Positions 1 through 64,000 of a stretch of 64,000 nt of DNA are shown here, piece after piece. The stretch covers positions 186,001-250,000 of the forward strand of contig DASTCX010000004.1 in NCBI GenBank assembly GCA_035710745.1, in the 5' to 3' direction. Every line of letters starts with the position of its first letter. The stretch's first letter is position 1. The position numbers and the translations under genes were made by a program. This DNA comes from Candidatus Eremiobacteraceae bacterium. Its GTDB lineage: Bacteria > Vulcanimicrobiota > Vulcanimicrobiia > Eremiobacterales > Eremiobacteraceae. Under the pieces are notes generated by a model that saw only the letters and a program-made list of their open reading frames with translations, searched no databases and was not told the DNA's origin.

Positions 1-408
1 CCGGTCGGCGAGGTCGGGGTCCGCTTCCGAGATGCAATGATCCGTCAACAGCCACCACGCGGCAAGACGCGAGAAATATCTGCGACGATAGACGTAGCCG
101 ATGCGTCGCGGAGCACGCGTCCATGCGGCGAGGCGGTAGTCCGGGGTTCTCGGCGCCAAGGCGACGACGAGATCCGCACCGGCGCCGATCTCATGCGCTA
201 GGGTGCGCGCGGCCGAGATCGTCGCCGATTTACGCAGGACGTGCACGCAATCGACGTCGGGACTATGACGGAGAACCGGCTCCGTGTAGTCCGTGACGAT
301 CGCCTCGATCTTCGCTTCGGGCCACGACCTGCGCAGCGAGGCGATGGCCGGCGTCGACAAGACGAGGTCGCCGACGCGATCCGTCCTGATGATGACGATG
401 CGCTTCAT
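1..408 (-). CDS. Glycosyltransferase family 9 (heptosyltransferase-like), partial
   Basis: Only the first 136 codons are present; the gene runs off the left edge. It begins MKRIVIIRTDRVGDLVLSTP, the first Rossmann strand and glycine loop of GT9 enzymes, followed by PAIASLRR and a DYTEPVLR segment typical of the family. Characterised GT9 proteins move heptose from ADP-heptose onto lipopolysaccharide core on the cytoplasmic face of the inner membrane; the acceptor here cannot be read. The ATG overlaps the stop of the GT2 gene before it by four bases (ATGA), so it is the last visible member of the envelope-glycan operon. The C-terminal donor-binding half is outside the window. Confidence 0.85.
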   Translation of the reverse strand, partial: MKRIVIIRTDRVGDLVLSTPAIASLRRSWPEAKIEAIVTDYTEPVLRHSPDVDCVHVLRKSATISAARTLAHEIGAGADLVVALAPRTPDYRLAAWTRAPRRIGYVYRRRYFSRLAAWWLLTDHCISEADPDLADR

Positions 409-1328
409 CGCGAACCGTCCGAAGCCGCGATCTCTTCGAAATACGCCGCCCGCGCGAGCCGGTGCGCGGCCCAGCGTTGGACCGCCGGAGGGACGTTTGC
501 CGGCGCGTCGCCGGCGGCACCCGAGAGACGCTCGAGAACACGCGGCCAGCCCGCGGCGCGGGCGACGCCGCTCCAAAAGCGGATTGGCGCCACCTGACCG
601 GTCGCGAGCGCGACGCGCCAGTGCGGATGCTTCCTCAGGAATTGCACGGCCGTGCGGCCCTGCGCGCGCGCTTGTCGCACCATGCTCGGTACGTTCGCGC
701 GCGGCACCGGCGGCTTGAAGTGGTAGACGATCGCATCGCGGGCCAGCATCGACGGAACGCCCATCGTACGCAGGCGAAAGCCGAGTTCGAGATCTTCCCA
801 GCCGTACTCGCGGAAGCGCTCGTCGAATCCGCCCGCCTCTTTCACGAGCGCGAGCGGCAGCGAGACGTTCGTCGTCCAGAAATACGCGCCGGAATAGTTG
901 CGCCACGAATATCTTGCTGGAGGAAGGTGATCGAAATCGTCGACATTGATGACGCCCGCCCTGCAGATCGAACGCGGATGCTCGCGATGGAAGCGCACGT
1001 GGGCGGAGAGCAATCCGCGCGTCGCAAGGACGTCGTCGTCCATGAACAAGATGTACTCGCCGCGCGCGCGCGCGATGCCGGTGTTTCGCCCGCGCGCCAA
1101 GCCGGCGTTTCGCTGCCGGACGACGTGGAGCGAACACGGCGGCTGCAGCTTCGATATGACCGATTCGTACGATCCGTCGGTCGAGCCGTCGTCGACGAGA
1201 ACGATCTCGTAGTCGTCCGGATCGAGGTCCTGATCGAAAAGCGCGTCCATCACACGCCCGAGCAACGCTTTGCGATTATACGTGCATAACTGGATCGTCA
1301 ACACGGGCGTTTTCTCGTGCGTGCTCAT
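405..1328 (-). CDS. Glycosyltransferase family 2 with galactosyltransferase-like C-terminal motif
   Basis: A GT-A fold enzyme of about 307 residues. The N-terminus reads LTIQLCTYNRKALL, then the nucleotide-binding EIVLVDDGSTDGS near residue 40 and the metal-binding run LFMDDDV near residue 105. A YGWEDLELGFRL motif near residue 190 matches the WED motif of GT2 proteins that carry a Glyco_transf_7C region. There are no membrane segments, so it probably works at the inner face of the membrane on a lipid-linked glycan. I chose the ATG giving MSTHEK because it overlaps the upstream stop as ATGA. It forms a GT2-GT9 pair with the partial gene that follows and resembles the second GT2 at 3407-4291. 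The sugar and acceptor are unknown. Confidence 0.88.
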   Translation of the reverse strand: MSTHEKTPVLTIQLCTYNRKALLGRVMDALFDQDLDPDDYEIVLVDDGSTDGSYESVISKLQPPCSLHVVRQRNAGLARGRNTGIARARGEYILFMDDDVLATRGLLSAHVRFHREHPRSICRAGVINVDDFDHLPPARYSWRNYSGAYFWTTNVSLPLALVKEAGGFDERFREYGWEDLELGFRLRTMGVPSMLARDAIVYHFKPPVPRANVPSMVRQARAQGRTAVQFLRKHPHWRVALATGQVAPIRFWSGVARAAGWPRVLERLSGAAGDAPANVPPAVQRWAAHRLARAAYFEEIAASDGSR

Positions 1329-2380
1329 GCGCGTGCCGACCCCGCGCTCGCCGCACTCGACGCTTTCGGAACGATAGCGCGAGCTGCTTCGACGACGGCG
1401 GCCGGCGACAGCGCCGCGTAGCACGCGAAGTCAGGACAGTTCTCTTTGCGGTGCCACGGCGGGCATGGATACGACGGCCGCACGATCGCGACGCGCGGGC
1501 CGAGCGGCGCCCATCGATCCGGCAGATCCGTCCGCAGCGCGAAAATGCCTACCGTCGGCGTGCCGAGCGCGGCGGCGATATGCATCGGCCCGGAATCGAG
1601 CGCGACGACGAGAGCCGCGCGTCCGAGCAACGCGGCGAGCGCCATCAGGTCGGTCTTTCCTGCGACGAGCGCGTGCTGGGCGCGCATCGTCGCCGAGATC
1701 CGCGAGATCGTCGGTTCGTCAGCCGCGCTGCCCGTGAGGACGATCGAAAAATCGAATTCGCCCGCGATCGCGTCGCCGAGCGCCGCGAATCGCTCGGTCG
1801 GCCACGCGACGCGGTCGAGATCGAGTCCGCGGGCGGCGTGCAGGACGGCGAACGGTGCGGCGATCGAAGCGGCGGAGAGGACCGCGTCGGCGCGTGCCGC
1901 ATCGGCCGGGCGCGGTCGGATATCGATCGTGAAATCGCCGAGGTCCGGCGTCGCTCCCAGCGCGCGAGCGTAGTCCATTTGGACGTCCGTCCAGTGGCTC
2001 GTCACATCGCCGTTTTCGCTTCTCACCGTGACCCGTTTCGTGTAGGACCACGAATAGAGACGCCGAGCCTGTCCGACGCGTATCGGGATACGCGCTCGCC
2101 GCAGGGCGCTTGCGATGCGCGCGGTCGACCAGAAAACGACCGCATGAGTGAAGGATCGCGATGCGAGCGCGGCGCTGAGATCGCCGGCGCTCATAGATCC
2201 GTCGTCCGCGATGACGTCGCGCACGTCGGGCCGGTCCTGGAGTATCGGCGCTGCGTACGGCGTCGTGACGACCGATAGCGGCACGCCGAAATGGCGCGAC
2301 AATGCGTGAATGGCAGGCGTCGCGGCGAGAAGGTCGCCGATCCCGCCGCCGGAGCAGATCGCGACGACGTTCGGCGTCAG
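1325..2380 (-). CDS. Glycosyltransferase family 9 (heptosyltransferase-like)
   Basis: GT9 protein of about 351 residues. The N-terminal motif VAICSGGGIGDLLAATP is the family glycine loop, and near residue 260 it has VALDSGPMHIAAALGTP, the conserved donor-site D-x-G-x-x-H-x-A block. A late cysteine cluster (PCPPW, ENCPD, FACY) is common in heptosyltransferases. It sits in the middle of the glycan operon. The start is uncertain: homology begins just after the previous gene stops, and no ATG, GTG or TTG lies there in frame. The closest candidate is a CTG overlapping the upstream TGA (CTGA). A longer reading from 2644 would add about 88 arginine-rich residues that look like antisense noise. Confidence 0.82.
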   Translation of the reverse strand: MTPNVVAICSGGGIGDLLAATPAIHALSRHFGVPLSVVTTPYAAPILQDRPDVRDVIADDGSMSAGDLSAALASRSFTHAVVFWSTARIASALRRARIPIRVGQARRLYSWSYTKRVTVRSENGDVTSHWTDVQMDYARALGATPDLGDFTIDIRPRPADAARADAVLSAASIAAPFAVLHAARGLDLDRVAWPTERFAALGDAIAGEFDFSIVLTGSAADEPTISRISATMRAQHALVAGKTDLMALAALLGRAALVVALDSGPMHIAAALGTPTVGIFALRTDLPDRWAPLGPRVAIVRPSYPCPPWHRKENCPDFACYAALSPAAVVEAARAIVPKASSAASAGSARA

Positions 2381-3414
2381 GACACGACCCCACGAGGCGC
2401 GACGAGATCGGCGAGCGCGCTGCCGACGATGACGCCGAACTCTTGCGCTGCGGTCGCCGTCGCGTTCTCCGGCTGCACGAGGCAGCGTGCGGTCGCGGCC
2501 CACGGACGCCACTGCCGCGAGAGTTGCGGAAACCGGACCGGTCCGAAGACATCGACCACGGGAACTCCGAGCATGCCTGCGGCGTGAGCGGCGCCCGTAT
2601 CCGGCGTGAGCAATGCGCCGGCCGAGCCGATCGCCCCCAACCACCGGCGCAGCGTCGCCGTCTCGGCCGCAGTGATCGTGCCGGCGTCGCGTCTTTGCGC
2701 GGGAATGGCTTCCATAACCGCGCGTACGGACCCCGCGTCATCGGGTCCGGCGAGCAGCACGCAGCGCTGAAACGGCGATGCATCGAGCGCGGCGACCGTC
2801 ATGCGGGCGAGAGCGCGCGCATCCCATCCCCGTTCGAACCACTTGCGCGCGACTTGTAAGGCGAGCGCTCCGGCTGTGGGCGTCGATGCGCCGGTCTCGA
2901 CGTCGAGCCACCGCCGCAGCTCTGCCGGATCTATAGATGGCGCGGCGGCGGCGCCGAGTCGCTGCGCGAGTCGATGGATCGCGTTCACCTCGTGCTCAGG
3001 TTGCTCGACCCACGCCGCCGGCCGATAGACGGCATCCGTCAAGTGCGCGAATTGCCAGACCGACTTGAACGGCTTCTCAAGGCGATGCCAAAAGCCGGCG
3101 CGTTTGTGGGCGCGAGACATCGAACCGAGAGTATATCCTATAGGCTCTTCCGTCGCGACGAGCGCGTCGGTGTAGCCCTGTTCGCGCAGTTCGGCAGCCA
3201 ATCGTCGGCGCTCGGATGCATCATCGTCTCGTCCGAGGACGTGGACGCGAGCGACTCGTTCGCGCGAGAACAGCGCGGCGTTGCGCGGCGAGCAGACCGC
3301 GCCGAACGTCGCCCCGGGAAACGTGGTGCGCAGCGCTTCGAGCGCGGGCACGCAGACGAGCGCGTCGCCGATGCCGTCGAGCCGGATGAGAAGGAAGCGG
3401 TGCCCGTCAGGCAT
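2377..3414 (-). CDS. Glycosyltransferase family 9 (heptosyltransferase-like)
   Basis: GT9 enzyme of about 345 residues. It opens MPDGHRFLLIRLDGIGDALV, the family N-terminal motif, and carries LLTPDTGAAHAAGMLGVPVV near residue 270, the donor-binding D-T-G-x-x-H block, followed by VFGP. Family knowledge suggests heptose or a related sugar is transferred to a lipid-anchored acceptor at the cytoplasmic membrane face. The ATG at 3414 overlaps the end of the upstream GT2 gene by eight bases, so translation is probably coupled. It ends in a four-base overlap with the next GT9. It is divergent from that neighbour, so the two probably add different residues rather than being recent duplicates. Confidence 0.88.
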   Translation of the reverse strand: MPDGHRFLLIRLDGIGDALVCVPALEALRTTFPGATFGAVCSPRNAALFSRERVARVHVLGRDDDASERRRLAAELREQGYTDALVATEEPIGYTLGSMSRAHKRAGFWHRLEKPFKSVWQFAHLTDAVYRPAAWVEQPEHEVNAIHRLAQRLGAAAAPSIDPAELRRWLDVETGASTPTAGALALQVARKWFERGWDARALARMTVAALDASPFQRCVLLAGPDDAGSVRAVMEAIPAQRRDAGTITAAETATLRRWLGAIGSAGALLTPDTGAAHAAGMLGVPVVDVFGPVRFPQLSRQWRPWAATARCLVQPENATATAAQEFGVIVGSALADLVAPRGVVS

Positions 3415-4291
3415 CGCGGCGAAGCGCGATCCGCATCGCGTCGAGATATGCCGCGTCGACGAGCGCTTCGGCCGCGAAGCGCCCGAGCGGCGAGCGAGCG
3501 GAGTTCGGATCTGCTGCAAGGCGCGCGTACCAGCGGCGAAGCGGCGGTGCCTCGAGAAGCGCCGCGCGCGCGAAATTGATCGCATAGGCGCCCGTCGCAA
3601 GGCGCACGGGCAGCGTCGGCGACTTACGGACGAAGCGCGCAGCCATCGTTCCCTTCTCGGTCGCGAGCGCGATGCGCGCGTCGAGCGGTTGCGCTGCAGC
3701 GGGTTTCACGTGGTAGATGTGGGCCTCCCACGACCAGACGCGCCGCGCGCTACGCTCTTTGAGGCGCACGCCGAGATCGGTGTCCTCCCAGCCGTACAGG
3801 TCATAGCGCTCGTCGAAACCGCCGACCGCGTCGAGTTCGGCGCGCGCGACGCTGACGTTGCACGTGCAGAAAAACGCACGCGAGAAGTTCTTCGCCGATG
3901 GCGGCGGGAGATCGGCGTCGCTTTCGACGTTGACGATCGGGCCCGATACGACGCTTTTCGGGTCTGCGGCGCGCGCCGCCAGATGTGCCTCGACCCAGCC
4001 GCGCGGCGGCAGCGTGTCGTCGTCGCAGAACAAGATCACCGCACCGCTCGCCGACGCGATGCCCGCATTGCGAGCCTTGCCGCGATTCGGTTCGGCGACG
4101 TGGATCCGGTGGATCGCCAAGCCGGCGTTCGCGGCGGCCGCGATGACGGCCGGCGTTTCGTCCGTCGATCCGTTGTCGACGACGACGACGTCGAAACGGC
4201 CTGCGGCGGATTGAGCCCTCAGACGTTCTAGGCACCCGCGGAGCAGGCCCGCGCGATTTCGCGTGGCGATGACGACCGAGGCGTCGGACAT
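3407..4291 (-). CDS. Glycosyltransferase family 2 with WED motif
   Basis: GT-A glycosyltransferase of 294 residues. Visible motifs are ASVVIATRNRAGLL at the N-terminus, DVVVVDNGSTDETP near residue 38, the metal-binding LFCDDDTLPP near 90, and YGWEDTDLGVRL near 165. The last is the same late motif as in the GT2 at 405-1328, so the two probably share ancestry and may use the same donor class. The ATG giving MSDASV lies one base after the stop of the LpxB-like gene. It precedes a GT9 gene, so a GT2-then-GT9 order occurs twice in this operon, which suggests alternating additions of two sugar types to an envelope glycan. The product is not known. Confidence 0.88.
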   Translation of the reverse strand: MSDASVVIATRNRAGLLRGCLERLRAQSAAGRFDVVVVDNGSTDETPAVIAAAANAGLAIHRIHVAEPNRGKARNAGIASASGAVILFCDDDTLPPRGWVEAHLAARAADPKSVVSGPIVNVESDADLPPPSAKNFSRAFFCTCNVSVARAELDAVGGFDERYDLYGWEDTDLGVRLKERSARRVWSWEAHIYHVKPAAAQPLDARIALATEKGTMAARFVRKSPTLPVRLATGAYAINFARAALLEAPPLRRWYARLAADPNSARSPLGRFAAEALVDAAYLDAMRIALRRDA

Positions 4292-4292
4292 G

Positions 4293-5528
4293 TCAGAGGG
4301 CGACCTCGAGCCGTTCATCCGACGCGACGGCGAGCGCCTCCGCGGCCATCCGATCCGACGCGCCGGCGTCGCGCGCGTAGATGTGGCCGAGCGCCTCGCG
4401 TGCCGTCGAGAGGCCGGCCTCGTCATCGTACATCAAGGATGCCTTCGCGGCGACGTCGTCGGGTTTGAGGATGCCGCGCATCTCCGGCACGATTTCGCGA
4501 TCGGCGTCGATGTTCGGCTGGCTTACGAACCGGAAACGGCGTTCCGCCGCGCGCACGATCATCGTCTTCAGCGGCGGACCGACGAGCGGCACGAGGTGGA
4601 GATATCCGGCGACGCCGTTCATGACGATGAGGTCGGCGCGATTGAGCGGTACGGCGACGAGCATCGGACGCGCGAGCACCGCGCATTCGATGCACTTCGT
4701 GCCGGGAATCGTCACGACGAGCCGCGCCGCAGACAGCGCTTTGTAGTCGCCAGACCGATCGAGCATGAATCGCTCTCCGTCAGCTTCGACCGATCTCCCG
4801 TCGCTGGCGATCGCGGCGCCCATGCCGCCCATACGCGGATCCGGCCGAGCTTCGAGCGCCGCCCGCAGCTCGTCGTCGCCGTTGAACGGCGAGAGGACGA
4901 ACGTGACGGGGACGCCCGGCTTTCGTTTGCGGATCCTGCGCGCGACGGCGATGAAGAACGGGAGCGCGTGTCTGATCTCCATCGGCCTGCTGCCGGGCAG
5001 TATGCAGACGCCATCGCCGGGTCGATCGTCGGGCGGCGCGGACAACGAGCCGAGCACCGCATCCGGAACGAGGTTTCCCACGATCTTCACGCGATCGGGC
5101 GGCGCGCCGGCGCGTCGAAGTTCTGCGGCGTTCCGCTCGTCGAGCGCGAAGAAGCGCTCGAACGACTGGCAATAGCTGCGGCGCGTGAATTTGTACGTCA
5201 TCGGCTTCACGCCGAGGCGACGCGCGATCGTCGTCGCGTGGAAAAGGTCGCCGCCAAGGTATTGGAGCGCGCCGCTACCGCGTTCCATACCTTTTACCGC
5301 TTTGCGGAGCAGGAAGCGCCCGTAACCTTTCGGATCGACGACGTCCGCTGAGGGGAACATCGACGACGTGATCTCCGCTTCGCGGCCGGTGGCATACGGG
5401 CATGGCACGAAGACGACCGTCACGCGCGCGCCGGGCGCCTTCCGATAGACGGCGCGCAAGAACGGACGGGCCCACCCCATGAGCTCGCCGGGGCCGTTCG
5501 TCGTGACGACGAGCCGCGGTGAGTTCAC
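4293..5528 (-). CDS. LpxB-related glycosyltransferase (lipid-A-disaccharide synthase-like)
   Basis: A 411-residue GT-B protein. The N-terminus, RLVVTTNGPGELMGWARPFL, resembles the LpxB start, where a G-E-x-S-G-D loop is usual. Near residue 150 come VKIVGNLVPDAVL and then ILPGSRPMEI, equivalent to the LpxB GSR motif. A late SAARLVVTIPGTKCIECAVL block matches the GTxTLE donor-site region of that family. LpxB joins UDP-2,3-diacylglucosamine to lipid X. The changed active-site loop makes this a related enzyme rather than certain LpxB; similar proteins are known from cyanobacteria. No lpxA, lpxC or lpxD is visible here. The ATG overlaps the rfaE2 stop (ATGA), so it belongs to the heptose-glycan operon. 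Confidence 0.75.
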   Translation of the reverse strand: MNSPRLVVTTNGPGELMGWARPFLRAVYRKAPGARVTVVFVPCPYATGREAEITSSMFPSADVVDPKGYGRFLLRKAVKGMERGSGALQYLGGDLFHATTIARRLGVKPMTYKFTRRSYCQSFERFFALDERNAAELRRAGAPPDRVKIVGNLVPDAVLGSLSAPPDDRPGDGVCILPGSRPMEIRHALPFFIAVARRIRKRKPGVPVTFVLSPFNGDDELRAALEARPDPRMGGMGAAIASDGRSVEADGERFMLDRSGDYKALSAARLVVTIPGTKCIECAVLARPMLVAVPLNRADLIVMNGVAGYLHLVPLVGPPLKTMIVRAAERRFRFVSQPNIDADREIVPEMRGILKPDDVAAKASLMYDDEAGLSTAREALGHIYARDAGASDRMAAEALAVASDERLEVAL

Positions 5529-6016
5529 GGAGATGCGCCCTCGCGGATCCGTCGCACGATATCGGTCGTCGACGACGCGGGCAGATGCGGTGCGAGCACG
5601 ATCTTGGCGCCGACTTCGGCGACCGCACCTGCTTCGGGCAGATCTTCAAGTTTGTATTGCGTGCTCTTGACGTGAATGTCCGGACGAAGCGCGCGTATCG
5701 TCGCATCGGGCCGCTGCTCGTCGAAGATGCACACGAAGTCGACGCTCGCGAGCGCCGCGACGACTTCCGCACGCTCCGCAGCCGGTACTATCGGCCTTCC
5801 CTTTTCCTTGCCGAGCGAGCGGACCGATTCGTCGGAGTTGACGCCCACGACGAGCATCTTGCCGAGGCCGCGCGCGAACTCGAGATAGCGCACGTGCCCG
5901 ATATGAAGCAGGTCGAACACGCCGTTGGTGAAGACCACAGGGCTGTGCGTCGCACGCCGCTGCGCGACGGCTTCCGCGAGCGCCTCGCGCGTCAACACTT
6001 TATCAGCCGCGCGCAC
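5525..6016 (-). CDS. rfaE2: D-glycero-beta-D-manno-heptose 1-phosphate adenylyltransferase
   Basis: A 163-residue nucleotidyltransferase that makes ADP-heptose from heptose-1-phosphate and ATP, feeding the GT9 enzymes downstream. It shows the cytidylyltransferase-fold signature VVFTNGVFDLLHIGHVRYL at residues 27-45 with its HxGH site, then VVGVNSDESVRSLGKEKGRP and the late SSTTDIVRRI motif. The length matches the free-standing RfaE2 or the C-terminal half of bifunctional HldE. Its ATG overlaps the end of the kinase gene by 14 bases, so the two halves of HldE are separate but coupled genes. gmhA, gmhB and hldD are not in the window. Confidence 0.93.
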   Translation of the reverse strand: MRAADKVLTREALAEAVAQRRATHSPVVFTNGVFDLLHIGHVRYLEFARGLGKMLVVGVNSDESVRSLGKEKGRPIVPAAERAEVVAALASVDFVCIFDEQRPDATIRALRPDIHVKSTQYKLEDLPEAGAVAEVGAKIVLAPHLPASSTTDIVRRIREGASP

Positions 6017-7073
6017 GTCGCGCCGTCGCTTTGGCTGGCCGCCGTTTTTGCGCCGGCGGGAACGCCACCGGCTTCGCGACGCCTTCGTGTTCTGCGAAGC
6101 GGACGATCTCCGCGGGCGTCGCTGTCGCCGTGCCGAGCTTCTCCACGACGACGCCGGCAGCGAGGGTCGCGAGCGAGACCGCTCGTTCGATGGGCGCTCC
6201 GACGGCGAGCGCGAGCGTTAGGGTCGAGATGACGGTGTCGCCGGCACCGCTTACGTCGTAGACTTGCCTCGCTACCGCCGGCACGGTGAACGCGCGCGCG
6301 GACTTCGAGAACAGCGTCATGCCGTGCTCACCTCGGGTGATGAGGACGTATTTGCAACCGGTCCGTTTGATGAGCGCAGCGGCCGCGCGCGAGAGATCGC
6401 GATCGGACGCGATCGTCAGGCCGGCCGCGGCGGCGGCCTCGACGGCGTTCGGCGCGATGCAATCTATGGAAGCAAACGCATCGAGGTTCTGCGGCTTCGG
6501 GTCGCCCGCGATGACCGGACGGTGAGAGAACGAGCGCAGGGCTTGGGTGACGGGCAAGCCGATGAGACCCTTGCCGTAGTCCGAGATGATTATGCCGTCG
6601 ACATCGCCGTCGAGCTCGAGCAACGAATTGCGCAGGCGCCCTGCAAGCGCGCCGTTTACGGGTGCCGTCGACTCGCGATCGGCACGGACGACCTGCTGGT
6701 GGTGCGCGACGATGCGCGTCTTCTGGGTCGTCGGACGCCGCGCGACCCGCTGTACGCCGCTCGTATCGGCGTGCAAGCGCGCAAGCATGTCCAAGACGCG
6801 CTCGCCGGCTTCATCGTCACCGACGATGCCGATGGTACGTACCTTCGCGCCAAGTGCGGCGAGATTGTTCGCGACGTTTCCCGCGCCGCCGAGCGTATAC
6901 GAGTGGTCGTCGACCTCGACGACCGGTACAGGAGCCTCCGGAGAGATGCGCGATACGCGACCCCACAGCCACTCGTCGAGCATGAGATCGCCGACGACGG
7001 CTATGCGCCGGCCGCGCATCCGTGCGAGAAGATCGGATACCCAGCGGTCGCGAGCGTTCAGGCTTCGATCCAA
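6003..7073 (-). CDS. rfaE1: D-glycero-beta-D-manno-heptose-7-phosphate kinase
   Basis: A 356-residue PfkB/ribokinase-family kinase that phosphorylates heptose-7-phosphate at C1 in ADP-heptose synthesis. Motifs are VVGDLMLDEWLWG near residue 25, the substrate loop LGGAGNVANNLAALGA near 62, ISDYGKG near 160 and the C-terminal catalytic DVSGAGDTVISTL near 268, where the GAGD aspartate is the base. Compared with HldE it lacks the adenylyltransferase half, which is the following gene. The C-terminus ends in a lysine/arginine-rich tail after the kinase fold. The start overlaps the accB stop by 16 bases, so an envelope sugar operon is wired directly to a fatty-acid carrier gene. Confidence 0.93.
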   Translation of the reverse strand: MDRSLNARDRWVSDLLARMRGRRIAVVGDLMLDEWLWGRVSRISPEAPVPVVEVDDHSYTLGGAGNVANNLAALGAKVRTIGIVGDDEAGERVLDMLARLHADTSGVQRVARRPTTQKTRIVAHHQQVVRADRESTAPVNGALAGRLRNSLLELDGDVDGIIISDYGKGLIGLPVTQALRSFSHRPVIAGDPKPQNLDAFASIDCIAPNAVEAAAAAGLTIASDRDLSRAAAALIKRTGCKYVLITRGEHGMTLFSKSARAFTVPAVARQVYDVSGAGDTVISTLTLALAVGAPIERAVSLATLAAGVVVEKLGTATATPAEIVRFAEHEGVAKPVAFPPAQKRRPAKATARRARG

Positions 7074-7492
7074 AAGAGTTCCTGGCCGAGCGAGACGAGC
7101 GCACCATCTTCGACGCAGATCTTCGCGATCGTGCCGTCGAACTCGCTGACGATCTCGTTCATCAATTTCATGGCTTCCAGGATGCAGAGGACCTGCCCTC
7201 CGGTCACCGCGTCGCCGACCGCGACGAACGGTTTCACTCCCGGCGCGGGCGAGCGATAGAACACGCCGACGAGCGGCGCGAGAACTTTGCGGACGTTCGC
7301 CGGCGCTTCCGGCGCGCGCGCTGCAGCACGCGTCTTCGACGCGGCAGGCGCCGGTTGCGCGGCGAGCGGTGCGCTGCGCGCGGACATCCGCGCGTCGACA
7401 TCGACGCCGTTGCGCCGGATGCGGACGCGGTCGAGTCCGAATCGCTGCATGACGTCGACGATCGCTCGCAAGACTTTCGCGTCGAGCTCCAT
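7058..7492 (-). CDS. accB: Biotin carboxyl carrier protein of acetyl-CoA carboxylase
   Basis: A 144-residue carrier with a short N-terminal helix, an Ala/Pro-rich linker (residues 38-66) and a C-terminal biotinyl domain. The biotinylation site is EAMKLMNEI with the target lysine at about residue 109. It carries the carboxybiotin between biotin carboxylase and carboxyltransferase to make malonyl-CoA for fatty acids. accC, which normally follows accB, is absent here; the next gene is rfaE1. hisS ends six bases upstream. Supply of acyl chains and of lipid-linked glycans may therefore be co-expressed, although the link could be only positional. Confidence 0.93.
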   Translation of the reverse strand: MELDAKVLRAIVDVMQRFGLDRVRIRRNGVDVDARMSARSAPLAAQPAPAASKTRAAARAPEAPANVRKVLAPLVGVFYRSPAPGVKPFVAVGDAVTGGQVLCILEAMKLMNEIVSEFDGTIAKICVEDGALVSLGQELFWIEA

Positions 7493-7498
7493 CTCTGC

Positions 7499-8773
7499 TT
7501 ACTTTCCGAGCCGGCCCAACAGCGCGGCTTCGAGATCGACGAGCTTCACGCGTTCGCGTTCGCGCGTCGAAAGATCTTGTACGGTCGCGTCGCCTGCTTT
7601 TCGCTCATCTTCGCCGACGATTGCCGCGAAGCGAGCGCCGGCATCGCCCGCCGCTCGCAGCTGCTTTTCCAACTTGCGTCGCGTGTAGTCCATGTCGACG
7701 GCGACGCCGCGCTTGCGGAGCGCGTACATCGGCGGCACGAGCAGCAGCGTCGAGTCCGGGTCGAGCGCGATGAAGGCGACGTCGATGCCGCTGCGCGACG
7801 CAAGCCCGTCGGTCGCCCGTTCGCTTGACTGCGCGACGATGAGCAGCCGGTCCATGCCCATGCCGAATCCCACGCCCGGCGTCGGCGGTCCGCCCATCGA
7901 TTCGACGAGCCCGTCGTAGCGTCCGCCGCCGCAGATCGCGTTTTGCGATCCGAGCGCCTCCGAGCTGAACTCGAAAACCGTTCGCGTGTAATAGTCGAAG
8001 CCTCGCACGATGAGCGGGTTTCGCCGCCACGCGATGTGCATGGCATCGAGAAGCGCGAGGACGCCGTCGAAGTGCGCTCGGCACGCATCGCAAAGGTAGT
8101 CGCCGATCTTCGGCCCGGCGGCGACCAGCATCTTGTCGGATGGATCTTTCGAATCGAGGATGCGCAACGGGTTGCGGGCGAGCCGGTCGCGGCTCGTCTC
8201 CGACAGCGCGTCGCGGTGGGCATCGAGATAGGCGACGAGCGCGTTGCGGTAATCGGCGCGACACGTCGGGCAGCCCATCGAGTTGACCTCGAGCGTCACC
8301 TCGGCGATGCCGCTTGCGCGGATGATTTCCAACGCGAGCGCGATGACCTCCGCATCCGCCTCCGGCCCTTCGACGCCGAAGCACTCGACGCCGAACTGAT
8401 GCGCTTGCCTGAAGCGGCCCTTCTGCGGACGCTCGTAGCGGAAGAAGGCGCCGCGGTAGTAGAGCTTCACCGGCGGCGTGCGCAGCAGATCGTGTTCGAG
8501 CACCGCACGCACCGCGGGGGCCGTCAACTCGGGCCGCAAGGTGAGGCTCCTTCCACCGCGGTCTACGAACGTGTACATCTCTTTGTCGACGACGTCGGTC
8601 GTCTCGCCGAGCGTGCGGACGAAAACCTCCGTGCTCTCGAACATCGGCGTCCGGATCTCGCCGTAGCCGAAGCGGGAGCAGACATCGTCGATCCGGCGCT
8701 CGAGGGCTTGCCAGCGCTTCGAGCCCGGGGGGAGGATATCGAAGGTTCCGCGCGGAGCAGAAAAGTTTTTCAA
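7499..8773 (-). CDS. hisS: Histidyl-tRNA synthetase
   Basis: A 424-residue class II aminoacyl-tRNA synthetase that charges tRNA-His. The N-terminus has the hallmark PRGTFDILPPGS; motif 2 appears as YYRGAFFRYERPQKGRFRQ (about residues 108-126), the histidine-specific LIVRGFDYYTRTVFEF near 265, and motif 3 as GVGFGMGMDRL near 315. The C-terminal anticodon-binding domain follows. The start is a TTG at 8773; homology begins immediately and no ATG is closer. It is the first gene of the minus-strand operon leading into accB and the heptose genes. The 40-base gap to the divergent permease must hold both promoters. Confidence 0.95.
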   Translation of the reverse strand: MKNFSAPRGTFDILPPGSKRWQALERRIDDVCSRFGYGEIRTPMFESTEVFVRTLGETTDVVDKEMYTFVDRGGRSLTLRPELTAPAVRAVLEHDLLRTPPVKLYYRGAFFRYERPQKGRFRQAHQFGVECFGVEGPEADAEVIALALEIIRASGIAEVTLEVNSMGCPTCRADYRNALVAYLDAHRDALSETSRDRLARNPLRILDSKDPSDKMLVAAGPKIGDYLCDACRAHFDGVLALLDAMHIAWRRNPLIVRGFDYYTRTVFEFSSEALGSQNAICGGGRYDGLVESMGGPPTPGVGFGMGMDRLLIVAQSSERATDGLASRSGIDVAFIALDPDSTLLLVPPMYALRKRGVAVDMDYTRRKLEKQLRAAGDAGARFAAIVGEDERKAGDATVQDLSTRERERVKLVDLEAALLGRLGK

Positions 8774-8814
8774 TGCCGTTTCAAAAGGCCGGGCTGTGCC
8801 CGGCCGCGACGCGA

Positions 8815-9678
8815 ATGACGTTCCGAACGACTACTTTTCCGCTCGTCGTGGCCGCACCCGCCATCGCCGGCACGCTTTTGCCGGGCGCATCTCACGTCGA
8901 TGCTAGCGACGCCGTCGGACGTATCGGCACCGCGCTCGCGTGGTGGTCGTCGATCGTTCTCGCATCGCTTCCGTACGTCACGCTCGGCGCGCTTTTCGCA
9001 ACCATCCAAGAGCTGTTATCGCAACGCTGGAGACGCATCATGGTGATCGCCGCGCTGGTCGCTCCCGGATGCGACTGCGCGAGCGCCGGCTATGCCTCGG
9101 CGTTCGCGCGCGAGGCGCCCGCGATCGCCGGCTTCGTTCTCGTGTGGAGCTGCGCTGCCGGACCCGCCGCGCTGCTGGGCACGTACAGTGCGCTCGGAGA
9201 GCATCTTCTCTTCGCGCGGCTAGCGGGCGCTTTCATCGCAGCGGCGCTGACAGCTGTGATGTGGCGTCTCGACATTCGCGGCGCTCGCGCCGAAGACCGA
9301 GACGCGAAGCACTCGCGTCACGATGCTGCTTCGGAAGTGGCGTGCGGTCGCATTGCGTCTGCGCTCGTCGCGCTCGCGGTGTCCGCGTCGATCGCGACCG
9401 TCGGCTTGATGGTCTTCGGTCATAACGCCGTGTTGTCGACGCCCGTGATCGCCGCCGCCGGCGGTGCGCTCATGTCGCCCTGCTCGACGGCGGACGCGGT
9501 GATCGCGCGCGTGCTCGTCCATCGATCGCCGTCGCAGATCGCATTCGTCCTCGCAGCGCAGACGATCGACATCCGCCAACTCGTCACGCTCGCGCGTGTC
9601 TTCGGCCCGCGCCGCTGTGCGCTCGCAGCTCTTGCAGGCGCGGCCGGCTGCGCGGTCGGTGCTCTGTGCGCGATGTGA
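8815..9678 (+). CDS. Permease of the PF03773 (ArsP_1/YcgR) family
   Basis: A 287-residue integral membrane protein with about eight hydrophobic segments. Two cysteine-bearing motifs sit inside membrane repeats: VAPGCDCASAGYASAF near residue 81, the place of the C-S-C-G motif in this family, and LMSPCSTADAVIARVL near 222, close to the CSxSDAF motif. Family members have been linked to export of organoarsenicals or are of unknown substrate; the paired YcgQ/YcgR system of Bacillus is also uncharacterised. The next gene is the usual TIGR03943 partner, which supports the assignment. I chose the ATG at 8815; an ATG at 8773 adds 14 residues that touch the hisS start. Confidence 0.8.
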   Translation: MTFRTTTFPLVVAAPAIAGTLLPGASHVDASDAVGRIGTALAWWSSIVLASLPYVTLGALFATIQELLSQRWRRIMVIAALVAPGCDCASAGYASAFAREAPAIAGFVLVWSCAAGPAALLGTYSALGEHLLFARLAGAFIAAALTAVMWRLDIRGARAEDRDAKHSRHDAASEVACGRIASALVALAVSASIATVGLMVFGHNAVLSTPVIAAAGGALMSPCSTADAVIARVLVHRSPSQIAFVLAAQTIDIRQLVTLARVFGPRRCALAALAGAAGCAVGALCAM

Positions 9679-10280
9679 GCGACGCGCGCTCGGTCGTAGC
9701 GTTCGCCGCCGGTGCTTCAGTCGCAAGTGCGACGATCGGAGCGAGTGAAGTCCTCACCTCGATGCCGGCGTGGGCCACGCTGCTCACTGGATCGGTGCTC
9801 GCATGGTGCGCGCTTCGGGGCCTATCCGGCGCGGCGCATCGGGGTCGATCCTTGGCCTTCGCCGTCTGCGGTGTGTGCGCAGCGCTTTGTCTGCCGACAT
9901 CGCCGCCGCCGGCGCCGGGGACGGTCAGCACGCGTCCGGCACCGACTTCTTTGCGCGGCGATCTATTCGAGGCGCTCGATCGATTAGATTCTGCGCCGAG
10001 CGCGGTGCTCGGCAGCACGATCGCAGTCACCGGAACGTGGACGCCCGCGTCGCGCGATGCGCTCGCGACCGTATCGCGGCGAGTCGTCAGCTGCTGCGCT
10101 GCGGATGCGGTCGACGTCGGATTCGACGTCCGGCTTTCGCGTGATGTTCGCGTCGCAGCCGGCTCCTGGGTACGCGTCGATGGAACTGTGGCAGAGCGAG
10201 TGGTCGACGGCGACATCCGGTTCGTTCTAGAACATTCGCAAGTGCGCAGCCTAGAAGACGCGGCGAAAAATGCTCGTTGA
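9675..10280 (+). CDS. TIGR03943/YcgQ-like partner of the permease
   Basis: A protein of about 200 residues with two or three N-terminal membrane spans, then a soluble domain containing VSRRVVSCCAADAVDVGFDV. The CCAADA motif is the mark of the TIGR03943 (YcgQ) family, found next to PF03773 permeases. The following VRVDGTV strand looks like the end of an OB-like fold. The invariant cysteine pair could bind a metal or ligand and hand it to the permease; this is inference. The GTG start overlaps the permease stop (GTGA); an in-frame GTG three codons earlier is also possible. The two genes are surely co-translated. Confidence 0.78.
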   Translation: MSDARSVVAFAAGASVASATIGASEVLTSMPAWATLLTGSVLAWCALRGLSGAAHRGRSLAFAVCGVCAALCLPTSPPPAPGTVSTRPAPTSLRGDLFEALDRLDSAPSAVLGSTIAVTGTWTPASRDALATVSRRVVSCCAADAVDVGFDVRLSRDVRVAAGSWVRVDGTVAERVVDGDIRFVLEHSQVRSLEDAAKNAR

Positions 10281-10288
10281 TGCCATAA

Positions 10289-10319
10289 TTACCGCCAATA
10301 AGCGGACGTCCGGCGGTAA
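10289..10319. repeat. Palindrome with 8-bp arms
   Basis: TTACCGCC at 10289-10296 pairs with GGCGGTAA at 10312-10319, with a GGACGTCC palindrome inside the loop. It lies between the permease pair and the small membrane protein. No run of T follows, so it is more likely an operator or mRNA processing/stabilising hairpin than a terminator. Confidence 0.45.
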
Positions 10320-10347
10320 ACTCCCCGCGACAACACAATCAAGGAGG

Positions 10348-10491
10348 ATGCGAGAGTTCGAGGCAGACCTCGAGCACATCGCGCGAGTATCTAAGATGCT
10401 CGCGCTTGGCTTTTGGTTCGCGGCGCTAGCAGCGACCGCCGGTCTCGCGTATGTCTTGCTCGTGTGGATGCCGCGGCACAATCTGTTCTAG
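10348..10491 (+). CDS. Small single-pass membrane protein, unknown function
   Basis: A 47-residue product: a charged, acidic N-terminal stretch (MREFEADLEHIARVSKML), one hydrophobic segment of about 22 residues, then MPRHNLF at the C-terminus. The topology predicted from charge is N-in. I do not recognise a family. An AAGGAGG sequence abuts the ATG with no spacing, which is too close for ideal Shine-Dalgarno use, so the start is unsure; a reading from 10270 adds 26 residues. It follows the permease pair on the same strand and ends in a four-base overlap with convergent purH. It may be a third member of the transporter unit. Confidence 0.55.
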   Translation: MREFEADLEHIARVSKMLALGFWFAALAATAGLAYVLLVWMPRHNLF

Positions 10492-12056
10492 TGTAAGAAG
10501 TACCGCCGCGACGCGAACACGAGCGGCACGCCGAGACGTTCCGCTGCCGCGACGACCTCTGAGTCGCGGATAGATCCGCTTGGCGCGACGACCGCGCCGA
10601 TACCTACCGCGGCTGCCGCTTCGATCCCGTCCGCGAACGGAAAGAATCCGTCTGTCGCTAAGACGGCGCCTCGCACGGCGTCGCCGGCTCGCTTGCACGC
10701 GAGCTCGACCGCCGCGACCCGATTCGTTTGACCGCCGCAGACGCCGAGCGTCACTTCGTCCTTGACGACGACCGCCGCGTTCGACTTGATCTGACGCACC
10801 GCACCGAACGCGAATAGCAGATCGCGCCATTGCGCCTGCTCGGGCGAGGTCGGCGTGACGACCTTCCACACGTCCGGCGGCGCATCGGGATCCGGATACT
10901 CGAAAAGCACGCCGCCGAGCGCGGAGCGTATCTTCGGCGAGCGCAGGAGCGCTGCGGGAAGCTGCGCTTCGAACTCCAGCAGGCGCAGATTTTTCTTCGC
11001 GGCCAAGAGCGCGCGTGCGTCGTCGTCGTAACCGGGTGCCGCGACGACCTCCAAGAATCTCGCGCGGAGCAGCTCCGCAGCCGCTTTGTCTATGCGCCCC
11101 GAGCACGCAACGATGCCGCCGAACGCGGATATCGGATCCGCCCCGAGCGCGGCGTCGAGCGCCGCGGCCGAAGACTCTCGCGCGGCATAGCCGCACGGCA
11201 CGGTGTGCTTGACGATCGCCGCCTGGACCCTGCGATTGCTGCGAGCCGACGCCGGAAATCCGCCAGGTTCGTCGACCGGCGCGAGCAGCCGCAGACACGA
11301 GTCGACGTCGAGCAGGTTGTTGTACGAAAGCGTCTTGCCTGACAGCTGTTTGGGATGCGCCGGCGCGCCGGCGCCGAGGTAGAATGCCGCTCGCGCCCAC
11401 GGATTTTCGCCGTAGCGGAGCGCGAGCTCGCGCGGCAGCGATAGCCGTAGCGTCGCCGGGGGCTCGTTCGTCGCGCTGTCGGACGGAGCGAAGAATCGGG
11501 CTATCGCTGCGTCGTACTCTTCGCAGCGCGCGAAAGCCGCAGCAGCAAGCGCGCGCCGTGCGGCCGTCGACGCTCCGCCGCTTTCGAGCGCGGATATGAA
11601 GTCGTCGTACTGCCGCGGATCCGAAAGGACGGTGACGTCGGCGTAGTTCTTCGCCGCGGCACGCAACAGGGTCACGCCGCCGATGTCGATGTTCTCGACC
11701 GCGTCCGCCTCAGACGCGCCGCCGGCGACGACGCGTTCGAACGGATAGAGCGTCACCGCGACGACGGAGAATGCGGGCAACTCGTAGCGTTCGAGCTCCG
11801 CGACGTGCGACTCGTCTGCGCGCGACGCGAGGATGCCGGCGAAGACGTTCGGGTGGAGCGTCTTGACGCGACCGCCGAGCAGCGGCGGAAATCCGGTGAG
11901 ATCGCCTACGTCATCGCACTCGATGCCGAGGGCGCGGATCGCAGCAGCGGTACCGCTCGTCGCGACGAGCCTGAAGCCGCGCGAACGAAGAGCGGCCGCG
12001 AGCTTGTCAAGGCCCTGCCGGTCCGACAGGGAGAGCAGTGCGGCGGAAACGGGCAC
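10488..12056 (-). CDS. purH: Bifunctional AICAR transformylase/IMP cyclohydrolase
   Basis: A 522-residue enzyme for the last two steps of IMP synthesis. The N-terminal cyclohydrolase (MGS-like) domain shows SLSDRQGLDKLAAAL, VATSGTAAAI and the KTLHPNVFAGIL motif. The C-terminal transformylase domain shows LRYGENPWARAAFYLG, VKHTVPCGYA and DPISAFGGIVA. The KH pair used in catalysis is present, but the usual K-H-x-N-P-C-G is K-H-T-V-P-C-G here, an Asn-to-Val change next to the active site. The length is normal. It ends the fabF-rnc-smc-purH run, one base after smc stops, which is an unusual partner for the smc operon. Confidence 0.94.
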   Translation of the reverse strand: MPVSAALLSLSDRQGLDKLAAALRSRGFRLVATSGTAAAIRALGIECDDVGDLTGFPPLLGGRVKTLHPNVFAGILASRADESHVAELERYELPAFSVVAVTLYPFERVVAGGASEADAVENIDIGGVTLLRAAAKNYADVTVLSDPRQYDDFISALESGGASTAARRALAAAAFARCEEYDAAIARFFAPSDSATNEPPATLRLSLPRELALRYGENPWARAAFYLGAGAPAHPKQLSGKTLSYNNLLDVDSCLRLLAPVDEPGGFPASARSNRRVQAAIVKHTVPCGYAARESSAAALDAALGADPISAFGGIVACSGRIDKAAAELLRARFLEVVAAPGYDDDARALLAAKKNLRLLEFEAQLPAALLRSPKIRSALGGVLFEYPDPDAPPDVWKVVTPTSPEQAQWRDLLFAFGAVRQIKSNAAVVVKDEVTLGVCGGQTNRVAAVELACKRAGDAVRGAVLATDGFFPFADGIEAAAAVGIGAVVAPSGSIRDSEVVAAAERLGVPLVFASRRYFLH

Positions 12057-12057
12057 G

Positions 12058-15000
12058 TCAGGCGCTCGCCTGCTCCAGCGCGAGCGACAGGATGTTCGAG
12101 ACGCCCGGCTCGCCCATCGTGACGCCGTAGATGCGGTCCGCGAGCGTCATCGTCGCTTTGTTGTGCGTGATGATAATCGTCTGCGCGCGGTCGGCGAGCT
12201 CGCGGAGCAGCGATCCGAAGCGGCCGATGTTCGCCTCGTCGAGCGCCGCGTCGATCTCGTCGAAGATGTAGAACGGGCTCGGCCGCACTTGCAGTATCGC
12301 GAAGATGAGCGCGACCGCCGTCATCGCACGCTCGCCGCCCGACAACAGATTGAGGCTTTGCATCTTCTTGCCCGGCGGCTGCACGGCGATCTCGATCCCC
12401 GCTTCGGTGGGATCGAGCGAATCCGCGAGCCAGATCTTGCCGACGCCGCCGGTGAACAGCCGCGCGAACGTCTCCGAAAACGCGACCGCGACCTTGTCGA
12501 ACGTCTCGTTGAACTGGCGCAGCGACTCGGCGTCGATCTCGGCGATGACCGAAAGGATGCTCTCGCGCGCCTTCTCCAGATCCGCGAGCTGGCCGCGGAG
12601 GAATTCGCGACGCTCGAGCAGCGCGGCTTGGTCTTCGAGAGCGTTCAGGTTGACGTTGCCGAGGCGCCCGACTTCATCACGCAGCCGGCGGATCTCCGTA
12701 TCGGCTTCGCCTTCGAAATTCTTGTGCCGCTCCCCGACGGCCGTGCACTCTTGGTCGGTCGCCGGATTCTGGGCGAACGTCTCTTGGAGGAGCGACAGCT
12801 CCGCGTCGATCTCCGCGAGGCGGATGCGATGCCTCTGCTCCTCGAGCGAACGTTCTCGTTCGCGGGCCTGTGCCGCGTCGGCCGCTTCGGAGGCCGCCCT
12901 CGCCCGTGCGCCGAGCTCGTCGCGCTTCGCGCGCAGCGCTTGGACCTGGGCTTCTACTTCTTGCAGCTGACCTTCGGCTTCGACTTTCTTTCGCGAGAGG
13001 TCTGCGGCATCGGTGCGCATGGAATCGCGCTCGGCTCGCGCGCCCTCGAGCGCCGCAGCTCGCTCTTCTTGTGCGATCTTGCTTGCGGCGAGATCGGCAC
13101 GAGCCGACTCGACGTCGTCGCCCGCCTGAGCGACTCGCTCGACGAGCGCGGCCGCTTCGGCGGCGGCCGTGCGATGCGCATCGCGGAGGCCGGAGAGCGC
13201 CGATTGCAGCTTGTCCGCATCGGCGGCGGCGCGGGCGCGATCCGACTCGAGCTTCGCAGCCGCTTCTCGCGCGACGCGAGAGCGCTCGTCGTAGCGCTTG
13301 GCCTCTGCTCGCGCCGCGTCGAGATCGGCTTTCGCCTTGACCATCGCGCTCGCGAGCGAGTTACGGCATGCTTCGATCTCGGCCGACTCTTCGGCGGCGT
13401 GATCGAGCGCGCTTCGCACGTCCCTGCGCTGCAGCTCGGCATCGACGCGGGCGGCGGCTGCGCGTTCGACGTCTGCGGCAGCCAGCGCCACAGCCGCACG
13501 CGCCGCGGCCAACCGCTTTTCCGCTTCATCGACGAGAGAGCCGGCGGCGTCGCGCTCGCGGCGCAGTTCTTCGGCCAACACGCGACGCGCGAGCGGGCCT
13601 GTTTCGCCATCCCCCGTTCCGCCGGTGATGGCGGCTCCGCGGACGATCTCGCCGTCGAGCGTGACGACCGCGGTGTCGGGCGCGCTTTGCGCGAGCGCGA
13701 GCGCGTCGGGGAGCGTGCGCACGATGACGACGTCGCCGAGCGCGTGGTCTATCGCGTCGCGGACGTCGGCGCGGCAACGCACGAGATCGATCGCTTTGCC
13801 GACGAACCCCGACGCCTTCGATGCGTCGGGCGCGAGCGGCAGCGGCCGCTGTCGCGCGAGGTCGAGCGGCCTGAACGTCGCGCGCCCGGCGCGCTTGCTC
13901 TTCAGATAGTCGATCGCGGCCCTCGCGTCGGCCGACGTCTTCGTCAAAACATCGTGCGCTTTGCTGCCGAGCGCGACGTCGATCGCCGCCGCGTACGCCG
14001 CATCTACCTCGATCAAGTCGGCGATCGTACCGATGGCTCCGTGCAGCGTCGACTCGCTCACGGCGGTGACGGCGCGAACGCCCGGCGGCACGCCGGCGCC
14101 CGCTTCCTCGAACTCTTTGTGTGCGGCGAGCCGTGCGCTCAGCTCGACGACTTTCGCGCGCGCTGCTTCGACCGACGCGCGCTCTTTGTCGACCTCGACT
14201 CCCCGCGCATCACGCAGTGCGGCGGCGTCGACGGCGCCCTTGCTCAGCGCCTCGATGCTGCGCCCGAGCTCGTCGGTCGTCGCGCGCAGCTCCGACGTCC
14301 GGCTTGCGATGCTGTCGCGATGTGCGTCGGCTGCCCGCGCCTCGCCGTCGAGATGCGATACGTTTTCGACGAGCCGTTCGCAGTGAGCGGCGGCAGCCTG
14401 CGAAGCGGTGTCGCTTTCCGCGGCGTCGGCGGCCGCGGCGGCACGCCGATCTTCGACGGCGCGAAGCGCCGAATACGCTGCCTCCCACCCTTGGGAGCCC
14501 GTACGTTCGGCAGCTGCGGCTCGTTCGGCGTCGGCGAGCGCGTCGTCGCGCCGTTGGCGCGATGCGGCCAGCTCTCGGACGAGCGTTTCGATCCGCTGCG
14601 TCGCGGTCTGCACCGCGAGCTCGGCGCCGCGGGCGTCGCGCGCGTGGTCGAGACAGCGGCGCTCCGCGTCCTCGGCCCGGGCTTGCGCTGCCGCATGCGA
14701 GGTCGCGGCCGATTGGACGAGCGCGGCGGTCTCGGAGTACGCCGCCGTCCGCTCGTCGAGCGCCACCGTCGCTTGATACTCTTCGTAGCGCGTCTCGTTG
14801 AGTTCGGTCTGGATGCGTTCTCGCTGCGCCTTCTCACCGGCTTGACGCTCATCGTCCGATGCGAGGATGTCCGTCAGCTTCGCGCGCTCTTCGCGGCGCG
14901 CGGCCGTCTTTCGGACGTAAGAAAGGATCTCGAGGTCGCGGAGCAGCTGCGTCGCCTTACGATATCGCTTCGCGCGCCGGACCTGCGATTCGATGGCCGG

Positions 15001-15606
15001 CACTTGCTGCTCGATCTCGGCGAGGACGTCGTTGACGCGCAGTGCATTCGCTTCGGTCTGTTCGAGGCGACGCTGCGCCTCGCGCTTGCGCGCCTGATAC
15101 TTGCTCGTGCCCGCGGCCTCTTCGAAAAGCTCGCGCCGCTCGGCGGGCTTCGCCGAGAGGATCGAGTCGATCTGACCTTGCGAGACGATCGCCGATGCAT
15201 CCGGACCGAGGCCGGTGCCGAGCAGCAGGTCCATGATGTCGCGCAGCCTGACCTGCGTGCGGTTGAGGAAGTACTCGCTCTCGCCCGTCCGGTAGCAGCG
15301 GCGCGTGACCGCGATCTCCGCGAACGGCATCGGCAGCGTGCCGTCGGCGTTGTCGAAGGTGAGCGTCACCTCGGCCATGCCGAGCGGCCGGCGGTGCGTG
15401 TTCCCCGCGAAGATGACCTCGTCCATGCGGGCGCCGCGCAGCTGCTTGGCGCTCTGCTCGCCAAGCACCCAGCGCGCGGCGTCGACGAAGTTCGATTTGC
15501 CCGAGCCGTTGGGGCCGACGATCGCCGCGATGCCCGGTTCGAAGACCAGGCGCGTCCGCTCGGCGAACGTCTTGAAGCCGAAGAGGTCGATGCTCTTTAG
15601 GTAGAT
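12058..15606 (-). CDS. smc: Chromosome segregation ATPase SMC
   Basis: An SMC protein of about 1182 residues: N-terminal ATPase half with Walker A GPNGSGKS (residues 31-38), a long coiled coil, a hinge around residues 510-660 (GVPPGVRAVTAVSES, then IDYLKSKRAGRATFRPLD), a second coiled coil, and the C-terminal signature LLSGGERAMTAVALIFA with Walker B FYIFDEIDAAL. It holds chromosome arms together and works with ScpA/ScpB. The start is odd. Homology begins YLKSIDLFGFKTF, but the codon before it is ATC and no ATG, GTG or TTG occurs in frame upstream as far as I read. The first standard start is a GTG at 15468, which would delete Walker A. The rnc stop overlaps this point, so reinitiation at ATC is proposed. 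Confidence 0.9.
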   Translation of the reverse strand: MYLKSIDLFGFKTFAERTRLVFEPGIAAIVGPNGSGKSNFVDAARWVLGEQSAKQLRGARMDEVIFAGNTHRRPLGMAEVTLTFDNADGTLPMPFAEIAVTRRCYRTGESEYFLNRTQVRLRDIMDLLLGTGLGPDASAIVSQGQIDSILSAKPAERRELFEEAAGTSKYQARKREAQRRLEQTEANALRVNDVLAEIEQQVPAIESQVRRAKRYRKATQLLRDLEILSYVRKTAARREERAKLTDILASDDERQAGEKAQRERIQTELNETRYEEYQATVALDERTAAYSETAALVQSAATSHAAAQARAEDAERRCLDHARDARGAELAVQTATQRIETLVRELAASRQRRDDALADAERAAAAERTGSQGWEAAYSALRAVEDRRAAAAADAAESDTASQAAAAHCERLVENVSHLDGEARAADAHRDSIASRTSELRATTDELGRSIEALSKGAVDAAALRDARGVEVDKERASVEAARAKVVELSARLAAHKEFEEAGAGVPPGVRAVTAVSESTLHGAIGTIADLIEVDAAYAAAIDVALGSKAHDVLTKTSADARAAIDYLKSKRAGRATFRPLDLARQRPLPLAPDASKASGFVGKAIDLVRCRADVRDAIDHALGDVVIVRTLPDALALAQSAPDTAVVTLDGEIVRGAAITGGTGDGETGPLARRVLAEELRRERDAAGSLVDEAEKRLAAARAAVALAAADVERAAAARVDAELQRRDVRSALDHAAEESAEIEACRNSLASAMVKAKADLDAARAEAKRYDERSRVAREAAAKLESDRARAAADADKLQSALSGLRDAHRTAAAEAAALVERVAQAGDDVESARADLAASKIAQEERAAALEGARAERDSMRTDAADLSRKKVEAEGQLQEVEAQVQALRAKRDELGARARAASEAADAAQARERERSLEEQRHRIRLAEIDAELSLLQETFAQNPATDQECTAVGERHKNFEGEADTEIRRLRDEVGRLGNVNLNALEDQAALLERREFLRGQLADLEKARESILSVIAEIDAESLRQFNETFDKVAVAFSETFARLFTGGVGKIWLADSLDPTEAGIEIAVQPPGKKMQSLNLLSGGERAMTAVALIFAILQVRPSPFYIFDEIDAALDEANIGRFGSLLRELADRAQTIIITHNKATMTLADRIYGVTMGEPGVSNILSLALEQASA

Positions 15607-16346
15607 AGCTCGGTTCCCCGTCGCCGCCGGATCCGCTTCGGGATCATACTCAAGGCCTGCGCCGCGGCTCGCGCTTGCGCCTGTTTCTTCGTCGCTCCCG
15701 TGCCGGTTCCCATCACCTTGCCGCCGACCGTGACCTCGACGGTGAACGCTTTCGCGTGCGCGGGTCCGGCTTCGCCGGTCACGGCGTACACCGGCGCGTG
15801 TTTGAAACGCGCCTGTGCGTACTCTTGCAGCTCCGTCTTCGGGTCCGACCCATCCGGCGTTTGGGCGTACGCCAGATGCTCGCGCGTGACGAAAGCTTCG
15901 GCCGCGACGAATCCCTCGCTGAGATAGACGGCGCCGACGAGCGCTTCGAAGACCCCAGCGAGGACCCTCGGCCGCCGTTCGCCGCCCGCCGCCGCCTCGC
16001 CCTTTCCGAGCAAGAGCAGCGGACCGACGTCGAGCCTGCGCGCGGTTTGCGCGAGCGCTTCACGTGATACGAGCGATGCGCGCCGGCGCGAGAGCGAGCC
16101 CTCCGGCTCGGTTGGAAATCGCTCGTAGAGATCGCGCGCGACCACGTGCCCGAGCACGGCGTCGCCGAGGAATTCGAGCCGCTCGTTCGAGATCGCCGCC
16201 GCTCCCGGCCTTGCGCGTTCGTGCGCGTACGAGTCGTGAGTGAGCGCGATGTCGAGCAGTTCGCAGGCGCCTTTGGCCGCTTCGCGCAGGCCGGCGCGCT
16301 TGCCGAACGATCGAAGCGTCCGGCGCCGCGAAAGATTATGCGTCAA
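15597..16346 (-). CDS. rnc: Ribonuclease III
   Basis: A 249-residue double-stranded-RNA nuclease for rRNA and mRNA processing: RNase III catalytic domain, then a C-terminal dsRNA-binding domain starting at KTELQEYAQ and running to KKQAQARAAAQAL. The signature NERLEFLGD lies at residues 54-62, supplying two acidic metal ligands. The second acidic pair reads LAGVFEALVGAVYL: the glutamate (about 134) is kept, but the usual aspartate three residues before it is glycine (131). That aspartate binds metal in studied enzymes. The TTG start at 16346 overlaps the fabF end by 11 bases; earlier in-frame codons lie inside fabF. The order fabF-rnc-smc is common in bacteria. Confidence 0.92.
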   Translation of the reverse strand: MTHNLSRRRTLRSFGKRAGLREAAKGACELLDIALTHDSYAHERARPGAAAISNERLEFLGDAVLGHVVARDLYERFPTEPEGSLSRRRASLVSREALAQTARRLDVGPLLLLGKGEAAAGGERRPRVLAGVFEALVGAVYLSEGFVAAEAFVTREHLAYAQTPDGSDPKTELQEYAQARFKHAPVYAVTGEAGPAHAKAFTVEVTVGGKVMGTGTGATKKQAQARAAAQALSMIPKRIRRRRGTELST

Positions 16347-17586
16347 CGTGCCGTTTGAAGACGAGCACGGCGTTGTGGCCGCCGAAGCCGAACGAATTCG
16401 AGATCGCCACGTCGACGTCGGCCTTGCGCGCGACGTTCGGCACGCAATCGAGGTCGCACTGGGGGTCGAATGTGTGGTAGTTGATCGTCGGCGGGATGAT
16501 GCCGCGTTCGAGGGTGAGTACCGTGCAGATGCCCTCGAGCGCACCGGCCGCTCCAAGCGCATGACCGAACATCGACTTGTTCGCGCTCACGGGCAGTTTC
16601 TGCGCACCCTCGCCGAAGACGGCTTTGATCGCCTGGGTCTCCGACGCGTCGCCGAGACCGGTCGACGTCGCGTGCGCGTTGATGTAGCCGACCTCGTCGG
16701 GCTTGATGCCGGCGTCGCGCAGTCCGCGGATCATCGCGAGCTTGACGCCGCGCGCGTCCGGATCGGGCGCGACCATATGGTAGGCATCGGACGACTGGCC
16801 GTAGCCGATCATCTCCGCGTAGATCCGCGCGCCGCGCTTCATCGCCGCGGTCCGCTCCTCGAGGACGAGCGCGCCGCCGCCTTCGCAGATGACGAAGCCG
16901 TCGCGCTCGGCGTCGAACGGGCGGCTCGCCGTCGCAGGATCGTCGTTGCGCGTCGAGAGCGCGCGCATCGCGCAGAAACCGCCGACCGCGATCGGGCTGA
17001 TCGGCGCCTCCGACCCGCCGCAGATCATCGCTTCGGCTTCGCCCATCCGCACGGCGCGGAACGCGTCGCCGATGGCGTTGTTCGACGACGCGCAAGCGGA
17101 CACGGTCGTCATGGTCGGCCCGTGGATATTGAGCGCGATCGATATCATGCCCGGCGCCATGTTCCCGATCATCATCGGGATGAAGAACGGCGACAGACGG
17201 TCGGCGCCTTGTTCGAGCAGAACTTTATGCTGGGATTCGAGCGTGATGATGCCGCCGATGCCCGAGCCCATGATACAGCCGATGTCGTCGCGGTTCGCGT
17301 CGGTGATCTCGAGCTTCGAATCGACGAGCGCCTGCTGCGCCGCGACGAAAGCGAACTGCGTGAAGCGATCCATTTTGCGGGCGTCTTTTTTGTTGATGAG
17401 CGCCGTCGGATCGAAGCCCTTCACTTCGGCCGCGAATCTCGTCGGCAGCGAGCTCGCGTCGAAAAGCGTGATCGGTCCCACGCCGCTGCGCCCAGCCGCG
17501 ACATTGGACCAGAATTCTTCGACGGTGATGCCGAGCGGGGTGACGGCGCCGAGTCCTGTCACGACGACGCGCCTGGGGGCCTGCAT
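16336..17586 (-). CDS. fabF: 3-oxoacyl-[acyl-carrier-protein] synthase II
   Basis: A 416-residue condensing enzyme that elongates acyl-ACP with malonyl-ACP in the cytoplasm. The Cys-His-His active site is complete: TTVSACASSNNAIGDAF (nucleophilic Cys near 166), INAHATSTGLGD and KSMFGHALGAAGALEG. N-terminal RRVVVTGLGAVTPLG and C-terminal SNSFGFGGHNAVLVFK are also typical. The usual TACATG around the cysteine is SACASS here, a conservative change. acpP, which often precedes fabF, is missing; the upstream 340 bases hold no recognisable gene. The end overlaps rnc. Confidence 0.95.
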   Translation of the reverse strand: MQAPRRVVVTGLGAVTPLGITVEEFWSNVAAGRSGVGPITLFDASSLPTRFAAEVKGFDPTALINKKDARKMDRFTQFAFVAAQQALVDSKLEITDANRDDIGCIMGSGIGGIITLESQHKVLLEQGADRLSPFFIPMMIGNMAPGMISIALNIHGPTMTTVSACASSNNAIGDAFRAVRMGEAEAMICGGSEAPISPIAVGGFCAMRALSTRNDDPATASRPFDAERDGFVICEGGGALVLEERTAAMKRGARIYAEMIGYGQSSDAYHMVAPDPDARGVKLAMIRGLRDAGIKPDEVGYINAHATSTGLGDASETQAIKAVFGEGAQKLPVSANKSMFGHALGAAGALEGICTVLTLERGIIPPTINYHTFDPQCDLDCVPNVARKADVDVAISNSFGFGGHNAVLVFKRHVDA

Positions 17587-17928
17587 GATGCTTCGTAATC
17601 AGGTTTGTCGGCGCGCGGTTCCTGCCGCATTTGACGTCGTCGAACGGTCGTCGCGCGCGATCGATGCGTCGCATCGCGACGTCGCTATCGATGCGCGGCA
17701 TCGATCAAGCCGATGACGGCGCTCAAGTTTGAAAAACAGCGGCCGATGAATTGAGAAGGGGGAATCCTTCACGGAAAGAAGGTTCCCGCTCGTAGACCTT
17801 TCGGAGTCTCCGTACTCCCGGAAGCGCGCGAAACCCGGCGGTCCTCCGCAAACGACGGGAAGAAGAAAGAGGCGTCCAGTAACGCCCCGTGCGCCCCGGA
17901 AAACCAGTGGGGAGGTGACGTTCACATC
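17587..17928 (+). other. Gene-free region between fabF and the lysine-rich micro-ORF
   Basis: I see no convincing gene. On the minus strand it must hold the fabF promoter. The fabF-proximal part has a 9-bp inverted repeat (GATCGATGC at 17659-17667 with GCATCGATC at 17698-17706). The part from about 17740 is relatively purine-rich and contains several short GC hairpins, for example CGGAG-T-CTCCG near 17814, so it may be a structured 5' leader of the short lysine-rich gene. No known riboswitch motif was recognised. Confidence 0.4.
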
Positions 17929-17979
17929 ATGGCCGCGAAGAAGAAGACAGCGAAGAAGACCGCAAAGAAAAAGAAGTAA
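17929..17979 (+). CDS. Lysine-rich micro-protein (16 residues)
   Basis: ATG to TAA encodes MAAKKKTAKKTAKKKK, a repeat of Lys-Lys-Thr-Ala like the tails of bacterial histone-H1-type proteins. Support for translation is a GGAGGTGA match to the anti-Shine-Dalgarno sequence at 17911-17918, ten bases before the ATG, and a strong intrinsic terminator 35 bases after the stop, so this looks like a complete one-gene transcript. No upstream in-frame extension is convincing. It could bind DNA or RNA, or be a leader peptide sensing lysine supply (ten of 16 codons are Lys). There is no homology evidence. Confidence 0.5.
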   Translation: MAAKKKTAKKTAKKKK

Positions 17980-18014
17980 CCTGTAAGGTTATTTCGTCAA
18001 CCGTAAAGATGCAG

Positions 18015-18045
18015 GGGGCGCTGGTGTGCAGCGCCCCTATTTTGT
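18015..18045 (+). terminator. Intrinsic terminator after the lysine-rich ORF
   Basis: A perfect 9-bp stem GGGGCGCTG (18015-18023) with CAGCGCCCC (18029-18037), a 5-base loop, then TATTTTGTT. Read on the plus strand it is a classic Rho-independent terminator. On the minus strand the downstream run is not T-rich, so it probably serves only the plus-strand transcript. Confidence 0.85.
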
Positions 18046-18074
18046 TCACTTTTCCTAGTGTTTTTCGCGATTTT

Positions 18075-19055
18075 TCAACGCCAGCAATCCGCGATCGTCG
18101 TCGCCGCCTTATCGTTCGCCGTCATCGGCGGCAAACCGTAGAATCGTTCGATCGTCGCGAGCAGGTCGTAGTGCGTGATGTGCTCGGCATCGATGCCTTG
18201 CTTCGTCATCGCGCCGAAAAAAAGCGTAGGGATGTGGTTCGCGTCGCCGTGCGCGTGATGCCCGCCCTCATCCCAGGTCAAGATGACGAGCGTCGAGTTC
18301 TTCGGGTCGGCCGCCCAGTCGACGAGGGGCAGGATGTTGACGCCGAGCCACTGGTCGGCGTCCATCGCGAGACGTTCCGAACTCCCGCCGAGGCCCGTGC
18401 CGTGCATGTCGTCGCTCACGTTGGGCGTCACCATCGCCAGGGTCGGGAGGTCGGCATAGTGATCGGGATTCGGAAATGCAGAGAACGGTTGATTAAGGCT
18501 GTCGTCGAGCAGATACCCATGCGTGTCGGCGATGATCTGGCTTGGGTGGCCCGCCTTCGTGAAGAACGCCCACGGCGAGTGGCGCTTGTAGTATGCGCCG
18601 AAGATCGGTCCGCCGCGGCCGAAGCATCCGACGTAGCCGGCGTTCGGCAGTCCCTCCGAGTAGCCGACGAATGTGTGATGCGCAGCGATGAGCTCGCTCG
18701 CGATCGTCGGCATGAGCGCTTTGAGCCCCGCGTTGACCGGCAGGTCGCCCACCGCGTCGGCTTTGTCGGAACAGTGATCGCCGTCGGTGTTCGTCTGCCC
18801 GGTGAAGATCGCGAAGTAGTTCGGCAGGCTCGGGTGCGTGACTGCGTGGGAATCGGTGAAAAGCGTGCCGCGCCCGAGAAGCGCCTGCATCTCCGCGAGC
18901 CGCTTGTCGTTGACGATCGTGTTGTAATCGCGGTTTTCCTCGAAGACGATGACGATGTGTTTCGGCGCCGGCGGGAGCTTTGAGGCTAGTGCCGGCGACG
19001 CCAAACCGGAAACGGCAAGCGCCGACGCGAGGGCAAAAAGCGCGATTCGATTCAT
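18075..19055 (-). CDS. Secreted phosphoesterase (phospholipase C/acid phosphatase family, PF04185)
   Basis: A 326-residue exported enzyme. The N-terminus MNRIALFALASALAVSGLA then SPALA is a Sec signal peptide with an AxA cleavage site. The mature part begins with HIVIVFEENRDYNTIV, the family metal-site motif, followed by AVTHPSLPNYFAIFTGQT with the candidate nucleophile Thr/Ser. Near the end VILTWDEGGHHAHGD supplies the late Asp/His metal ligands. Related enzymes hydrolyse phosphomonoesters or phospholipids in the periplasm or outside the cell. Cysteines (DHCSDK, GCFGRGG, ADCWR) may form disulfides. An ATG three codons upstream (19064) is an alternative start. It is a single gene pointing towards the micro-ORF terminator. 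Confidence 0.85.
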   Translation of the reverse strand: MNRIALFALASALAVSGLASPALASKLPPAPKHIVIVFEENRDYNTIVNDKRLAEMQALLGRGTLFTDSHAVTHPSLPNYFAIFTGQTNTDGDHCSDKADAVGDLPVNAGLKALMPTIASELIAAHHTFVGYSEGLPNAGYVGCFGRGGPIFGAYYKRHSPWAFFTKAGHPSQIIADTHGYLLDDSLNQPFSAFPNPDHYADLPTLAMVTPNVSDDMHGTGLGGSSERLAMDADQWLGVNILPLVDWAADPKNSTLVILTWDEGGHHAHGDANHIPTLFFGAMTKQGIDAEHITHYDLLATIERFYGLPPMTANDKAATTIADCWR

Positions 19056-19140
19056 AGGCCCCATGATAGTAGCACTACCTGAACAAATCGTAAACGCGGA
19101 TGGACGGTAGGACGTTGCTCGATCCGTCGGTCAGGGTGGA

Positions 19141-20349
19141 CTACTGCGGACCTGAGGCAACCGGCGACGCATTTGGACTTCGGCGGGCGCCGCCGTTGCT
19201 GAACACCTGGTTCCAGTCGATCCGCGCCGTCATCTGCATCGTCGCGAAGAGCGTGATGATGCAGCCGATCGTGATCGCGAGCCCGCTGTACCCCGGGTTG
19301 AACAGCGCAAGCGAGAACAGAACGAGATAGAAGAACTGGGCGAGCCCGGCTTCGACCGCTGCGAACCGCATGCCGACGACGATCCGCAGGTACGTGATCG
19401 TCAAGAACATCGAAACGGCCGCGCAGAGCGCGAATGCCCATCCGAGCGGTATCCGGTCGACCGTGTACGCGAAGAGCAGGTGGAACGCGAAGAAGGACGC
19501 CGCGAGGAAGAAATAGTGCATCGGATGCAGATCGATGCGCTTGGTCGTGCACAAGATCATCATCACGAAGAAGTAGAACAAGAGTGAGAGCGGCGCCCAC
19601 GCCGAGAGCCGTTCTGCGACCGGACCCGGCTGCAGGGGCTCGGGCATCTGCATGCCGATGCCCCACCCCGAGACCAGATCCTGATATCGCCAGTTCAGGC
19701 GCCACCCGTTGGCGGTTTTGGTCTCGAGGGTGGGGGCTAGCGACTGCGACGGGAAGTCGATCGCATCGAAATTGGTCGTCATCGCCAAAGAGAAATTCTT
19801 GATCGCGTCGATCCCCGCACCGAACTGATAAGCCCACTTGCCGATGCCTCGCGACCGATAGGCGACCGTCACCGTCAAGGGCTGATCGCCTCGGACTCGG
19901 ATCGCCGCCGTGACGGCCGCCGTGGTCGTCGTGAATGCTGCGAGGCGACCATCGACGACGACGCGGACATCGTCGTAGATTGCATTGGGCGAAGGGAACG
20001 GAAACGCGAGCGTTATGCTCCGAGCGGACGCCGGAGCGACGACCGAGTAATCACCTGAGAAGTCGACTTGATAGGTGTTATGCCAAAGCAGACCTTTTCG
20101 GCGCTGCTCGAGGTCCAAGTCCGTGCTGATGTCGGTAGCGTCGATCGGGAGCGTCTCGAATCGCTTTCCTTCGGCGGCCGTGAAGGTCGGAGCGCTTTGC
20201 GTCTGCTGTGGACCCCATAGGGCACCGAGGTCTGTCTGCTGCTCGGAATCTGCTTGTCGAGTACGACTGTCGAGGACCTGGGCGAGGATACCCCACGACA
20301 TCCATGCGACTATGAGGATCGCGGTTATGCATACGAGACGCACTGCCAT
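19141..20349 (-). CDS. CreD-like inner membrane protein
   Basis: A 402-residue membrane protein. An N-terminal anchor (VCITAILIVAWMSWGILA) is followed by about 190 residues predicted outside the cytoplasm and then six hydrophobic spans from about residue 230. The sequence RLSAWAPLSLLFYFFVMMIL followed by LHPMHYFFLAASFFAFHLLF resembles the C-terminal half of CreD/PF06123, where H-Y-x-x-x-x-x-A-x-x-x-F is typical. CreD is tied to envelope stress and beta-lactam response in proteobacteria, but its activity is unknown. No creABC genes are near. Two near-identical palindromes lie directly before the ATG, so expression is probably repressor-controlled. Confidence 0.65.
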   Translation of the reverse strand: MAVRLVCITAILIVAWMSWGILAQVLDSRTRQADSEQQTDLGALWGPQQTQSAPTFTAAEGKRFETLPIDATDISTDLDLEQRRKGLLWHNTYQVDFSGDYSVVAPASARSITLAFPFPSPNAIYDDVRVVVDGRLAAFTTTTAAVTAAIRVRGDQPLTVTVAYRSRGIGKWAYQFGAGIDAIKNFSLAMTTNFDAIDFPSQSLAPTLETKTANGWRLNWRYQDLVSGWGIGMQMPEPLQPGPVAERLSAWAPLSLLFYFFVMMILCTTKRIDLHPMHYFFLAASFFAFHLLFAYTVDRIPLGWAFALCAAVSMFLTITYLRIVVGMRFAAVEAGLAQFFYLVLFSLALFNPGYSGLAITIGCIITLFATMQMTARIDWNQVFSNGGARRSPNASPVASGPQ

Positions 20350-20354
20350 CGTTT

Positions 20355-20371
20355 ACTTTGCCTCACAAAGT
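20355..20371. promoter_or_regulatory. Operator-like palindrome 1 of the CreD-like gene
   Basis: ACTTTG-5-CAAAGT, a perfect 6-bp inverted repeat, starts six bases from the ATG of the minus-strand gene. The second copy lies 30 bp away centre to centre, about three helical turns, so two dimers of one regulator would sit on the same DNA face. No regulator gene is adjacent. Confidence 0.6.
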
Positions 20372-20384
20372 TCTCGGTCTGCTC

Positions 20385-20401
20385 ACTTTGTACCACAAAG
20401 T
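20385..20401. promoter_or_regulatory. Operator-like palindrome 2 of the CreD-like gene
   Basis: ACTTTGT-3-ACAAAGT, the same arms as copy 1 with one more paired base. On the minus strand it includes TACAAA, which could serve as part of a -10 element, so binding would block the polymerase. The regulator is unknown; winged-helix families such as PadR, ArsR or BlaI often use sites of this form. Confidence 0.6.
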
Positions 20402-20492
20402 AAGCCGTGAGGCAAGGGGTCACGGCCCCGCTATTCGCACGATTTCGCGCCGAACTACAGCGGTGCGAGTGTGGGCAAAGCGCCAGCGTCAA

Positions 20493-20521
20493 TTGACCCC
20501 GGTCCCGCCTTTTGCTATACT
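20493..20521 (+). promoter_or_regulatory. Sigma-70-type promoter for rpmA
   Basis: TTGACC at 20493-20498, a 17-base spacer and TATACT at 20516-20521 form a near-consensus housekeeping promoter. The expected start near 20528 leaves a leader of about 77 bases before the rpmA ATG. It is the best promoter match I found in the window, fitting a ribosomal protein gene. Confidence 0.85.
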
Positions 20522-20604
20522 CGGTTGGCGTTTTACGACCGCTCGGCGCACTCACATGCGTCCCGCATCCCACAGACTTGGGGTTTCACATCGTGTCCTT
20601 CCTT

Positions 20605-20892
20605 ATGAGAATCGATCTTCAGCGCTTCGCCCACAAGAAGGGCCTCGGCTCGTCGCGCAACGGCCGGGACTCGAACTCGAAGCGGCTCGGCCTAAAGAAG
20701 TTCGGCGGCGAGACAGTCGCGGCCGGCAATATCATCCTGCGCCAGCGCGGCACGCGGTTCTTCCCCGGCACCAACGTCGGCATGGGCAAGGACAACACGC
20801 TGTTCGCGATGGTCGGCGGCACGGTCAAGTTCGCACGACGCGGCAAAGACAAGCAAGTCGTCGCGGTCGAGCCAGCGCCAGTCGAGGCGTGA
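20605..20892 (+). CDS. rpmA: 50S ribosomal protein bL27 with cleavable-type N-terminal extension
   Basis: A 95-residue L27. The body [20 protein letters not shown] and the following [20 protein letters not shown] are canonical. The N-terminus is [15 protein letters not shown]. In Firmicutes, L27 begins with a nine-residue extension ending in F-F-A that the protease Prp removes to expose the peptidyl-transferase tail; here nine residues end in R-F-A before HKKG. Neither prp nor rplU, the usual neighbours, is upstream. A GTG 12 bases earlier is another possible start. It has its own promoter and a terminator, so it can be expressed apart from obgE. Confidence 0.95.
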
Positions 20893-20926
20893 CCGGCGAC
20901 GTCCGCGAGCGAGGTCAGATCCGGCA

Positions 20927-20952
20927 GGCCCGCATGACCGTGCGGGTCTTTT
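20927..20952 (+). terminator. Intrinsic terminator after rpmA
   Basis: GGCCCGCA (20927-20934) pairs with TGCGGGTC (20941-20948), six-base loop, followed by TTTT. It should end most rpmA transcripts before obgE, leaving low read-through. Confidence 0.8.
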
Positions 20953-20968
20953 CGTGCGCCGATCTCTT

Positions 20969-20987
20969 TTCCGAGCTTCGCTCGGAA
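20969..20987. repeat. Short intergenic palindrome, CCGAGCGAAGCTCGG type
   Basis: TTCCGAGC-TTC-GCTCGGAA forms an 8-bp stem. The 15-base core, read on the minus strand, is identical to the palindrome core at 31182-31196, so these belong to one repeat family. No T-run follows, so it is not a second standard terminator. Confidence 0.6.
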
Positions 20988-21006
20988 TACCACATTTCGT
21001 AGCTAG

Positions 21007-22871
<1,865 letters not shown>

Positions 22872-22878
22872 CGTCGGC

Positions 22879-23070
22879 TCAGTTCGTGCCCAAAGCGGGG
22901 AATGAGAACGTACCCGTCGCAACGGGACGCGTCGGCTTGCGGGCGCCGGCGCGCCCGACCAGGCCGAGCAACAGCACGCGGATGTTGCCCGCGGCACGCA
23001 CTTGATGTCTGCCGGCGTTCAGCGCTTTGAGGAAATCGGACGGCGACGAGAAGTCTGGAATCGGACTCAC
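22879..23070 (-). CDS. Hypothetical small protein (63 residues)
   Basis: A GTG-started frame on the opposite strand, filling most of the gap between nadD and lysA. The product starts MSPIPDFSSPSDFLKALNAG and continues with basic and hydrophobic residues (IRVLLLGLVGRAGARKP) to FSFPALGTN. Third codon positions are GC-rich, as in neighbouring genes, and the composition is less arginine-heavy than antisense frames here. I recognise no family. It could instead be non-coding; confidence is limited. Confidence 0.4.
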   Translation of the reverse strand: MSPIPDFSSPSDFLKALNAGRHQVRAAGNIRVLLLGLVGRAGARKPTRPVATGTFSFPALGTN

Positions 23071-23137
23071 GGGGCCTTTCGCACGAGCACGAGGCGCTCA
23101 AGCATTTGAAGTCTCATCCCACATTATACAAGGACGT

Positions 23138-24430
23138 ATGACGACCCACAATTCCGAACGTGTGGGCGAACGGTTGGGCGGTTGTGATGCTTCGACGCTC
23201 GCCGCCGAATTCGGCACGCCGCTGCTCGCGATCGATGAAGTGTGGCTTCGCGCACGCATGCGGCGCTTTCGAGCGGCGTTCGAGCGCGAAGGACGGGACG
23301 CGTGCGTCACGTACGCGGGGAAAGCGTTGCTCGTCGCCGCGATCGCGCGCCTCGCGAACGAGGAAGGGCTGTACGTCGACGTCTGCTCGCTGGGCGAGCT
23401 CGAGACCGCGCTTCGCGGCGGCGTTCCGGCCGACCGCTGCATCGTGCATGGTTGCTACAAGACGCGCGACGAACTCGCGGCCGCGGTCTATCACGGTGTC
23501 CGTCATGTCGTCATCGATCACGAGAGCGAGATCGCGGCGCTCGCCGATCTCGCGCGCGACACGTCGCGGCGAGTCGATGTCCTTCTGCGTCTTAATCCCT
23601 CGATCGCAGCGCGCACGCACGAATTCGTCCAGACCGCAGCGCCCGCTTCGAAGTTCGGCTTCTCGCTCGCGGACACGCAGGCTATCGACGCCGTGCGTGC
23701 GACGCTGGCTCGAAAAGAATTGCGCTTGTCGGGCATCCATTGCCATCTCGGTTCTCAGATCCGCGATCTGCAGGCCTACGCGGATGCGATCGACGCCATG
23801 TTCCATTTTTCCGAAATCGCGCACCGCCAAACCGGCGTGCAGTTCGAAATCGTCGACGTCGGCGGCGGTCTCGCGATCGGAGACGCTGACGGCAGCGCCG
23901 AGCCGACGCCCGAGGCATGGGCGGATGCGCTTTTCGCCGCGCTCGACCGTCGCCTCGCCGACTATCCGCTTTGCCGCCCGCGTCTATACGTCGAACCCGG
24001 ACGCTCGCTTGTCGCTTCTGCGGGCACGACGCTCTATCGAATCGGCGTCCGCAAGCGACTGCCGGACGGGCGCGATGCGGTGATCGTCGACGGCGGCATG
24101 AGCGACAATCCACGGCCTGCACTGTACGGCGCGCGTTACGGCGTCTCGATCGTCGGCAGAACGTCCGATCCGCCCACAGGCACGTTCACGATCTTCGGCC
24201 GTCACTGCGAGACCGATCGGCTCTTCCCCGATGTCGAGCTGCCGGATCCGCGCGAAGGCGAACTGCTCGCCGTCGCCGACACCGGCGCGTACACGTACGC
24301 GATGGCGAGCAACTACAACCGCTTCGTCCGGCCCGCCGTCGTGCTCGCTGCGAGCGGAACTGCGCGGCTCATAGCGCGGCGCGAATCGCTCGATCGCGTG
24401 CTCGACCTCGACGTCACGGAGGACGCGTGA
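23138..24430 (+). CDS. lysA: Diaminopimelate decarboxylase
   Basis: A 430-residue fold-type III PLP enzyme that turns meso-diaminopimelate into lysine. The PLP lysine is in TYAGKALLV near residue 65; the phosphate-binding and active-site segments are GIHCHLGSQI near 203, IVDVGGGLAI near 240, YVEPGRSLVA near 285, and ADTGAYTYAMASNYN near 375. The start is the ATG after AAGGA with good spacing; upstream in-frame residues lack homology. As it draws on the peptidoglycan precursor pool, its place just before maf-mreBCD-mrdA is suggestive. It overlaps the next start (TGATG). Confidence 0.94.
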   Translation: MTTHNSERVGERLGGCDASTLAAEFGTPLLAIDEVWLRARMRRFRAAFEREGRDACVTYAGKALLVAAIARLANEEGLYVDVCSLGELETALRGGVPADRCIVHGCYKTRDELAAAVYHGVRHVVIDHESEIAALADLARDTSRRVDVLLRLNPSIAARTHEFVQTAAPASKFGFSLADTQAIDAVRATLARKELRLSGIHCHLGSQIRDLQAYADAIDAMFHFSEIAHRQTGVQFEIVDVGGGLAIGDADGSAEPTPEAWADALFAALDRRLADYPLCRPRLYVEPGRSLVASAGTTLYRIGVRKRLPDGRDAVIVDGGMSDNPRPALYGARYGVSIVGRTSDPPTGTFTIFGRHCETDRLFPDVELPDPREGELLAVADTGAYTYAMASNYNRFVRPAVVLAASGTARLIARRESLDRVLDLDVTEDA

Positions 24431-24846
24431 TGCGCTTGCAGCTGCGAGCGATCGCATTCGCCGTCGCGATCGTCGCCGGCGCGTGCGGTTCGGGCGTTCG
24501 CCCGGACAATGCCAATGCGCTCGACGACATACAAAGCGGCCGAAGTGGCGACGAAGTCATCGTCGAAGGCATCGTGACCCATGTGGGGCACACGTCGCGG
24601 GGGGAGACCGGCGCGCACGAGCACTTCGACATCCGCATCTCTTCAGGCGCGGCCGAACAGGACATCCTGGTCGCGGACAACATCACGGTCGGCGCGCAAG
24701 CGCCCGTGAAAAGAGGCGACGACGTCGTCGTCAAGGGCGTGCTCGAGGTCGACCCGAGCGGCCCGGTCATCCATTGGACGCACCACGACCCCGCGAACCG
24801 GCACCCTGCCGGGTTCGTGATGGTCGGCGGGCGCATGTATGAGTGA
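24430..24846 (+). CDS. DUF3465 family exported protein
   Basis: A 138-residue protein with an N-terminal signal (RAIAFAVAIVAGACGSG) whose cysteine could be lipidated, although the lipobox AGAC is imperfect. The mature part resembles an OB fold (DEVIVEGIVTHVGHTSRGE, then HEHFDIRISSG) and ends with VIHWTHHDPANRHPAGFVM, the histidine-rich motif typical of DUF3465. The histidines may bind a metal; no function is known. It is translationally linked to lysA (TGATG) and overlaps maf by eight bases, so it travels with this cell-wall/shape operon. Confidence 0.78.
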   Translation: MRLQLRAIAFAVAIVAGACGSGVRPDNANALDDIQSGRSGDEVIVEGIVTHVGHTSRGETGAHEHFDIRISSGAAEQDILVADNITVGAQAPVKRGDDVVVKGVLEVDPSGPVIHWTHHDPANRHPAGFVMVGGRMYE

Positions 24847-25426
24847 GCGCGTGAGCGAGGTGACGCTCGCGTCGGCGTCGCCCCGGCGCCTCCAGCTTCT
24901 CGAAAGCCTCGGTCTTCGAGTCGTCGTCGTCCGAAGCTCGTACGAAGAGCGCGAGGATATGGCTTCCGACGGCCTCGCAGATCTCGCGCTGCGTCACGCG
25001 CTCGGCAAAGCCGCCGGAGCCGCTACGGGCGGCCCCCCGTTGCTCGTCGCAGCAGACACGGTCGTCGACGTCGACGGCACGGGACTCGCGAAGCCGCGCG
25101 ACGATGCAGACGCGAAGCGCATGCTCCGCACGCTCTCGGGCAGGTGGCACGTCGTCCACACCGGATTCACGCTCGTCGACAGGGCGAGCGGGAAGAGCGT
25201 TTCAGGTGTCGAGTCGTCACGCGTCAAGTTCGCCGCGCTCGACGAGGCGATGATCGCTCGATACGTCGCGACCGGCGAGCCGCGCGACAAAGCCGGCGCG
25301 TATGGGATCCAAGGCAAAGGCGCGCTACTCGTCGAGCGCGTCGACGGCGATTTCTACACCGTCATGGGTCTGCCGCTCGCCCGCGTCAACGCCGCCGCGC
25401 GCGAGCTCGGCCACGAGATCGACTGA
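24839..25426 (+). CDS. maf: Maf family nucleoside triphosphate pyrophosphatase
   Basis: A 195-residue house-cleaning pyrophosphatase that hydrolyses dTTP/UTP or modified nucleotides. Motifs: LASASPRRLQLLESLGL at residues 10-26, VAADTVVDVDG near 71, and DKAGAYGIQGKGALLVERVDG near 150. The ATG at 24839 lies inside the end of the DUF3465 gene. Maf next to mreBCD is a frequent arrangement and Maf affects septation in Bacillus. The stop is followed four bases later by mreB. Confidence 0.93.
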   Translation: MSERVSEVTLASASPRRLQLLESLGLRVVVVRSSYEEREDMASDGLADLALRHALGKAAGAATGGPPLLVAADTVVDVDGTGLAKPRDDADAKRMLRTLSGRWHVVHTGFTLVDRASGKSVSGVESSRVKFAALDEAMIARYVATGEPRDKAGAYGIQGKGALLVERVDGDFYTVMGLPLARVNAAARELGHEID

Positions 25427-25430
25427 CGCG

Positions 25431-26537
25431 ATGGCTTCATGGTACGAGCGCTTGTATGCGAAGGTCGCGCCTGAGATCGGCATCGATCTCGGCACGGCGA
25501 ACACGCCTGTCTTCGTCCGCGGACATGGTATTCGGTTCGTCGAGCCGACCGTCGTCGCGGTGAATTCCGACACGGGCGATGTCATAACGGTCGGCGAGGG
25601 CGCCAAACAGATGCTCGGCCGGACGCCGCGCAACATCCAAGTCATCCGCCCGATGCGCAACGGCGTCGTGTCGAACTTCGCGTATACCGAAGCGCTCGTG
25701 CGCCAGCTCATGGAGCGTGCGATGCGCGGCCGGCCGCTCTTCCCGCCGCGCGTCATGGTCGGCGTGCCGGGCTCGGCGACCGAGGTCGAGCGCAAAGCCG
25801 TGCGCGAGGCGCTCATGGGAGCGGGTGCGGGCCGCGTCTACTTCATCCCGCAGGCGGTCGCGGCGGCGGTCGGCGCCGAGCTGCCGATCCTCGAACCGGG
25901 CGCGAGCATGATCGTCGACATCGGCGGCGGCACGACGGAGATCGCGGTGCTGTCGCTCGGCGGCCTCGTGACCGGTCGATCGCTCAAGCTTGGCGGCGAT
26001 CGCCTCGACGAAGCGATCGTCACGTACTTGCGCTCCAACCGGGGTTTTCTCATCGGTGAACGGACCGCCGAAGCGCTCAAGATCTCGCACGGATATTACG
26101 GCAGACCGCTCGGTCGTCCGCCGGCGAACGTACCCGGACAAGACCTGCGCAGGCTCAGGCCGGGAACGCTGCAAGTTCGCGAGGAAGACATCGGCGCCGC
26201 GATCGCAGAGCCTGTCGGTCAGATCGTCGATGCGGTGCGCGCTGTCATCGAGCAGACGCCCCCGGAATTGGTGCGCGATATCGGGGAGCGCGGACTCGTG
26301 CTCGCCGGAGGCGGTGCGGCGATCGCCGGGTTCGCCGCGACGCTGAGCGTCGTCTTGTCGATCCCGACGCGCATCGCCGAGTCGCCGCTCCTCTGCGTGG
26401 CGATGGGTGCGGGCGCGATCCTCGGCGATCAGCGCCTTTTCGATGCGCTCTATCCGGCGCCCGAGTCGATGATCGGTAGGTGGTGGCGATTCCTTCGTTC
26501 TGGGATGAGAGAAAGCTCTTCGTATTCATCACGCTGA
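25431..26537 (+). CDS. mreB: Rod-shape determining actin homologue MreB
   Basis: A 368-residue actin-fold ATPase that organises the elongasome under the inner membrane. Motifs: phosphate 1 IGIDLGTANTPVFV, phosphate 2 MIVDIGGGTTEIAVLSLGG near 162, and the adenosine loop GLVLAGGGAAIAGF near 290. The N-terminus MASWYERLYAKVAPE fits a membrane-binding amphipathic helix. The C-terminus runs 58 bases into mreC, longer than usual, so the tail MRESSSYSSR may be dispensable. It heads mreB-mreC-mreD-mrdA. Confidence 0.95.
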   Translation: MASWYERLYAKVAPEIGIDLGTANTPVFVRGHGIRFVEPTVVAVNSDTGDVITVGEGAKQMLGRTPRNIQVIRPMRNGVVSNFAYTEALVRQLMERAMRGRPLFPPRVMVGVPGSATEVERKAVREALMGAGAGRVYFIPQAVAAAVGAELPILEPGASMIVDIGGGTTEIAVLSLGGLVTGRSLKLGGDRLDEAIVTYLRSNRGFLIGERTAEALKISHGYYGRPLGRPPANVPGQDLRRLRPGTLQVREEDIGAAIAEPVGQIVDAVRAVIEQTPPELVRDIGERGLVLAGGGAAIAGFAATLSVVLSIPTRIAESPLLCVAMGAGAILGDQRLFDALYPAPESMIGRWWRFLRSGMRESSSYSSR

Positions 26538-27301
26538 TCATCCTCGCCGCCGTCGCGACGCTGCTCGAGATCGACGCCGCGCGTAACGGACGGCAATCCA
26601 TCGCCGATGAGATAACGAGTTCCGTCTTCGCTCCGGTCGAAGCTGCGCTCACAGCAGCGGGCAATGCGATAGGGGGCGAGATCTTCGCCCTTTCGAACGC
26701 CGGCAAAGTCGCTTCGGAGAACGCCCAGCTCCGCGACAAGGTCCATCAGCTCTCTGCCGATGACGACGCGCTCCACGCGGCTGCGGTCGAAAATGCCGAC
26801 TTGCGCAAGCTCCTCGCTTTACGCTCGACGTACGGCGCGAACGCGGTCGCAGCGGACGTCGTCGGATATGCGCCGGAGGCGTCGCGTAAAGAGATCACGA
26901 TCGACCGCGGCTGGCGCGACGGCGTCAAGCGCGATTGCGTCGTCGTCGGCGGCGCGGGTCTCGTCGGGCACGTCATCGATGCGGGCTCGCACGAAGCCCA
27001 CGTCCTCCTCATCATCGATCCGACAAGCTCGGTGCCCGCGTACCTGCAGCGTTCGCGCTCGTGGGGGATCATCGTCGGCACGTCGCTTCACGTCAAGATG
27101 AAGTACATCGGGCAAGACAAGAAGGTCATCGCCGGCGACATGGTCGTCACCGGCCAGGGCCAGGTGTATCCAGGCGGCATCTCGATCGGCCGCGTCCGCG
27201 AGGTCGACCGCAAGGACAGCGCGCTCTATCAGAGCGCCGTCCTCGACACCGACGTCGACTTCGCCTCGCTGACGCACGTCCTCGTGCTCCCGCTGAGGTG
27301 A
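26480..27301 (+). CDS. mreC: Rod-shape determining protein MreC
   Basis: A 273-residue bitopic protein: short cytoplasmic start, one transmembrane helix (LFVFITLIILAAVATLL, about 13-29), a periplasmic coiled coil (about 70-110, SENAQLRDKVHQLSADDDAL), then two beta domains with ITIDRGWRDGVKRDCVVVGG and VVTGQGQVYPGGISIG. It scaffolds the PBP2-RodA elongasome. The GTG at 26480 lies inside the mreB reading frame; the membrane segment follows at the expected distance. A second GTG is the next codon. Confidence 0.92.
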   Translation: MVAIPSFWDERKLFVFITLIILAAVATLLEIDAARNGRQSIADEITSSVFAPVEAALTAAGNAIGGEIFALSNAGKVASENAQLRDKVHQLSADDDALHAAAVENADLRKLLALRSTYGANAVAADVVGYAPEASRKEITIDRGWRDGVKRDCVVVGGAGLVGHVIDAGSHEAHVLLIIDPTSSVPAYLQRSRSWGIIVGTSLHVKMKYIGQDKKVIAGDMVVTGQGQVYPGGISIGRVREVDRKDSALYQSAVLDTDVDFASLTHVLVLPLR

Positions 27302-27879
27302 GCGTGCACGATTCCGCTTCCTCTTCTCTCCGGCTGCGCGGCGGTCCGGCGCGCGCGCGCCGCGCTCCCGTCGACGCCGAGGTGTCGGTCCCCCCGCGCT
27401 TTTCCGTGCTGCTCGTGCTCGGGCTCGTCGCGTTGCTTCTCCAGTCCACGCTGCTCCATAGCGTCACGTTGCGCGGCGCGCATCTCAGCCTTGTCACCGT
27501 CCTCATCGTGTGGACGGGACTTCGCTGTGGCGTCGTCGCCGGCGGTTGGCTCGGACTCATTCTCGGCGTGCTCGAAGACGCGCTCGGCGGCGGCGGAGCG
27601 AACACGATCGCAGCGACGCTGACCGGATTCGGGTCGGGACTGCTCGCCAACCGCTTCTTCTCGGATTCGCTGCCCGTCTTCCTCAGTGCGCTCGCCGTCG
27701 CGACGGCGATCCGCTACGCCGCTAATTACATCTTCTTCGAGTTCATCGATGGTGAACGCGGATTGTTCATCCCGCTCTCGCACGAATTCGTGTGGAGCAT
27801 CCTGCTCAACGCGGCCGTCGGTACCGTCGTCCTGCTCGCGCTTCGCGCGTACTCGCATCGGAGCACCGGCCGGCGATGA
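27298..27879 (+). CDS. mreD: Rod-shape determining protein MreD
   Basis: About 193 residues with an N-terminal basic, Arg/Pro-rich stretch followed by five or six hydrophobic segments (VLLVLGLVALLLQSTLLHSV, LVTVLIVWTGLRCGVVAG, WSILLNAAVGTVVLLALRAY). MreD is an inner-membrane partner of MreC. Sequence identity in the family is low, but position and topology are decisive. The GTG overlaps the mreC stop (GTGA); a GTG two codons later is possible. The N-terminal extension of about 35 residues before the first span is longer than common. Confidence 0.88.
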   Translation: MSVHDSASSSLRLRGGPARARRAPVDAEVSVPPRFSVLLVLGLVALLLQSTLLHSVTLRGAHLSLVTVLIVWTGLRCGVVAGGWLGLILGVLEDALGGGGANTIAATLTGFGSGLLANRFFSDSLPVFLSALAVATAIRYAANYIFFEFIDGERGLFIPLSHEFVWSILLNAAVGTVVLLALRAYSHRSTGRR

Positions 27880-29738
27880 AACGGCGCATCGTCGCGCTCG
27901 CCCTGGCGGTCGCCGCCATCTTCATCGTGCTTGTGTGGCGCCTCGCCGACACGCAGCTGCAACATGGCGCTTACTACGAATATCTCGCAAACCTCAACCA
28001 GCTCCGGACGATCCCGGTGACCGCGCCGCGCGGTCTGCTCTACGACCGCAACGGCATCGTCATCGCGCGCAACCGACCGTCGTTCGTCGTCGAGGTCGTA
28101 CCGATGCAGCTCCACGATCCGAACGCGGAGATGCGCGAACTGGCGTCGATCCTCATGGTTCCCGAAGCGCAGCTGTGGCAGCGGCTGCTCCATCAGAACG
28201 GCGTCACCTACAAGAACTTCGACGACCTCGCTGCTGCCATACCGCTCGGACCGGTGACGATCGCCGCCGATCTGAACACGGCGACCGTCGGCCGCTTTTC
28301 CGAGCGAGCCGATGACTTGCCGGGCATGTCCGTCGAACTCGTGCCCGTTCGGCAGTACCCGTACGGCACGCTCGCGAGTCACGCGATCGGGTACGTGGGG
28401 CAGATCTCGCAGTCGCAATACGACCGGCTCAAGAGCAAAGGCTACACGCCGAGCGACACGATCGGCGAGGACGGGCTCGAGATGACGTACGATTCGCTGC
28501 TTCGCGGCAGGCCCGGCGGCAGGCAGATCAAGGTCAACTCGGCGGGGCAGGCGGTCGCGAGCGTCGGCGATTTCGCGGCTATCCCCGGTGACAATCTCGA
28601 CCTCACGCTCGACTGGCCCTTGCAGCGCGCGGCGGAAACGGCAATGGCGCTGCAGATAAAAACCCTCGAGGGGCAGATCGGCCATCGCGTCGGCGGATCG
28701 GCGATCGTCGAGGATCCGAATACCGGTGCGGTGCTTGCACTCGTCAGCCAGCCGAACTTCGATCCGGATGATTTCGCCGCGGGGATAAGCGGGAAGCGTT
28801 ATTCGGGCTATTTGAACGACCCGCTGCTGCCGCTTTTCAACCGCGCCGTATCCGGCGCGTATCCGACCGGGTCGACGTTCAAGATCATCACGAGCTCGGC
28901 CGCGCTGCAAAGCGGGCTGCTCGACGAGGAATCGACCCGCTTTTGCGGCGGCGTGTACGACCTCAACGGCTTCATCTTCAACGACGACCGCGGCGGCGGG
29001 CACGGCACGTTGACGATCCGGCCGGCGATCGCTCGTTCGTGCGACGTGTTCTTCTTCCAGGTCGGCAACGAGCTTGGGATCTCGCGGCTCGACAAGTACG
29101 CCGCGGCGTACGGTATCGGCAAGAAGACGAACATCGACATTCCGGGCGAGACGAGCGGCACGTTGCCGACGCCGGCGTGGAAGAAACAAGTCGTCAAGGA
29201 CGATTGGTACTCCGGCGACACGGTAAATATGTCGATCGGCCAAGGGTATCTCGAAGCGTCGCCGGTGCAGATGCTCCGAGTCGTCGGCGCGGTCGCGAAC
29301 GGCGGCGAGCTATATGCGCCGTATCTCGTCGCCGATGCGCGCGATCCGCAAGGCCGCATCGTCAAGCGCTTCGGTCCGCATCCGCAAGGCGATGTCGGCG
29401 TGTCGGAATCGAATCTGCAGATCATCCGCGAGGGCATGCTCGGCGCGATCGAAGACCCTTACGGCACCGCGTACAACGTCTACATTCCGGGCTTCCATTA
29501 CGCCGGCAAGACGGGAACGGCTGAGAACTTCCCGACCGTCGACAACCCGCAAGGCCGCAATCACGCGTGGTTCGTCTGCTTCGCGCCGTATGACCATCCG
29601 AAGATCGCGGTCGTCGTCTTCATGGATCAGAGCGGCGGCTTCGGCGCGGTGAACGCGGCGCCGGTCGCACAGGCGATCGTGACGGCGTACTTCCATCTCA
29701 AGACGTCGGGTCCGAACGGCACCGGCATCCGCGACTGA
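27876..29738 (+). CDS. mrdA: Peptidoglycan transpeptidase PBP2
   Basis: A 620-residue class B penicillin-binding protein for cell elongation. It has one N-terminal membrane anchor (IVALALAVAAIFIVLVWRLA), a dimerisation domain (APRGLLYDRNGIVIARNRPS, then YPYGTLASHAIGYVG), and a transpeptidase domain with SxxK serine in AYPTGSTFKIITSSAAL (about 333), the SxN-equivalent ARSCDVFFFQ near 387, and KTGTAE near 545. All catalytic motifs are intact. The ATG overlaps the mreD stop (ATGA). rodA does not follow; a palindromic repeat and a long leader come next. Confidence 0.95.
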   Translation: MKRRIVALALAVAAIFIVLVWRLADTQLQHGAYYEYLANLNQLRTIPVTAPRGLLYDRNGIVIARNRPSFVVEVVPMQLHDPNAEMRELASILMVPEAQLWQRLLHQNGVTYKNFDDLAAAIPLGPVTIAADLNTATVGRFSERADDLPGMSVELVPVRQYPYGTLASHAIGYVGQISQSQYDRLKSKGYTPSDTIGEDGLEMTYDSLLRGRPGGRQIKVNSAGQAVASVGDFAAIPGDNLDLTLDWPLQRAAETAMALQIKTLEGQIGHRVGGSAIVEDPNTGAVLALVSQPNFDPDDFAAGISGKRYSGYLNDPLLPLFNRAVSGAYPTGSTFKIITSSAALQSGLLDEESTRFCGGVYDLNGFIFNDDRGGGHGTLTIRPAIARSCDVFFFQVGNELGISRLDKYAAAYGIGKKTNIDIPGETSGTLPTPAWKKQVVKDDWYSGDTVNMSIGQGYLEASPVQMLRVVGAVANGGELYAPYLVADARDPQGRIVKRFGPHPQGDVGVSESNLQIIREGMLGAIEDPYGTAYNVYIPGFHYAGKTGTAENFPTVDNPQGRNHAWFVCFAPYDHPKIAVVVFMDQSGGFGAVNAAPVAQAIVTAYFHLKTSGPNGTGIRD

Positions 29739-29774
29739 TATCCGCGATTGATGATGGAGCGGTCGACCTTGTAG

Positions 29775-29796
29775 CGGTCGAGCTTTAGCTCGACCG
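29775..29796. repeat. Intergenic palindrome, GTAGCGGTCGA family copy 1
   Basis: CGGTCGAGCT-TT-AGCTCGACCG, a perfect 10-bp stem preceded by TTGTAG. It matches the palindrome at 55181-55202 except for one base pair swapped from G-C to C-G with pairing kept. It lies 37 bases after the mrdA stop. No T-run follows, so it is REP-like rather than a terminator. Confidence 0.65.
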
Positions 29797-29829
29797 AAGC
29801 CACGCGTCCTGATTGTGCCTATCGACGCT

Positions 29830-29942
29830 CTTGGCCGCACGTGTGAGCGACGTTGCACACGCCGTCACGGGTGGCCAAGGACCCGTCGGAAGGTGCGCCA
29901 AAACCTGAGACTATCCCACCGGAAACGCTTTAGGAGCCGACG
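29830..29942 (+). other. Structured leader before the aminotransferase gene
   Basis: Two helices can be drawn. The first is CTTGGCC (29830-29836) with GGCCAAG (29873-29879), enclosing CGTGTG (29840-29845) with CACACG (29856-29861). The second is CGTCGG (29884-29889) with CCGACG (29937-29942), enclosing an AGGT/ACCT hairpin and an unpaired purine-rich stretch. The last helix ends six bases before the ATG and includes the region where a ribosome would bind. I compared it by eye with SAM, TPP, cobalamin, glycine, FMN and tetrahydrofolate riboswitch cores and found no match. Confidence 0.4.
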
Positions 29943-29948
29943 TCAAAG

Positions 29949-31136
29949 ATGCCGACCACCACGTTCGCCCTCGCCGATTCGATGCGGCGTTTGGGTACGG
30001 AGAGCGCCTTCGTCGTATTGGCGCGCGCCCGCGCGCTCGAAGCGCAGGGCCGCAACATCATCCACCTCGAGATCGGCGAACCCGACTTCGACACACCCGA
30101 GCATGTGAAGAACGCGGGCATCGATTCGATCAAACATAACCGCACGCACTACTCGCCCGCGAGCGGCATCATGGAGCTGCGCGACGCGATCGCCAAGCAC
30201 GTGACGAAGTCGCGCGGCGTGCCCGTGACTGCGGATCAAGTCGTGGTAAGTCCGGGGGCGAAGCCGATCATCGCGCTGACGCTGATGGCGCTGCTCAATC
30301 CGGGCGATGAAGTCGTCATCCCGGATCCCGCGTATCCGGCGTATCGGTCGATCGTCACGTACGTCAGCGCAGTGCCGGTGTCGGTGCCGCTTCTGGAGCG
30401 AAAGAACTTCCGGCTCGAGCTCGACGCGCTCGAAACCGCGATCACGCCACGGACGAAAGCCATCGTCATCAATTCCCCGCATAATCCGACCGGCGGCATC
30501 CTGACGCCCGATGACATCGCAGGCATCGCCGCGATCGCGAAACGTCACGACGTGCTGGTCATCACCGACGAGATCTACAACCGGCACTGTTACGACGCAC
30601 CGTTCGCATCGTTTTTCGGCCTCGGCGGCATTCCGGATCAGACGATCCTCATCGACGGCTTCTCGAAGGCGTGGGCGATGACAGGCTGGCGGCTCGGCTT
30701 TGGCGTCTTCCCGAAATACATCGCCGATGCGGTCGGCGCGCTCATGCTCAACACGGTGTCGTGCACGGCGACGTTCGTGCAGGACGCCGGCATCGCGGCG
30801 CTGACAGGCGACGACAAGCCGGTGCAGGCGATGCGCGACGAGTTCTTGCGACGTCGCGACTTGCTCGTCGAAGGGCTCAATCAGATCCCGGGCGTCACGT
30901 GCAAGTTGCCGGGCGGCGCGTTCTACGTCTTCCCGAATTTCTCGGCGGTCGACTCTGACGATATCCGGCTTGCGGCGCACATCCTCGACGAAGGCAACGT
31001 GGCGGTGCTCGGCGGTTCGACGTTCGGCCCCAACGGTCGCGGCTTCATCCGCCTGTCGTACGCGAACTCGGAAGAGAACTTGCGCGAAGCGCTGTCGCGG
31101 ATCCGCAAAGCGCTCGCTTCGTACCGCCGCGCCTGA
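29949..31136 (+). CDS. Pyridoxal-phosphate aminotransferase, class I/II (aspartate aminotransferase-like)
   Basis: A 395-residue fold-type I aminotransferase. It shows LEIGEPDFDTPEHVK near residue 40, VVVSPGAKPIIALTLMALL near 97, the NSPHNPTGG aspartate-family signature near 178, DEIYNRHCYD near 210, and the PLP-lysine motif LIDGFSKAWAMTGWRLGFG near 240; the substrate-carboxylate arginine is in GRGFIRLSYANS near the end. The Iγ subgroup acts on aspartate, aromatic or diaminopimelate-pathway substrates. The exact substrate cannot be told, though the nearby lysA makes a lysine-pathway role possible. It is preceded by a structured leader. Confidence 0.88.
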   Translation: MPTTTFALADSMRRLGTESAFVVLARARALEAQGRNIIHLEIGEPDFDTPEHVKNAGIDSIKHNRTHYSPASGIMELRDAIAKHVTKSRGVPVTADQVVVSPGAKPIIALTLMALLNPGDEVVIPDPAYPAYRSIVTYVSAVPVSVPLLERKNFRLELDALETAITPRTKAIVINSPHNPTGGILTPDDIAGIAAIAKRHDVLVITDEIYNRHCYDAPFASFFGLGGIPDQTILIDGFSKAWAMTGWRLGFGVFPKYIADAVGALMLNTVSCTATFVQDAGIAALTGDDKPVQAMRDEFLRRRDLLVEGLNQIPGVTCKLPGGAFYVFPNFSAVDSDDIRLAAHILDEGNVAVLGGSTFGPNGRGFIRLSYANSEENLREALSRIRKALASYRRA

Positions 31137-31180
31137 TCGTGCGGCCTATCGCACGGCCTTTCACGCGGCCCGTGTAGTAG

Positions 31181-31197
31181 GCCGAGCGAAGCTCGGC
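31181..31197. repeat. Intergenic palindrome, CCGAGCGAAGCTCGG type
   Basis: GCCGAGC-GAA-GCTCGGC, 7-bp stem with a GAA loop, preceded by GTGTAGTAG and ending three bases before the ATG of the next gene. It shares a 15-base core with the palindrome at 20971-20985 on the other strand. At this place it could cover the ribosome-binding site. Confidence 0.6.
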
Positions 31198-31200
31198 GAC

Positions 31201-32172
31201 ATGGGACGCTCTCGGCTCAAGGTCGTCATTCCAGGCGGCACCGGTTCTATAGGCACGGTGCTTGCTAAGCACTTCCATGAGGCCGGCGATGACGTTACTG
31301 TTATCGCGCGATCGACGGCTCGGAACGCGCGGTGGCGCACGGTCGTATGGGATGGTGGCACGCTTGGCGATTGGGCGCAGGCAATCGACGGCGCGGACGT
31401 CGTCATCAACCTCGCGGGTCGCAGCGTCAACTGCCGCTACACGCCGGAGAATCGGCGCATCATCATCGAGTCTCGAACGACGACGACTCGCCTCGTCGGC
31501 CAAGCCATCGCCGCGGCGAACAAGCGGCCACGCACTTGGATGAACGCGAGCACGGCGACGATCTATCGCCACGCGCTCGACCGGCCGCAGGACGAGAAGA
31601 CCGGCGAGCTTGGCGGCGATGAACCAGGCGCACCGGCGAAGTGGAACTTCAGCATCGACGTCGCGACCGCGTGGGAGCGCGCATTTGTCGACGCTGCCGC
31701 CCCTGGTGTCCGCAAGATCATCCTCCGGTTGGCGATCGTCATGGAGCCTTACACGCATAGTACCCTCGCGCTGCTGAGCGGCTTGGTTCGCAAGGGCCTC
31801 GGCGGGGCGAATGGCAGCGGATCGCAGAGGGTGTCGTGGGTCCACGATGTCGACCTTGCGCGCACGATCGAATTCCTTATCGCTAGCGAGGACACCGACG
31901 GCATCATCAATGTCAGCTCGCCGAATCCCGTGCCCAACCGCGATTTCATGCGAGCACTGCGCGACGCAATGGGAGTTAAGATCGGACTACCCGCGACAGA
32001 GCCGATGCTTCGGGTCGGAGCGTTCCTAATGGGAAGCGAAACCGAGCTCGTCCTCAAGAGCCGCTGGGTGCTCCCGACGCGGCTGCTTGAATCCGGTTTC
32101 ACCTTCACGTATCCGACATGGCCGGAAGCGGCGCGCGATCTCGTACGTCGTGCCCACACCGAGGCGTCGTAG
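31201..32172 (+). CDS. TIGR01777 family epimerase/short-chain dehydrogenase-like protein
   Basis: A 323-residue extended SDR. It opens with VVIPGGTGSIGTVLAKHF, the NAD(P)-binding glycine motif, then DVVINLAGRSVNCRYTP near residue 68, the mark of this family, an NASTATIYRH active-site segment near 113 and SWVHDVDLARTIEFL near 222. The C-terminal DUF1731 region ends with LESGFTFTYPTWPEAARDL. The SDR YxxxK is replaced by a family-typical arrangement. The reaction is unknown for most members. It probably has its own translation control, since a palindrome abuts the ATG. Confidence 0.85.
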   Translation: MGRSRLKVVIPGGTGSIGTVLAKHFHEAGDDVTVIARSTARNARWRTVVWDGGTLGDWAQAIDGADVVINLAGRSVNCRYTPENRRIIIESRTTTTRLVGQAIAAANKRPRTWMNASTATIYRHALDRPQDEKTGELGGDEPGAPAKWNFSIDVATAWERAFVDAAAPGVRKIILRLAIVMEPYTHSTLALLSGLVRKGLGGANGSGSQRVSWVHDVDLARTIEFLIASEDTDGIINVSSPNPVPNRDFMRALRDAMGVKIGLPATEPMLRVGAFLMGSETELVLKSRWVLPTRLLESGFTFTYPTWPEAARDLVRRAHTEAS

Positions 32173-32180
32173 GCCTCGCG

Positions 32181-32624
32181 CTACAGCCGGCTATACGCTC
32201 GTCGACGCAGATCGCGGATCGGCACCATTCCGAATCGTCTTGAGCTATATCGGTTGGGATCGGCCGGATCGACAACGATCGTGTCGGGCTGCACGAGCAT
32301 CCTCCTAAGCCACCACACGAAGAACGTGAAGCACGCGCCGGCGCAAGTGACTTCCACGCCGAACGTGCGTCCGCTGTCGGGCCCGAATCGCCGTACCGCT
32401 TCGTAGGCGATGAGAACCGACAAGCTCGCGACGAACGCGTGGAACTCCAACATTCTCACCGATGGCTGTGAAATGCGGCGCACTTCGAGGCCGTCGTCTG
32501 TCCGGACGATCGTGATCTTCACGTCTCTGGTCGATTCAAGCTCGCGTCGCTCAGTCACGATGTCTCTTGCCGGTGCCCTCAGACCGAACGTGAAGAGCGC
32601 ACGACCGACTTTGAGCGTGGGCAT
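32181..32624 (-). CDS. Hypothetical membrane protein
   Basis: A 147-residue protein with two membrane segments around residues 65-80 and 95-112 (FHAFVASLSVLIAYEAV and CAGACFTFFVWWLRRMLV). A basic soluble N-terminus contains VKITIVRTDDGLEVRR, and a C-terminal cytoplasmic tail ends LRRRAYSRL. I recognise no family. The ATG giving MPTLKVG lies five bases after the trpS stop, so it is probably co-transcribed with trpS. It converges with the epimerase gene, leaving eight bases between stops. Confidence 0.7.
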   Translation of the reverse strand: MPTLKVGRALFTFGLRAPARDIVTERRELESTRDVKITIVRTDDGLEVRRISQPSVRMLEFHAFVASLSVLIAYEAVRRFGPDSGRTFGVEVTCAGACFTFFVWWLRRMLVQPDTIVVDPADPNRYSSRRFGMVPIRDLRRRAYSRL

Positions 32625-32629
32625 GATGC

Positions 32630-33640
32630 TTATGCGAGACCCATAGCTGATCGAACCTCCGCGAGAGTCCTGGTCGCGATCGAGCGCGCTTTTTTCGTCC
32701 CCTCGGCGATGATCTCGTCGACATAACCGGCTCTCGCTTCGATCTCGCGACGGCGCTCGCGGATCGGGGCGAGAAAGCGGTTGAGGTGCGCGGCCATATC
32801 GCCTTTGTTCTCGACGCATCCGAGCTGTCCGGCGCGGCAGCGATGCGCGATCGATTCGGCGTTCGGCCCGTTGACGATCTGCTGGAAGAAGAACACCGGA
32901 CACGTCTCCGGATGGCCGGGGTCGGACTTTCGGACCTTTTCGGGATCCGTGAACATGTCTTTGACCTTCGCGATCGTCGCCGCGTCGTCGTCCGCGAGCA
33001 TGAGCGCGTTGTCGTACGACTTGCTCATCTTGCGGCCGTCAGTTCCAGGCACGTACGGCGTCTCGGACAATATCGCTTCTGGTTCGACGAGCACCGCCCC
33101 GTAGAGATGATTGAAGCGGCGGACGATCTCACGGCACAGTTCGAGATGCGGCAGCTGGTCCTGGCCCACCGGTACGCCTTCGCCTTTGAAGGCGGCGATG
33201 TCGACCGTCTGCAGCACCGGATAGCCGAGAAAACCGTGCGTCGCGATCTCCGGACCGAGGGCATTGATCTGATCTTTGTACGTCGGCACCCGCTCGAGCC
33301 ACGACACGGGCACGATCATCGACAGCAGCACCGCCAGCTCGCTTATCTCGGGGATGTGGGACTGCAGATAGATGGTGCACTTGCCGGGATCGAGTCCGGC
33401 GGCGAGCCAGTCGGTGACCATCTCGCGCACGTCGCCCGCGATCTCGCGGCTGCGTTCGAATTTCGTCGTCAGCGCGTGGAGATCGGCGATCTCGTAGAAG
33501 CAGTCGTTGCCTTCCGAAAGAGCGATGAACGTATTGAGCGCACCGAGTAGATGGCCGACGTGCATGCGGCCCGTCGGGCGCATGCCGGCCATGATGCGGC
33601 GCCTCTTCGCCGTCTTCGTCGCACGGAGCTGGACGACCAA
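32630..33640 (-). CDS. trpS: Tryptophanyl-tRNA synthetase
   Basis: A 336-residue class I synthetase. It shows the HIGH-type motif AGMRPTGRMHVGHLLGAL near residue 18, the tryptophan-pocket segment DLHALTT, YPVLQTVDIAAFKG near 148 (ending VPVGQDQLPHLELCREI) and the KMSKS loop GRKMSKSYDN near 201. The start is TTG at 33640 with GGAG upstream; an ATG at 33592 would start right at the HIGH region and is less likely. The length is normal for the short TrpS type. Confidence 0.94.
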   Translation of the reverse strand: MVVQLRATKTAKRRRIMAGMRPTGRMHVGHLLGALNTFIALSEGNDCFYEIADLHALTTKFERSREIAGDVREMVTDWLAAGLDPGKCTIYLQSHIPEISELAVLLSMIVPVSWLERVPTYKDQINALGPEIATHGFLGYPVLQTVDIAAFKGEGVPVGQDQLPHLELCREIVRRFNHLYGAVLVEPEAILSETPYVPGTDGRKMSKSYDNALMLADDDAATIAKVKDMFTDPEKVRKSDPGHPETCPVFFFQQIVNGPNAESIAHRCRAGQLGCVENKGDMAAHLNRFLAPIRERRREIEARAGYVDEIIAEGTKKARSIATRTLAEVRSAMGLA

Positions 33641-33676
33641 AGTGCAAACTCTCCTTCGATGAACGCGCGGCTGGGT

Positions 33677-34516
33677 TTACACTGCGGCGCGGCCGACTCC
33701 CGCGGCGACGAACTGACGCCGCCCGCGGCCGAGCGGTCGCGCCGAAACCAGAGCCGCACGGACGAAACGCCGCGCGAACCGGACGGCGTCCGGCAGATCT
33801 GCGCCGCGAGCGAGCGCGACGGAGAGCGACGCTGCGAGCATGCACCCCGTGCCGCGCGCGTCGGCTCGAAGTCGCGCCGCGGCGAACCGCTCGACGCTGC
33901 CGTCGCGATGCGCGAGGACGTCGACGATGCGCGCGCCGGTGCGCAGGTGGCCTCCTGTTACCAGCACCGCACAGCCGTATCGCTTCGCCAGAAACGTTCC
34001 GGCGCGCTGCGCGTCAGCGACATCGACGACACGCATCGACGCGAGCGCCGCAGCCTCGGCAGCGTTCGGAGTCGCGATGTCTGCGACGCGAAGCAGTTTG
34101 CGCAGACCCTCGAGAGCGCGTGTGCTCTGAAGGCGCCCGCCCGTCGACGCGACCATCACTGGGTCGATGACGATGGGCGGCCGGTTCTTCAAACGGCGAA
34201 GCCGATCGGCGACCGCGATACACGCTTGCCGTCCGGGGATGAGGCCGACGCGGATCGCGTCTGGCCGCACCTGTTCCAGGATCACATCGAGCTGGGATAC
34301 GATCGCAGCGCTCGGGGCTTTGAGCACGCCTCCGACCCGTCTGCTGTTCTGTGCCGTGATCCCCGCGACGACGTAAACGCCCCTAACCGCCCTCAGTCTA
34401 GAATAGACCGCCGCGTCGAGGAATAGGCCGGCCCCTGCGGTGGGGTCGGTACTACCGATGCTGCAAACCACGCTGGGCTTCAGGTTCCGGCCGCCTTTCG
34501 CACGCGCGTTCTCCAC
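33677..34516 (-). CDS. thiD: Hydroxymethylpyrimidine (phosphate) kinase
   Basis: A 279-residue ribokinase-fold enzyme of thiamine synthesis that phosphorylates HMP and HMP-P. Motifs: VCSIGSTDPTAGAGLFLDA near residue 17, VVAGITAQNS near 49 (usual form T-A-x-T-x-Q-N), IVIDPVMVASTGGRL near 115, TPNAAEAAAL near 149, VLVTGGHL near 187, and the catalytic ARGTGCMLAASL near 222. The GTG start at 34516 gives a short basic lead before the fold. No other thi gene is present and no TPP riboswitch was seen upstream, so it may serve salvage of the pyrimidine. Confidence 0.88.
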   Translation of the reverse strand: MENARAKGGRNLKPSVVCSIGSTDPTAGAGLFLDAAVYSRLRAVRGVYVVAGITAQNSRRVGGVLKAPSAAIVSQLDVILEQVRPDAIRVGLIPGRQACIAVADRLRRLKNRPPIVIDPVMVASTGGRLQSTRALEGLRKLLRVADIATPNAAEAAALASMRVVDVADAQRAGTFLAKRYGCAVLVTGGHLRTGARIVDVLAHRDGSVERFAAARLRADARGTGCMLAASLSVALARGADLPDAVRFARRFVRAALVSARPLGRGRRQFVAAGVGRAAV

Positions 34517-34517
34517 A

Positions 34518-34537
34518 TATCCACAGGGCTTGTGGAA
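34518..34537. promoter_or_regulatory. Pair of DnaA-box-like sequences outside the origin
   Basis: ATATCCACA followed closely by TGTGGAAAA gives two head-to-head 9-mers, each within one or two bases of TTATCCACA. They sit between thiD and the GH57-like gene, about 13 kb from oriC. Such pairs can titrate DnaA or mediate DnaA control; chance occurrence is also possible. Confidence 0.35.
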
Positions 34538-34546
34538 AACTCCCCC

Positions 34547-36241
34547 TTACGGCTGTGAGCTCGGTTTCGGGATCGGCAGCGAGGTGGACCCCGGCGAGGG
34601 GCTCCCGGTCGAGACCGGAGTGGGCGACGGCCCGGCGGTCTCGGCCTTGACGGGAGCGATGTTGTCGGGCACCTTCGCATCGACTGCCCGATATATGCCG
34701 GCGATCAGCGCGCGAAATGTCGCCAACCGGCCGGCGACGACGCTGCCCATCGGATCGCCGAGCGACTGGAACCAGACGCCCGACTCCGCGGCGACGAGCA
34801 GTGGCCGGACCTTCGGTTTGTCGATCGCCGAATCGCCGCCGGCAGCGGTACGTGCCGCGGCAAGGGCGCGCCATAGCGACGCCTGATCGACCGAGCCCAT
34901 CCATAGCCCGAGCGACCCCGACTCCGCTGCGGCCGGATAACCGTATGCGCTCGCCGTCGCCGGATGCGCGTGGAGGAACTGCGCGGGCGTCGTCGGTGCG
35001 CCCGCGCTGCCCGCAGCGATCGTGCCGACGAATCGCTCGACGACTGATCGCGCGTCGGAGCGCTGCGACCACGGCCCCTCCGCATCGATCCGCAAGACAA
35101 GGATTGCCGAGGCGCCGCGAGCGTGTTGCGCCGCTTGACTCGCGACGGCGATGAGCTGTTGCGACATCGCACCGGTCGAACCGATCGCCGTCTGAACCGC
35201 CGCGCTTCCGTCCTCGCTCCAGAACAGCACCGGCAGGGTGACCTTGCGATCGACTGTGAGTGCGTACGCATGGAGCGATGAAGCAGCAGCCTCGTCCACA
35301 CCGCTTTGCGAACCGCTGCCGCTACCGCGCACGACCCGATCGGAGAAAAGCGCGTAGGCGGCGCCGGCGCTCTTGATGATCGGACCGGTCGCATCATCGT
35401 ACGCACCGAAAGGCGAATAGAACCCGACGCCGAGACCCGATGCGGGATGCGCGAATGCGGCCACCGCGCGCAGCGCGCCGGTCGTCACCTTTCCGGCATC
35501 GGTCCCAGCCGCGAGGTTGATGATGCGCGCGTCGGTGGCCGATGTGCCGCCCGCGTCGATGATGAGCGGCAGAACGGGTTCGTCGTCGGGAGTCGCCGCG
35601 ATCTCAACGGCGCCCGACCGGACGTCGGCGCGCAGTTCATCCGCGACGGCCTTGTCCGCATCCGCGAGCGCTCGAAGGATCGCGGATGGCGGCGAAAACG
35701 ACTCCGGCTGCGGCATGCCGGTCTCCGACAGGACGACGGCCGCGTCGGTCGCGGCGAAGTTCGAAAGATCTTGCGCCGAAAACGCGACCGACCGATCGCC
35801 TCGCGCGACGTTTGCGGCCGCGGTGGCGAACGTCAGATACTGCGATCCGGCGCGCGATCGCGCGATCGCGGACTCGAGCGGTCGGTGACGTGCGAGTATC
35901 ACGAGCAGCGCGATCGGCTGCGCTGCGCTCGATGCGGCTGCGCCGCTCGGCGACCCGGAAAGCGCGGTGTCGCCCGCCGCCGCGCGATCGAGTGCGCTCA
36001 AGTACGCAGGCTCGATGGCGAACGTCAGGTGCGCGTGCGGGTGGCCGCGCAATGCGCGGATCGGCTCCCCGATCTCTTCCGGCGCTCGCAACGCGACGTC
36101 AGCCGCGGCGAGCGACTCGTCGTCAGAAGCGGGCGGAGCGACGCGGAAAACGATCGCCAGCGATGGCGTAGCGGACGCGGGCGCCGGCGGCGCGGGCTTC
36201 GCGGCGGCGATGAGGGCGGCTGTTGTTAGAGCGCAGATCAC
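34547..36241 (-). CDS. Secreted GH57-like protein with degenerate catalytic motifs
   Basis: About 564 residues: an N-terminal hydrophobic signal (ICALTTAALIAAA), an Ala/Pro linker, a large domain and a Pro/Ser-rich tail. The order of blocks follows glycoside hydrolase family 57: LAIVFRVAPP at the place of the HQP motif, GAVEIAATPDDEPVLPLIID for G-x-I-E-x-x-x-T-P-x-x-H-P-x-L-P-L, GFYSPFGAYDD for the W-P-S-E-G block, LRIDAEGPW for the D-G-E motif, and SGVWFQSLGDPMGSV near the end. Histidine 1, the W-P-S-E residues and the second histidine are lost, so I expect a binding or inactive protein. The start GTG follows GGAG; a TTG eight codons earlier is possible. Confidence 0.6.
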   Translation of the reverse strand: MICALTTAALIAAAKPAPPAPASATPSLAIVFRVAPPASDDESLAAADVALRAPEEIGEPIRALRGHPHAHLTFAIEPAYLSALDRAAAGDTALSGSPSGAAASSAAQPIALLVILARHRPLESAIARSRAGSQYLTFATAAANVARGDRSVAFSAQDLSNFAATDAAVVLSETGMPQPESFSPPSAILRALADADKAVADELRADVRSGAVEIAATPDDEPVLPLIIDAGGTSATDARIINLAAGTDAGKVTTGALRAVAAFAHPASGLGVGFYSPFGAYDDATGPIIKSAGAAYALFSDRVVRGSGSGSQSGVDEAAASSLHAYALTVDRKVTLPVLFWSEDGSAAVQTAIGSTGAMSQQLIAVASQAAQHARGASAILVLRIDAEGPWSQRSDARSVVERFVGTIAAGSAGAPTTPAQFLHAHPATASAYGYPAAAESGSLGLWMGSVDQASLWRALAAARTAAGGDSAIDKPKVRPLLVAAESGVWFQSLGDPMGSVVAGRLATFRALIAGIYRAVDAKVPDNIAPVKAETAGPSPTPVSTGSPSPGSTSLPIPKPSSQP

Positions 36242-36314
36242 GTCTTTTGGGTCTCCTGAAAGCAAACGGACCGGTCGCCCGGCCCGGAGTTGCCCTGATG
36301 ATAACGCGTCGCGG

Positions 36315-36758
36315 TCAGTTCGTGACCGAAACCCCGATCGTGCCGAGCGCGCCGTTGCTCGCGATCGCGTCGATATTCGCCGTCGTCTTGCCGAGCGTAT
36401 TCGCCCAGACGCAGATCGTCGCCGTCTGCTCGCCCGCGTACGGATGCGTGAAGACGCAATCCGGTTCGAGCAGCACGACCGATTGCGGATTGCTCGAATC
36501 CCACTTGACCGGCACGGTGACGTTGTAGTTGGTGCTGTTGCCCGCCGACGGATGTGCGACGAAGAGGACGGTATGGCCGACGAGGAGTGGATACGGATTG
36601 ACGGTCACGCCGCTGCTCGCGGTGATCGCGACCTGCGTCGGGTTGGTCGTGCCGGACTTGAGGTTGACGCCGAGACCGCCACACGCGGCGAGCGCCATGG
36701 AAGTCGCGGCCACGCCGACGACTGCGACGATGATGGAGCGGCGCCGCGATGCCTGCAT
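36315..36758 (-). CDS. Putative lipoprotein with bacterial Ig-like domain
   Basis: A 147-residue exported protein. The N-terminus MQASRRRSIIVAVVGVAATS then MALAACGG is a lipoprotein signal with lipobox LAAC. The mature part looks like a Big_2-type beta sandwich: ITASSGVTVNPYPLLVGHTV, VKWDSSNPQSVVLLEPD, ATICVWANTLGKTTANIDAI. Such domains are usually adhesive or structural. Four cysteines include the lipidated one. The ATG has AAAGG seven bases upstream. It sits between two other exported proteins, so this block probably builds an envelope surface structure. Family assignment is from pattern only. Confidence 0.65.
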   Translation of the reverse strand: MQASRRRSIIVAVVGVAATSMALAACGGLGVNLKSGTTNPTQVAITASSGVTVNPYPLLVGHTVLFVAHPSAGNSTNYNVTVPVKWDSSNPQSVVLLEPDCVFTHPYAGEQTATICVWANTLGKTTANIDAIASNGALGTIGVSVTN

Positions 36759-36845
36759 CGATGTGCCTTTCAAAGCGCGTCTTGGGGCGCGTGCGGCTTC
36801 GTAGAGGCGTAAAACGAATCCTCCGGGACGCGTCTCTGCGCACGA

Positions 36846-37676
36846 TCACCACGAGCGCAGATCGAGCGGACCGATCGTGACGAACGCCGGCTGTGACGCC
36901 CCGTCTGCGACCACCGGTCCGATGATTATCGTCGCCTTAAGGGCCGTATCCGTCCGCGACGGCAACGGGAAATTGATGTACCCGACTCCCTGGTGCATCG
37001 GATACACGCGGGCGCCCTCGAAGAACTGCTCGTCGTTGAGCGGGAAGTCCGCGGTGTTGATCGCCGCGACCGTCTTCCCTGCGATCGTCATCGTGCTGCG
37101 CGAGAGCGGCAACACTTGTACGGGCTTGGAGCCGAGATCGCGAAGCGTGCAATACACGCGGATGCGGCGGTCGAAGAACTCGATACGGTCGACGACGACG
37201 GTGATGCCGCCGCCCGACGCCTGCGCGCTTGGTGCGTACGACTTCCACGGCACATATATCTCTTTCACGCCCCACGTGCCGTTCGCGCGCAGCGCGAAAT
37301 ACGGCTCGGTGATTTGCGCCGTCGACGTCTTCTCGTTCGCGATGTCGTAGAACGACGCTGTTTGCGCGACGTCGACCTCGACGATCGCGGAGCTGCGCAT
37401 CGTCACTTTCGCGATCGAAAACGAGACGATGCGATAGCGCGTCGCGGCGTAGTTCGAAGCGAAGTTTCGCGAATTGCCGAAATAGTGCTGCTGCGCCGGC
37501 GTCAAAAGGCGATAGGCCGTATCCGCATCGGGTTTCTCGAGCGCGGTGACGTAGCGCTTTACCGCATCGACGGCGCGTGGGTCCGGCGCCGGCGCGGCAG
37601 CCACTGCTCGCGCTGCTCCGAAGGCGCACGCAAGGCATGCGATAAACCCGGCGGCCGCAAGTGCCATGGTCCTCAT
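36846..37676 (-). CDS. Exported protein of unknown function with NTF2-like N-terminal region
   Basis: A 276-residue protein with a signal peptide (MALAAAGFIACLACAFGAAR, then AVAAA). Residues 35-145 (VDAVKRYVTALEKPDADTAY then RLLTPAQQ, ending WGVKEIYVPW) resemble an NTF2-like fold. The rest is beta-rich: ITVVVDRIEFFDRRIRVYCT, LNDEQFFEGARVYPMHQGVG, FVTIGPLDLRSW, similar to DUF4352-type domains. I do not recognise a named family. It lies one base downstream of the parB stop, so it shares the parAB transcript, an unusual neighbour for an exported protein. Confidence 0.6.
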   Translation of the reverse strand: MRTMALAAAGFIACLACAFGAARAVAAAPAPDPRAVDAVKRYVTALEKPDADTAYRLLTPAQQHYFGNSRNFASNYAATRYRIVSFSIAKVTMRSSAIVEVDVAQTASFYDIANEKTSTAQITEPYFALRANGTWGVKEIYVPWKSYAPSAQASGGGITVVVDRIEFFDRRIRVYCTLRDLGSKPVQVLPLSRSTMTIAGKTVAAINTADFPLNDEQFFEGARVYPMHQGVGYINFPLPSRTDTALKATIIIGPVVADGASQPAFVTIGPLDLRSW

Positions 37677-37677
37677 C

Positions 37678-38577
37678 TCAGATATCCTGCGGGCACATGA
37701 CGTCGACGATCCGGGTGAGATCCTCGTCGCCGACGTACTCGATCTCGATCGTGCCGCCGCCGGCGCGCGGCTTGATCGCGACGCGCGTCGCGAGCGCGAA
37801 GCGCAGGCGCGTTTCGACGGCGGCGAGCTCTGGCGATAGTTCTGCGTGCGAGGCTCTGACCGGCGCGCGAGCGGTGGCTTTCTTCTTTGCAGGCGATGCC
37901 GCAGCTGCGAGCCGCTCGACTTCGCGAACGCTCAGGCCCTGTCCGATCGCCGTTCGTGCGATCGCCTCCGCTCGAGCCGCAGGGAGCGCGGCGAGCGCCC
38001 TGGCGTGACCCGCGCTCAACCGTCCGTCACGCACCATCGCCTGGACCGCGTCGGGGAGCGACAGGAGGCGCAGCGCGTTCGTGAGCGTCGGGCGAGCTTT
38101 GCCGAGGCGCGTGCAGAGCGCGTCTTGCGTGAATCCGTAATCGTCGAGCAGCTGTCGATAGCCGCTCGCCTCTTCGATCGGATTGAGATCTTCGCGTTGA
38201 AGATTCTCCAGCAAGGCGAGCTCGAGCGCCTGCGGATCGTCGGCTTCGCGGACGAGCGCGGGTATTTGGCGCAATCCGGCGAGCTTGCCCGCGCGCCAGC
38301 GCCGTTCGCCGGCGATGATCTCGTAACGCTCGGCTCCGCTAGCGCGGACGAGTATCGGCGACAGCACGCCGTTCGAGCGGATCGATTGCGAAAGCGCGTC
38401 GAGCTCCGTCTCGTCGAAAGCGCGCCTCGGCTGGTGCGGATTCGCGACGATCGATTCGACGTCGAGCATCGCGACGCGCCGCTCGTCGGGAGCCGTCTTC
38501 GCCTGCGGCGTCTGCGCTGCGCCGGCGTTCGGGAAAAACGCGCCGAGGCCGCGGCCGAGTCCTCGCTGCTTGCTCAC
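37678..38577 (-). CDS. parB: Chromosome-partitioning protein ParB
   Basis: A 299-residue ParB CTPase. Domains: an N-terminal CTP-binding region with VESIVANPHQPRRAFDETEL (about 43-62), LSPILVR and the box IIAGERRWRAGKLAG near 108; a central helix-turn-helix region (SGYRQLLDDYGFTQDALCTR, RLSAGHARALAAL) that reads parS; and a C-terminal dimerisation domain ending in TRIVDVMCPQDI. It loads at parS, slides as a clamp and recruits SMC. It overlaps parA by four bases. A matching parS lies 2.2 kb away at 40750-40763. Confidence 0.95.
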   Translation of the reverse strand: MSKQRGLGRGLGAFFPNAGAAQTPQAKTAPDERRVAMLDVESIVANPHQPRRAFDETELDALSQSIRSNGVLSPILVRASGAERYEIIAGERRWRAGKLAGLRQIPALVREADDPQALELALLENLQREDLNPIEEASGYRQLLDDYGFTQDALCTRLGKARPTLTNALRLLSLPDAVQAMVRDGRLSAGHARALAALPAARAEAIARTAIGQGLSVREVERLAAAASPAKKKATARAPVRASHAELSPELAAVETRLRFALATRVAIKPRAGGGTIEIEYVGDEDLTRIVDVMCPQDI

Positions 38578-39341
38578 CGTTTTGAAACCTCCTCGGCGAG
38601 CGCGGCGTACGCCACGGCGCCTTTGCTTTTCGGATCGAACCGCGCGATCGGGGCGCCGAACGATGGCGCTTCCGAAAGACGGACGTTGCGCGGGATGCGC
38701 GTGTCGAAGACGAGTCCGGGGAAGTAGCGTATCACCTCGTCAACGACCTGGACCGCGAGATTCGTGCGGCCGTCGTACATCGTTATGAGGACGCCGAGGA
38801 TCGCGATGCCCGGATTGAGGTGCGTGCGCACGAGGTCGATGACGTGCGTCAATTGGCCGAGTCCCTCGAGCGCGTAGTACTCGGCCTGGATCGGGATGAC
38901 GAGGGCATCCGCGGCGGCGAGACCGTTGAGCGTCAAGAGGCCGAGCGACGGCGGGCAGTCGATGACGATGCGGTCGAACTTCTCGCGGACCGGTTCGAGC
39001 GCGGCGCGCAACCGCTGCTCGCGCGAGAGCGCCGCGACGAGCTCGACTTCCGCGCCGGCGAGATTGAGGGTCGCGGGCGCGACCCAAAGCCGCTCGACCG
39101 CCGTATGCTGCGCGACCTCATCGATCGTCGCCGACTTGAGCAGCACATCGTAGATGCAGCGCTCGACCGCCTGTTTGTCGATGCCGACGCCGGTCGTCGC
39201 GTTGCCCTGCGGGTCGACGTCGACGAGGAGGACACGTTCGCCCATGTCGGCGAGCGCCGCGCTTAAGTTCACTGCGGTCGTCGTCTTGCCGACGCCGCCT
39301 TTCTGATTCGCGACCGCGATGACGCGTCGCTGCGCAGTCAT
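38574..39341 (-). CDS. parA: Chromosome-partitioning ATPase ParA (Soj)
   Basis: A 255-residue Walker-type ATPase. The deviant Walker A is NQKGGVGKTTTAVNLSAAL near residue 12, A' VLLVDVDPQGNATTGVGI near 38, and Walker B IVIDCPPSLGLLTLNGL near 120. It is a small ParA without an N-terminal DNA-binding domain, as in chromosomal Soj. It drives origin separation by ATP-dependent DNA binding and ParB-stimulated release. The ATG giving MTAQRR overlaps the cca stop (ATGA). Confidence 0.95.
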   Translation of the reverse strand: MTAQRRVIAVANQKGGVGKTTTAVNLSAALADMGERVLLVDVDPQGNATTGVGIDKQAVERCIYDVLLKSATIDEVAQHTAVERLWVAPATLNLAGAEVELVAALSREQRLRAALEPVREKFDRIVIDCPPSLGLLTLNGLAAADALVIPIQAEYYALEGLGQLTHVIDLVRTHLNPGIAILGVLITMYDGRTNLAVQVVDEVIRYFPGLVFDTRIPRNVRLSEAPSFGAPIARFDPKSKGAVAYAALAEEVSKR

Positions 39342-40756
39342 TTGGGACCCGCCTTGAAGTAATCGCGGACGATCGCGCGCAGCGTCGCCGCTTCGTTGCG
39401 GCTCGGATCGTCGAGGACTTGCTCCAGGCAATGCGCGAGCGCTTTGCCGACGCGTTGATCGCCGGCGAAATCCGGGCCGACGATCCCGAGTTCCTTCATC
39501 ACCTCGATCACGTCCGCGCCGCCGATCGCGAGGTCCTTGATGCCGAACGGAGGCCTTCTCTCGACCTCGTCGCGTACGCGGCGCTCGAAGCGCGCCTGCT
39601 CCTCGGCATCGCGCGGCGCGAGACCGCTCGCGCGGACGTCGGCGTGGCGCACCTTGAATTGATCGTCGACGAGCTCCGGACGGATCCGTCTGATGAAGCG
39701 CCGGATCGCGGCGTCCGTGAGGCTGTCGTCGGTCGGATACATGTGGTTCGCGATGAGCCGGCAGACGCGGTCGACGTCATCGCTCGCGAATCGCAGCCGC
39801 AAGAGCGCTGTGCGCGCCATCTCCTCGCCGACCTGCTCGTGCCGGTAGAAATGCGGACCCTCTTTCGTGCGCGGTTTGCCGACGTCGTGGAGCAGCGCGG
39901 CGAGCCGCACCACGAGATCGCGCGGCCGCGCGTCTTGTTCGGCGAAATCGCAGCATTCGAGGCTGTGGTAGTATACCGTGTGCGCGTGGAACTCGTTCTG
40001 TTCGATCTGCCAGCCTTCCATGAGCTCGGGCAAGATGTGGTGCAGCGCGCTCACTTCGCGGAGCAGCTCGAATCCGATGCTCGGACGTGGCGCTTTTACG
40101 AGCAATTTCGTCAGTTCGTCGGCGACGCGTTCAGGTGCGACCGTCGGGATCAGATCCGACGCCGAACGCATCGCGTCGAGCGTCGACGGCGTTGCGGTCA
40201 CGCCGAAGCGCGCGGAGAGCTGTGCGCCGCGCAGAACGCGAAGCGGATCTTCGATGAACGCGACCCGCGTCAGCGCGTCGAGACGCGCGTTCACGAGGTC
40301 GTCGCGGCCGCCGAAAGGATCGATGATCGTGCCGGTACGCAAATCGCGCGCCATCATGTTCATCCGAAAATCGCGGCGCGCGAGGTCGTCTTCGATCGCG
40401 ATATCCGGCCCGAACTTCACATCGAAGTCGCGATGATGCGTGCCCGTCGATCGTTCGCTTCTCGGCAGCGCGATATCGACGATCTCGCCGTGCGTCGCGA
40501 GCTTGATGACGCCGAACGATGCGCCGACGAAGTCTGCAGGACCAAGCGGTTTCAACGCCGCGATGATGGCATCGACCGAGAGACCGGTGATGAGATAGTC
40601 GAGATTCGGTTCGTCGTCGAGATTCGGACGACCGAGTTCACGGAGCACCTCATCGCGCACGCGTCCACCGACCGCGAAGACGCCGCCATCGGGCAAAACC
40701 CGAAGAATGGCAGCGTCTATTTCGTCATGCGGGACGTTATGCGGGACACGTTCCAC
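39338..40756 (-). CDS. cca: CCA tRNA nucleotidyltransferase/poly(A) polymerase family protein with HD domain
   Basis: A 472-residue class II nucleotidyltransferase. Motif A VFAVGGRVRDEVL (about 26-38), the catalytic DxD region PNLDYLITG (50-58), RRDFRMNMMARDL near 129 and EDPLRVLRGAQLSARFG near 168 are followed by an HD domain with LAALLHDVGKPRTKEGPHFY near 277. It should add CCA to tRNA ends. Two oddities: the first metal-binding Asp of DxD is Asn51 (N-L-D), and PNLD occurs twice six residues apart through a 12-bp direct repeat. The start is a GTG lying inside a parS site. It is placed between rsmG and parA, a non-standard insert in the origin cluster. Confidence 0.85.
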   Translation of the reverse strand: MERVPHNVPHDEIDAAILRVLPDGGVFAVGGRVRDEVLRELGRPNLDDEPNLDYLITGLSVDAIIAALKPLGPADFVGASFGVIKLATHGEIVDIALPRSERSTGTHHRDFDVKFGPDIAIEDDLARRDFRMNMMARDLRTGTIIDPFGGRDDLVNARLDALTRVAFIEDPLRVLRGAQLSARFGVTATPSTLDAMRSASDLIPTVAPERVADELTKLLVKAPRPSIGFELLREVSALHHILPELMEGWQIEQNEFHAHTVYYHSLECCDFAEQDARPRDLVVRLAALLHDVGKPRTKEGPHFYRHEQVGEEMARTALLRLRFASDDVDRVCRLIANHMYPTDDSLTDAAIRRFIRRIRPELVDDQFKVRHADVRASGLAPRDAEEQARFERRVRDEVERRPPFGIKDLAIGGADVIEVMKELGIVGPDFAGDQRVGKALAHCLEQVLDDPSRNEAATLRAIVRDYFKAGPK

Positions 40757-40763
40757 GTGGAAC
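40750..40763. promoter_or_regulatory. parS centromere site
   Basis: GTTCCACGTGGAAC is a perfect 14-bp palindrome differing from the classic GTTTCACGTGAAAC only by the symmetric T-to-C pair, a known natural variant. It overlaps the GTG start of cca and lies 2.2 kb from parB and 7.2 kb from dnaA. I found no second full copy in the window by eye. Confidence 0.9.
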
Positions 40764-40773
40764 TATTCAATGC

Positions 40774-41478
40774 TCATAAGGGCTGTTTCGACGGCACCTT
40801 TGCTCGACGAGGGTAGTCGCTCGGTGTAGGCTTCTTCTTCTCAAACCACCAGCCGTGGCGGACGCTCTGCAAGTACGGAACCTCGACAGCTTTGGCCTCC
40901 ACGAGTGCGCCGCCAAGCAGATCCGCGATCCCAAGCTCGTGCTCATTAGGTGCCTGCTGGCGCCCGACATAAAGCAATACCTTGCCGCGACGCTTCAACA
41001 AGGGTATTGCAAGTTCGAGTGCGGTCGCGGGCGCGGCAACGGCGCGAACGGTGACAATGTCCGCCGACTCGCGCAGATCTGACCTCCCTGCAGTTTCCGC
41101 CATCACCTTGCGAGCGGTCGCATCCTTTAGCGAGAGCCGGCCGATGATGCGCGTGAGAAAGTCAGCTCGCTTAGCCCGCGGTTCGAGCATGGTGGTCGAT
41201 ACCGACGCGAACGCCATCGCAATTGGAACCGCAGGAAAGCCGGCGCCGCTGCCGATGTCGATCAGCTGGCCGCTCATCGATCGTCCAGCCAGCGGAGCGA
41301 GACTATCGAGTAAGTGCGTAGCAATGAGGTCAACGATCGAAGATGCACCAACCAGATTCGTCTCGGCGTTCGCCCCGAGTACGAGCCCCGCAAAGTCGAG
41401 TAGCCGCTGAGGAAGAAGTTCGTCGACGAATCCGAGGATCTTGAGGCCGTCGCGAAGGTTTGATTCGGCCTCAGTCAT
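40774..41478 (-). CDS. rsmG: 16S rRNA (guanine-N7) methyltransferase
   Basis: A 234-residue Rossmann methyltransferase (GidB) that modifies G527 of 16S rRNA; loss gives streptomycin resistance in other bacteria. The SAM-binding motif is [20 protein letters not shown] near residue 70, preceded by TNLVGASS and HLLDSLAPL. The C-terminus continues with [16 protein letters not shown] and a Trp/Lys-rich tail. It overlaps the mnmG end by eight bases. Only 10 bases separate its stop from the parS site. Confidence 0.94.
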
Positions 41479-43336
41479 GCGCCGCTGCGGGAACCTTCCG
41501 CTTTGCGGATTTCACCTGGTGGATAAATATGGCGAGAACCGACGTATCGGCCGGCGTGATGCCCGGTATGCGTCCGGCTTGTCCGAGTGTCGACGGCCGT
41601 TGCGCCGACCACTTCTCGCGCGCTTCGCGTGAGAGCCCCCGACACGAGTCGTAGTCGAATCCGTCCGGTATCGCGACGTGCTCCGCCTTCGAGAGCCGCT
41701 CGACCTCGACGGCCTGTCGTCTGATATAGCCGTCGTACTTGATCTCAATCGCGGCGCGCTCGCCGATCGAGTCCGCGTCATCATCTCCCGGGAAAAGGTC
41801 GCGGTATTCTATCTCGGGTCGCCGGAGCAGATCGGCGTACGTCGCGCCGTTTTGTGCGGTAAGGCGCCCGCACTCATCGCGCGTCGCTCGCGTCGATGCG
41901 AGATGGTCGCGTCGCCGCCCGAGCGCATCCATCCGCGCACAAAACCTCTCGTACGACTCGTCGTCAACGAGCCCGGCGGCACGTCCGACCGGCGTCAATC
42001 GCTCGTCCGCATTGTCGTGGCGCAGGAGCAGTCGATGCTCGGCGCGCGAGGTCAGCATCCGATACGGCTCCGCCGCGCCCTGCGTGATGAGGTCGTCGAC
42101 GAGCGTGCCGATATACGACGTCGAGCGGTCGAAGATGACCGGATCCTTGCCTTGCGCGCGGCGCGCCGCGTTCATCCCAGCGACGATCCCTTGCGCCGCC
42201 GCTTCTTCGTAGCCCGACGTGCCGTTCACCTGACCGGCGTGGAAAAGGCCTGGAATTCTGCGCGTTTCAAGCGTCGCGCGCAGCTCGCGCGGGTCGACGA
42301 AGTCGTACTCGACGGCATATCCTGCGCGCAACATCTCCGCCGATTCGAGGCCCGACAGCGAATGCAACATGTCGAGCTGCACTTCCGCCGGCAGCGACGT
42401 CGAGAAGCCGCCGACATAAATCGACTCCGTCTCCCACCCCTCAGGCTCGAGAAAGATCTGATGGCTCGGGTTGTGCGAGAACTTCATGACTTTGTCTTCG
42501 ATGGACGGACAATATCGGGGACCGGTGCCCTCGATGACGCCTAGCCCGTACATCGGCGAGCGATGAAGGTTCTCGCGGATTAGCTCGTGCGTGCGCGTAT
42601 TCGTGTGCGTGATGTGGCACGACAGCTGCGGACCGGGGAACGCGCGCGTCGTTCGATAGGAGAAGGAGAGTGGCACGGCGCTCGGCTTTTGCTCTTCGAC
42701 TCGCGACCAATCGATGCTACGCCGATCGGCGCGCGGCGGCGTTCCTGTCTTCAATCGCCCGGTCGTAAAGCCGAGGCGCCGCAAGCTCGCGGAAAGACCG
42801 ATCGTCGGCGCTTCGCCCAGCCGGCCTCCGGGTGTCACCGACTCGCCCGCGAAGAGCTTTCCGCCCATAAACGTCCCGGAATTGACGACAACTTGCCTGG
42901 CAGCGATCTTTGTCCCGCTCTGCAAACCAACGCCGGCTATTCCGCTGCTATCCGCGATCAGCTCGAAAACCAGGTCCTCGATGACCGTCAGACCGCGTTG
43001 CGCCTCGACCGCGCTGCGCATCCGCACCGAGTACGCACGCTTATCGGCCTGCGACCTGAGCGCTCGAACAGCAGGCCCGCGGCTCTCGTTCAGCCAGCGC
43101 GTGTGGAGATACGTGTGGTCGATGCAGACGCCCATCTCGCCGCCGAGCGCATCGATTTCGCGGACGAGCTGCCCTTTCGCGGGTCCGCCGATCGACGGGT
43201 TGCACGGCATGTGGCCGATGGTGTCGAGATTGCCGGTGACGAGCAGCGTCGGCACGCCGATACGCGCGGATGCCAAAGCCGCCTCGCAGCCCGAGTGGCC
43301 TCCGCCGATGACGATGACGCCGAAATCGCTTCGCAC
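41471..43336 (-). CDS. mnmG: tRNA uridine 5-carboxymethylaminomethyl modification enzyme MnmG
   Basis: A 621-residue FAD protein (GidA) acting with MnmE on U34 of some tRNAs. The FAD motif [21 protein letters not shown] is at the N-terminus (residues 7-27), followed by [20 protein letters not shown] and DALGGEMG. Mid-protein signatures are [10 protein letters not shown] near 190, [12 protein letters not shown] near 271 and [21 protein letters not shown] near 360. The C-terminal MnmE-binding region ends in [17 protein letters not shown]. The GTG start at 43336 places the FAD loop correctly. Confidence 0.96.
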
Positions 43337-43380
43337 CCGCGCTCGTTCGCGCGAGCGCGCGGCGCGTCATGCTCGATGCG

Positions 43381-44763
43381 CTACTTGCCGACGCAAAAGC
43401 GCGAGAAGATGCCGTCGAGCACGTCGGCCGTCACCGTCTCGCCCGTCACTTCGCCGTAGGCGCCGACGGCAGCACGTAGATCGGCAGCGAGCAGATCGAC
43501 CGGATAGCCGCCGTCGATCGTCTCCAGCGCGTGTCCGAGCGATGCCGACGCGCGCGCAAGCGCCTCCGCTTGCCGCAAACTCGCAACAAGCGCCGCATTC
43601 CCGTCGATGACGCCGCCGCCCCAACCGACGCGAGCGATCGCCGCACGAACGCGCGCGACGCAGGCCGCATCGCGCACGCTGCCGGCGATGAGGTCGTCGT
43701 CCGCGTCTTGCGAGCTCGCCAGCAACGTCCGCAATTCGCGCGCGCCGGCATCGCCGAGATCCGCCTTGTTCGCCAGCACGATGCGCGGCGGCGCACTCGT
43801 CGCTTCCAGTGCGGCGCGTTCATCTTGCCCGAGCGGTCGCGAACCATCGATGACGAGAAGCACGAGCTCCGCTCTTGCGATCGCGGCTCGAGCGCGTTCG
43901 ACGCCGAGCCCTTCGATGACGTCCATCGTCGCGCGCAGGCCGGCCGTGTCGCGCAAACGCAAGACGACGCCATCGACTGCGACGCGGTCCTCGATCACGT
44001 CGCGGGTCGTGCCGGGGATGTCCGAGACGATCGCCCGTTCCGCTTCGAGCAGCGCGTTGAGCAGCGACGATTTGCCCGCGTTCGGCGGACCCGCGATGAC
44101 GCAATCGAGACCGTCGCGCAGCGCCTGCGCGGCCCCGGCGCCGGCGAGCAATTCTCCGACGAGCGCGCGCTGCGCGCGCAACGTCGAGTCGATTCGCGCG
44201 GCATCGGGCGCTTCGACTTCGTCCGGATAGTCGACGTGCGCTTCGATCTCGACGAGCACGGCGAGCAGTCGATCGCGCAGTTCTCGAAGCCGGCGACCGA
44301 CCGCGCCTTCGAGCCGCATTGCTGCCGCCTTCGCCGCGAGCCGGCTCTCGGCACCGATGAGATCGGCGACGGCTTCGGCCTGCGCAAGATCGAGTCGTCC
44401 GTTGACGAACGCTCGGCGCGTGAACTCGCCCGCTTCTGCGGCGCGTGCACCGCTCGTGTAGAGCGCTAGAAGAACGGAGCCGACGACGCCGGCCCCGCCA
44501 TGGACGTGCAATTCGACGACGTCTTCGCCCGTGTACGAATTCGGCGCTGGAAAGGCGACGGCCAAAGCGTCATCGATGCGCGATCCCGAGCGCGGATCGC
44601 GAACCCAACCGCGCCGCATGAGCGACCCTCGCCAACGTCCGGGATGCGATGGCTCGAAGCATGCGTCTACGATCGCAAGCGCGCGCGGGCCGGACATGCG
44701 AACGATCGCAACGGCCGCGACGCCCGGCGGCGTTGCGACGGCGGCGATCGTGTCGCTATCCAC
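43381..44763 (-). CDS. mnmE: tRNA modification GTPase MnmE
   Basis: A 460-residue GTPase (TrmE). Order: the N-terminal folate-binding domain (DTIAAVATPPGVAAVAIVRM; FPAPNSYTGEDVVELHVHGG), a helical domain, and a G domain inserted in it with G1 GPPNAGKSSLLN near 224, G2/G3 IPGTTRD and DTAGLR near 250-272, and G4 NKAD near 333. The last residues FCVGK keep the C-terminal cysteine (FCxGK) needed for modification. The GTG start lies two bases after the jag stop. Confidence 0.95.
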   Translation of the reverse strand: MDSDTIAAVATPPGVAAVAIVRMSGPRALAIVDACFEPSHPGRWRGSLMRRGWVRDPRSGSRIDDALAVAFPAPNSYTGEDVVELHVHGGAGVVGSVLLALYTSGARAAEAGEFTRRAFVNGRLDLAQAEAVADLIGAESRLAAKAAAMRLEGAVGRRLRELRDRLLAVLVEIEAHVDYPDEVEAPDAARIDSTLRAQRALVGELLAGAGAAQALRDGLDCVIAGPPNAGKSSLLNALLEAERAIVSDIPGTTRDVIEDRVAVDGVVLRLRDTAGLRATMDVIEGLGVERARAAIARAELVLLVIDGSRPLGQDERAALEATSAPPRIVLANKADLGDAGARELRTLLASSQDADDDLIAGSVRDAACVARVRAAIARVGWGGGVIDGNAALVASLRQAEALARASASLGHALETIDGGYPVDLLAADLRAAVGAYGEVTGETVTADVLDGIFSRFCVGK

Positions 44764-44765
44764 GC

Positions 44766-45500
44766 TTAGTCGATGTACTCGTCATCCTCGGCGGACGCCG
44801 GGCGTCTGCCGCCTCGCGGCATGATGACGACGCGGCGCGTGTTTCCCTGACCGGTGCTCTCGGTCTCGAGCTCGCGATGGTTCGCAAGCGTCAGGTGGAC
44901 GATGCGCCGCTCGGCCGGTGGCATCGGATCGAGTTCGATCGAGACACCTTCGCGAAGCGCGCGTCCGGCGCAGCGCTGCGCGAGATTGCGCAGCGTCGCG
45001 GTGCGGCGCGCCCGATAACCTTCGATGTCGACGGCGAAGAAGAGATCGCGAAACTCCGCTTTGTGCATGACCGCATTCGTCACCGCCGAGAGCGCGTCGA
45101 GCGTCGCGCCGTGCTTGCCGATGAGCAATCCGAGCTCGTCGTCGCGTTCATCATCACGCTCGTAACGGCGCGGATCCGACGGCGCGCGGACGCCTCTGAT
45201 GTCGATGACGATCTGCCGGCCGTCGCGAGCCGGCTGGACGCCGCCGAACGACAGGCGCGCGGGCAGACCGAAGACGCGGATGAGCCCGGCGAGAAAATCG
45301 CGTGCGTCCTTGAACGGCGCGCGTAGATCCGGTGGGCACTCGACGTGTCGCGGCGGGCGAGCGCGATAGCCGCGATCGTCGCGAGCACCGAAACCTCTGC
45401 CGCCATCCGAGCGACGGCCCGGGCCGCCGCGGTCGCCGCGATCGCCGTAGGGGCGCCGCGCGGCGCCGCCTCGATTGTTGCCGTAACCGTATCCGTTCAT
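44766..45500 (-). CDS. jag: Jag/KhpB RNA-binding protein (KH and R3H domains)
   Basis: A 244-residue protein. The first 50 residues are Gly/Arg/Tyr-rich (NGYGYGNNRGG, YGDRGDRGGPGRR) instead of the usual Jag_N domain. Then comes a KH domain with LGLLIGKHGATLDALSAVTN near 122 (GKHG loop) and an R3H domain with ERRIVHLTLANHRELETES near 202, ending in an acidic DDEYID tail. KhpB proteins bind RNA and affect cell elongation and sporulation in Gram-positive bacteria. The RGG-like tail may add RNA binding or phase-separation behaviour; this is inference. It follows yidC as usual. Confidence 0.9.
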   Translation of the reverse strand: MNGYGYGNNRGGAARRPYGDRGDRGGPGRRSDGGRGFGARDDRGYRARPPRHVECPPDLRAPFKDARDFLAGLIRVFGLPARLSFGGVQPARDGRQIVIDIRGVRAPSDPRRYERDDERDDELGLLIGKHGATLDALSAVTNAVMHKAEFRDLFFAVDIEGYRARRTATLRNLAQRCAGRALREGVSIELDPMPPAERRIVHLTLANHRELETESTGQGNTRRVVIMPRGGRRPASAEDDEYID

Positions 45501-45584
45501 GTCGTCCTCGTCAGTCGCGGTCGCGTGGCTCGCGCCCGCTCGGGTCGTTGGTTATCCTCGTCCGCCGCCGGCGTCGGGCGTGAG

Positions 45585-46535
45585 CTACTTCGTCGCCGGT
45601 TTGCTCGCAGACGTCGCCGCGATCTGGCCGTTCGACGCCGGCCCGACTTTCTTCACCTTCGTGCCGCACGCGGCGCAGCGCGAACCTTTCTGGATCGTCA
45701 GCAGTTCTTTGCAATTCGGGCAGTGGAGCGGATAGCCGGCGAGCGTCGCGGCGGTTTCTTGCGGCGGCGCCGGGATCTTCGACGGCGCGCGCATCGCGAA
45801 GAAGCGCAACGCCGTCGTGAAGACGTTGAGACCGAGCCAGTAAAGGACGAACCCCGATATGAATCTTTGCCCGATGAAGAGCATCATGACGGGCATCATG
45901 TAGCTCATGAGCTTCTGCTGCTGCTGCTGCATCGGATCCGACGACGGCATCGACGTCATCTGGAACGAGAAGAACATCGAGATGGCGTAGAAGACCGTCA
46001 GGATCTTGTCGGGCGCGGCGAGGCTCGCGGCGAAGATCGGTCCGCCGAACATGCCCATCCAGGCCGGCAGCGAGGGCGAATGCTGTGCGAATGCGCTGCC
46101 GATCCAAAGCCAGCCGGCGTGCGAGAACACCGCTTGATGCTGGTTGATCGCTTGGTAGATGCCCCACAGGACGGGCAGTTGGATCAACGTCGGAAGACAG
46201 CCGCCGAACGGGTTGATGTTGTGCTCGCGGAACAGCTTCATCTGTTCTTCGGCGAGCTTTTGACGGTCGTTCTTGTAGCGATCCTGGAGCCGCTTCACGT
46301 ACGGCTGGATCGCTTGCATCTCGCGGAACGACCGGAACTGCGTCAGATAGAGCGGCAGCATGCCGAGCGTCGCGGCGAGCGCAAGCAATATCATCGACCA
46401 GCCGTAGTTGTGGGCGATGTGCGCGTAGATGAAGTCGAGGACGACCGAGATCGCGCTCGCGATGCCCGCGATGATGTCGGTGAACCAGTTGTCCGCGAAC
46501 AGCGCGGTGATGCCTAGGGTCGAGATCAACAGCAA
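45585..46535 (-). CDS. yidC: Membrane protein insertase YidC/Oxa1 with C-terminal zinc ribbon
   Basis: A 316-residue insertase of the short type without a large periplasmic domain. Five hydrophobic spans include LLALAATLGMLPLYLTQFRS and LPTLIQLPVLWGIYQAIN; the cytoplasmic loop QAIQPYVKRLQDRYKNDRQK is typical. The catalytic Arg is probably in TQFRSFREM. After the last span comes HCPNCKELLTIQKGSRCAAC (about 271-290), a CxxC-11-CxxC zinc ribbon, then a Lys/Ala tail. I do not know this addition in model YidC proteins; the C-terminus faces the ribosome. The start is a TTG. yidD and rnpA lie upstream as expected. Confidence 0.92.
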   Translation of the reverse strand: MLLISTLGITALFADNWFTDIIAGIASAISVVLDFIYAHIAHNYGWSMILLALAATLGMLPLYLTQFRSFREMQAIQPYVKRLQDRYKNDRQKLAEEQMKLFREHNINPFGGCLPTLIQLPVLWGIYQAINQHQAVFSHAGWLWIGSAFAQHSPSLPAWMGMFGGPIFAASLAAPDKILTVFYAISMFFSFQMTSMPSSDPMQQQQQKLMSYMMPVMMLFIGQRFISGFVLYWLGLNVFTTALRFFAMRAPSKIPAPPQETAATLAGYPLHCPNCKELLTIQKGSRCAACGTKVKKVGPASNGQIAATSASKPATK

Positions 46536-46572
46536 GATTCGGTCGCTTTTCTATGTCAAAGGATGACGACGT

Positions 46573-46791
46573 CTAGGGGACGGGGTCGTGACCGCCGGGG
46601 TGCCACGGGCCACACCGGCCGAGCCGTTTCGCGGCCATGACGCTGCCGCGCGCCGCCCCGTATTTGGCGATCGCCTGCGCAGCGTATTCGGAACATGATG
46701 GGCTGAAGCGGCACGTGCCGACGGGCAACGACGGCGAGACGAAGCGCTGATACGTACGGATGGCGGCGATGCACACCTGCGCAGCCGTCAT
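46573..46791 (-). CDS. yidD: Membrane protein insertion efficiency factor YidD
   Basis: A 72-residue protein with [20 protein letters not shown] then [17 protein letters not shown], the diagnostic C-R-F-x-P-S-C-S-x-Y motif, and [13 protein letters not shown] at the end. It assists YidC at the inner membrane. The ATG overlaps the rnpA stop (ATGA). Confidence 0.95.
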
Positions 46792-47141
46792 GCGCGAGCC
46801 CCGCGCGATTTACCGGCGCCGCGCATCGCGTTCGACAATTGATGCCGCAGGTCGGCGAATCGCGTTTGCGCGGCGGCCGGTTTGCAGGTGACGACGAACC
46901 AGCGCACGTCGTCGGGCGCGACCACCGTCTCGAGGATCGCTTTGCAGCGGCGCCTGATCCGGTTGCGCACGACCGCCTTGCCGACTTTGCGGGTCACGAT
47001 GACACCGACTTTCGGCGCGCCAGCCGCCTTGGCCGGCGGCGAAAAGGCATGGACGGTCAAGACCGGCGCCGACGCGGAAGCGCCGCGCCGCATGGTCGTC
47101 GCGAATTCTCGCCGCCCACGTAGGCTCACGTACGGACGCAT
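46788..47141 (-). CDS. rnpA: Ribonuclease P protein component
   Basis: A 117-residue basic protein that helps RNase P RNA trim tRNA 5' ends. It shows [34 protein letters not shown] (the RNR motif, about 52-71) and RRRCKAILE. The ATG at 47141 is 14 bases after the rpmH stop; a longer reading would run through rpmH in another frame and is rejected. The RNase P RNA gene is not in the window. Confidence 0.95.
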
Positions 47142-47155
47142 CGCCGCCGTTACGG

Positions 47156-47293
47156 TCAATCGGGAGTGAGGCGTTTGCGGCCCTTGCGGCGACGCGACGC
47201 GAGTACGCGCCGGCCGTTCTGGGTCGACATACGCTTGCGGAATCCGTGCGTGCGCTTGCGGCGCCTGTTGTGCGGTTGATAGGTGCGTTTCAC
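47156..47293 (-). CDS. rpmH: 50S ribosomal protein bL34
   Basis: A 45-residue very basic protein starting with [23 protein letters not shown] then [20 protein letters not shown], a full match to the L34 pattern. It is the gene closest to the origin on the minus strand, as in most bacteria. A GC-rich hairpin (GCCGCC-GCGGA-GGCGGC, 47367-47383) lies in its upstream region. Confidence 0.96.
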
Positions 47294-48002
47294 GGGATCT
47301 GTTCTGTCGCTCCGATTTCGGAAGCGCCCGGTTTTCGCAGTTGCGAGGGCGCATTACAAAGGGAATGCCGCCTCCGCGGCGGCAAAGCGTGAAAGGTCGG
47401 GTGGTGCTTGGCGTCTGTCGCGCCGTTTTCCGTCAACGCGGTCGCAGCCGACGCGAACACCGCGCAAGCCTCGTCGACTTTTCCCAATGTCCTTTGGAAA
47501 GGGACGGCCTACGATTGCCGGCTGAGGCCTCGCTGTGGTGGACAAGCGGTGCATGGAGCGCCGGATGGTCCTGGTCGCCGATCGCCCTCAAAGTCAATAG
47601 CGACAAGCGTTTGCGCTCGCGCGAACGGTCTCGGGAGTCTGTTATTCACACCTGTGGAGAAGCCTGTGGATAGAGAAGCGGCGGGTCGCAAACGCCCATA
47701 GGGTGAGGCTTTGCGCATTTTCTGGCAGGCGATGCATTACTTGATCATCCGAGCTCGAACGGCTCTCGCCGATCGACGCCGTCGCGAGATCGAAAAGCGC
47801 AATCGCTTGCACGGCATGCGGTTGCGCTCATCGAGCGAAAATCTATCCACATCGCTCGCACGACCGCTGTGGATTTGTGCACAAGAAAAATCGCGCAATC
47901 CCAACAGGAATAAGCTTTTCCGCCCCCTAAAGCGCGCGACCCGCCGAACGTCAACGCAAAGAACTCGGCCGGTTTTCTCTTCGCGATACGAGGCATGACA
48001 GG
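47294..48002. other. Probable oriC, rpmH-dnaA intergenic region with DnaA boxes
   Basis: A 709-base gene-free region between divergent rpmH and dnaA. DnaA-box-like 9-mers are TTATTCACA (47642-47650), TGTGGAGAA (47653-47661), TGTGGATAG (47665-47673), CTATCCACA (47843-47851) and TGTGGATTT (47868-47876), plus a TTGTGCACAA palindrome at 47875-47884. Each of the five differs from TTATCCACA by one or two bases. The sequence from 47880 (ACAAGAAAAATCG) is the least GC-rich part and could open first. The region must also hold the rpmH and dnaA promoters. No gene is credible here. Confidence 0.8.
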
Positions 48003-49376
48003 ATGGACACTGCGACCGTCGTCGACACGAACGAAGGGTTCTTGTGGCAGAATTGCCTTGCACAATTGGAGGGCAAACTGACGACGCCGGTCTTCGAGTC
48101 TTGGATAAAGCCGATCCGAGTGCACCGGTTGACGAGCGACGAGATCACGCTCATGGTGCCGACGCCCTTCCATAAAGAGTGGGCCGAGAACCGTCTCAAG
48201 ACGACCATCGTCGGCACGCTCACCGAGCTGCTCGGATCGCCCATCAACATCCGCTTCATGATCGACCCCGACGCCCCCGCCGCAGAGCCGCGCCCGGGGC
48301 TTCCGGATCGCAACGGCACCGCCTTCGCTCCGGTCGACGACTTCCGGCAGACCGGCCTCAACGGCAGGTACACGTTCGAGCAGTTCGTCGTCGGCGCCAC
48401 GAACCGGTTCGCCCACGCGGCGGCCCAAGCGGTCGCGGACGCGCCGGCGCGCGCTTACAACCCCCTTTTCATCTATGGTGCGGTCGGCCTCGGGAAGACG
48501 CATCTCATGCACGCGATCGGCCACCGCGTGCTCAAGTTCGATCCGCGCGCTCGCGTCGTGTACGTGTCGTCCGAGACGTTCACGAACGAGTTCATCACGG
48601 CCATCAAGAACAACCAGACGGTCGAGTTCCGCAATCGCTATCGGACGGTCGACGTGCTCCTCATCGACGACATCCAGTTCCTCGAAGGCAAGGAGCAGAC
48701 CCAAGAAGAGTTCTTCCATACGTTCAACACGCTGCACGAAGCGTCGAAGCAGCTCGTCATCTCGAGCGACCGTCCGCCCAAGGACATCCAGACGCTCGAG
48801 AACCGACTGCGGTCGCGATTCGAGTGGGGGCTGCTGACGGACATCCAGTCGCCCGACCTTGAGACCCGCGAAGCGATCTTGCGCAAGAAGGCCGAGAGTG
48901 ACGGCATCGACGTGGCGCACGAGGTGACGTCGTACATCGCAAAGATCATCCCGTCGAACATCCGCCAGCTCGAGGGCGCGCTCATCAAGCTGACCGCCTA
49001 TGCGTCGCTTTATAAGAAAGCGCTCACGGTCGAGCTCGCCACCGACGTGCTGCGCAACGAGATCAACGAAGTGCCGCTGCGCAAAGTCACGATCTCGCTC
49101 ATCAAAGAGAAGGTGGCCCGCTTCCACGGCATCACGCTCAAGGAGCTCGAGGGTCAGCGCCGCGATCAGCGCTTGACGGTGCCGCGTCAAATAGCGATGT
49201 ACCTCGCATGCGACCTCACGAACGCGTCGCTGCCCCAGATCGCCCGCGAATTCGGCAAGAAAGACCACACGACGGTCATGTATGCGCGCGACAAGGTGAA
49301 GGAGCAGATGGAGCGCGACCCCGAGTTCCGGAGCAAAGTCCGCTCGGTTCTCGCGACCATCACGCAAGACGGCTAA
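48003..49376 (+). CDS. dnaA: Chromosomal replication initiator DnaA
   Basis: A 457-residue initiator. Domain I (about 1-85: LAQLEGKLTTPVFESWIKPI) is followed by a short linker, then AAA+ domain III starting NGRYTFEQFVVGATNRFAHA (about 120-139) with Walker A YGAVGLGKTHLMHAIG, Walker B VDVLLIDDIQFLEGKEQTQE and sensor 2 PSNIRQLEGAL. Domain IV carries the DNA-reading signature FGKKDHTTVMYARDK near 420. ATP-bound protein would assemble on the boxes listed on either side of the gene. Confidence 0.97.
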   Translation: MDTATVVDTNEGFLWQNCLAQLEGKLTTPVFESWIKPIRVHRLTSDEITLMVPTPFHKEWAENRLKTTIVGTLTELLGSPINIRFMIDPDAPAAEPRPGLPDRNGTAFAPVDDFRQTGLNGRYTFEQFVVGATNRFAHAAAQAVADAPARAYNPLFIYGAVGLGKTHLMHAIGHRVLKFDPRARVVYVSSETFTNEFITAIKNNQTVEFRNRYRTVDVLLIDDIQFLEGKEQTQEEFFHTFNTLHEASKQLVISSDRPPKDIQTLENRLRSRFEWGLLTDIQSPDLETREAILRKKAESDGIDVAHEVTSYIAKIIPSNIRQLEGALIKLTAYASLYKKALTVELATDVLRNEINEVPLRKVTISLIKEKVARFHGITLKELEGQRRDQRLTVPRQIAMYLACDLTNASLPQIAREFGKKDHTTVMYARDKVKEQMERDPEFRSKVRSVLATITQDG

Positions 49377-49722
49377 CCCCGACCGTCTGCGACCATCCCG
49401 TGGATGGATTGAGGATGGTGTGGACGGTTTTGTCTGCTTTTCGCTCGCGCGAGGCGACCTGTGGTAGACGTGGATGGATCGGCCGCTGCCTCCACAACGA
49501 TCCCGATGCCGCAAGCCCATGTGCCGATTGACCGACAGCGCTATTCCACGCAATCCACCGCTCTAGTGTGACGATGACGGATCATCTATATTCTATTCCT
49601 AGGGAAGACGATGGACCGATGACTGTGGACGACATCGAGTTCAGTGCGATAGGCGAGACAAGCGGGCGCGGCGAAAAGCGGGCGCCACTACCGACGACCG
49701 ATGCGGGCGTAAAGGGACATCG
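49377..49722. other. dnaA-dnaN intergenic region, second cluster of DnaA-box-like sites
   Basis: 346 bases without a gene. It contains many TGTGGA/TCCACA cores: CGTGGATGG (twice), TGTGGACGG, TGTGGACGA, CTCCACAAC and ATTCCACGC, more degenerate than those before dnaA. A relatively AT-rich stretch at about 49581-49602 (GATCATCTATATTCTATTCC) is the best unwinding candidate. An AAAGGGA Shine-Dalgarno sequence precedes dnaN. Confidence 0.6.
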
Positions 49723-50835
49723 ATGAGATTCACGTGCAACAGCAAGGACATAGCCGGCGCCGTCGCGGCGGCGAGCAAGGTCGTCAATGCCCACACGACC
49801 ATGCCGATCCTCGGCAATGTCTTGCTGACCGCGAAGGCCGGCCGCGTCAGCGTCCGCGCGACCGATCTCGAGTTGACGCTTGAGAACGGCTTCCCGGCGA
49901 GCGTTTCCGAAGAAGGCCAATGCACGGTGCAAGCCCGCCTGTTCTCGGGCTACCTGGCGAACTTGCCGGCCGCCGAGCTGGAGATGCAGGGCACGCCGAC
50001 GCGCGCGACGCTCAAATGCGAGCGCTCGAACTACGAGTTCTTCGCCTTGCCGGCCGACGAATATCCGCCGCTGCCGGAAGGCAAGCTCGGCGATCAGTTC
50101 CGCGTCGACGCGAAAGCGTTTCGCGAGGCGGCGTCCGCGGTGACGTTCGCGGCGAGCGGTGAAGAGGCGCGCGGCGCCGTCCTGATGGGCACGCTGCTCG
50201 AGATCGAGGGTCAGACGATCACGCTCGTCGCGACCGACGGCTACCGGCTCGCGCGTTTCGAGCTCCCGCTCTCCGAACCGTCGAAGACGTCCGCGCGGCT
50301 CATCGTGCCGGCGCGGGCGCTCGCCGAGGTGATGCGCGTCGCGAGCGGCGGCGTCATCGAAGCGACCGTGCTCGGCGGACAAGCGAATCAGCTCGTCTTC
50401 AACACGGGCGACGTCAAAGTCATCGCACGTCTCGTCGATGGTCAGTACCCGAATTATCCGCAAGTGATCCCGAAAGAGTTCGACCGGAAGATCACCGCGA
50501 GCACGGCGCGCCTGCTCGCGAGCTTGCGCCGCGCTGAAGTCGTCGCCGGCGATCGCGCGAGCATGGTGAAGATCGCAGCCGAGGGGACGAGCCTCGTCAT
50601 CACCGCAAGCTCGGACACGGCCGGCAACGCGTACGAAGAGCTCGACGTCGAGCGCACGGGTGATCCGATCACGATCGCCTTCAACGCGAAGTATCTCGCC
50701 GAGATACTCAATCACGTCGACGCGGAGACCGTGACGCTCGAGTTCGTCGGCCCGCTGCAGCCGACGGCGATCAAGCCGCAAAGCGGCGAGCGCGCGAACA
50801 GGCAGCTCTACATCCTCATGCCGCTGCGGCAATGA
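49723..50835 (+). CDS. dnaN: DNA polymerase III beta subunit (sliding clamp)
   Basis: A 370-residue clamp made of three similar domains. The start MRFTCNSKDIAGAVAAASKV and the motif TTMPILGNVLLTAKAGRVSV are typical, then LIVPARALAEVMRVASGGVI in domain 2 and FNAKYLAEILNHVDAETVTL in domain 3, ending in QLYILMPLRQ, the conserved M-P-x-R terminus. It tethers the replicase and recruits repair proteins. It is followed four bases later by recF. Confidence 0.97.
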   Translation: MRFTCNSKDIAGAVAAASKVVNAHTTMPILGNVLLTAKAGRVSVRATDLELTLENGFPASVSEEGQCTVQARLFSGYLANLPAAELEMQGTPTRATLKCERSNYEFFALPADEYPPLPEGKLGDQFRVDAKAFREAASAVTFAASGEEARGAVLMGTLLEIEGQTITLVATDGYRLARFELPLSEPSKTSARLIVPARALAEVMRVASGGVIEATVLGGQANQLVFNTGDVKVIARLVDGQYPNYPQVIPKEFDRKITASTARLLASLRRAEVVAGDRASMVKIAAEGTSLVITASSDTAGNAYEELDVERTGDPITIAFNAKYLAEILNHVDAETVTLEFVGPLQPTAIKPQSGERANRQLYILMPLRQ

Positions 50836-50839
50836 GCTC

Positions 50840-51958
50840 GTGCGCGTTCTCGCACTCGAACTGACCGCCTTTCGGAACTACGCCGCCCTCCGCTTCGAGC
50901 CGCCGGAGGGCGCGTGCATCTTCGTCGGCCAAAACGCGCAGGGGAAGTCGAATCTGCTCGAAGCCCTCGCGTTGTTATCGACCGGCAAATCGTTTCGGAC
51001 TTCTCGTGAAGCCGATCTGATCAGCAGCGGCGCGCCGGCAGCGTCGGTGAGCGCACGCGTCCGCACGCGTCACGGCGAGGTCGTCGCGCAGTGCGTGATC
51101 TCGCGCGCCGGTGAGGGCGCGCGCAAGCGTTTCTTCCGGCAAGGCCGCGCCGTCCGCTACGGCGATTTCCTCGGCGGCGTCAATGCGGTGACGTTCATGC
51201 CGTACGACTTGCAGCTCGTCGGCGGCCCGGCCGCACTGCGGCGGCGCCTCGTCAACACCGCGCTCTCGCAAAGCAGCAAGCGATACTATCACGACCTTGC
51301 GGTCTATGCGAAGATCCTCGCGCAGAAAAACGCACTGCTCCGTGCGCCCACGGTCGATCGCGCGCTGCTCGACACGTACGACGATCAACTCGCTCCGGTC
51401 GGCGCACGGCTCGTCGCCGAGCGCGCATCGTACGTCCGTCGCCTCGGCGCGGATGCGAGCGAGGTCCACGCGCGCTGGGTCGGCGTGTCGCCGGCGCTCG
51501 CCATCCGTTACGAGCCGGCGCCGCCGATCGCTGACGAAGCGCCCGCTGCGATCGAGACCGGTCTGCGCACCGCGTTCGCACGCATGCGGCCTGCCGAAAT
51601 TGCGCGCCGCGGCTCGCTCGTCGGTCCACATCGCGACGACGTCTCGCTCTCGCTCGACGGAGAAGCGCTCTCGCGCTTCGGTTCGCAAGGACAACAACGC
51701 ACCGCCGTCCTCGCGCTCAAGGCCGCCGAATACGCGCTTCTACAGCGCGCCACCGGTGAAGCACCGCTTCTGTTGCTCGACGATGTTCTTTCCGAGCTCG
51801 ACGATGATCGGCGACGCGCCTTTCTCGAATCGATCGGATCGTTCGATCAAGCGTTCATCACGGCGACCGATCCGCCCGATATGCCTGCGGGCGTGTCAGC
51901 CTCGCTCATCTCCGTCGTCTCAGGCGCTCTCCGTCTCGCGAGTCCGCTCGCATCGTGA
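50840..51958 (+). CDS. recF: Recombination/repair protein RecF
   Basis: A 372-residue SMC-like ATPase that loads RecA at gaps. It starts with GTG: MRVLALELTAFRNYAALRFE; Walker A GQNAQGKSNLLEAL is near residue 30, the signature FGSQGQQRTAVLALKAAEYA near 277 and Walker B LLLLDDVLSELDDDRR near 308. The length is normal. The ALRLASPLAS tail ends directly before the structured repeat region preceding dciA. Confidence 0.95.
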   Translation: MRVLALELTAFRNYAALRFEPPEGACIFVGQNAQGKSNLLEALALLSTGKSFRTSREADLISSGAPAASVSARVRTRHGEVVAQCVISRAGEGARKRFFRQGRAVRYGDFLGGVNAVTFMPYDLQLVGGPAALRRRLVNTALSQSSKRYYHDLAVYAKILAQKNALLRAPTVDRALLDTYDDQLAPVGARLVAERASYVRRLGADASEVHARWVGVSPALAIRYEPAPPIADEAPAAIETGLRTAFARMRPAEIARRGSLVGPHRDDVSLSLDGEALSRFGSQGQQRTAVLALKAAEYALLQRATGEAPLLLLDDVLSELDDDRRRAFLESIGSFDQAFITATDPPDMPAGVSASLISVVSGALRLASPLAS

Positions 51959-51970
51959 ATCGCTCGTATC

Positions 51971-52102
51971 GTCTCGCCGCTCGGGCGCCGCTCGCGCGGC
52001 GACGCGGCGGAAGTCGGGAAATACTTGCCTTCCGCCGCTCGGTTCCGGCGGCTTTCGCCGCCTTCAACGCCCCGCTTAGAGCGACACCCCTCGCGGCGAG
52101 AC
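51971..52102 (+). repeat. Structured element, copy 1 (forward) in the recF-dciA gap
   Basis: An outer stem GTCTCGCCGC (51971-51980) pairs with GCGGCGAGAC (52093-52102). Inside are hairpin P2, GCGGCGGAAG (52004-52013) with CTTCCGCCGC (52029-52038) and a 15-base loop TCGGGAAATACTTGC; a linker TCGGTTCC; and hairpin P3, GGCGGC-TTTC-GCCGCC (52047-52062). Loop, linker and P3 recur in copy 2 on the other strand, whereas the P2 arms differ at four positions with pairing kept. It looks like a folded RNA or a cruciform-forming DNA repeat. I cannot name a known family. Confidence 0.65.
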
Positions 52103-52129
52103 ATTCGCGCGATGGCGATTTCGACTTGC

Positions 52130-52255
52130 GATGCGTGTCGGGGTGGCCGAAAGTCGCGGCGACGGAGGCGGCGAGAGCCGCCGGAGCCGAGCGCCGAGAT
52201 GCAAGTCTGCCCCGAATCTCGGCGCGTCCGCGCATCGGCCACCCCGACACGCATC
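52130..52255 (-). repeat. Structured element, copy 2 (reverse) in the recF-dciA gap
   Basis: A 21-bp perfect inverted repeat (52130-52150 with 52235-52255) forms the outer stem. Read on the minus strand, P2 is GCGCCGAGAT/ATCTCGGCGC with loop TCGGGGCAGACTTGC (12 of 15 bases as in copy 1), then linker TCGGCTCC (7 of 8 identical) and P3 GGCGGC-TCTC-GCCGCC. The 59-base core spans 52167-52225. The copies face each other with 27 bases between outer stems. The dciA start follows 20 bases later. Confidence 0.65.
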
Positions 52256-52274
52256 AGATGAGAGCGGATCGACG

Positions 52275-55149
<2,875 letters not shown>

Positions 55150-55180
55150 CGCAACGCGCTCCTCCTCGGCGGCCGTGTAG

Positions 55181-55202
55181 CGGTCGACCTTTAGGTCGAC
55201 CG
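55181..55202. repeat. Intergenic palindrome, GTAGCGGTCGA family copy 2
   Basis: CGGTCGACCT-TT-AGGTCGACCG, a 10-bp stem with TT loop, preceded by GTGTAG. It is the partner of 29775-29796, with one compensated base-pair change. It starts 32 bases after the gyrB stop, like its partner after mrdA. Confidence 0.65.
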
Positions 55203-55238
55203 ATAACCCTACGTATGAACCTGAACCTCGACATATGA

Positions 55239-55318
55239 TCGAGGGCGGGAAACCCGCCCGGCGTGTGCAGCGTTACATTATGTAAGGGCACGCCGGGTCC
55301 GCGGCTACGCGCCCTCGA
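55239..55318 (+). other. Palindrome-rich leader upstream of tamB
   Basis: Several helices can form. P1 is TCGAGGGCG (55239-55247) with CGCCCTCGA (55310-55318). P3 is CCCGGCGTG (55257-55265) with CACGCCGGG (55289-55297), enclosing the palindrome TTACAT-T-ATGTAA (55273-55285). An alternative hairpin, GGGCGGG-AAA-CCCGCCC (55243-55259), uses bases of both P1 and P3, so the folds exclude each other. The 211-base gap between gyrB and tamB holds no gene. No known riboswitch core was recognised. Confidence 0.5.
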
Positions 55319-55360
55319 GCGCGACCGGGTTTGCAGCGCGACGACTTGGAATAAGACAAC

Positions 55361-58300
55361 GTGCGACGACTTCGCCGAAGATGGGTGGTCCTCGCCGCGG
55401 CAGCCGCCGCGGTTTTGGCGGCGATAGTCCTCGTCCTCGTCATCCCGCCCGCTCGCAACGCAGCCGCGTTCGCCGCGCTGGACGCGGCGCTTCACGCGCG
55501 CGGTTTTTCCTTACATACGAAGACGCTGCGGATCGCGTCGTCGAAGATCGAGGCGGCTGGCCTCGAGATCGACGACCGGAGCGGCTCGCCGTTCTTCACG
55601 GCGGATAAGATCGCCGCAACGCTCGATCCGGCGGTCTGGACCTTACGCAGCGACCGGCGCTACGGGCTCGTCACCCTCGAGCTCGTGAAACCCGTCATCC
55701 ACATCGTCCGCTATGCAGATGGATCCTACAACTATGCGCCGTTGCTCGGCGCGCCGTCCACAGCGCTCGGACCGCCGCCGCTTCCTTATCATCTGTCGCT
55801 CGCCATTCGTGCCGGCGAGCTCGATTTCGAAGATCCCGCGGCAGCGTCGCCGATCGGCAGACGCTTTCACATCGAGAAGATCGCCGGATCGGGGCAACTC
55901 GAGACCGGTTCGCTGAGTTCGCTCGCCTTCACGGGCGCATACATCGCCGGCCCAGGTCGCGTACCATTGACGCTCGACATCCGCGAGTACGACGCGCAGC
56001 GGTTCGCACAGACGACGCTGCGCGCCGACAAGATCGACGTCGCGTCGATCGTCGACGGTCTCGTGCCGACCAAAGCGTTCTCCATCGAAAGCGCGACCGT
56101 TAGGCGGCTCATGCTGCGAGCATTCTCGATAGGATACGACCCGGCGTACGGGCCCGATTGGCAGATCTCCGGATCGGGAGAACTGACGGACGGCGCATTT
56201 CGCGTGCTGCCACTCACGGCCCCGATCGCTCATGTCTCGGGGCGGCTCGCGTTCGCCGGCGGCGAGCTGACGAGTCCGCAGCTCACGGGGACGCTCGAAG
56301 GCGCGCCGGTGACTATCGACGGCGGCCTGCGCTTGCTCCACGGCGTCACGCTCGCGCTCGCCGTTCATAGCACGCAATCGCTCGAGAACATGCGGCACGC
56401 GCTCGCGTTCGCGACGAAGCTCGACATCGTCGGGCCGATCGGCATCGACCTGCGCGTCAACGGGCCGCCGGCAACCGTCGACGTCGCAGGCCGCTACGTA
56501 GCACCGGCGATCGTGTCGTACGGCGGCGTACCGGTGACGTCGCTCGCAGGCACGGTGTTCTACTCGGGCGGGCACCTGACGTTCCCGATCATCGCAGGTG
56601 TCTACGATAGTGGTTCGGTCAACGCGCAAGGAGAGGTCGACCTCAGCGCCGCGCCGATCACCGGCACGTTCGACGTGCTCGCGACCATACCGTCGGACAA
56701 ACTGCCGATCGCGGCGAACGTCGAGCCGGGCGGCGTCGCGAGCGCGCTCGTGTCGATGAGCGGACCCCTTGCGGCGATGCGCGGAGTAGGCTTCGCGCAA
56801 GTCGACGGCAAGGACGGCGGCACGTTCCGCGCGGCATTCGACGCCGGTCCGCAGCGGTTTGCGATCGGCCCCGCGATCATCGACGATCCCGGCGGCGGTC
56901 AGCTCATCGCGAGCGGCGCGATCGATCGCACGACGCCTGCGCGGATGATCCAAGGTGTGGTCGTCGCGCGCTCGGCCTCGCTCCACTCGGTCGCGGCTTC
57001 GCGGTCGCTCCCCGGCGTGAACAAAGCGGCACCCATCACGCTGCCGGCAGTCGACGGATCGCTCGACGGCACCATCGTCGTGCTCGGCGACGAGCGTTCG
57101 CCCGACGTCGCGATCGACGCGACCGCGCACGACCTCGTCGTCGGCGGTGCGCGGCTCGGGCGCGCGACGATCGTCGCAACCGGCCGTGGCGGTGAGGTCC
57201 ACATCGCGCGCGCGACGATCGACGGCCCCGATGCTGCGATGGAGGTCGCTGGCGACGCCGTCATCTCGCCGAAATCCGGCCGCTATGCCGCCGTGCTGAA
57301 AGGCTCGGGCAATGCGGATCTCGCCGCTCTCGGCGGCGCTTCGGGCATCCACGCGCTTCGCGGCAACGCGCGAGGCGGATTCACCGCCGCGCTCGGCGGC
57401 GGGCATTGGACGGTTGCCCTCGACGCATCGAGCGCGGATGCCGCCGTCGGCGGCGTGCGCGTCAGCTCGCTCGACGCGAGCTTCGGCGGAGGCGGCGGAT
57501 CGGCGACGGATGTCTACGCAGGCCGCGTCGCGACCGCCGGCGGCGTCCTGTCGGGGATGGGAACGGTCCCCGGCAACGGTGCGAGCGAAAAAGGCGATCT
57601 GAAGATCTGGACGGATGCTCTCGATATCGGCGCGATCGCGCCGGCGAGTTCCGGCATCAAAGGCGGTAGCGCGATCGGCGAGGCGACGATCGGCGGCACG
57701 CTCCGCGCACCGCGGATCACAGGTGCAGCCTCGGTCTATCGCGCTCAGATCGCCGGGCGCAGAGTATCGGGTGATCTCGAGGTGAGCTACGGGGCCGATC
57801 GCCTCGTCGCCAGCGGCGTCCGATTCGGAGTCGGCGGGGGCTTCGTTTACCTCGACGGTTCGGTCGGCAAACTCGGACCCGACCGGCCGATGGGCGATGC
57901 GACACTCGACCTCGCCGCGTCGATGCGCGAAGGCGATCTCGGCGCGCTCGCCGACCGCTACTTGCCGTCGAACGTGAAGTTGCGCGGTACGGTGGCTGCA
58001 GCGCTTCGCGTCGACGGCACGGTCGCAGCTCCGCACGCGGTCGGCGATGTCAGTGCCGGCAGCGGCACGCTGCAGGGCGTCACGTTCGAAGATCTGCGCG
58101 GGTCGGTCGACGCATCGGCGAGTTCGGTCCAAGTCACCGGCGGCAAAATCGGCGTCGGCTCATCGCACTTCGCATTCGGCGGCAGCCTTTCACGCTCGAT
58201 CGCGAGCGTACGCGCGTCGAGTGCCGACGTCGATCTCTCCGACTTCAACGATTTCTTCAACGGCTATGACACGCTCGAAGGTCGCGGGAGCGCTCAGGTC

Positions 58301-60589
58301 GCGTTCGAATCGACGCGCGGCGGCATCATCGGATCGGGTAACGTCAATCTCAAGGGGACCTCGGTTCTCGGATTTCCGCTCGGTACCGTCGACGGCGATT
58401 TCTCCGGCCAAAGCGATCGATTGCTCCTCAATGTCCGGCAGAACGGCGAAACCGGCACCTCGGATCTTCGCGGCAGCATAACGTTCGCCCAAAGCCGCAA
58501 CGCGCTGCCCGACTTCAGCACGGCGTTCTACGACATCGCGGGCCGGATACGCGGCGCAGATCTCGGGCGCATCATGCCGGTGATCGGCAAAGAGAATCTT
58601 GGATTCACCGGGGTCATCGACGCCGACGGTTATCTGCGCGGCCGGCCGTCGGCGCCCGCAGGCCGCGTCACGTTCGCGCTGCACGACGGTCATCTCGGCA
58701 AGGTGGCGATCGACAACGCGTCGGGCAGGATCGACACCGACGGCAAGACGTTCTCGCTCCGTTACGCGTCGATCGCGTTGCCGTTCGCCCAGATCACAGG
58801 ACAAGGAAGCGTCGGACCCGCCAAGCGCATCGCGGCGACGGCGACGATCAACGCGACCGACCTCGGGCGCGTGCTCGAGCTCGCCGGACATCCGGGTCTC
58901 GCGAGCGGTTCGGCGCTCGCGAACGTCAGCGTCAGCGGGTCGCTCTCGGCGCCGCACGTCACGACGAACATCGTCAGCGGAAAAGGCGCCGCTTTCGGCG
59001 TTCGGTTCGACCGCATCACCGGTCGCGTCGGCTACGCACCAGGTGAAGTCGATATCGCCGATGCCGAAGTGGATCTATCGCGAAATCGCGGCGTCATCAC
59101 GATCGGCGGAACGCTGCCGCTCCAGCTCGAGCCGTTCGGACTCGGCCCGAAGACGCGTCCTATCAACCTGAAGGTGGCGGCGAAGTCGGTCGACCTGAGC
59201 GCCTTCGATGGGATGACGTCGCGTTACGCGGCGATGACGGGGACGGTCGACGTCAACGGCGCGGTGACGGGCACGGCCGGCAGGCCGCTGCTCTCAGGTT
59301 CCGCGCAACTCCGCGATGCGAGCATCACATCGCCCTTCGAAACCGTGCCCGCGGAGCATCTCAACGCCGACGTCGCGCTCGATCGCGACACGCTCACCGT
59401 CTCGAAAGTCCACGCGGATCTCGGCCGCGGCACGCTGTCGGGCGGCGGATCGATCCACATCATACCCGCGGTCGGTCTCTTGAGCGTCGCCGGCATCCAG
59501 TACACCTCGCGTCTCCATCTGCGCGACGCGCAGATCGACGTCCCCGACTGGACGGCCGGCACCGTCACCGGCGACTTGCAGGTCACGAAATCGGGAACGA
59601 CGCCTTTTGCGACCGGCGACATGACCCTCGACGACGGCACGATCCCATTCGCTGCGATCTACAGACTTGCATCGGGTTACGGAAGCGGACCGGCGCCGGA
59701 AAGCGGTCCGATACCCGGCGTGCCGGAGCTGCTGCCCGGCCACATCGTCGTCTATGGAGGCAGCGTCTTCGGCGAGGGCGGGCCGTACGTGCTCGGTGGA
59801 CCGCCGAGCAAGAAGCAAGCAGCAGCTGCCAGGCCAAAACTGCCATCCGTCGACCTTTCGATCAAAGCGAGCGCGGGAAAGAACGTGCGAGTGCACGGCG
59901 GCGCCATCGACCTCACTGCCGGCGGCGGCGTGCTCATCGCTGGCAACCTGCGCGCGCCGACGCTCGCGGGAGAGTTCTCGGCGACGCGCGGCCAGATCGG
60001 CTACTTCGACACGAATTTCCGGCTCGAACGCGGCGTCGTGACCTTCGACCCGACCGAGGGCCTGCTGCCGACGCTTGACGTCAGGGCGACCACGAATCTG
60101 AGCGGCGCGGAGATCACGCTCACCGTCACCGGCCGAATCGACAACCTCCAGACCGAGCTTTCGTCGAATCCGTCGATGTCGCGCGATGACATCGTTGCGA
60201 CGCTGCTGCACGCGCCGCAAGTCCAGTCGGTCATCAGTTCGACGCCTGGCCAGGCGCAAACGGCGCTCTACGCCGAAGCGCAGTCCTACTTCAACGCGCA
60301 GTTGACGCGCTCGCTGCTCTTCCCGGTCGAATCGCTGCTCGCGCAGACGATCAACGTCGAGCAGATATCGCTCATCTACGACCAGCAAGGACGGGTGAAC
60401 GTCGAAGTCCGCAAGTTGGTGACGCCGACCGTGTACGCGATCTATCGATCTTCGCTCAACGTCCCCGTCACGCAGACCGCCGGCGTCGCGTACAGCCTGC
60501 GCGATTACGCCGACCTCGAGATCTTGCAGACACAGTCGGCGAGCGGTTTGCAGCAAGCGACGCTGAATCTGCGCCTCACGTTCCACTAG
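55361..60589 (+). CDS. tamB: TamB family translocation/assembly module protein (DUF490)
   Basis: A 1742-residue protein with an N-terminal membrane anchor (WVVLAAAAAAVLAAIVLVLV, about 8-27), then a very long run of amphipathic beta-strand repeats typical of AsmA/TamB bridge proteins. The C-terminal DUF490 region carries LLPTLDVRATTNLSGAEITL, then VTGRIDNLQTELSSNPSMSRDDIVATLL and EQISLIYDQQGRVNVEVRKL. Such proteins span the periplasm as a groove carrying phospholipid between membranes and help insert outer-membrane proteins. The GTG start follows a structured leader. bamA follows on the same strand, the usual pairing in many diderms. It is longer than the E. coli protein. Confidence 0.9.
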   Translation: MRRLRRRWVVLAAAAAAVLAAIVLVLVIPPARNAAAFAALDAALHARGFSLHTKTLRIASSKIEAAGLEIDDRSGSPFFTADKIAATLDPAVWTLRSDRRYGLVTLELVKPVIHIVRYADGSYNYAPLLGAPSTALGPPPLPYHLSLAIRAGELDFEDPAAASPIGRRFHIEKIAGSGQLETGSLSSLAFTGAYIAGPGRVPLTLDIREYDAQRFAQTTLRADKIDVASIVDGLVPTKAFSIESATVRRLMLRAFSIGYDPAYGPDWQISGSGELTDGAFRVLPLTAPIAHVSGRLAFAGGELTSPQLTGTLEGAPVTIDGGLRLLHGVTLALAVHSTQSLENMRHALAFATKLDIVGPIGIDLRVNGPPATVDVAGRYVAPAIVSYGGVPVTSLAGTVFYSGGHLTFPIIAGVYDSGSVNAQGEVDLSAAPITGTFDVLATIPSDKLPIAANVEPGGVASALVSMSGPLAAMRGVGFAQVDGKDGGTFRAAFDAGPQRFAIGPAIIDDPGGGQLIASGAIDRTTPARMIQGVVVARSASLHSVAASRSLPGVNKAAPITLPAVDGSLDGTIVVLGDERSPDVAIDATAHDLVVGGARLGRATIVATGRGGEVHIARATIDGPDAAMEVAGDAVISPKSGRYAAVLKGSGNADLAALGGASGIHALRGNARGGFTAALGGGHWTVALDASSADAAVGGVRVSSLDASFGGGGGSATDVYAGRVATAGGVLSGMGTVPGNGASEKGDLKIWTDALDIGAIAPASSGIKGGSAIGEATIGGTLRAPRITGAASVYRAQIAGRRVSGDLEVSYGADRLVASGVRFGVGGGFVYLDGSVGKLGPDRPMGDATLDLAASMREGDLGALADRYLPSNVKLRGTVAAALRVDGTVAAPHAVGDVSAGSGTLQGVTFEDLRGSVDASASSVQVTGGKIGVGSSHFAFGGSLSRSIASVRASSADVDLSDFNDFFNGYDTLEGRGSAQVAFESTRGGIIGSGNVNLKGTSVLGFPLGTVDGDFSGQSDRLLLNVRQNGETGTSDLRGSITFAQSRNALPDFSTAFYDIAGRIRGADLGRIMPVIGKENLGFTGVIDADGYLRGRPSAPAGRVTFALHDGHLGKVAIDNASGRIDTDGKTFSLRYASIALPFAQITGQGSVGPAKRIAATATINATDLGRVLELAGHPGLASGSALANVSVSGSLSAPHVTTNIVSGKGAAFGVRFDRITGRVGYAPGEVDIADAEVDLSRNRGVITIGGTLPLQLEPFGLGPKTRPINLKVAAKSVDLSAFDGMTSRYAAMTGTVDVNGAVTGTAGRPLLSGSAQLRDASITSPFETVPAEHLNADVALDRDTLTVSKVHADLGRGTLSGGGSIHIIPAVGLLSVAGIQYTSRLHLRDAQIDVPDWTAGTVTGDLQVTKSGTTPFATGDMTLDDGTIPFAAIYRLASGYGSGPAPESGPIPGVPELLPGHIVVYGGSVFGEGGPYVLGGPPSKKQAAAARPKLPSVDLSIKASAGKNVRVHGGAIDLTAGGGVLIAGNLRAPTLAGEFSATRGQIGYFDTNFRLERGVVTFDPTEGLLPTLDVRATTNLSGAEITLTVTGRIDNLQTELSSNPSMSRDDIVATLLHAPQVQSVISSTPGQAQTALYAEAQSYFNAQLTRSLLFPVESLLAQTINVEQISLIYDQQGRVNVEVRKLVTPTVYAIYRSSLNVPVTQTAGVAYSLRDYADLEILQTQSASGLQQATLNLRLTFH

Positions 60590-60777
60590 CGTCCCAGGGG
60601 AGGAAACCGAGCGGAACCGTGGGAAAACAACTCGCGTTTTCAGCTCAGACATCGGCCTCGTTGCTCCCTAGGGCGAAGGAGGACCCGGCTGCATTACACC
60701 GCGGTCGGTCCGGTCATGCCCATCGGTCAGTCCCGAGGCAACGCGACGGCCGCCGGGACGCCGCCTAGCCACCGAAG
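60590..60777 (+). other. tamB-bamA intergenic region
   Basis: 188 bases without a credible gene. It holds GTCCCG/CGGGAC (a 6-bp hairpin near 60731-60760) and other GC-rich inverted repeats. The start of bamA has no clear Shine-Dalgarno sequence; CACCGAAG precedes the ATG. No known regulatory RNA was recognised. Confidence 0.35.
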
Positions 60778-63027
60778 ATGAGGAGCGCCTTTCCATTGGT
60801 CCTAATTCTGCGAAGCGCAGCGGTCGCGATTGTCGTCGCCATCGCAGCGGTCGTCGCAAATCCGGTGCAAAGCCCGGCTTCGCTGGCGCCCATCGTCACG
60901 GCCATCAACGTGCGCGGCAACGCGCACGTCCCCGTCGATAAGATAGCTGCGGTCGTACGCAGCCAAGTCGGCGCTCCGCTCGACACGAAGCAAGTCGCCA
61001 ACGACCAGAACGCCATCCTCGGGCTCGGCTACTTCACCGACGTCAAGACCGACATCCGGTCGACGCCGGGCGGTGTGAGCGTCAACTTCATCGTCATCGA
61101 AAACCCGGTCGTGTCGAAGATCTTCTTCACGGGCAACGCGCACGTCACATCCGACATCCTCGGTGCCCTCATGGACACGACCGACGGCAGCGTCCTCAAC
61201 ACGAACACGCTGCGCGACGACGTGCAGAAGATCAACTCGTACTACGACAAGCTCGGCTACACCGGCACGCGTCACGTCCAGAACATCAAGATCGATCGCG
61301 ACGGCACCCTTCGGCTCGACATCAAGGAAGGCGTCACCGTCGCGAAAGTGGCCGTCACAGGCAATACGATCATCCCGACACCGGCCATCATCGGCGTCAT
61401 GAAGACGAAGCCCGGCGTCACGTACTCCGACCAGACGTTCCAAGACGACCTGACCGCGATCAACAAGCTGTACAAGGACATCGGATTCTCCGCCGCCGTC
61501 GACGGCGGTGCCGATCCGAACGATCCCGGCGTCGTCAACGTGACGATCTGCGAGTATCGCATCGGCGCGATCGAGATCCAGGGCAACTCGAAGACGAAGG
61601 ACTACGTCATCCGCCGGCTCCTGCGCCTCCACCCAGGCGATCTCATCAGCGACAACCGGCTGCGCTACGACTACGAGCAGATAAACAACACGCAGTTCTT
61701 CAAATCGGTCGATGCGTCGTTCAAGCCGTTCGGGACCAAGTGCGGCATGGTGACGCTCGTCTGGACCGTCGTCGAGCAGCGCACCGGCAGCGCGAACTTC
61801 GGCGTCAGCTACTCGGGCGGCGGCACGTACGGCCAGGGGCTCGCTGCGAACATATCGTTCTCCGAGAACAACCTCAACGGCACGGGCAACGGCGCGTCGA
61901 TCGGCTTCCAGCGCGGCCAGTACATCAGCGACATCACTTTCGGCGTCACGGTGCCGTACATCCACAAGTTCAAGCCGGATTCGGTCTCGTTCTCGATCTT
62001 CAACAACGACATCAACAACCAGCCGTACCCCGTATATAAAGAAGCAGGCAACAACCCGTTCTATTCGATATCGCCAGGGGGCGGCACCATCCCGTCGCCG
62101 CAGTTCGGAACACCGGCGCCGTCAGGACCTTGCATCGCCGGCGGCACGCCGTGCGGCGGTCTGTCGGCCGGCTACTCATCGCGGCAGGCCGGCGCGCAAG
62201 TCGGCTTCGGACACCCGGTCGCCTACTTCACGCGCGTCAGCTTCGGCGTGAGCGCGACGCGGTTGTTCCAAGGCTTCACCGCGAACGGATTCAGCCAGAG
62301 CCTGCTCGACCTGCGCTCGGCGCTCATCTCGCCGAACAACTTCGGCCAGAACATCGGCGGTTCGCCGGTGAAGAACGGCGTCTCGAACCTGCGCACCGTC
62401 TCGCTCGGCATCAATCGCGACAATCGCGATGACGTCGTGTCGCCGCGCTTCGGCGGCACGTCATCGCTCGCGAACGAGGTGTCGCTCCACGGCTTCGGTT
62501 CGGACTACCAATACGACAAGTCGGACATCGACCTGACGCGCTTCTATCCGGTGCGCCAGCACTCGACGCTCGCCGCGCACTTGAATCTCGGGTTCTCGAG
62601 CGGCGGCGCGACGCTGCCGTACAACACGCTCTTCAGCCTTTCGGACCAGCAGCTGCGCGGCCAACGGTACGTGTTCTACGGCGATCGCGAGATCCTCGGC
62701 CAGCTCGAGCTTCGGATCCCGGTGACGCCCGACAAGAAATTCGCCATCGCGCTGTTCACCGACACCGGCGACGCTCCGTACGTCACACCGGTCGTCGGTC
62801 CGTCGCCATCGCCGACGCCGACGCCGCCGGCCGGACCGCACTCGCCGTTCAAGCCGGGGCCGCAACCCGTCGTCACGTTCGTCGAGGCGCCATTCCACTT
62901 GAAGACGGACTTCGGCATCGGCATCCGCGTGCAGACGCCGCTGCTGCCGGGCCAAGCGCTGCGCCTCGATTTCGCGACCGGCCAGAACGGCGCGCACGTA
63001 TCGTTCGGCATCGGCCAATCGTTCTAA
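60778..63027 (+). CDS. bamA: Outer membrane protein assembly factor BamA
   Basis: A 749-residue Omp85 protein: signal sequence (VAIVVAIAAVVANPVQSPAS), several POTRA domains (VTAINVRGNAHVPVDKIAAV, VSKIFFTGNAHVTSDILGAL, VAVTGNTIIPTPAIIGVMKT, IEIQGNSKTKDYVIRRLLRL) and a C-terminal 16-strand barrel opening with GSANFGVSYSGGGTYGQGLA, then SENNLNGTGNG. The barrel ends FGIGQSF with a terminal Phe, the usual beta-signal form. It folds proteins into the outer membrane. An insert rich in Pro/Ser/Thr (SPSPTPTPPAGP) near 680 is probably an extracellular or periplasmic loop. It shows clearly that the cell is diderm. Confidence 0.95.
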   Translation: MRSAFPLVLILRSAAVAIVVAIAAVVANPVQSPASLAPIVTAINVRGNAHVPVDKIAAVVRSQVGAPLDTKQVANDQNAILGLGYFTDVKTDIRSTPGGVSVNFIVIENPVVSKIFFTGNAHVTSDILGALMDTTDGSVLNTNTLRDDVQKINSYYDKLGYTGTRHVQNIKIDRDGTLRLDIKEGVTVAKVAVTGNTIIPTPAIIGVMKTKPGVTYSDQTFQDDLTAINKLYKDIGFSAAVDGGADPNDPGVVNVTICEYRIGAIEIQGNSKTKDYVIRRLLRLHPGDLISDNRLRYDYEQINNTQFFKSVDASFKPFGTKCGMVTLVWTVVEQRTGSANFGVSYSGGGTYGQGLAANISFSENNLNGTGNGASIGFQRGQYISDITFGVTVPYIHKFKPDSVSFSIFNNDINNQPYPVYKEAGNNPFYSISPGGGTIPSPQFGTPAPSGPCIAGGTPCGGLSAGYSSRQAGAQVGFGHPVAYFTRVSFGVSATRLFQGFTANGFSQSLLDLRSALISPNNFGQNIGGSPVKNGVSNLRTVSLGINRDNRDDVVSPRFGGTSSLANEVSLHGFGSDYQYDKSDIDLTRFYPVRQHSTLAAHLNLGFSSGGATLPYNTLFSLSDQQLRGQRYVFYGDREILGQLELRIPVTPDKKFAIALFTDTGDAPYVTPVVGPSPSPTPTPPAGPHSPFKPGPQPVVTFVEAPFHLKTDFGIGIRVQTPLLPGQALRLDFATGQNGAHVSFGIGQSF

Positions 63028-63066
63028 CCGCCGCTCGCGCGGGCGCATCGCGGCCGCTCGAGCGTA

Positions 63067-63085
63067 CAGCCGCGCGCCGCGGCTG
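63067..63085. repeat. Hairpin between bamA and ompH
   Basis: CAGCCGCG-CGC-CGCGGCTG, an 8-bp stem, 40 bases after the bamA stop. No T-run follows; it may be an attenuating or mRNA-stabilising structure. AAGGG precedes the next ATG. Confidence 0.4.
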
Positions 63086-63121
63086 CCTACTCGACTAGGG
63101 AGAAGAGGGAACAAGGGCATC

Positions 63122-63955
63122 ATGGACATCCAACGACAAGCGTCGACGAGACCTGCGAAGGTCCGTCGAGCGCTCATCGCCGCCGCGGCGGTCATGGCGC
63201 TCGTGCTCGCGCTGACGCCGCAAGTGCTCGCGACCGACGTCGCCGACATCGGCATCGTCGACCAAGCGGCGATCGGGAACTTGAGCCAGTTCCAAGCCGC
63301 GAAAGCGCAGCTCACCCAGATCCAGCAGCAGCTTCAATCGCAGTTCCAATCCGCGATCAAAGGCAAGAGCGCGGCCGATCAGCAGCGCATCTCGACCGAC
63401 TTCCAGAACCGGCTCGCTAACGCGCAGCATCAGATCTTCGACCCGCTGCTCGGACGCGCGAACGCGGCGATCGCTCAGGTCGCGGCGAACAAAGGCCTCA
63501 GCGTCGTCGTCGACAAGCAGATCGTCATCTTCGGCGGCCTCGACATAACGAAGGACGTCACCGACCTGCTCAACCAGCCGGGTCAGGTCGTGCCGCCGGT
63601 GAACACGCCGGCGCCGTCCGAGATCGGCTACGTCGACCGGTCGCAGATCGACGCGCTGCCGAAGATGAAGGCCGCGAGCGACCAGTTCGTCCAGTTCCAG
63701 AACACGCTGCGCCAGAGTCTGTCGTCGCAGATCAACAACAAGACGCCGGTCGACCAGCGGCAGAAGATCCTCGCGCAGTACCAGAGCCAGATGTCCGACG
63801 AGCGCACGAAAGTGCTCCAGCCGATGGTCGACCAGACGGACAAAGCCATCTCGACGGTCGCGAAGTCGAAGGGTCTGCTGCTCGTCGTCAACGCCGAGAA
63901 CCGCGTCTACGGCGGCACGGACGTGACGGCGGACGTCGTCAAGGCGCTTCAATAG
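63122..63955 (+). CDS. Tandem-duplicated OmpH/Skp-like periplasmic chaperone
   Basis: A 277-residue protein with a signal peptide (ALIAAAAVMALVLALTPQVL, then ATDV) and two copies of an OmpH/Skp unit. Copy 1 runs from IGIVDQAAIGN (about 43) to LDITKDVTDLL (150); copy 2 from IGYVDRSQIDA (about 168) to TDVTADVVKAL (276). Both have the short strand, a Gln-rich coiled-coil arm and a closing strand (LSVVVDKQIVIFGG; LLLVVNAENRVYGG). Skp chaperones unfolded outer-membrane proteins as a trimer of about 160-residue chains; two fused units would change the stoichiometry. It follows bamA, the usual bamA-ompH order. Confidence 0.88.
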   Translation: MDIQRQASTRPAKVRRALIAAAAVMALVLALTPQVLATDVADIGIVDQAAIGNLSQFQAAKAQLTQIQQQLQSQFQSAIKGKSAADQQRISTDFQNRLANAQHQIFDPLLGRANAAIAQVAANKGLSVVVDKQIVIFGGLDITKDVTDLLNQPGQVVPPVNTPAPSEIGYVDRSQIDALPKMKAASDQFVQFQNTLRQSLSSQINNKTPVDQRQKILAQYQSQMSDERTKVLQPMVDQTDKAISTVAKSKGLLLVVNAENRVYGGTDVTADVVKALQ

Positions 63956-63957
63956 TA

Positions 63958-64000
63958 ATGTACGGCTCGCAGTCGCGCACGGCCGCCCGCGGATTCGCGG
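63958..64000 (+). CDS. Start of a further gene, cut by the right edge
   Basis: An ATG two bases after the ompH stop opens a frame of 14 codons to the window end (MYGSQSRTAARGFA). Close spacing suggests co-transcription. In many genomes a second ompH copy or lpxD follows here, but nothing visible identifies it. Confidence 0.35.
   Translation, partial: MYGSQSRTAARGFA

Follow-up and report, generated by a model that had tools for sequence, protein, structure and literature searches.

Introduction

The gap between recF and dciA in the genome studied here (G000) holds two structured DNA elements that face each other, and the question raised by this locus is what such elements are and how they came to lie there. 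A preliminary description of the window (the whole stretch of DNA that was analysed, 64,000 nucleotides) offered a mobile structured repeat, a regulatory RNA for dciA-gyrB and an origin-related DNA structure as possible answers. The first of these has held up: copies are dispersed, the pair was gained recently at recF-dciA, and pairing has been retained through double changes. The two elements, designated A and B, are in all likelihood copies of an undescribed structured mobile repeat dispersed through one family of soil bacteria.

Two Facing Elements Between recF and dciA

Inspection of the sequence places two facing three-way-junction elements in the gap, A at 51994–52079 on the plus strand and B at 52150–52235 on the minus strand. 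Together with their outer stems they form a unit (51971–52255) inserted between recF (50840–51958, plus strand; Pfam SMC_N) and dciA (52275–53240, plus strand; Pfam DciA, E 1.4e-15). The conserved core of A, comprising the inner part of stem P1 and hairpins P2 and P3, is matched by covariance model R1 with 92.8 bits (E 3e-27) and that of B with 83.1 bits (E 5e-24); the pair is the only match to this model in the window.

In A, the sequence shows an outer P1 stem of 10 bp, a locus-specific palindrome whose 5' arm (51971–51980) pairs with the 3' arm (52093–52102), both on the plus strand. Sequence and folding place hairpin P2 at 52004–52038 on the plus strand (arms 52004–52013 and 52029–52038, loop TCGGGAAATACTTGC), and the linker TCGGTTCC separates it from hairpin P3 (52047–52062, plus strand; GGCGGC-TTTC-GCCGCC, arms 52047–52052 and 52057–52062), for which covariation adds further evidence. 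The same parts are recognised on the minus strand in B from sequence and folding: an outer P1 stem of 21 bp formed by the inner side of the pair (52130–52150) and the outer arm (52235–52255), hairpin P2 at 52191–52225 (arms GCGCCGAGAT and ATCTCGGCGC, loop TCGGGGCAGACTTGC), and hairpin P3 at 52167–52182 (GGCGGC-TCTC-GCCGCC), with the linker TCGGCTCC between P2 and P3.

The facing arrangement, the outer stems, P2, the linkers and P3 are all present in the sequence as first described. Folding z-scores are -4.3 for A and -9.2 for B, and none of 200 shuffles was as stable. The structures are not due to chance, since their family has further copies throughout the genome and in relatives, and the stems of these copies covary.

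Architecture and Pairing of the Family

A covariance model was built from 35 aligned copies and then run on the genomes of the family. The repeat is about 90–130 bp long and consists of a conserved three-way-junction core within a longer palindromic stem. In order, the core comprises the inner P1 (GCGGGG/CCCCGC), a joint AC, P2, an 8-nt linker, P3 (GGCGGC-TTTC-GCCGCC) and a joint TCAGACG. The 10-bp P2 with a 15-nt loop initially reported applies to both window copies but not to the family, in which P2 is 5–7 bp in most copies and the loop varies around a CGGGA core. A copy of either type, A or B, may stand alone, or one of each may form an inverted pair.

Compensatory changes, noted at first between the P2 arms of the two window copies, extend to the many copies located by the covariance model: double changes affect 15 of the 18 pairs, and 94.7% of paired cells are standard (74 copies). 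This degree of pairing was matched by none of 500 shuffles, and sliding the partner arm abolishes it. G-T mismatches (18) are as rare as A-C mismatches (17; small numbers), and hence RNA is not preferred over DNA. If an RNA strand were under selection, G-U should be favoured; a cause at the DNA level, or one that is symmetric between strands, therefore explains the data at least equally well. The outermost stem arms are locus-specific yet self-complementary. Their mean pairing score is 16.0 with their own partner; swapping arms within a genome lowers it to 9.4 and shuffling to 5.6, and the own 3' arm is the best partner in 46 of 72 copies.

The possibility that the element is under selection to remain an open reading frame was considered and rejected, as 31–75% of frames are stop-free against a composition-matched expectation of 56%, which they do not clearly exceed. 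The A-B units of genome G003 often end in an apparent truncated inverted 5' arm of A (3' flanks of L079, L088, L090, and L094); inverted repeats that thus enclose whole units could drive unit inversion.

Distribution and Family Identity

Covariance-model matches number 18 in G000, 13 in the sister species G001, 33 in G003, 15 in G012, 10 in G013, 8 in G004, 7 in G011, 5 in G010, and 2 in G005. Matches in G006 and G009 are weak only, and three genomes of the family have none. Altogether, about 95 good matches occur in one Eremiobacterota family, in 9 of its 14 genomes. When the source genome was searched at the DNA level, more matches likewise appeared on many contigs, and relatives hold many more. 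Among about 100 other genomes of the class none was convincing, and two weak matches fell outside the family (117 class genomes, covariance model). An exact-pattern search found 17 stretches, all from two Eremiobacterota assemblies, and none in the viral contigs searched; contig titles place the carriers in Candidatus Eremiobacterota.

Rfam gave no real match in the window at gathering or relaxed thresholds, and matches to MIR918 (36 bits against a threshold of 268) were taken as artefacts of the long inverted repeat. The initial statement that no known family was recognised is therefore correct for Rfam, but not for the kind of element, since palindromic repeats of the REP and RPE type are known. 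In the literature searched, no repeat of this kind had been described before from Eremiobacterota.

Gain of the Unit at recF-dciA

In 11 relatives that carry no insert, recF and dciA overlap by 4 bp (gap -4), and in a twelfth (G009), also without insert, the start codon lies within a few bases after the recF stop. The gap measures +316 in G000 and +300 in G001, the only two genomes that carry the unit. The A-B unit was gained at this site in the genus of G000 and G001, and the ancestral recF stop codon overlapped the dciA start. The flanks of the two carriers are collinear (about 89%), and the unit itself lies on opposite strands (81%; blastn), such that the neighbour of recF is A in G000 and B in G001. 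The only hint of a target duplication is TGAA at both sides of the unit; other loci gave no clean empty site for comparison.

Genomic Context and Copies Within Genes

According to gene calls from a simple codon-usage script, 29 copies lie in convergent, 22 in tandem and 2 in divergent gaps, and 7 lie within ORFs. The repeat avoids divergent, promoter-bearing gaps. No copy contains an ORF of its own, nor does the DNA between paired copies, apart from an unrelated ORF in the 2.2-kb gap of L110, and none of the elements found encloses a gene for an enzyme. A transposon with A and B as its ends was rejected, as the sole widely spaced facing pair (L110, 2.2 kb) encloses that ordinary, non-transposase ORF. 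The idea that the element in G003 leads a family of downstream genes was also rejected, since the conserved downstream AAGCGAGGCGTTGAACGAGGAGCGG is a diverged B partner and not a ribosome-binding leader.

Several copies are carried in frame. Three genomes, G004, G011, and G013, have one within mfd (Pfam UvrB_inter and CarD_TRCF_RID in G004), and G003 and G012 have another within a Y-family gene that is imuB-like (Pfam IMS), at a position where most family genomes outside the genus of these two have a short linker only. In G004 and G011 the open frame of murF runs via the element into cofE (F420-0:gamma-glutamyl ligase), and the same junction occurs in a contig of G013 (loci L195, L196, and L205, genus g4). 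These three genomes also carry the mfd insert, and murF and cofE are separate in the other family genomes examined. The repeat breaks up or lies within core DNA-repair genes; it has also separated the once overlapping recF and dciA, and the murF-cofE fusion is linked to it.

Other observations concern individual sites. An A-B unit lies directly 3' of the RNase P RNA gene in G003 (L079, 392–771 and 830–1103), and the orthologous L098 of G012 has an inverted unit. Two element cores stand in direct tandem just upstream of an mfd-matching region in G010 (L102, C74:8200–8365). The same variable linker of Mfd bears in G001 (L156) a tandem peptide repeat, ERSSPTAIG, unrelated to the element.

Orientation at Orthologous Sites

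The elements are in opposite orientation at 7 of 13 orthologous sites (recF-dciA, L079/L098, imuB-like, L092/L097, L132/L123, mfd, and murF-cofE) and in the same orientation at L093/L101, L134/L118, L128/L119, L127/L122, L136/L126, and L110/L115. Flipped copies are reciprocal best matches between genomes at imuB-like, mfd, and L132/L123; at recF-dciA, B is the best match both ways and A is the best one way and second the other. Because the flipped copies are best or near-best mutual matches, inversion in place is likelier than independent insertion at these four sites, and we consider it likely there. The other three flips may reflect replacement by another copy. More generally, some of the orientation change could stem from such replacement or from independent insertion at a hot spot, not from inversion.

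The mfd and imuB-like frames stay open in either element orientation. The repeat might be an invertible DNA switch lacking a recombinase of its own, with its palindromic arms driving inversion locus by locus and giving mfd and the imuB-like gene two alternative linkers, a reading to which we give a low, though not negligible, probability. With such differences in orientation between orthologous sites, local inversion at bacterial palindromes becomes directly testable.

REPs and the RAYT System

In G000 and G001, RAYT genes (Y1_Tnp) are flanked by inverted REPs of GTAG type, GTAGCGGTCGAG..., and not by A or B. G000 carries 430 GTAG-type REPs in 2.97 Mb; the family (GTAGCGGTCGAGCTTTAGCTCGACCGCCGCGGCC) occurs in the window at 29768–29800 and 55178–55205 and at L137, L139, L147, and L150, and genus g3 has its own REP version (GAAGGGGCCGACTTTATGTCGGCCC). 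Outward-facing REPs adjoin or enclose many A/B units, at 31–67 bp from the core, and wherever a REP is close its head points outward. Of the A-only units in G003, five have REPs on both sides at 32–42 bp; in that genome the second REP of A-B units comes after B, and most units have a close REP on at least one side. In G000, a REP lies within about 70 bp of 8 of the 12 units, which is unlikely at the 9–20% of gaps that we estimate as a baseline.

These associations suggest that A and B could be the structured spacer of an inverted REP pair (REPIN/BIME), RAYT copying the whole REP-unit-REP assembly. That the same inverted REPs flank the RAYT genes fits such a role, as do the head-outward REPs around the G003 units and the excess in G000. 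However, no REP was found near the window pair or its G001 orthologue, and the G012 orthologues have none or only a remnant. Furthermore, a Y1_Tnp match is absent from three repeat-bearing genomes, including G004 and G011, and G002, G007, and G008 have Y1 but not the repeat; as presence of the repeat does not track that of Y1, dependence on RAYT is doubtful. The REPs may alternatively have inserted beside existing palindromes. On balance the cargo role appears rather improbable, although the sequences keep mobilisation of A/B units by RAYT as a live option.

Proposed Mechanism and Possible Target Palindromes

Dispersal, gain, retention of pairing through double changes, tolerance in frame, and occurrence in either orientation at orthologous sites are all directly documented by the comparisons, and they very probably define a family of non-autonomous palindromic mobile repeats in one Eremiobacterota family, akin in its working to RPE and REP and new in architecture. 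The repeat would move and be copied as DNA in the form of a folded single strand or a cruciform, and an enzyme not encoded by the repeat itself would recognise it in trans. A RAYT-type HUH transposase is one candidate enzyme, because many copies nest between outward-facing REPs. An inserted copy would then be tolerated as part of a 3'-UTR or as a protein linker. Both the orientation flips and the locus-specific, well-paired outer arms would be explained if the long inverted arms promote inversion on the spot and correction of one arm by the other. Neither an excised form nor an active copy was found, nor was there a clean target-site duplication, and no terminal inverted repeat is conserved across copies.

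The outer arms allow another origin. Only the inner core (GCGGGGACG...CGCCCCGC) may be mobile and may target the centres of existing palindromes, for example terminator hairpins, such that the arms would belong to the target. Arms that are locus-specific and self-complementary point in this direction, as does the preference of copies for gene 3' ends, and REP dimers within palindromes have been described (PMC3733652). In addition, L232 (G001:C52), orthologous to the full element L131 of G000, retains an outer palindrome (GGCGCGAGG...CCCTCGCGCC) without a core. Against this, recF and dciA overlapped in the ancestor, where no palindrome existed, but the inserted unit has both arms; the coreless site, for its part, could be a deletion product. 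Since the recF-dciA junction of the relatives has no palindrome, we favour precise deletion of the core at L232 over an empty target. At L135, G001 matches the flanks only, on contigs that end there. Insertion into existing palindromes is regarded as a tentative and rather doubtful alternative.

RNA and Origin-Related Readings

It is very unlikely that the repeat is a transcribed RNA of conserved function, whether a small or cis-regulatory RNA for dciA-gyrB or some other. Covarying stems, the conserved CGGGA loop motif and strong folding are features that such an RNA would have, but 12 of the 14 family genomes have the same recF-dciA order without the element, the unit of the sister species is inverted, copies adjoin unrelated genes, and G-T mismatches are not commoner than A-C. 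The preliminary description had named absence from close relatives with the same gene order as a refuting observation; on that basis the relatives without the unit, together with the inverted sister copy, refute a conserved regulatory or origin role, and the RNA reading for dciA can be considered largely refuted already.

BIME-type repeats elsewhere bind gyrase, and the window copy lies about 4 kb from dnaA; still, retention for function near oriC as an origin or chromosome-organisation element (a cruciform, or a gyrase or nucleoid-protein site) is likewise very unlikely, given that copies are spread over many contigs and mostly far from the origin, are few or absent in some relatives, and were gained only recently at recF-dciA, where the unit is inverted in G001. 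A caution follows for similar loci: strong covariation and proximity to oriC need not mean a regulatory RNA, as the covariation is carried here by a mobile palindrome.

Comparison with Known Repeats

Several classes of bacterial repeats resemble the mobile repeat described here. CIR elements of Caulobacter and Brucella likewise have two independent stem-loop arms and a linker, as the A-B pair has, but are reported to be non-intragenic and to carry GANTC sites (PMC2229807), a distinction drawn from their description only. Bacterial MITEs (ERIC, YPAL, NEMIS, and QMITE) are also small, non-autonomous, intergenic or sometimes intragenic, and form strong stem-loops (PMC2229807; PMC10969869). Unlike them, the Eremiobacterota repeat is GC-rich, forms a three-way junction and has no clear target-site duplication; instead of shared terminal inverted repeats, it has outer arms that vary from copy to copy, each fitting its own partner best.

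REPINs and BIMEs with RAYTs are similar in forming large hairpins from inverted pairs and in occupying gene 3' ends and convergent gaps (PMC3116915; PMC3733652), and the repeat is physically nested with a genuine GTAG-REP/RAYT system in these genomes. It differs in having a core of 86–90 bp and not a GTAG-tagged unit of 20–40 bp, and in a presence that does not track RAYT (PMC3116915; PMC3733652).

The Rickettsia palindromic elements (RPE), with RPE-4/RPE-6 of the CGTC-tagged REP superfamily, have been described (Ogata et al.; PMC3733652; PMC10969869; PMC2229807). REPs within genes are often reported in replication and repair genes (PMC3733652; PMC10969869; PMC2229807), and the Eremiobacterota repeat likewise occurs at mfd, the imuB-like gene and recF-dciA, with GACG flanking its hairpins. 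CGTC REPs are defined by an 8–9 bp stem with A-T first pairs, a 4–5 nt loop and a CGTC tag at one end (PMC3733652); P3 falls outside this definition, with 6 bp, mostly G-C, a 4-nt loop and GACG/CGTC placed 3 nt away. Like the RPE, the repeat is palindromic, about 100–150 bp long, intergenic as well as in frame in conserved genes, and has no dedicated transposase (PMC3733652; PMC10969869; PMC2229807). Unlike the RPE, it forms a three-way junction with a conserved core, occurs in facing A-B pairs, is found flipped at orthologous sites and joins two genes, murF and cofE.
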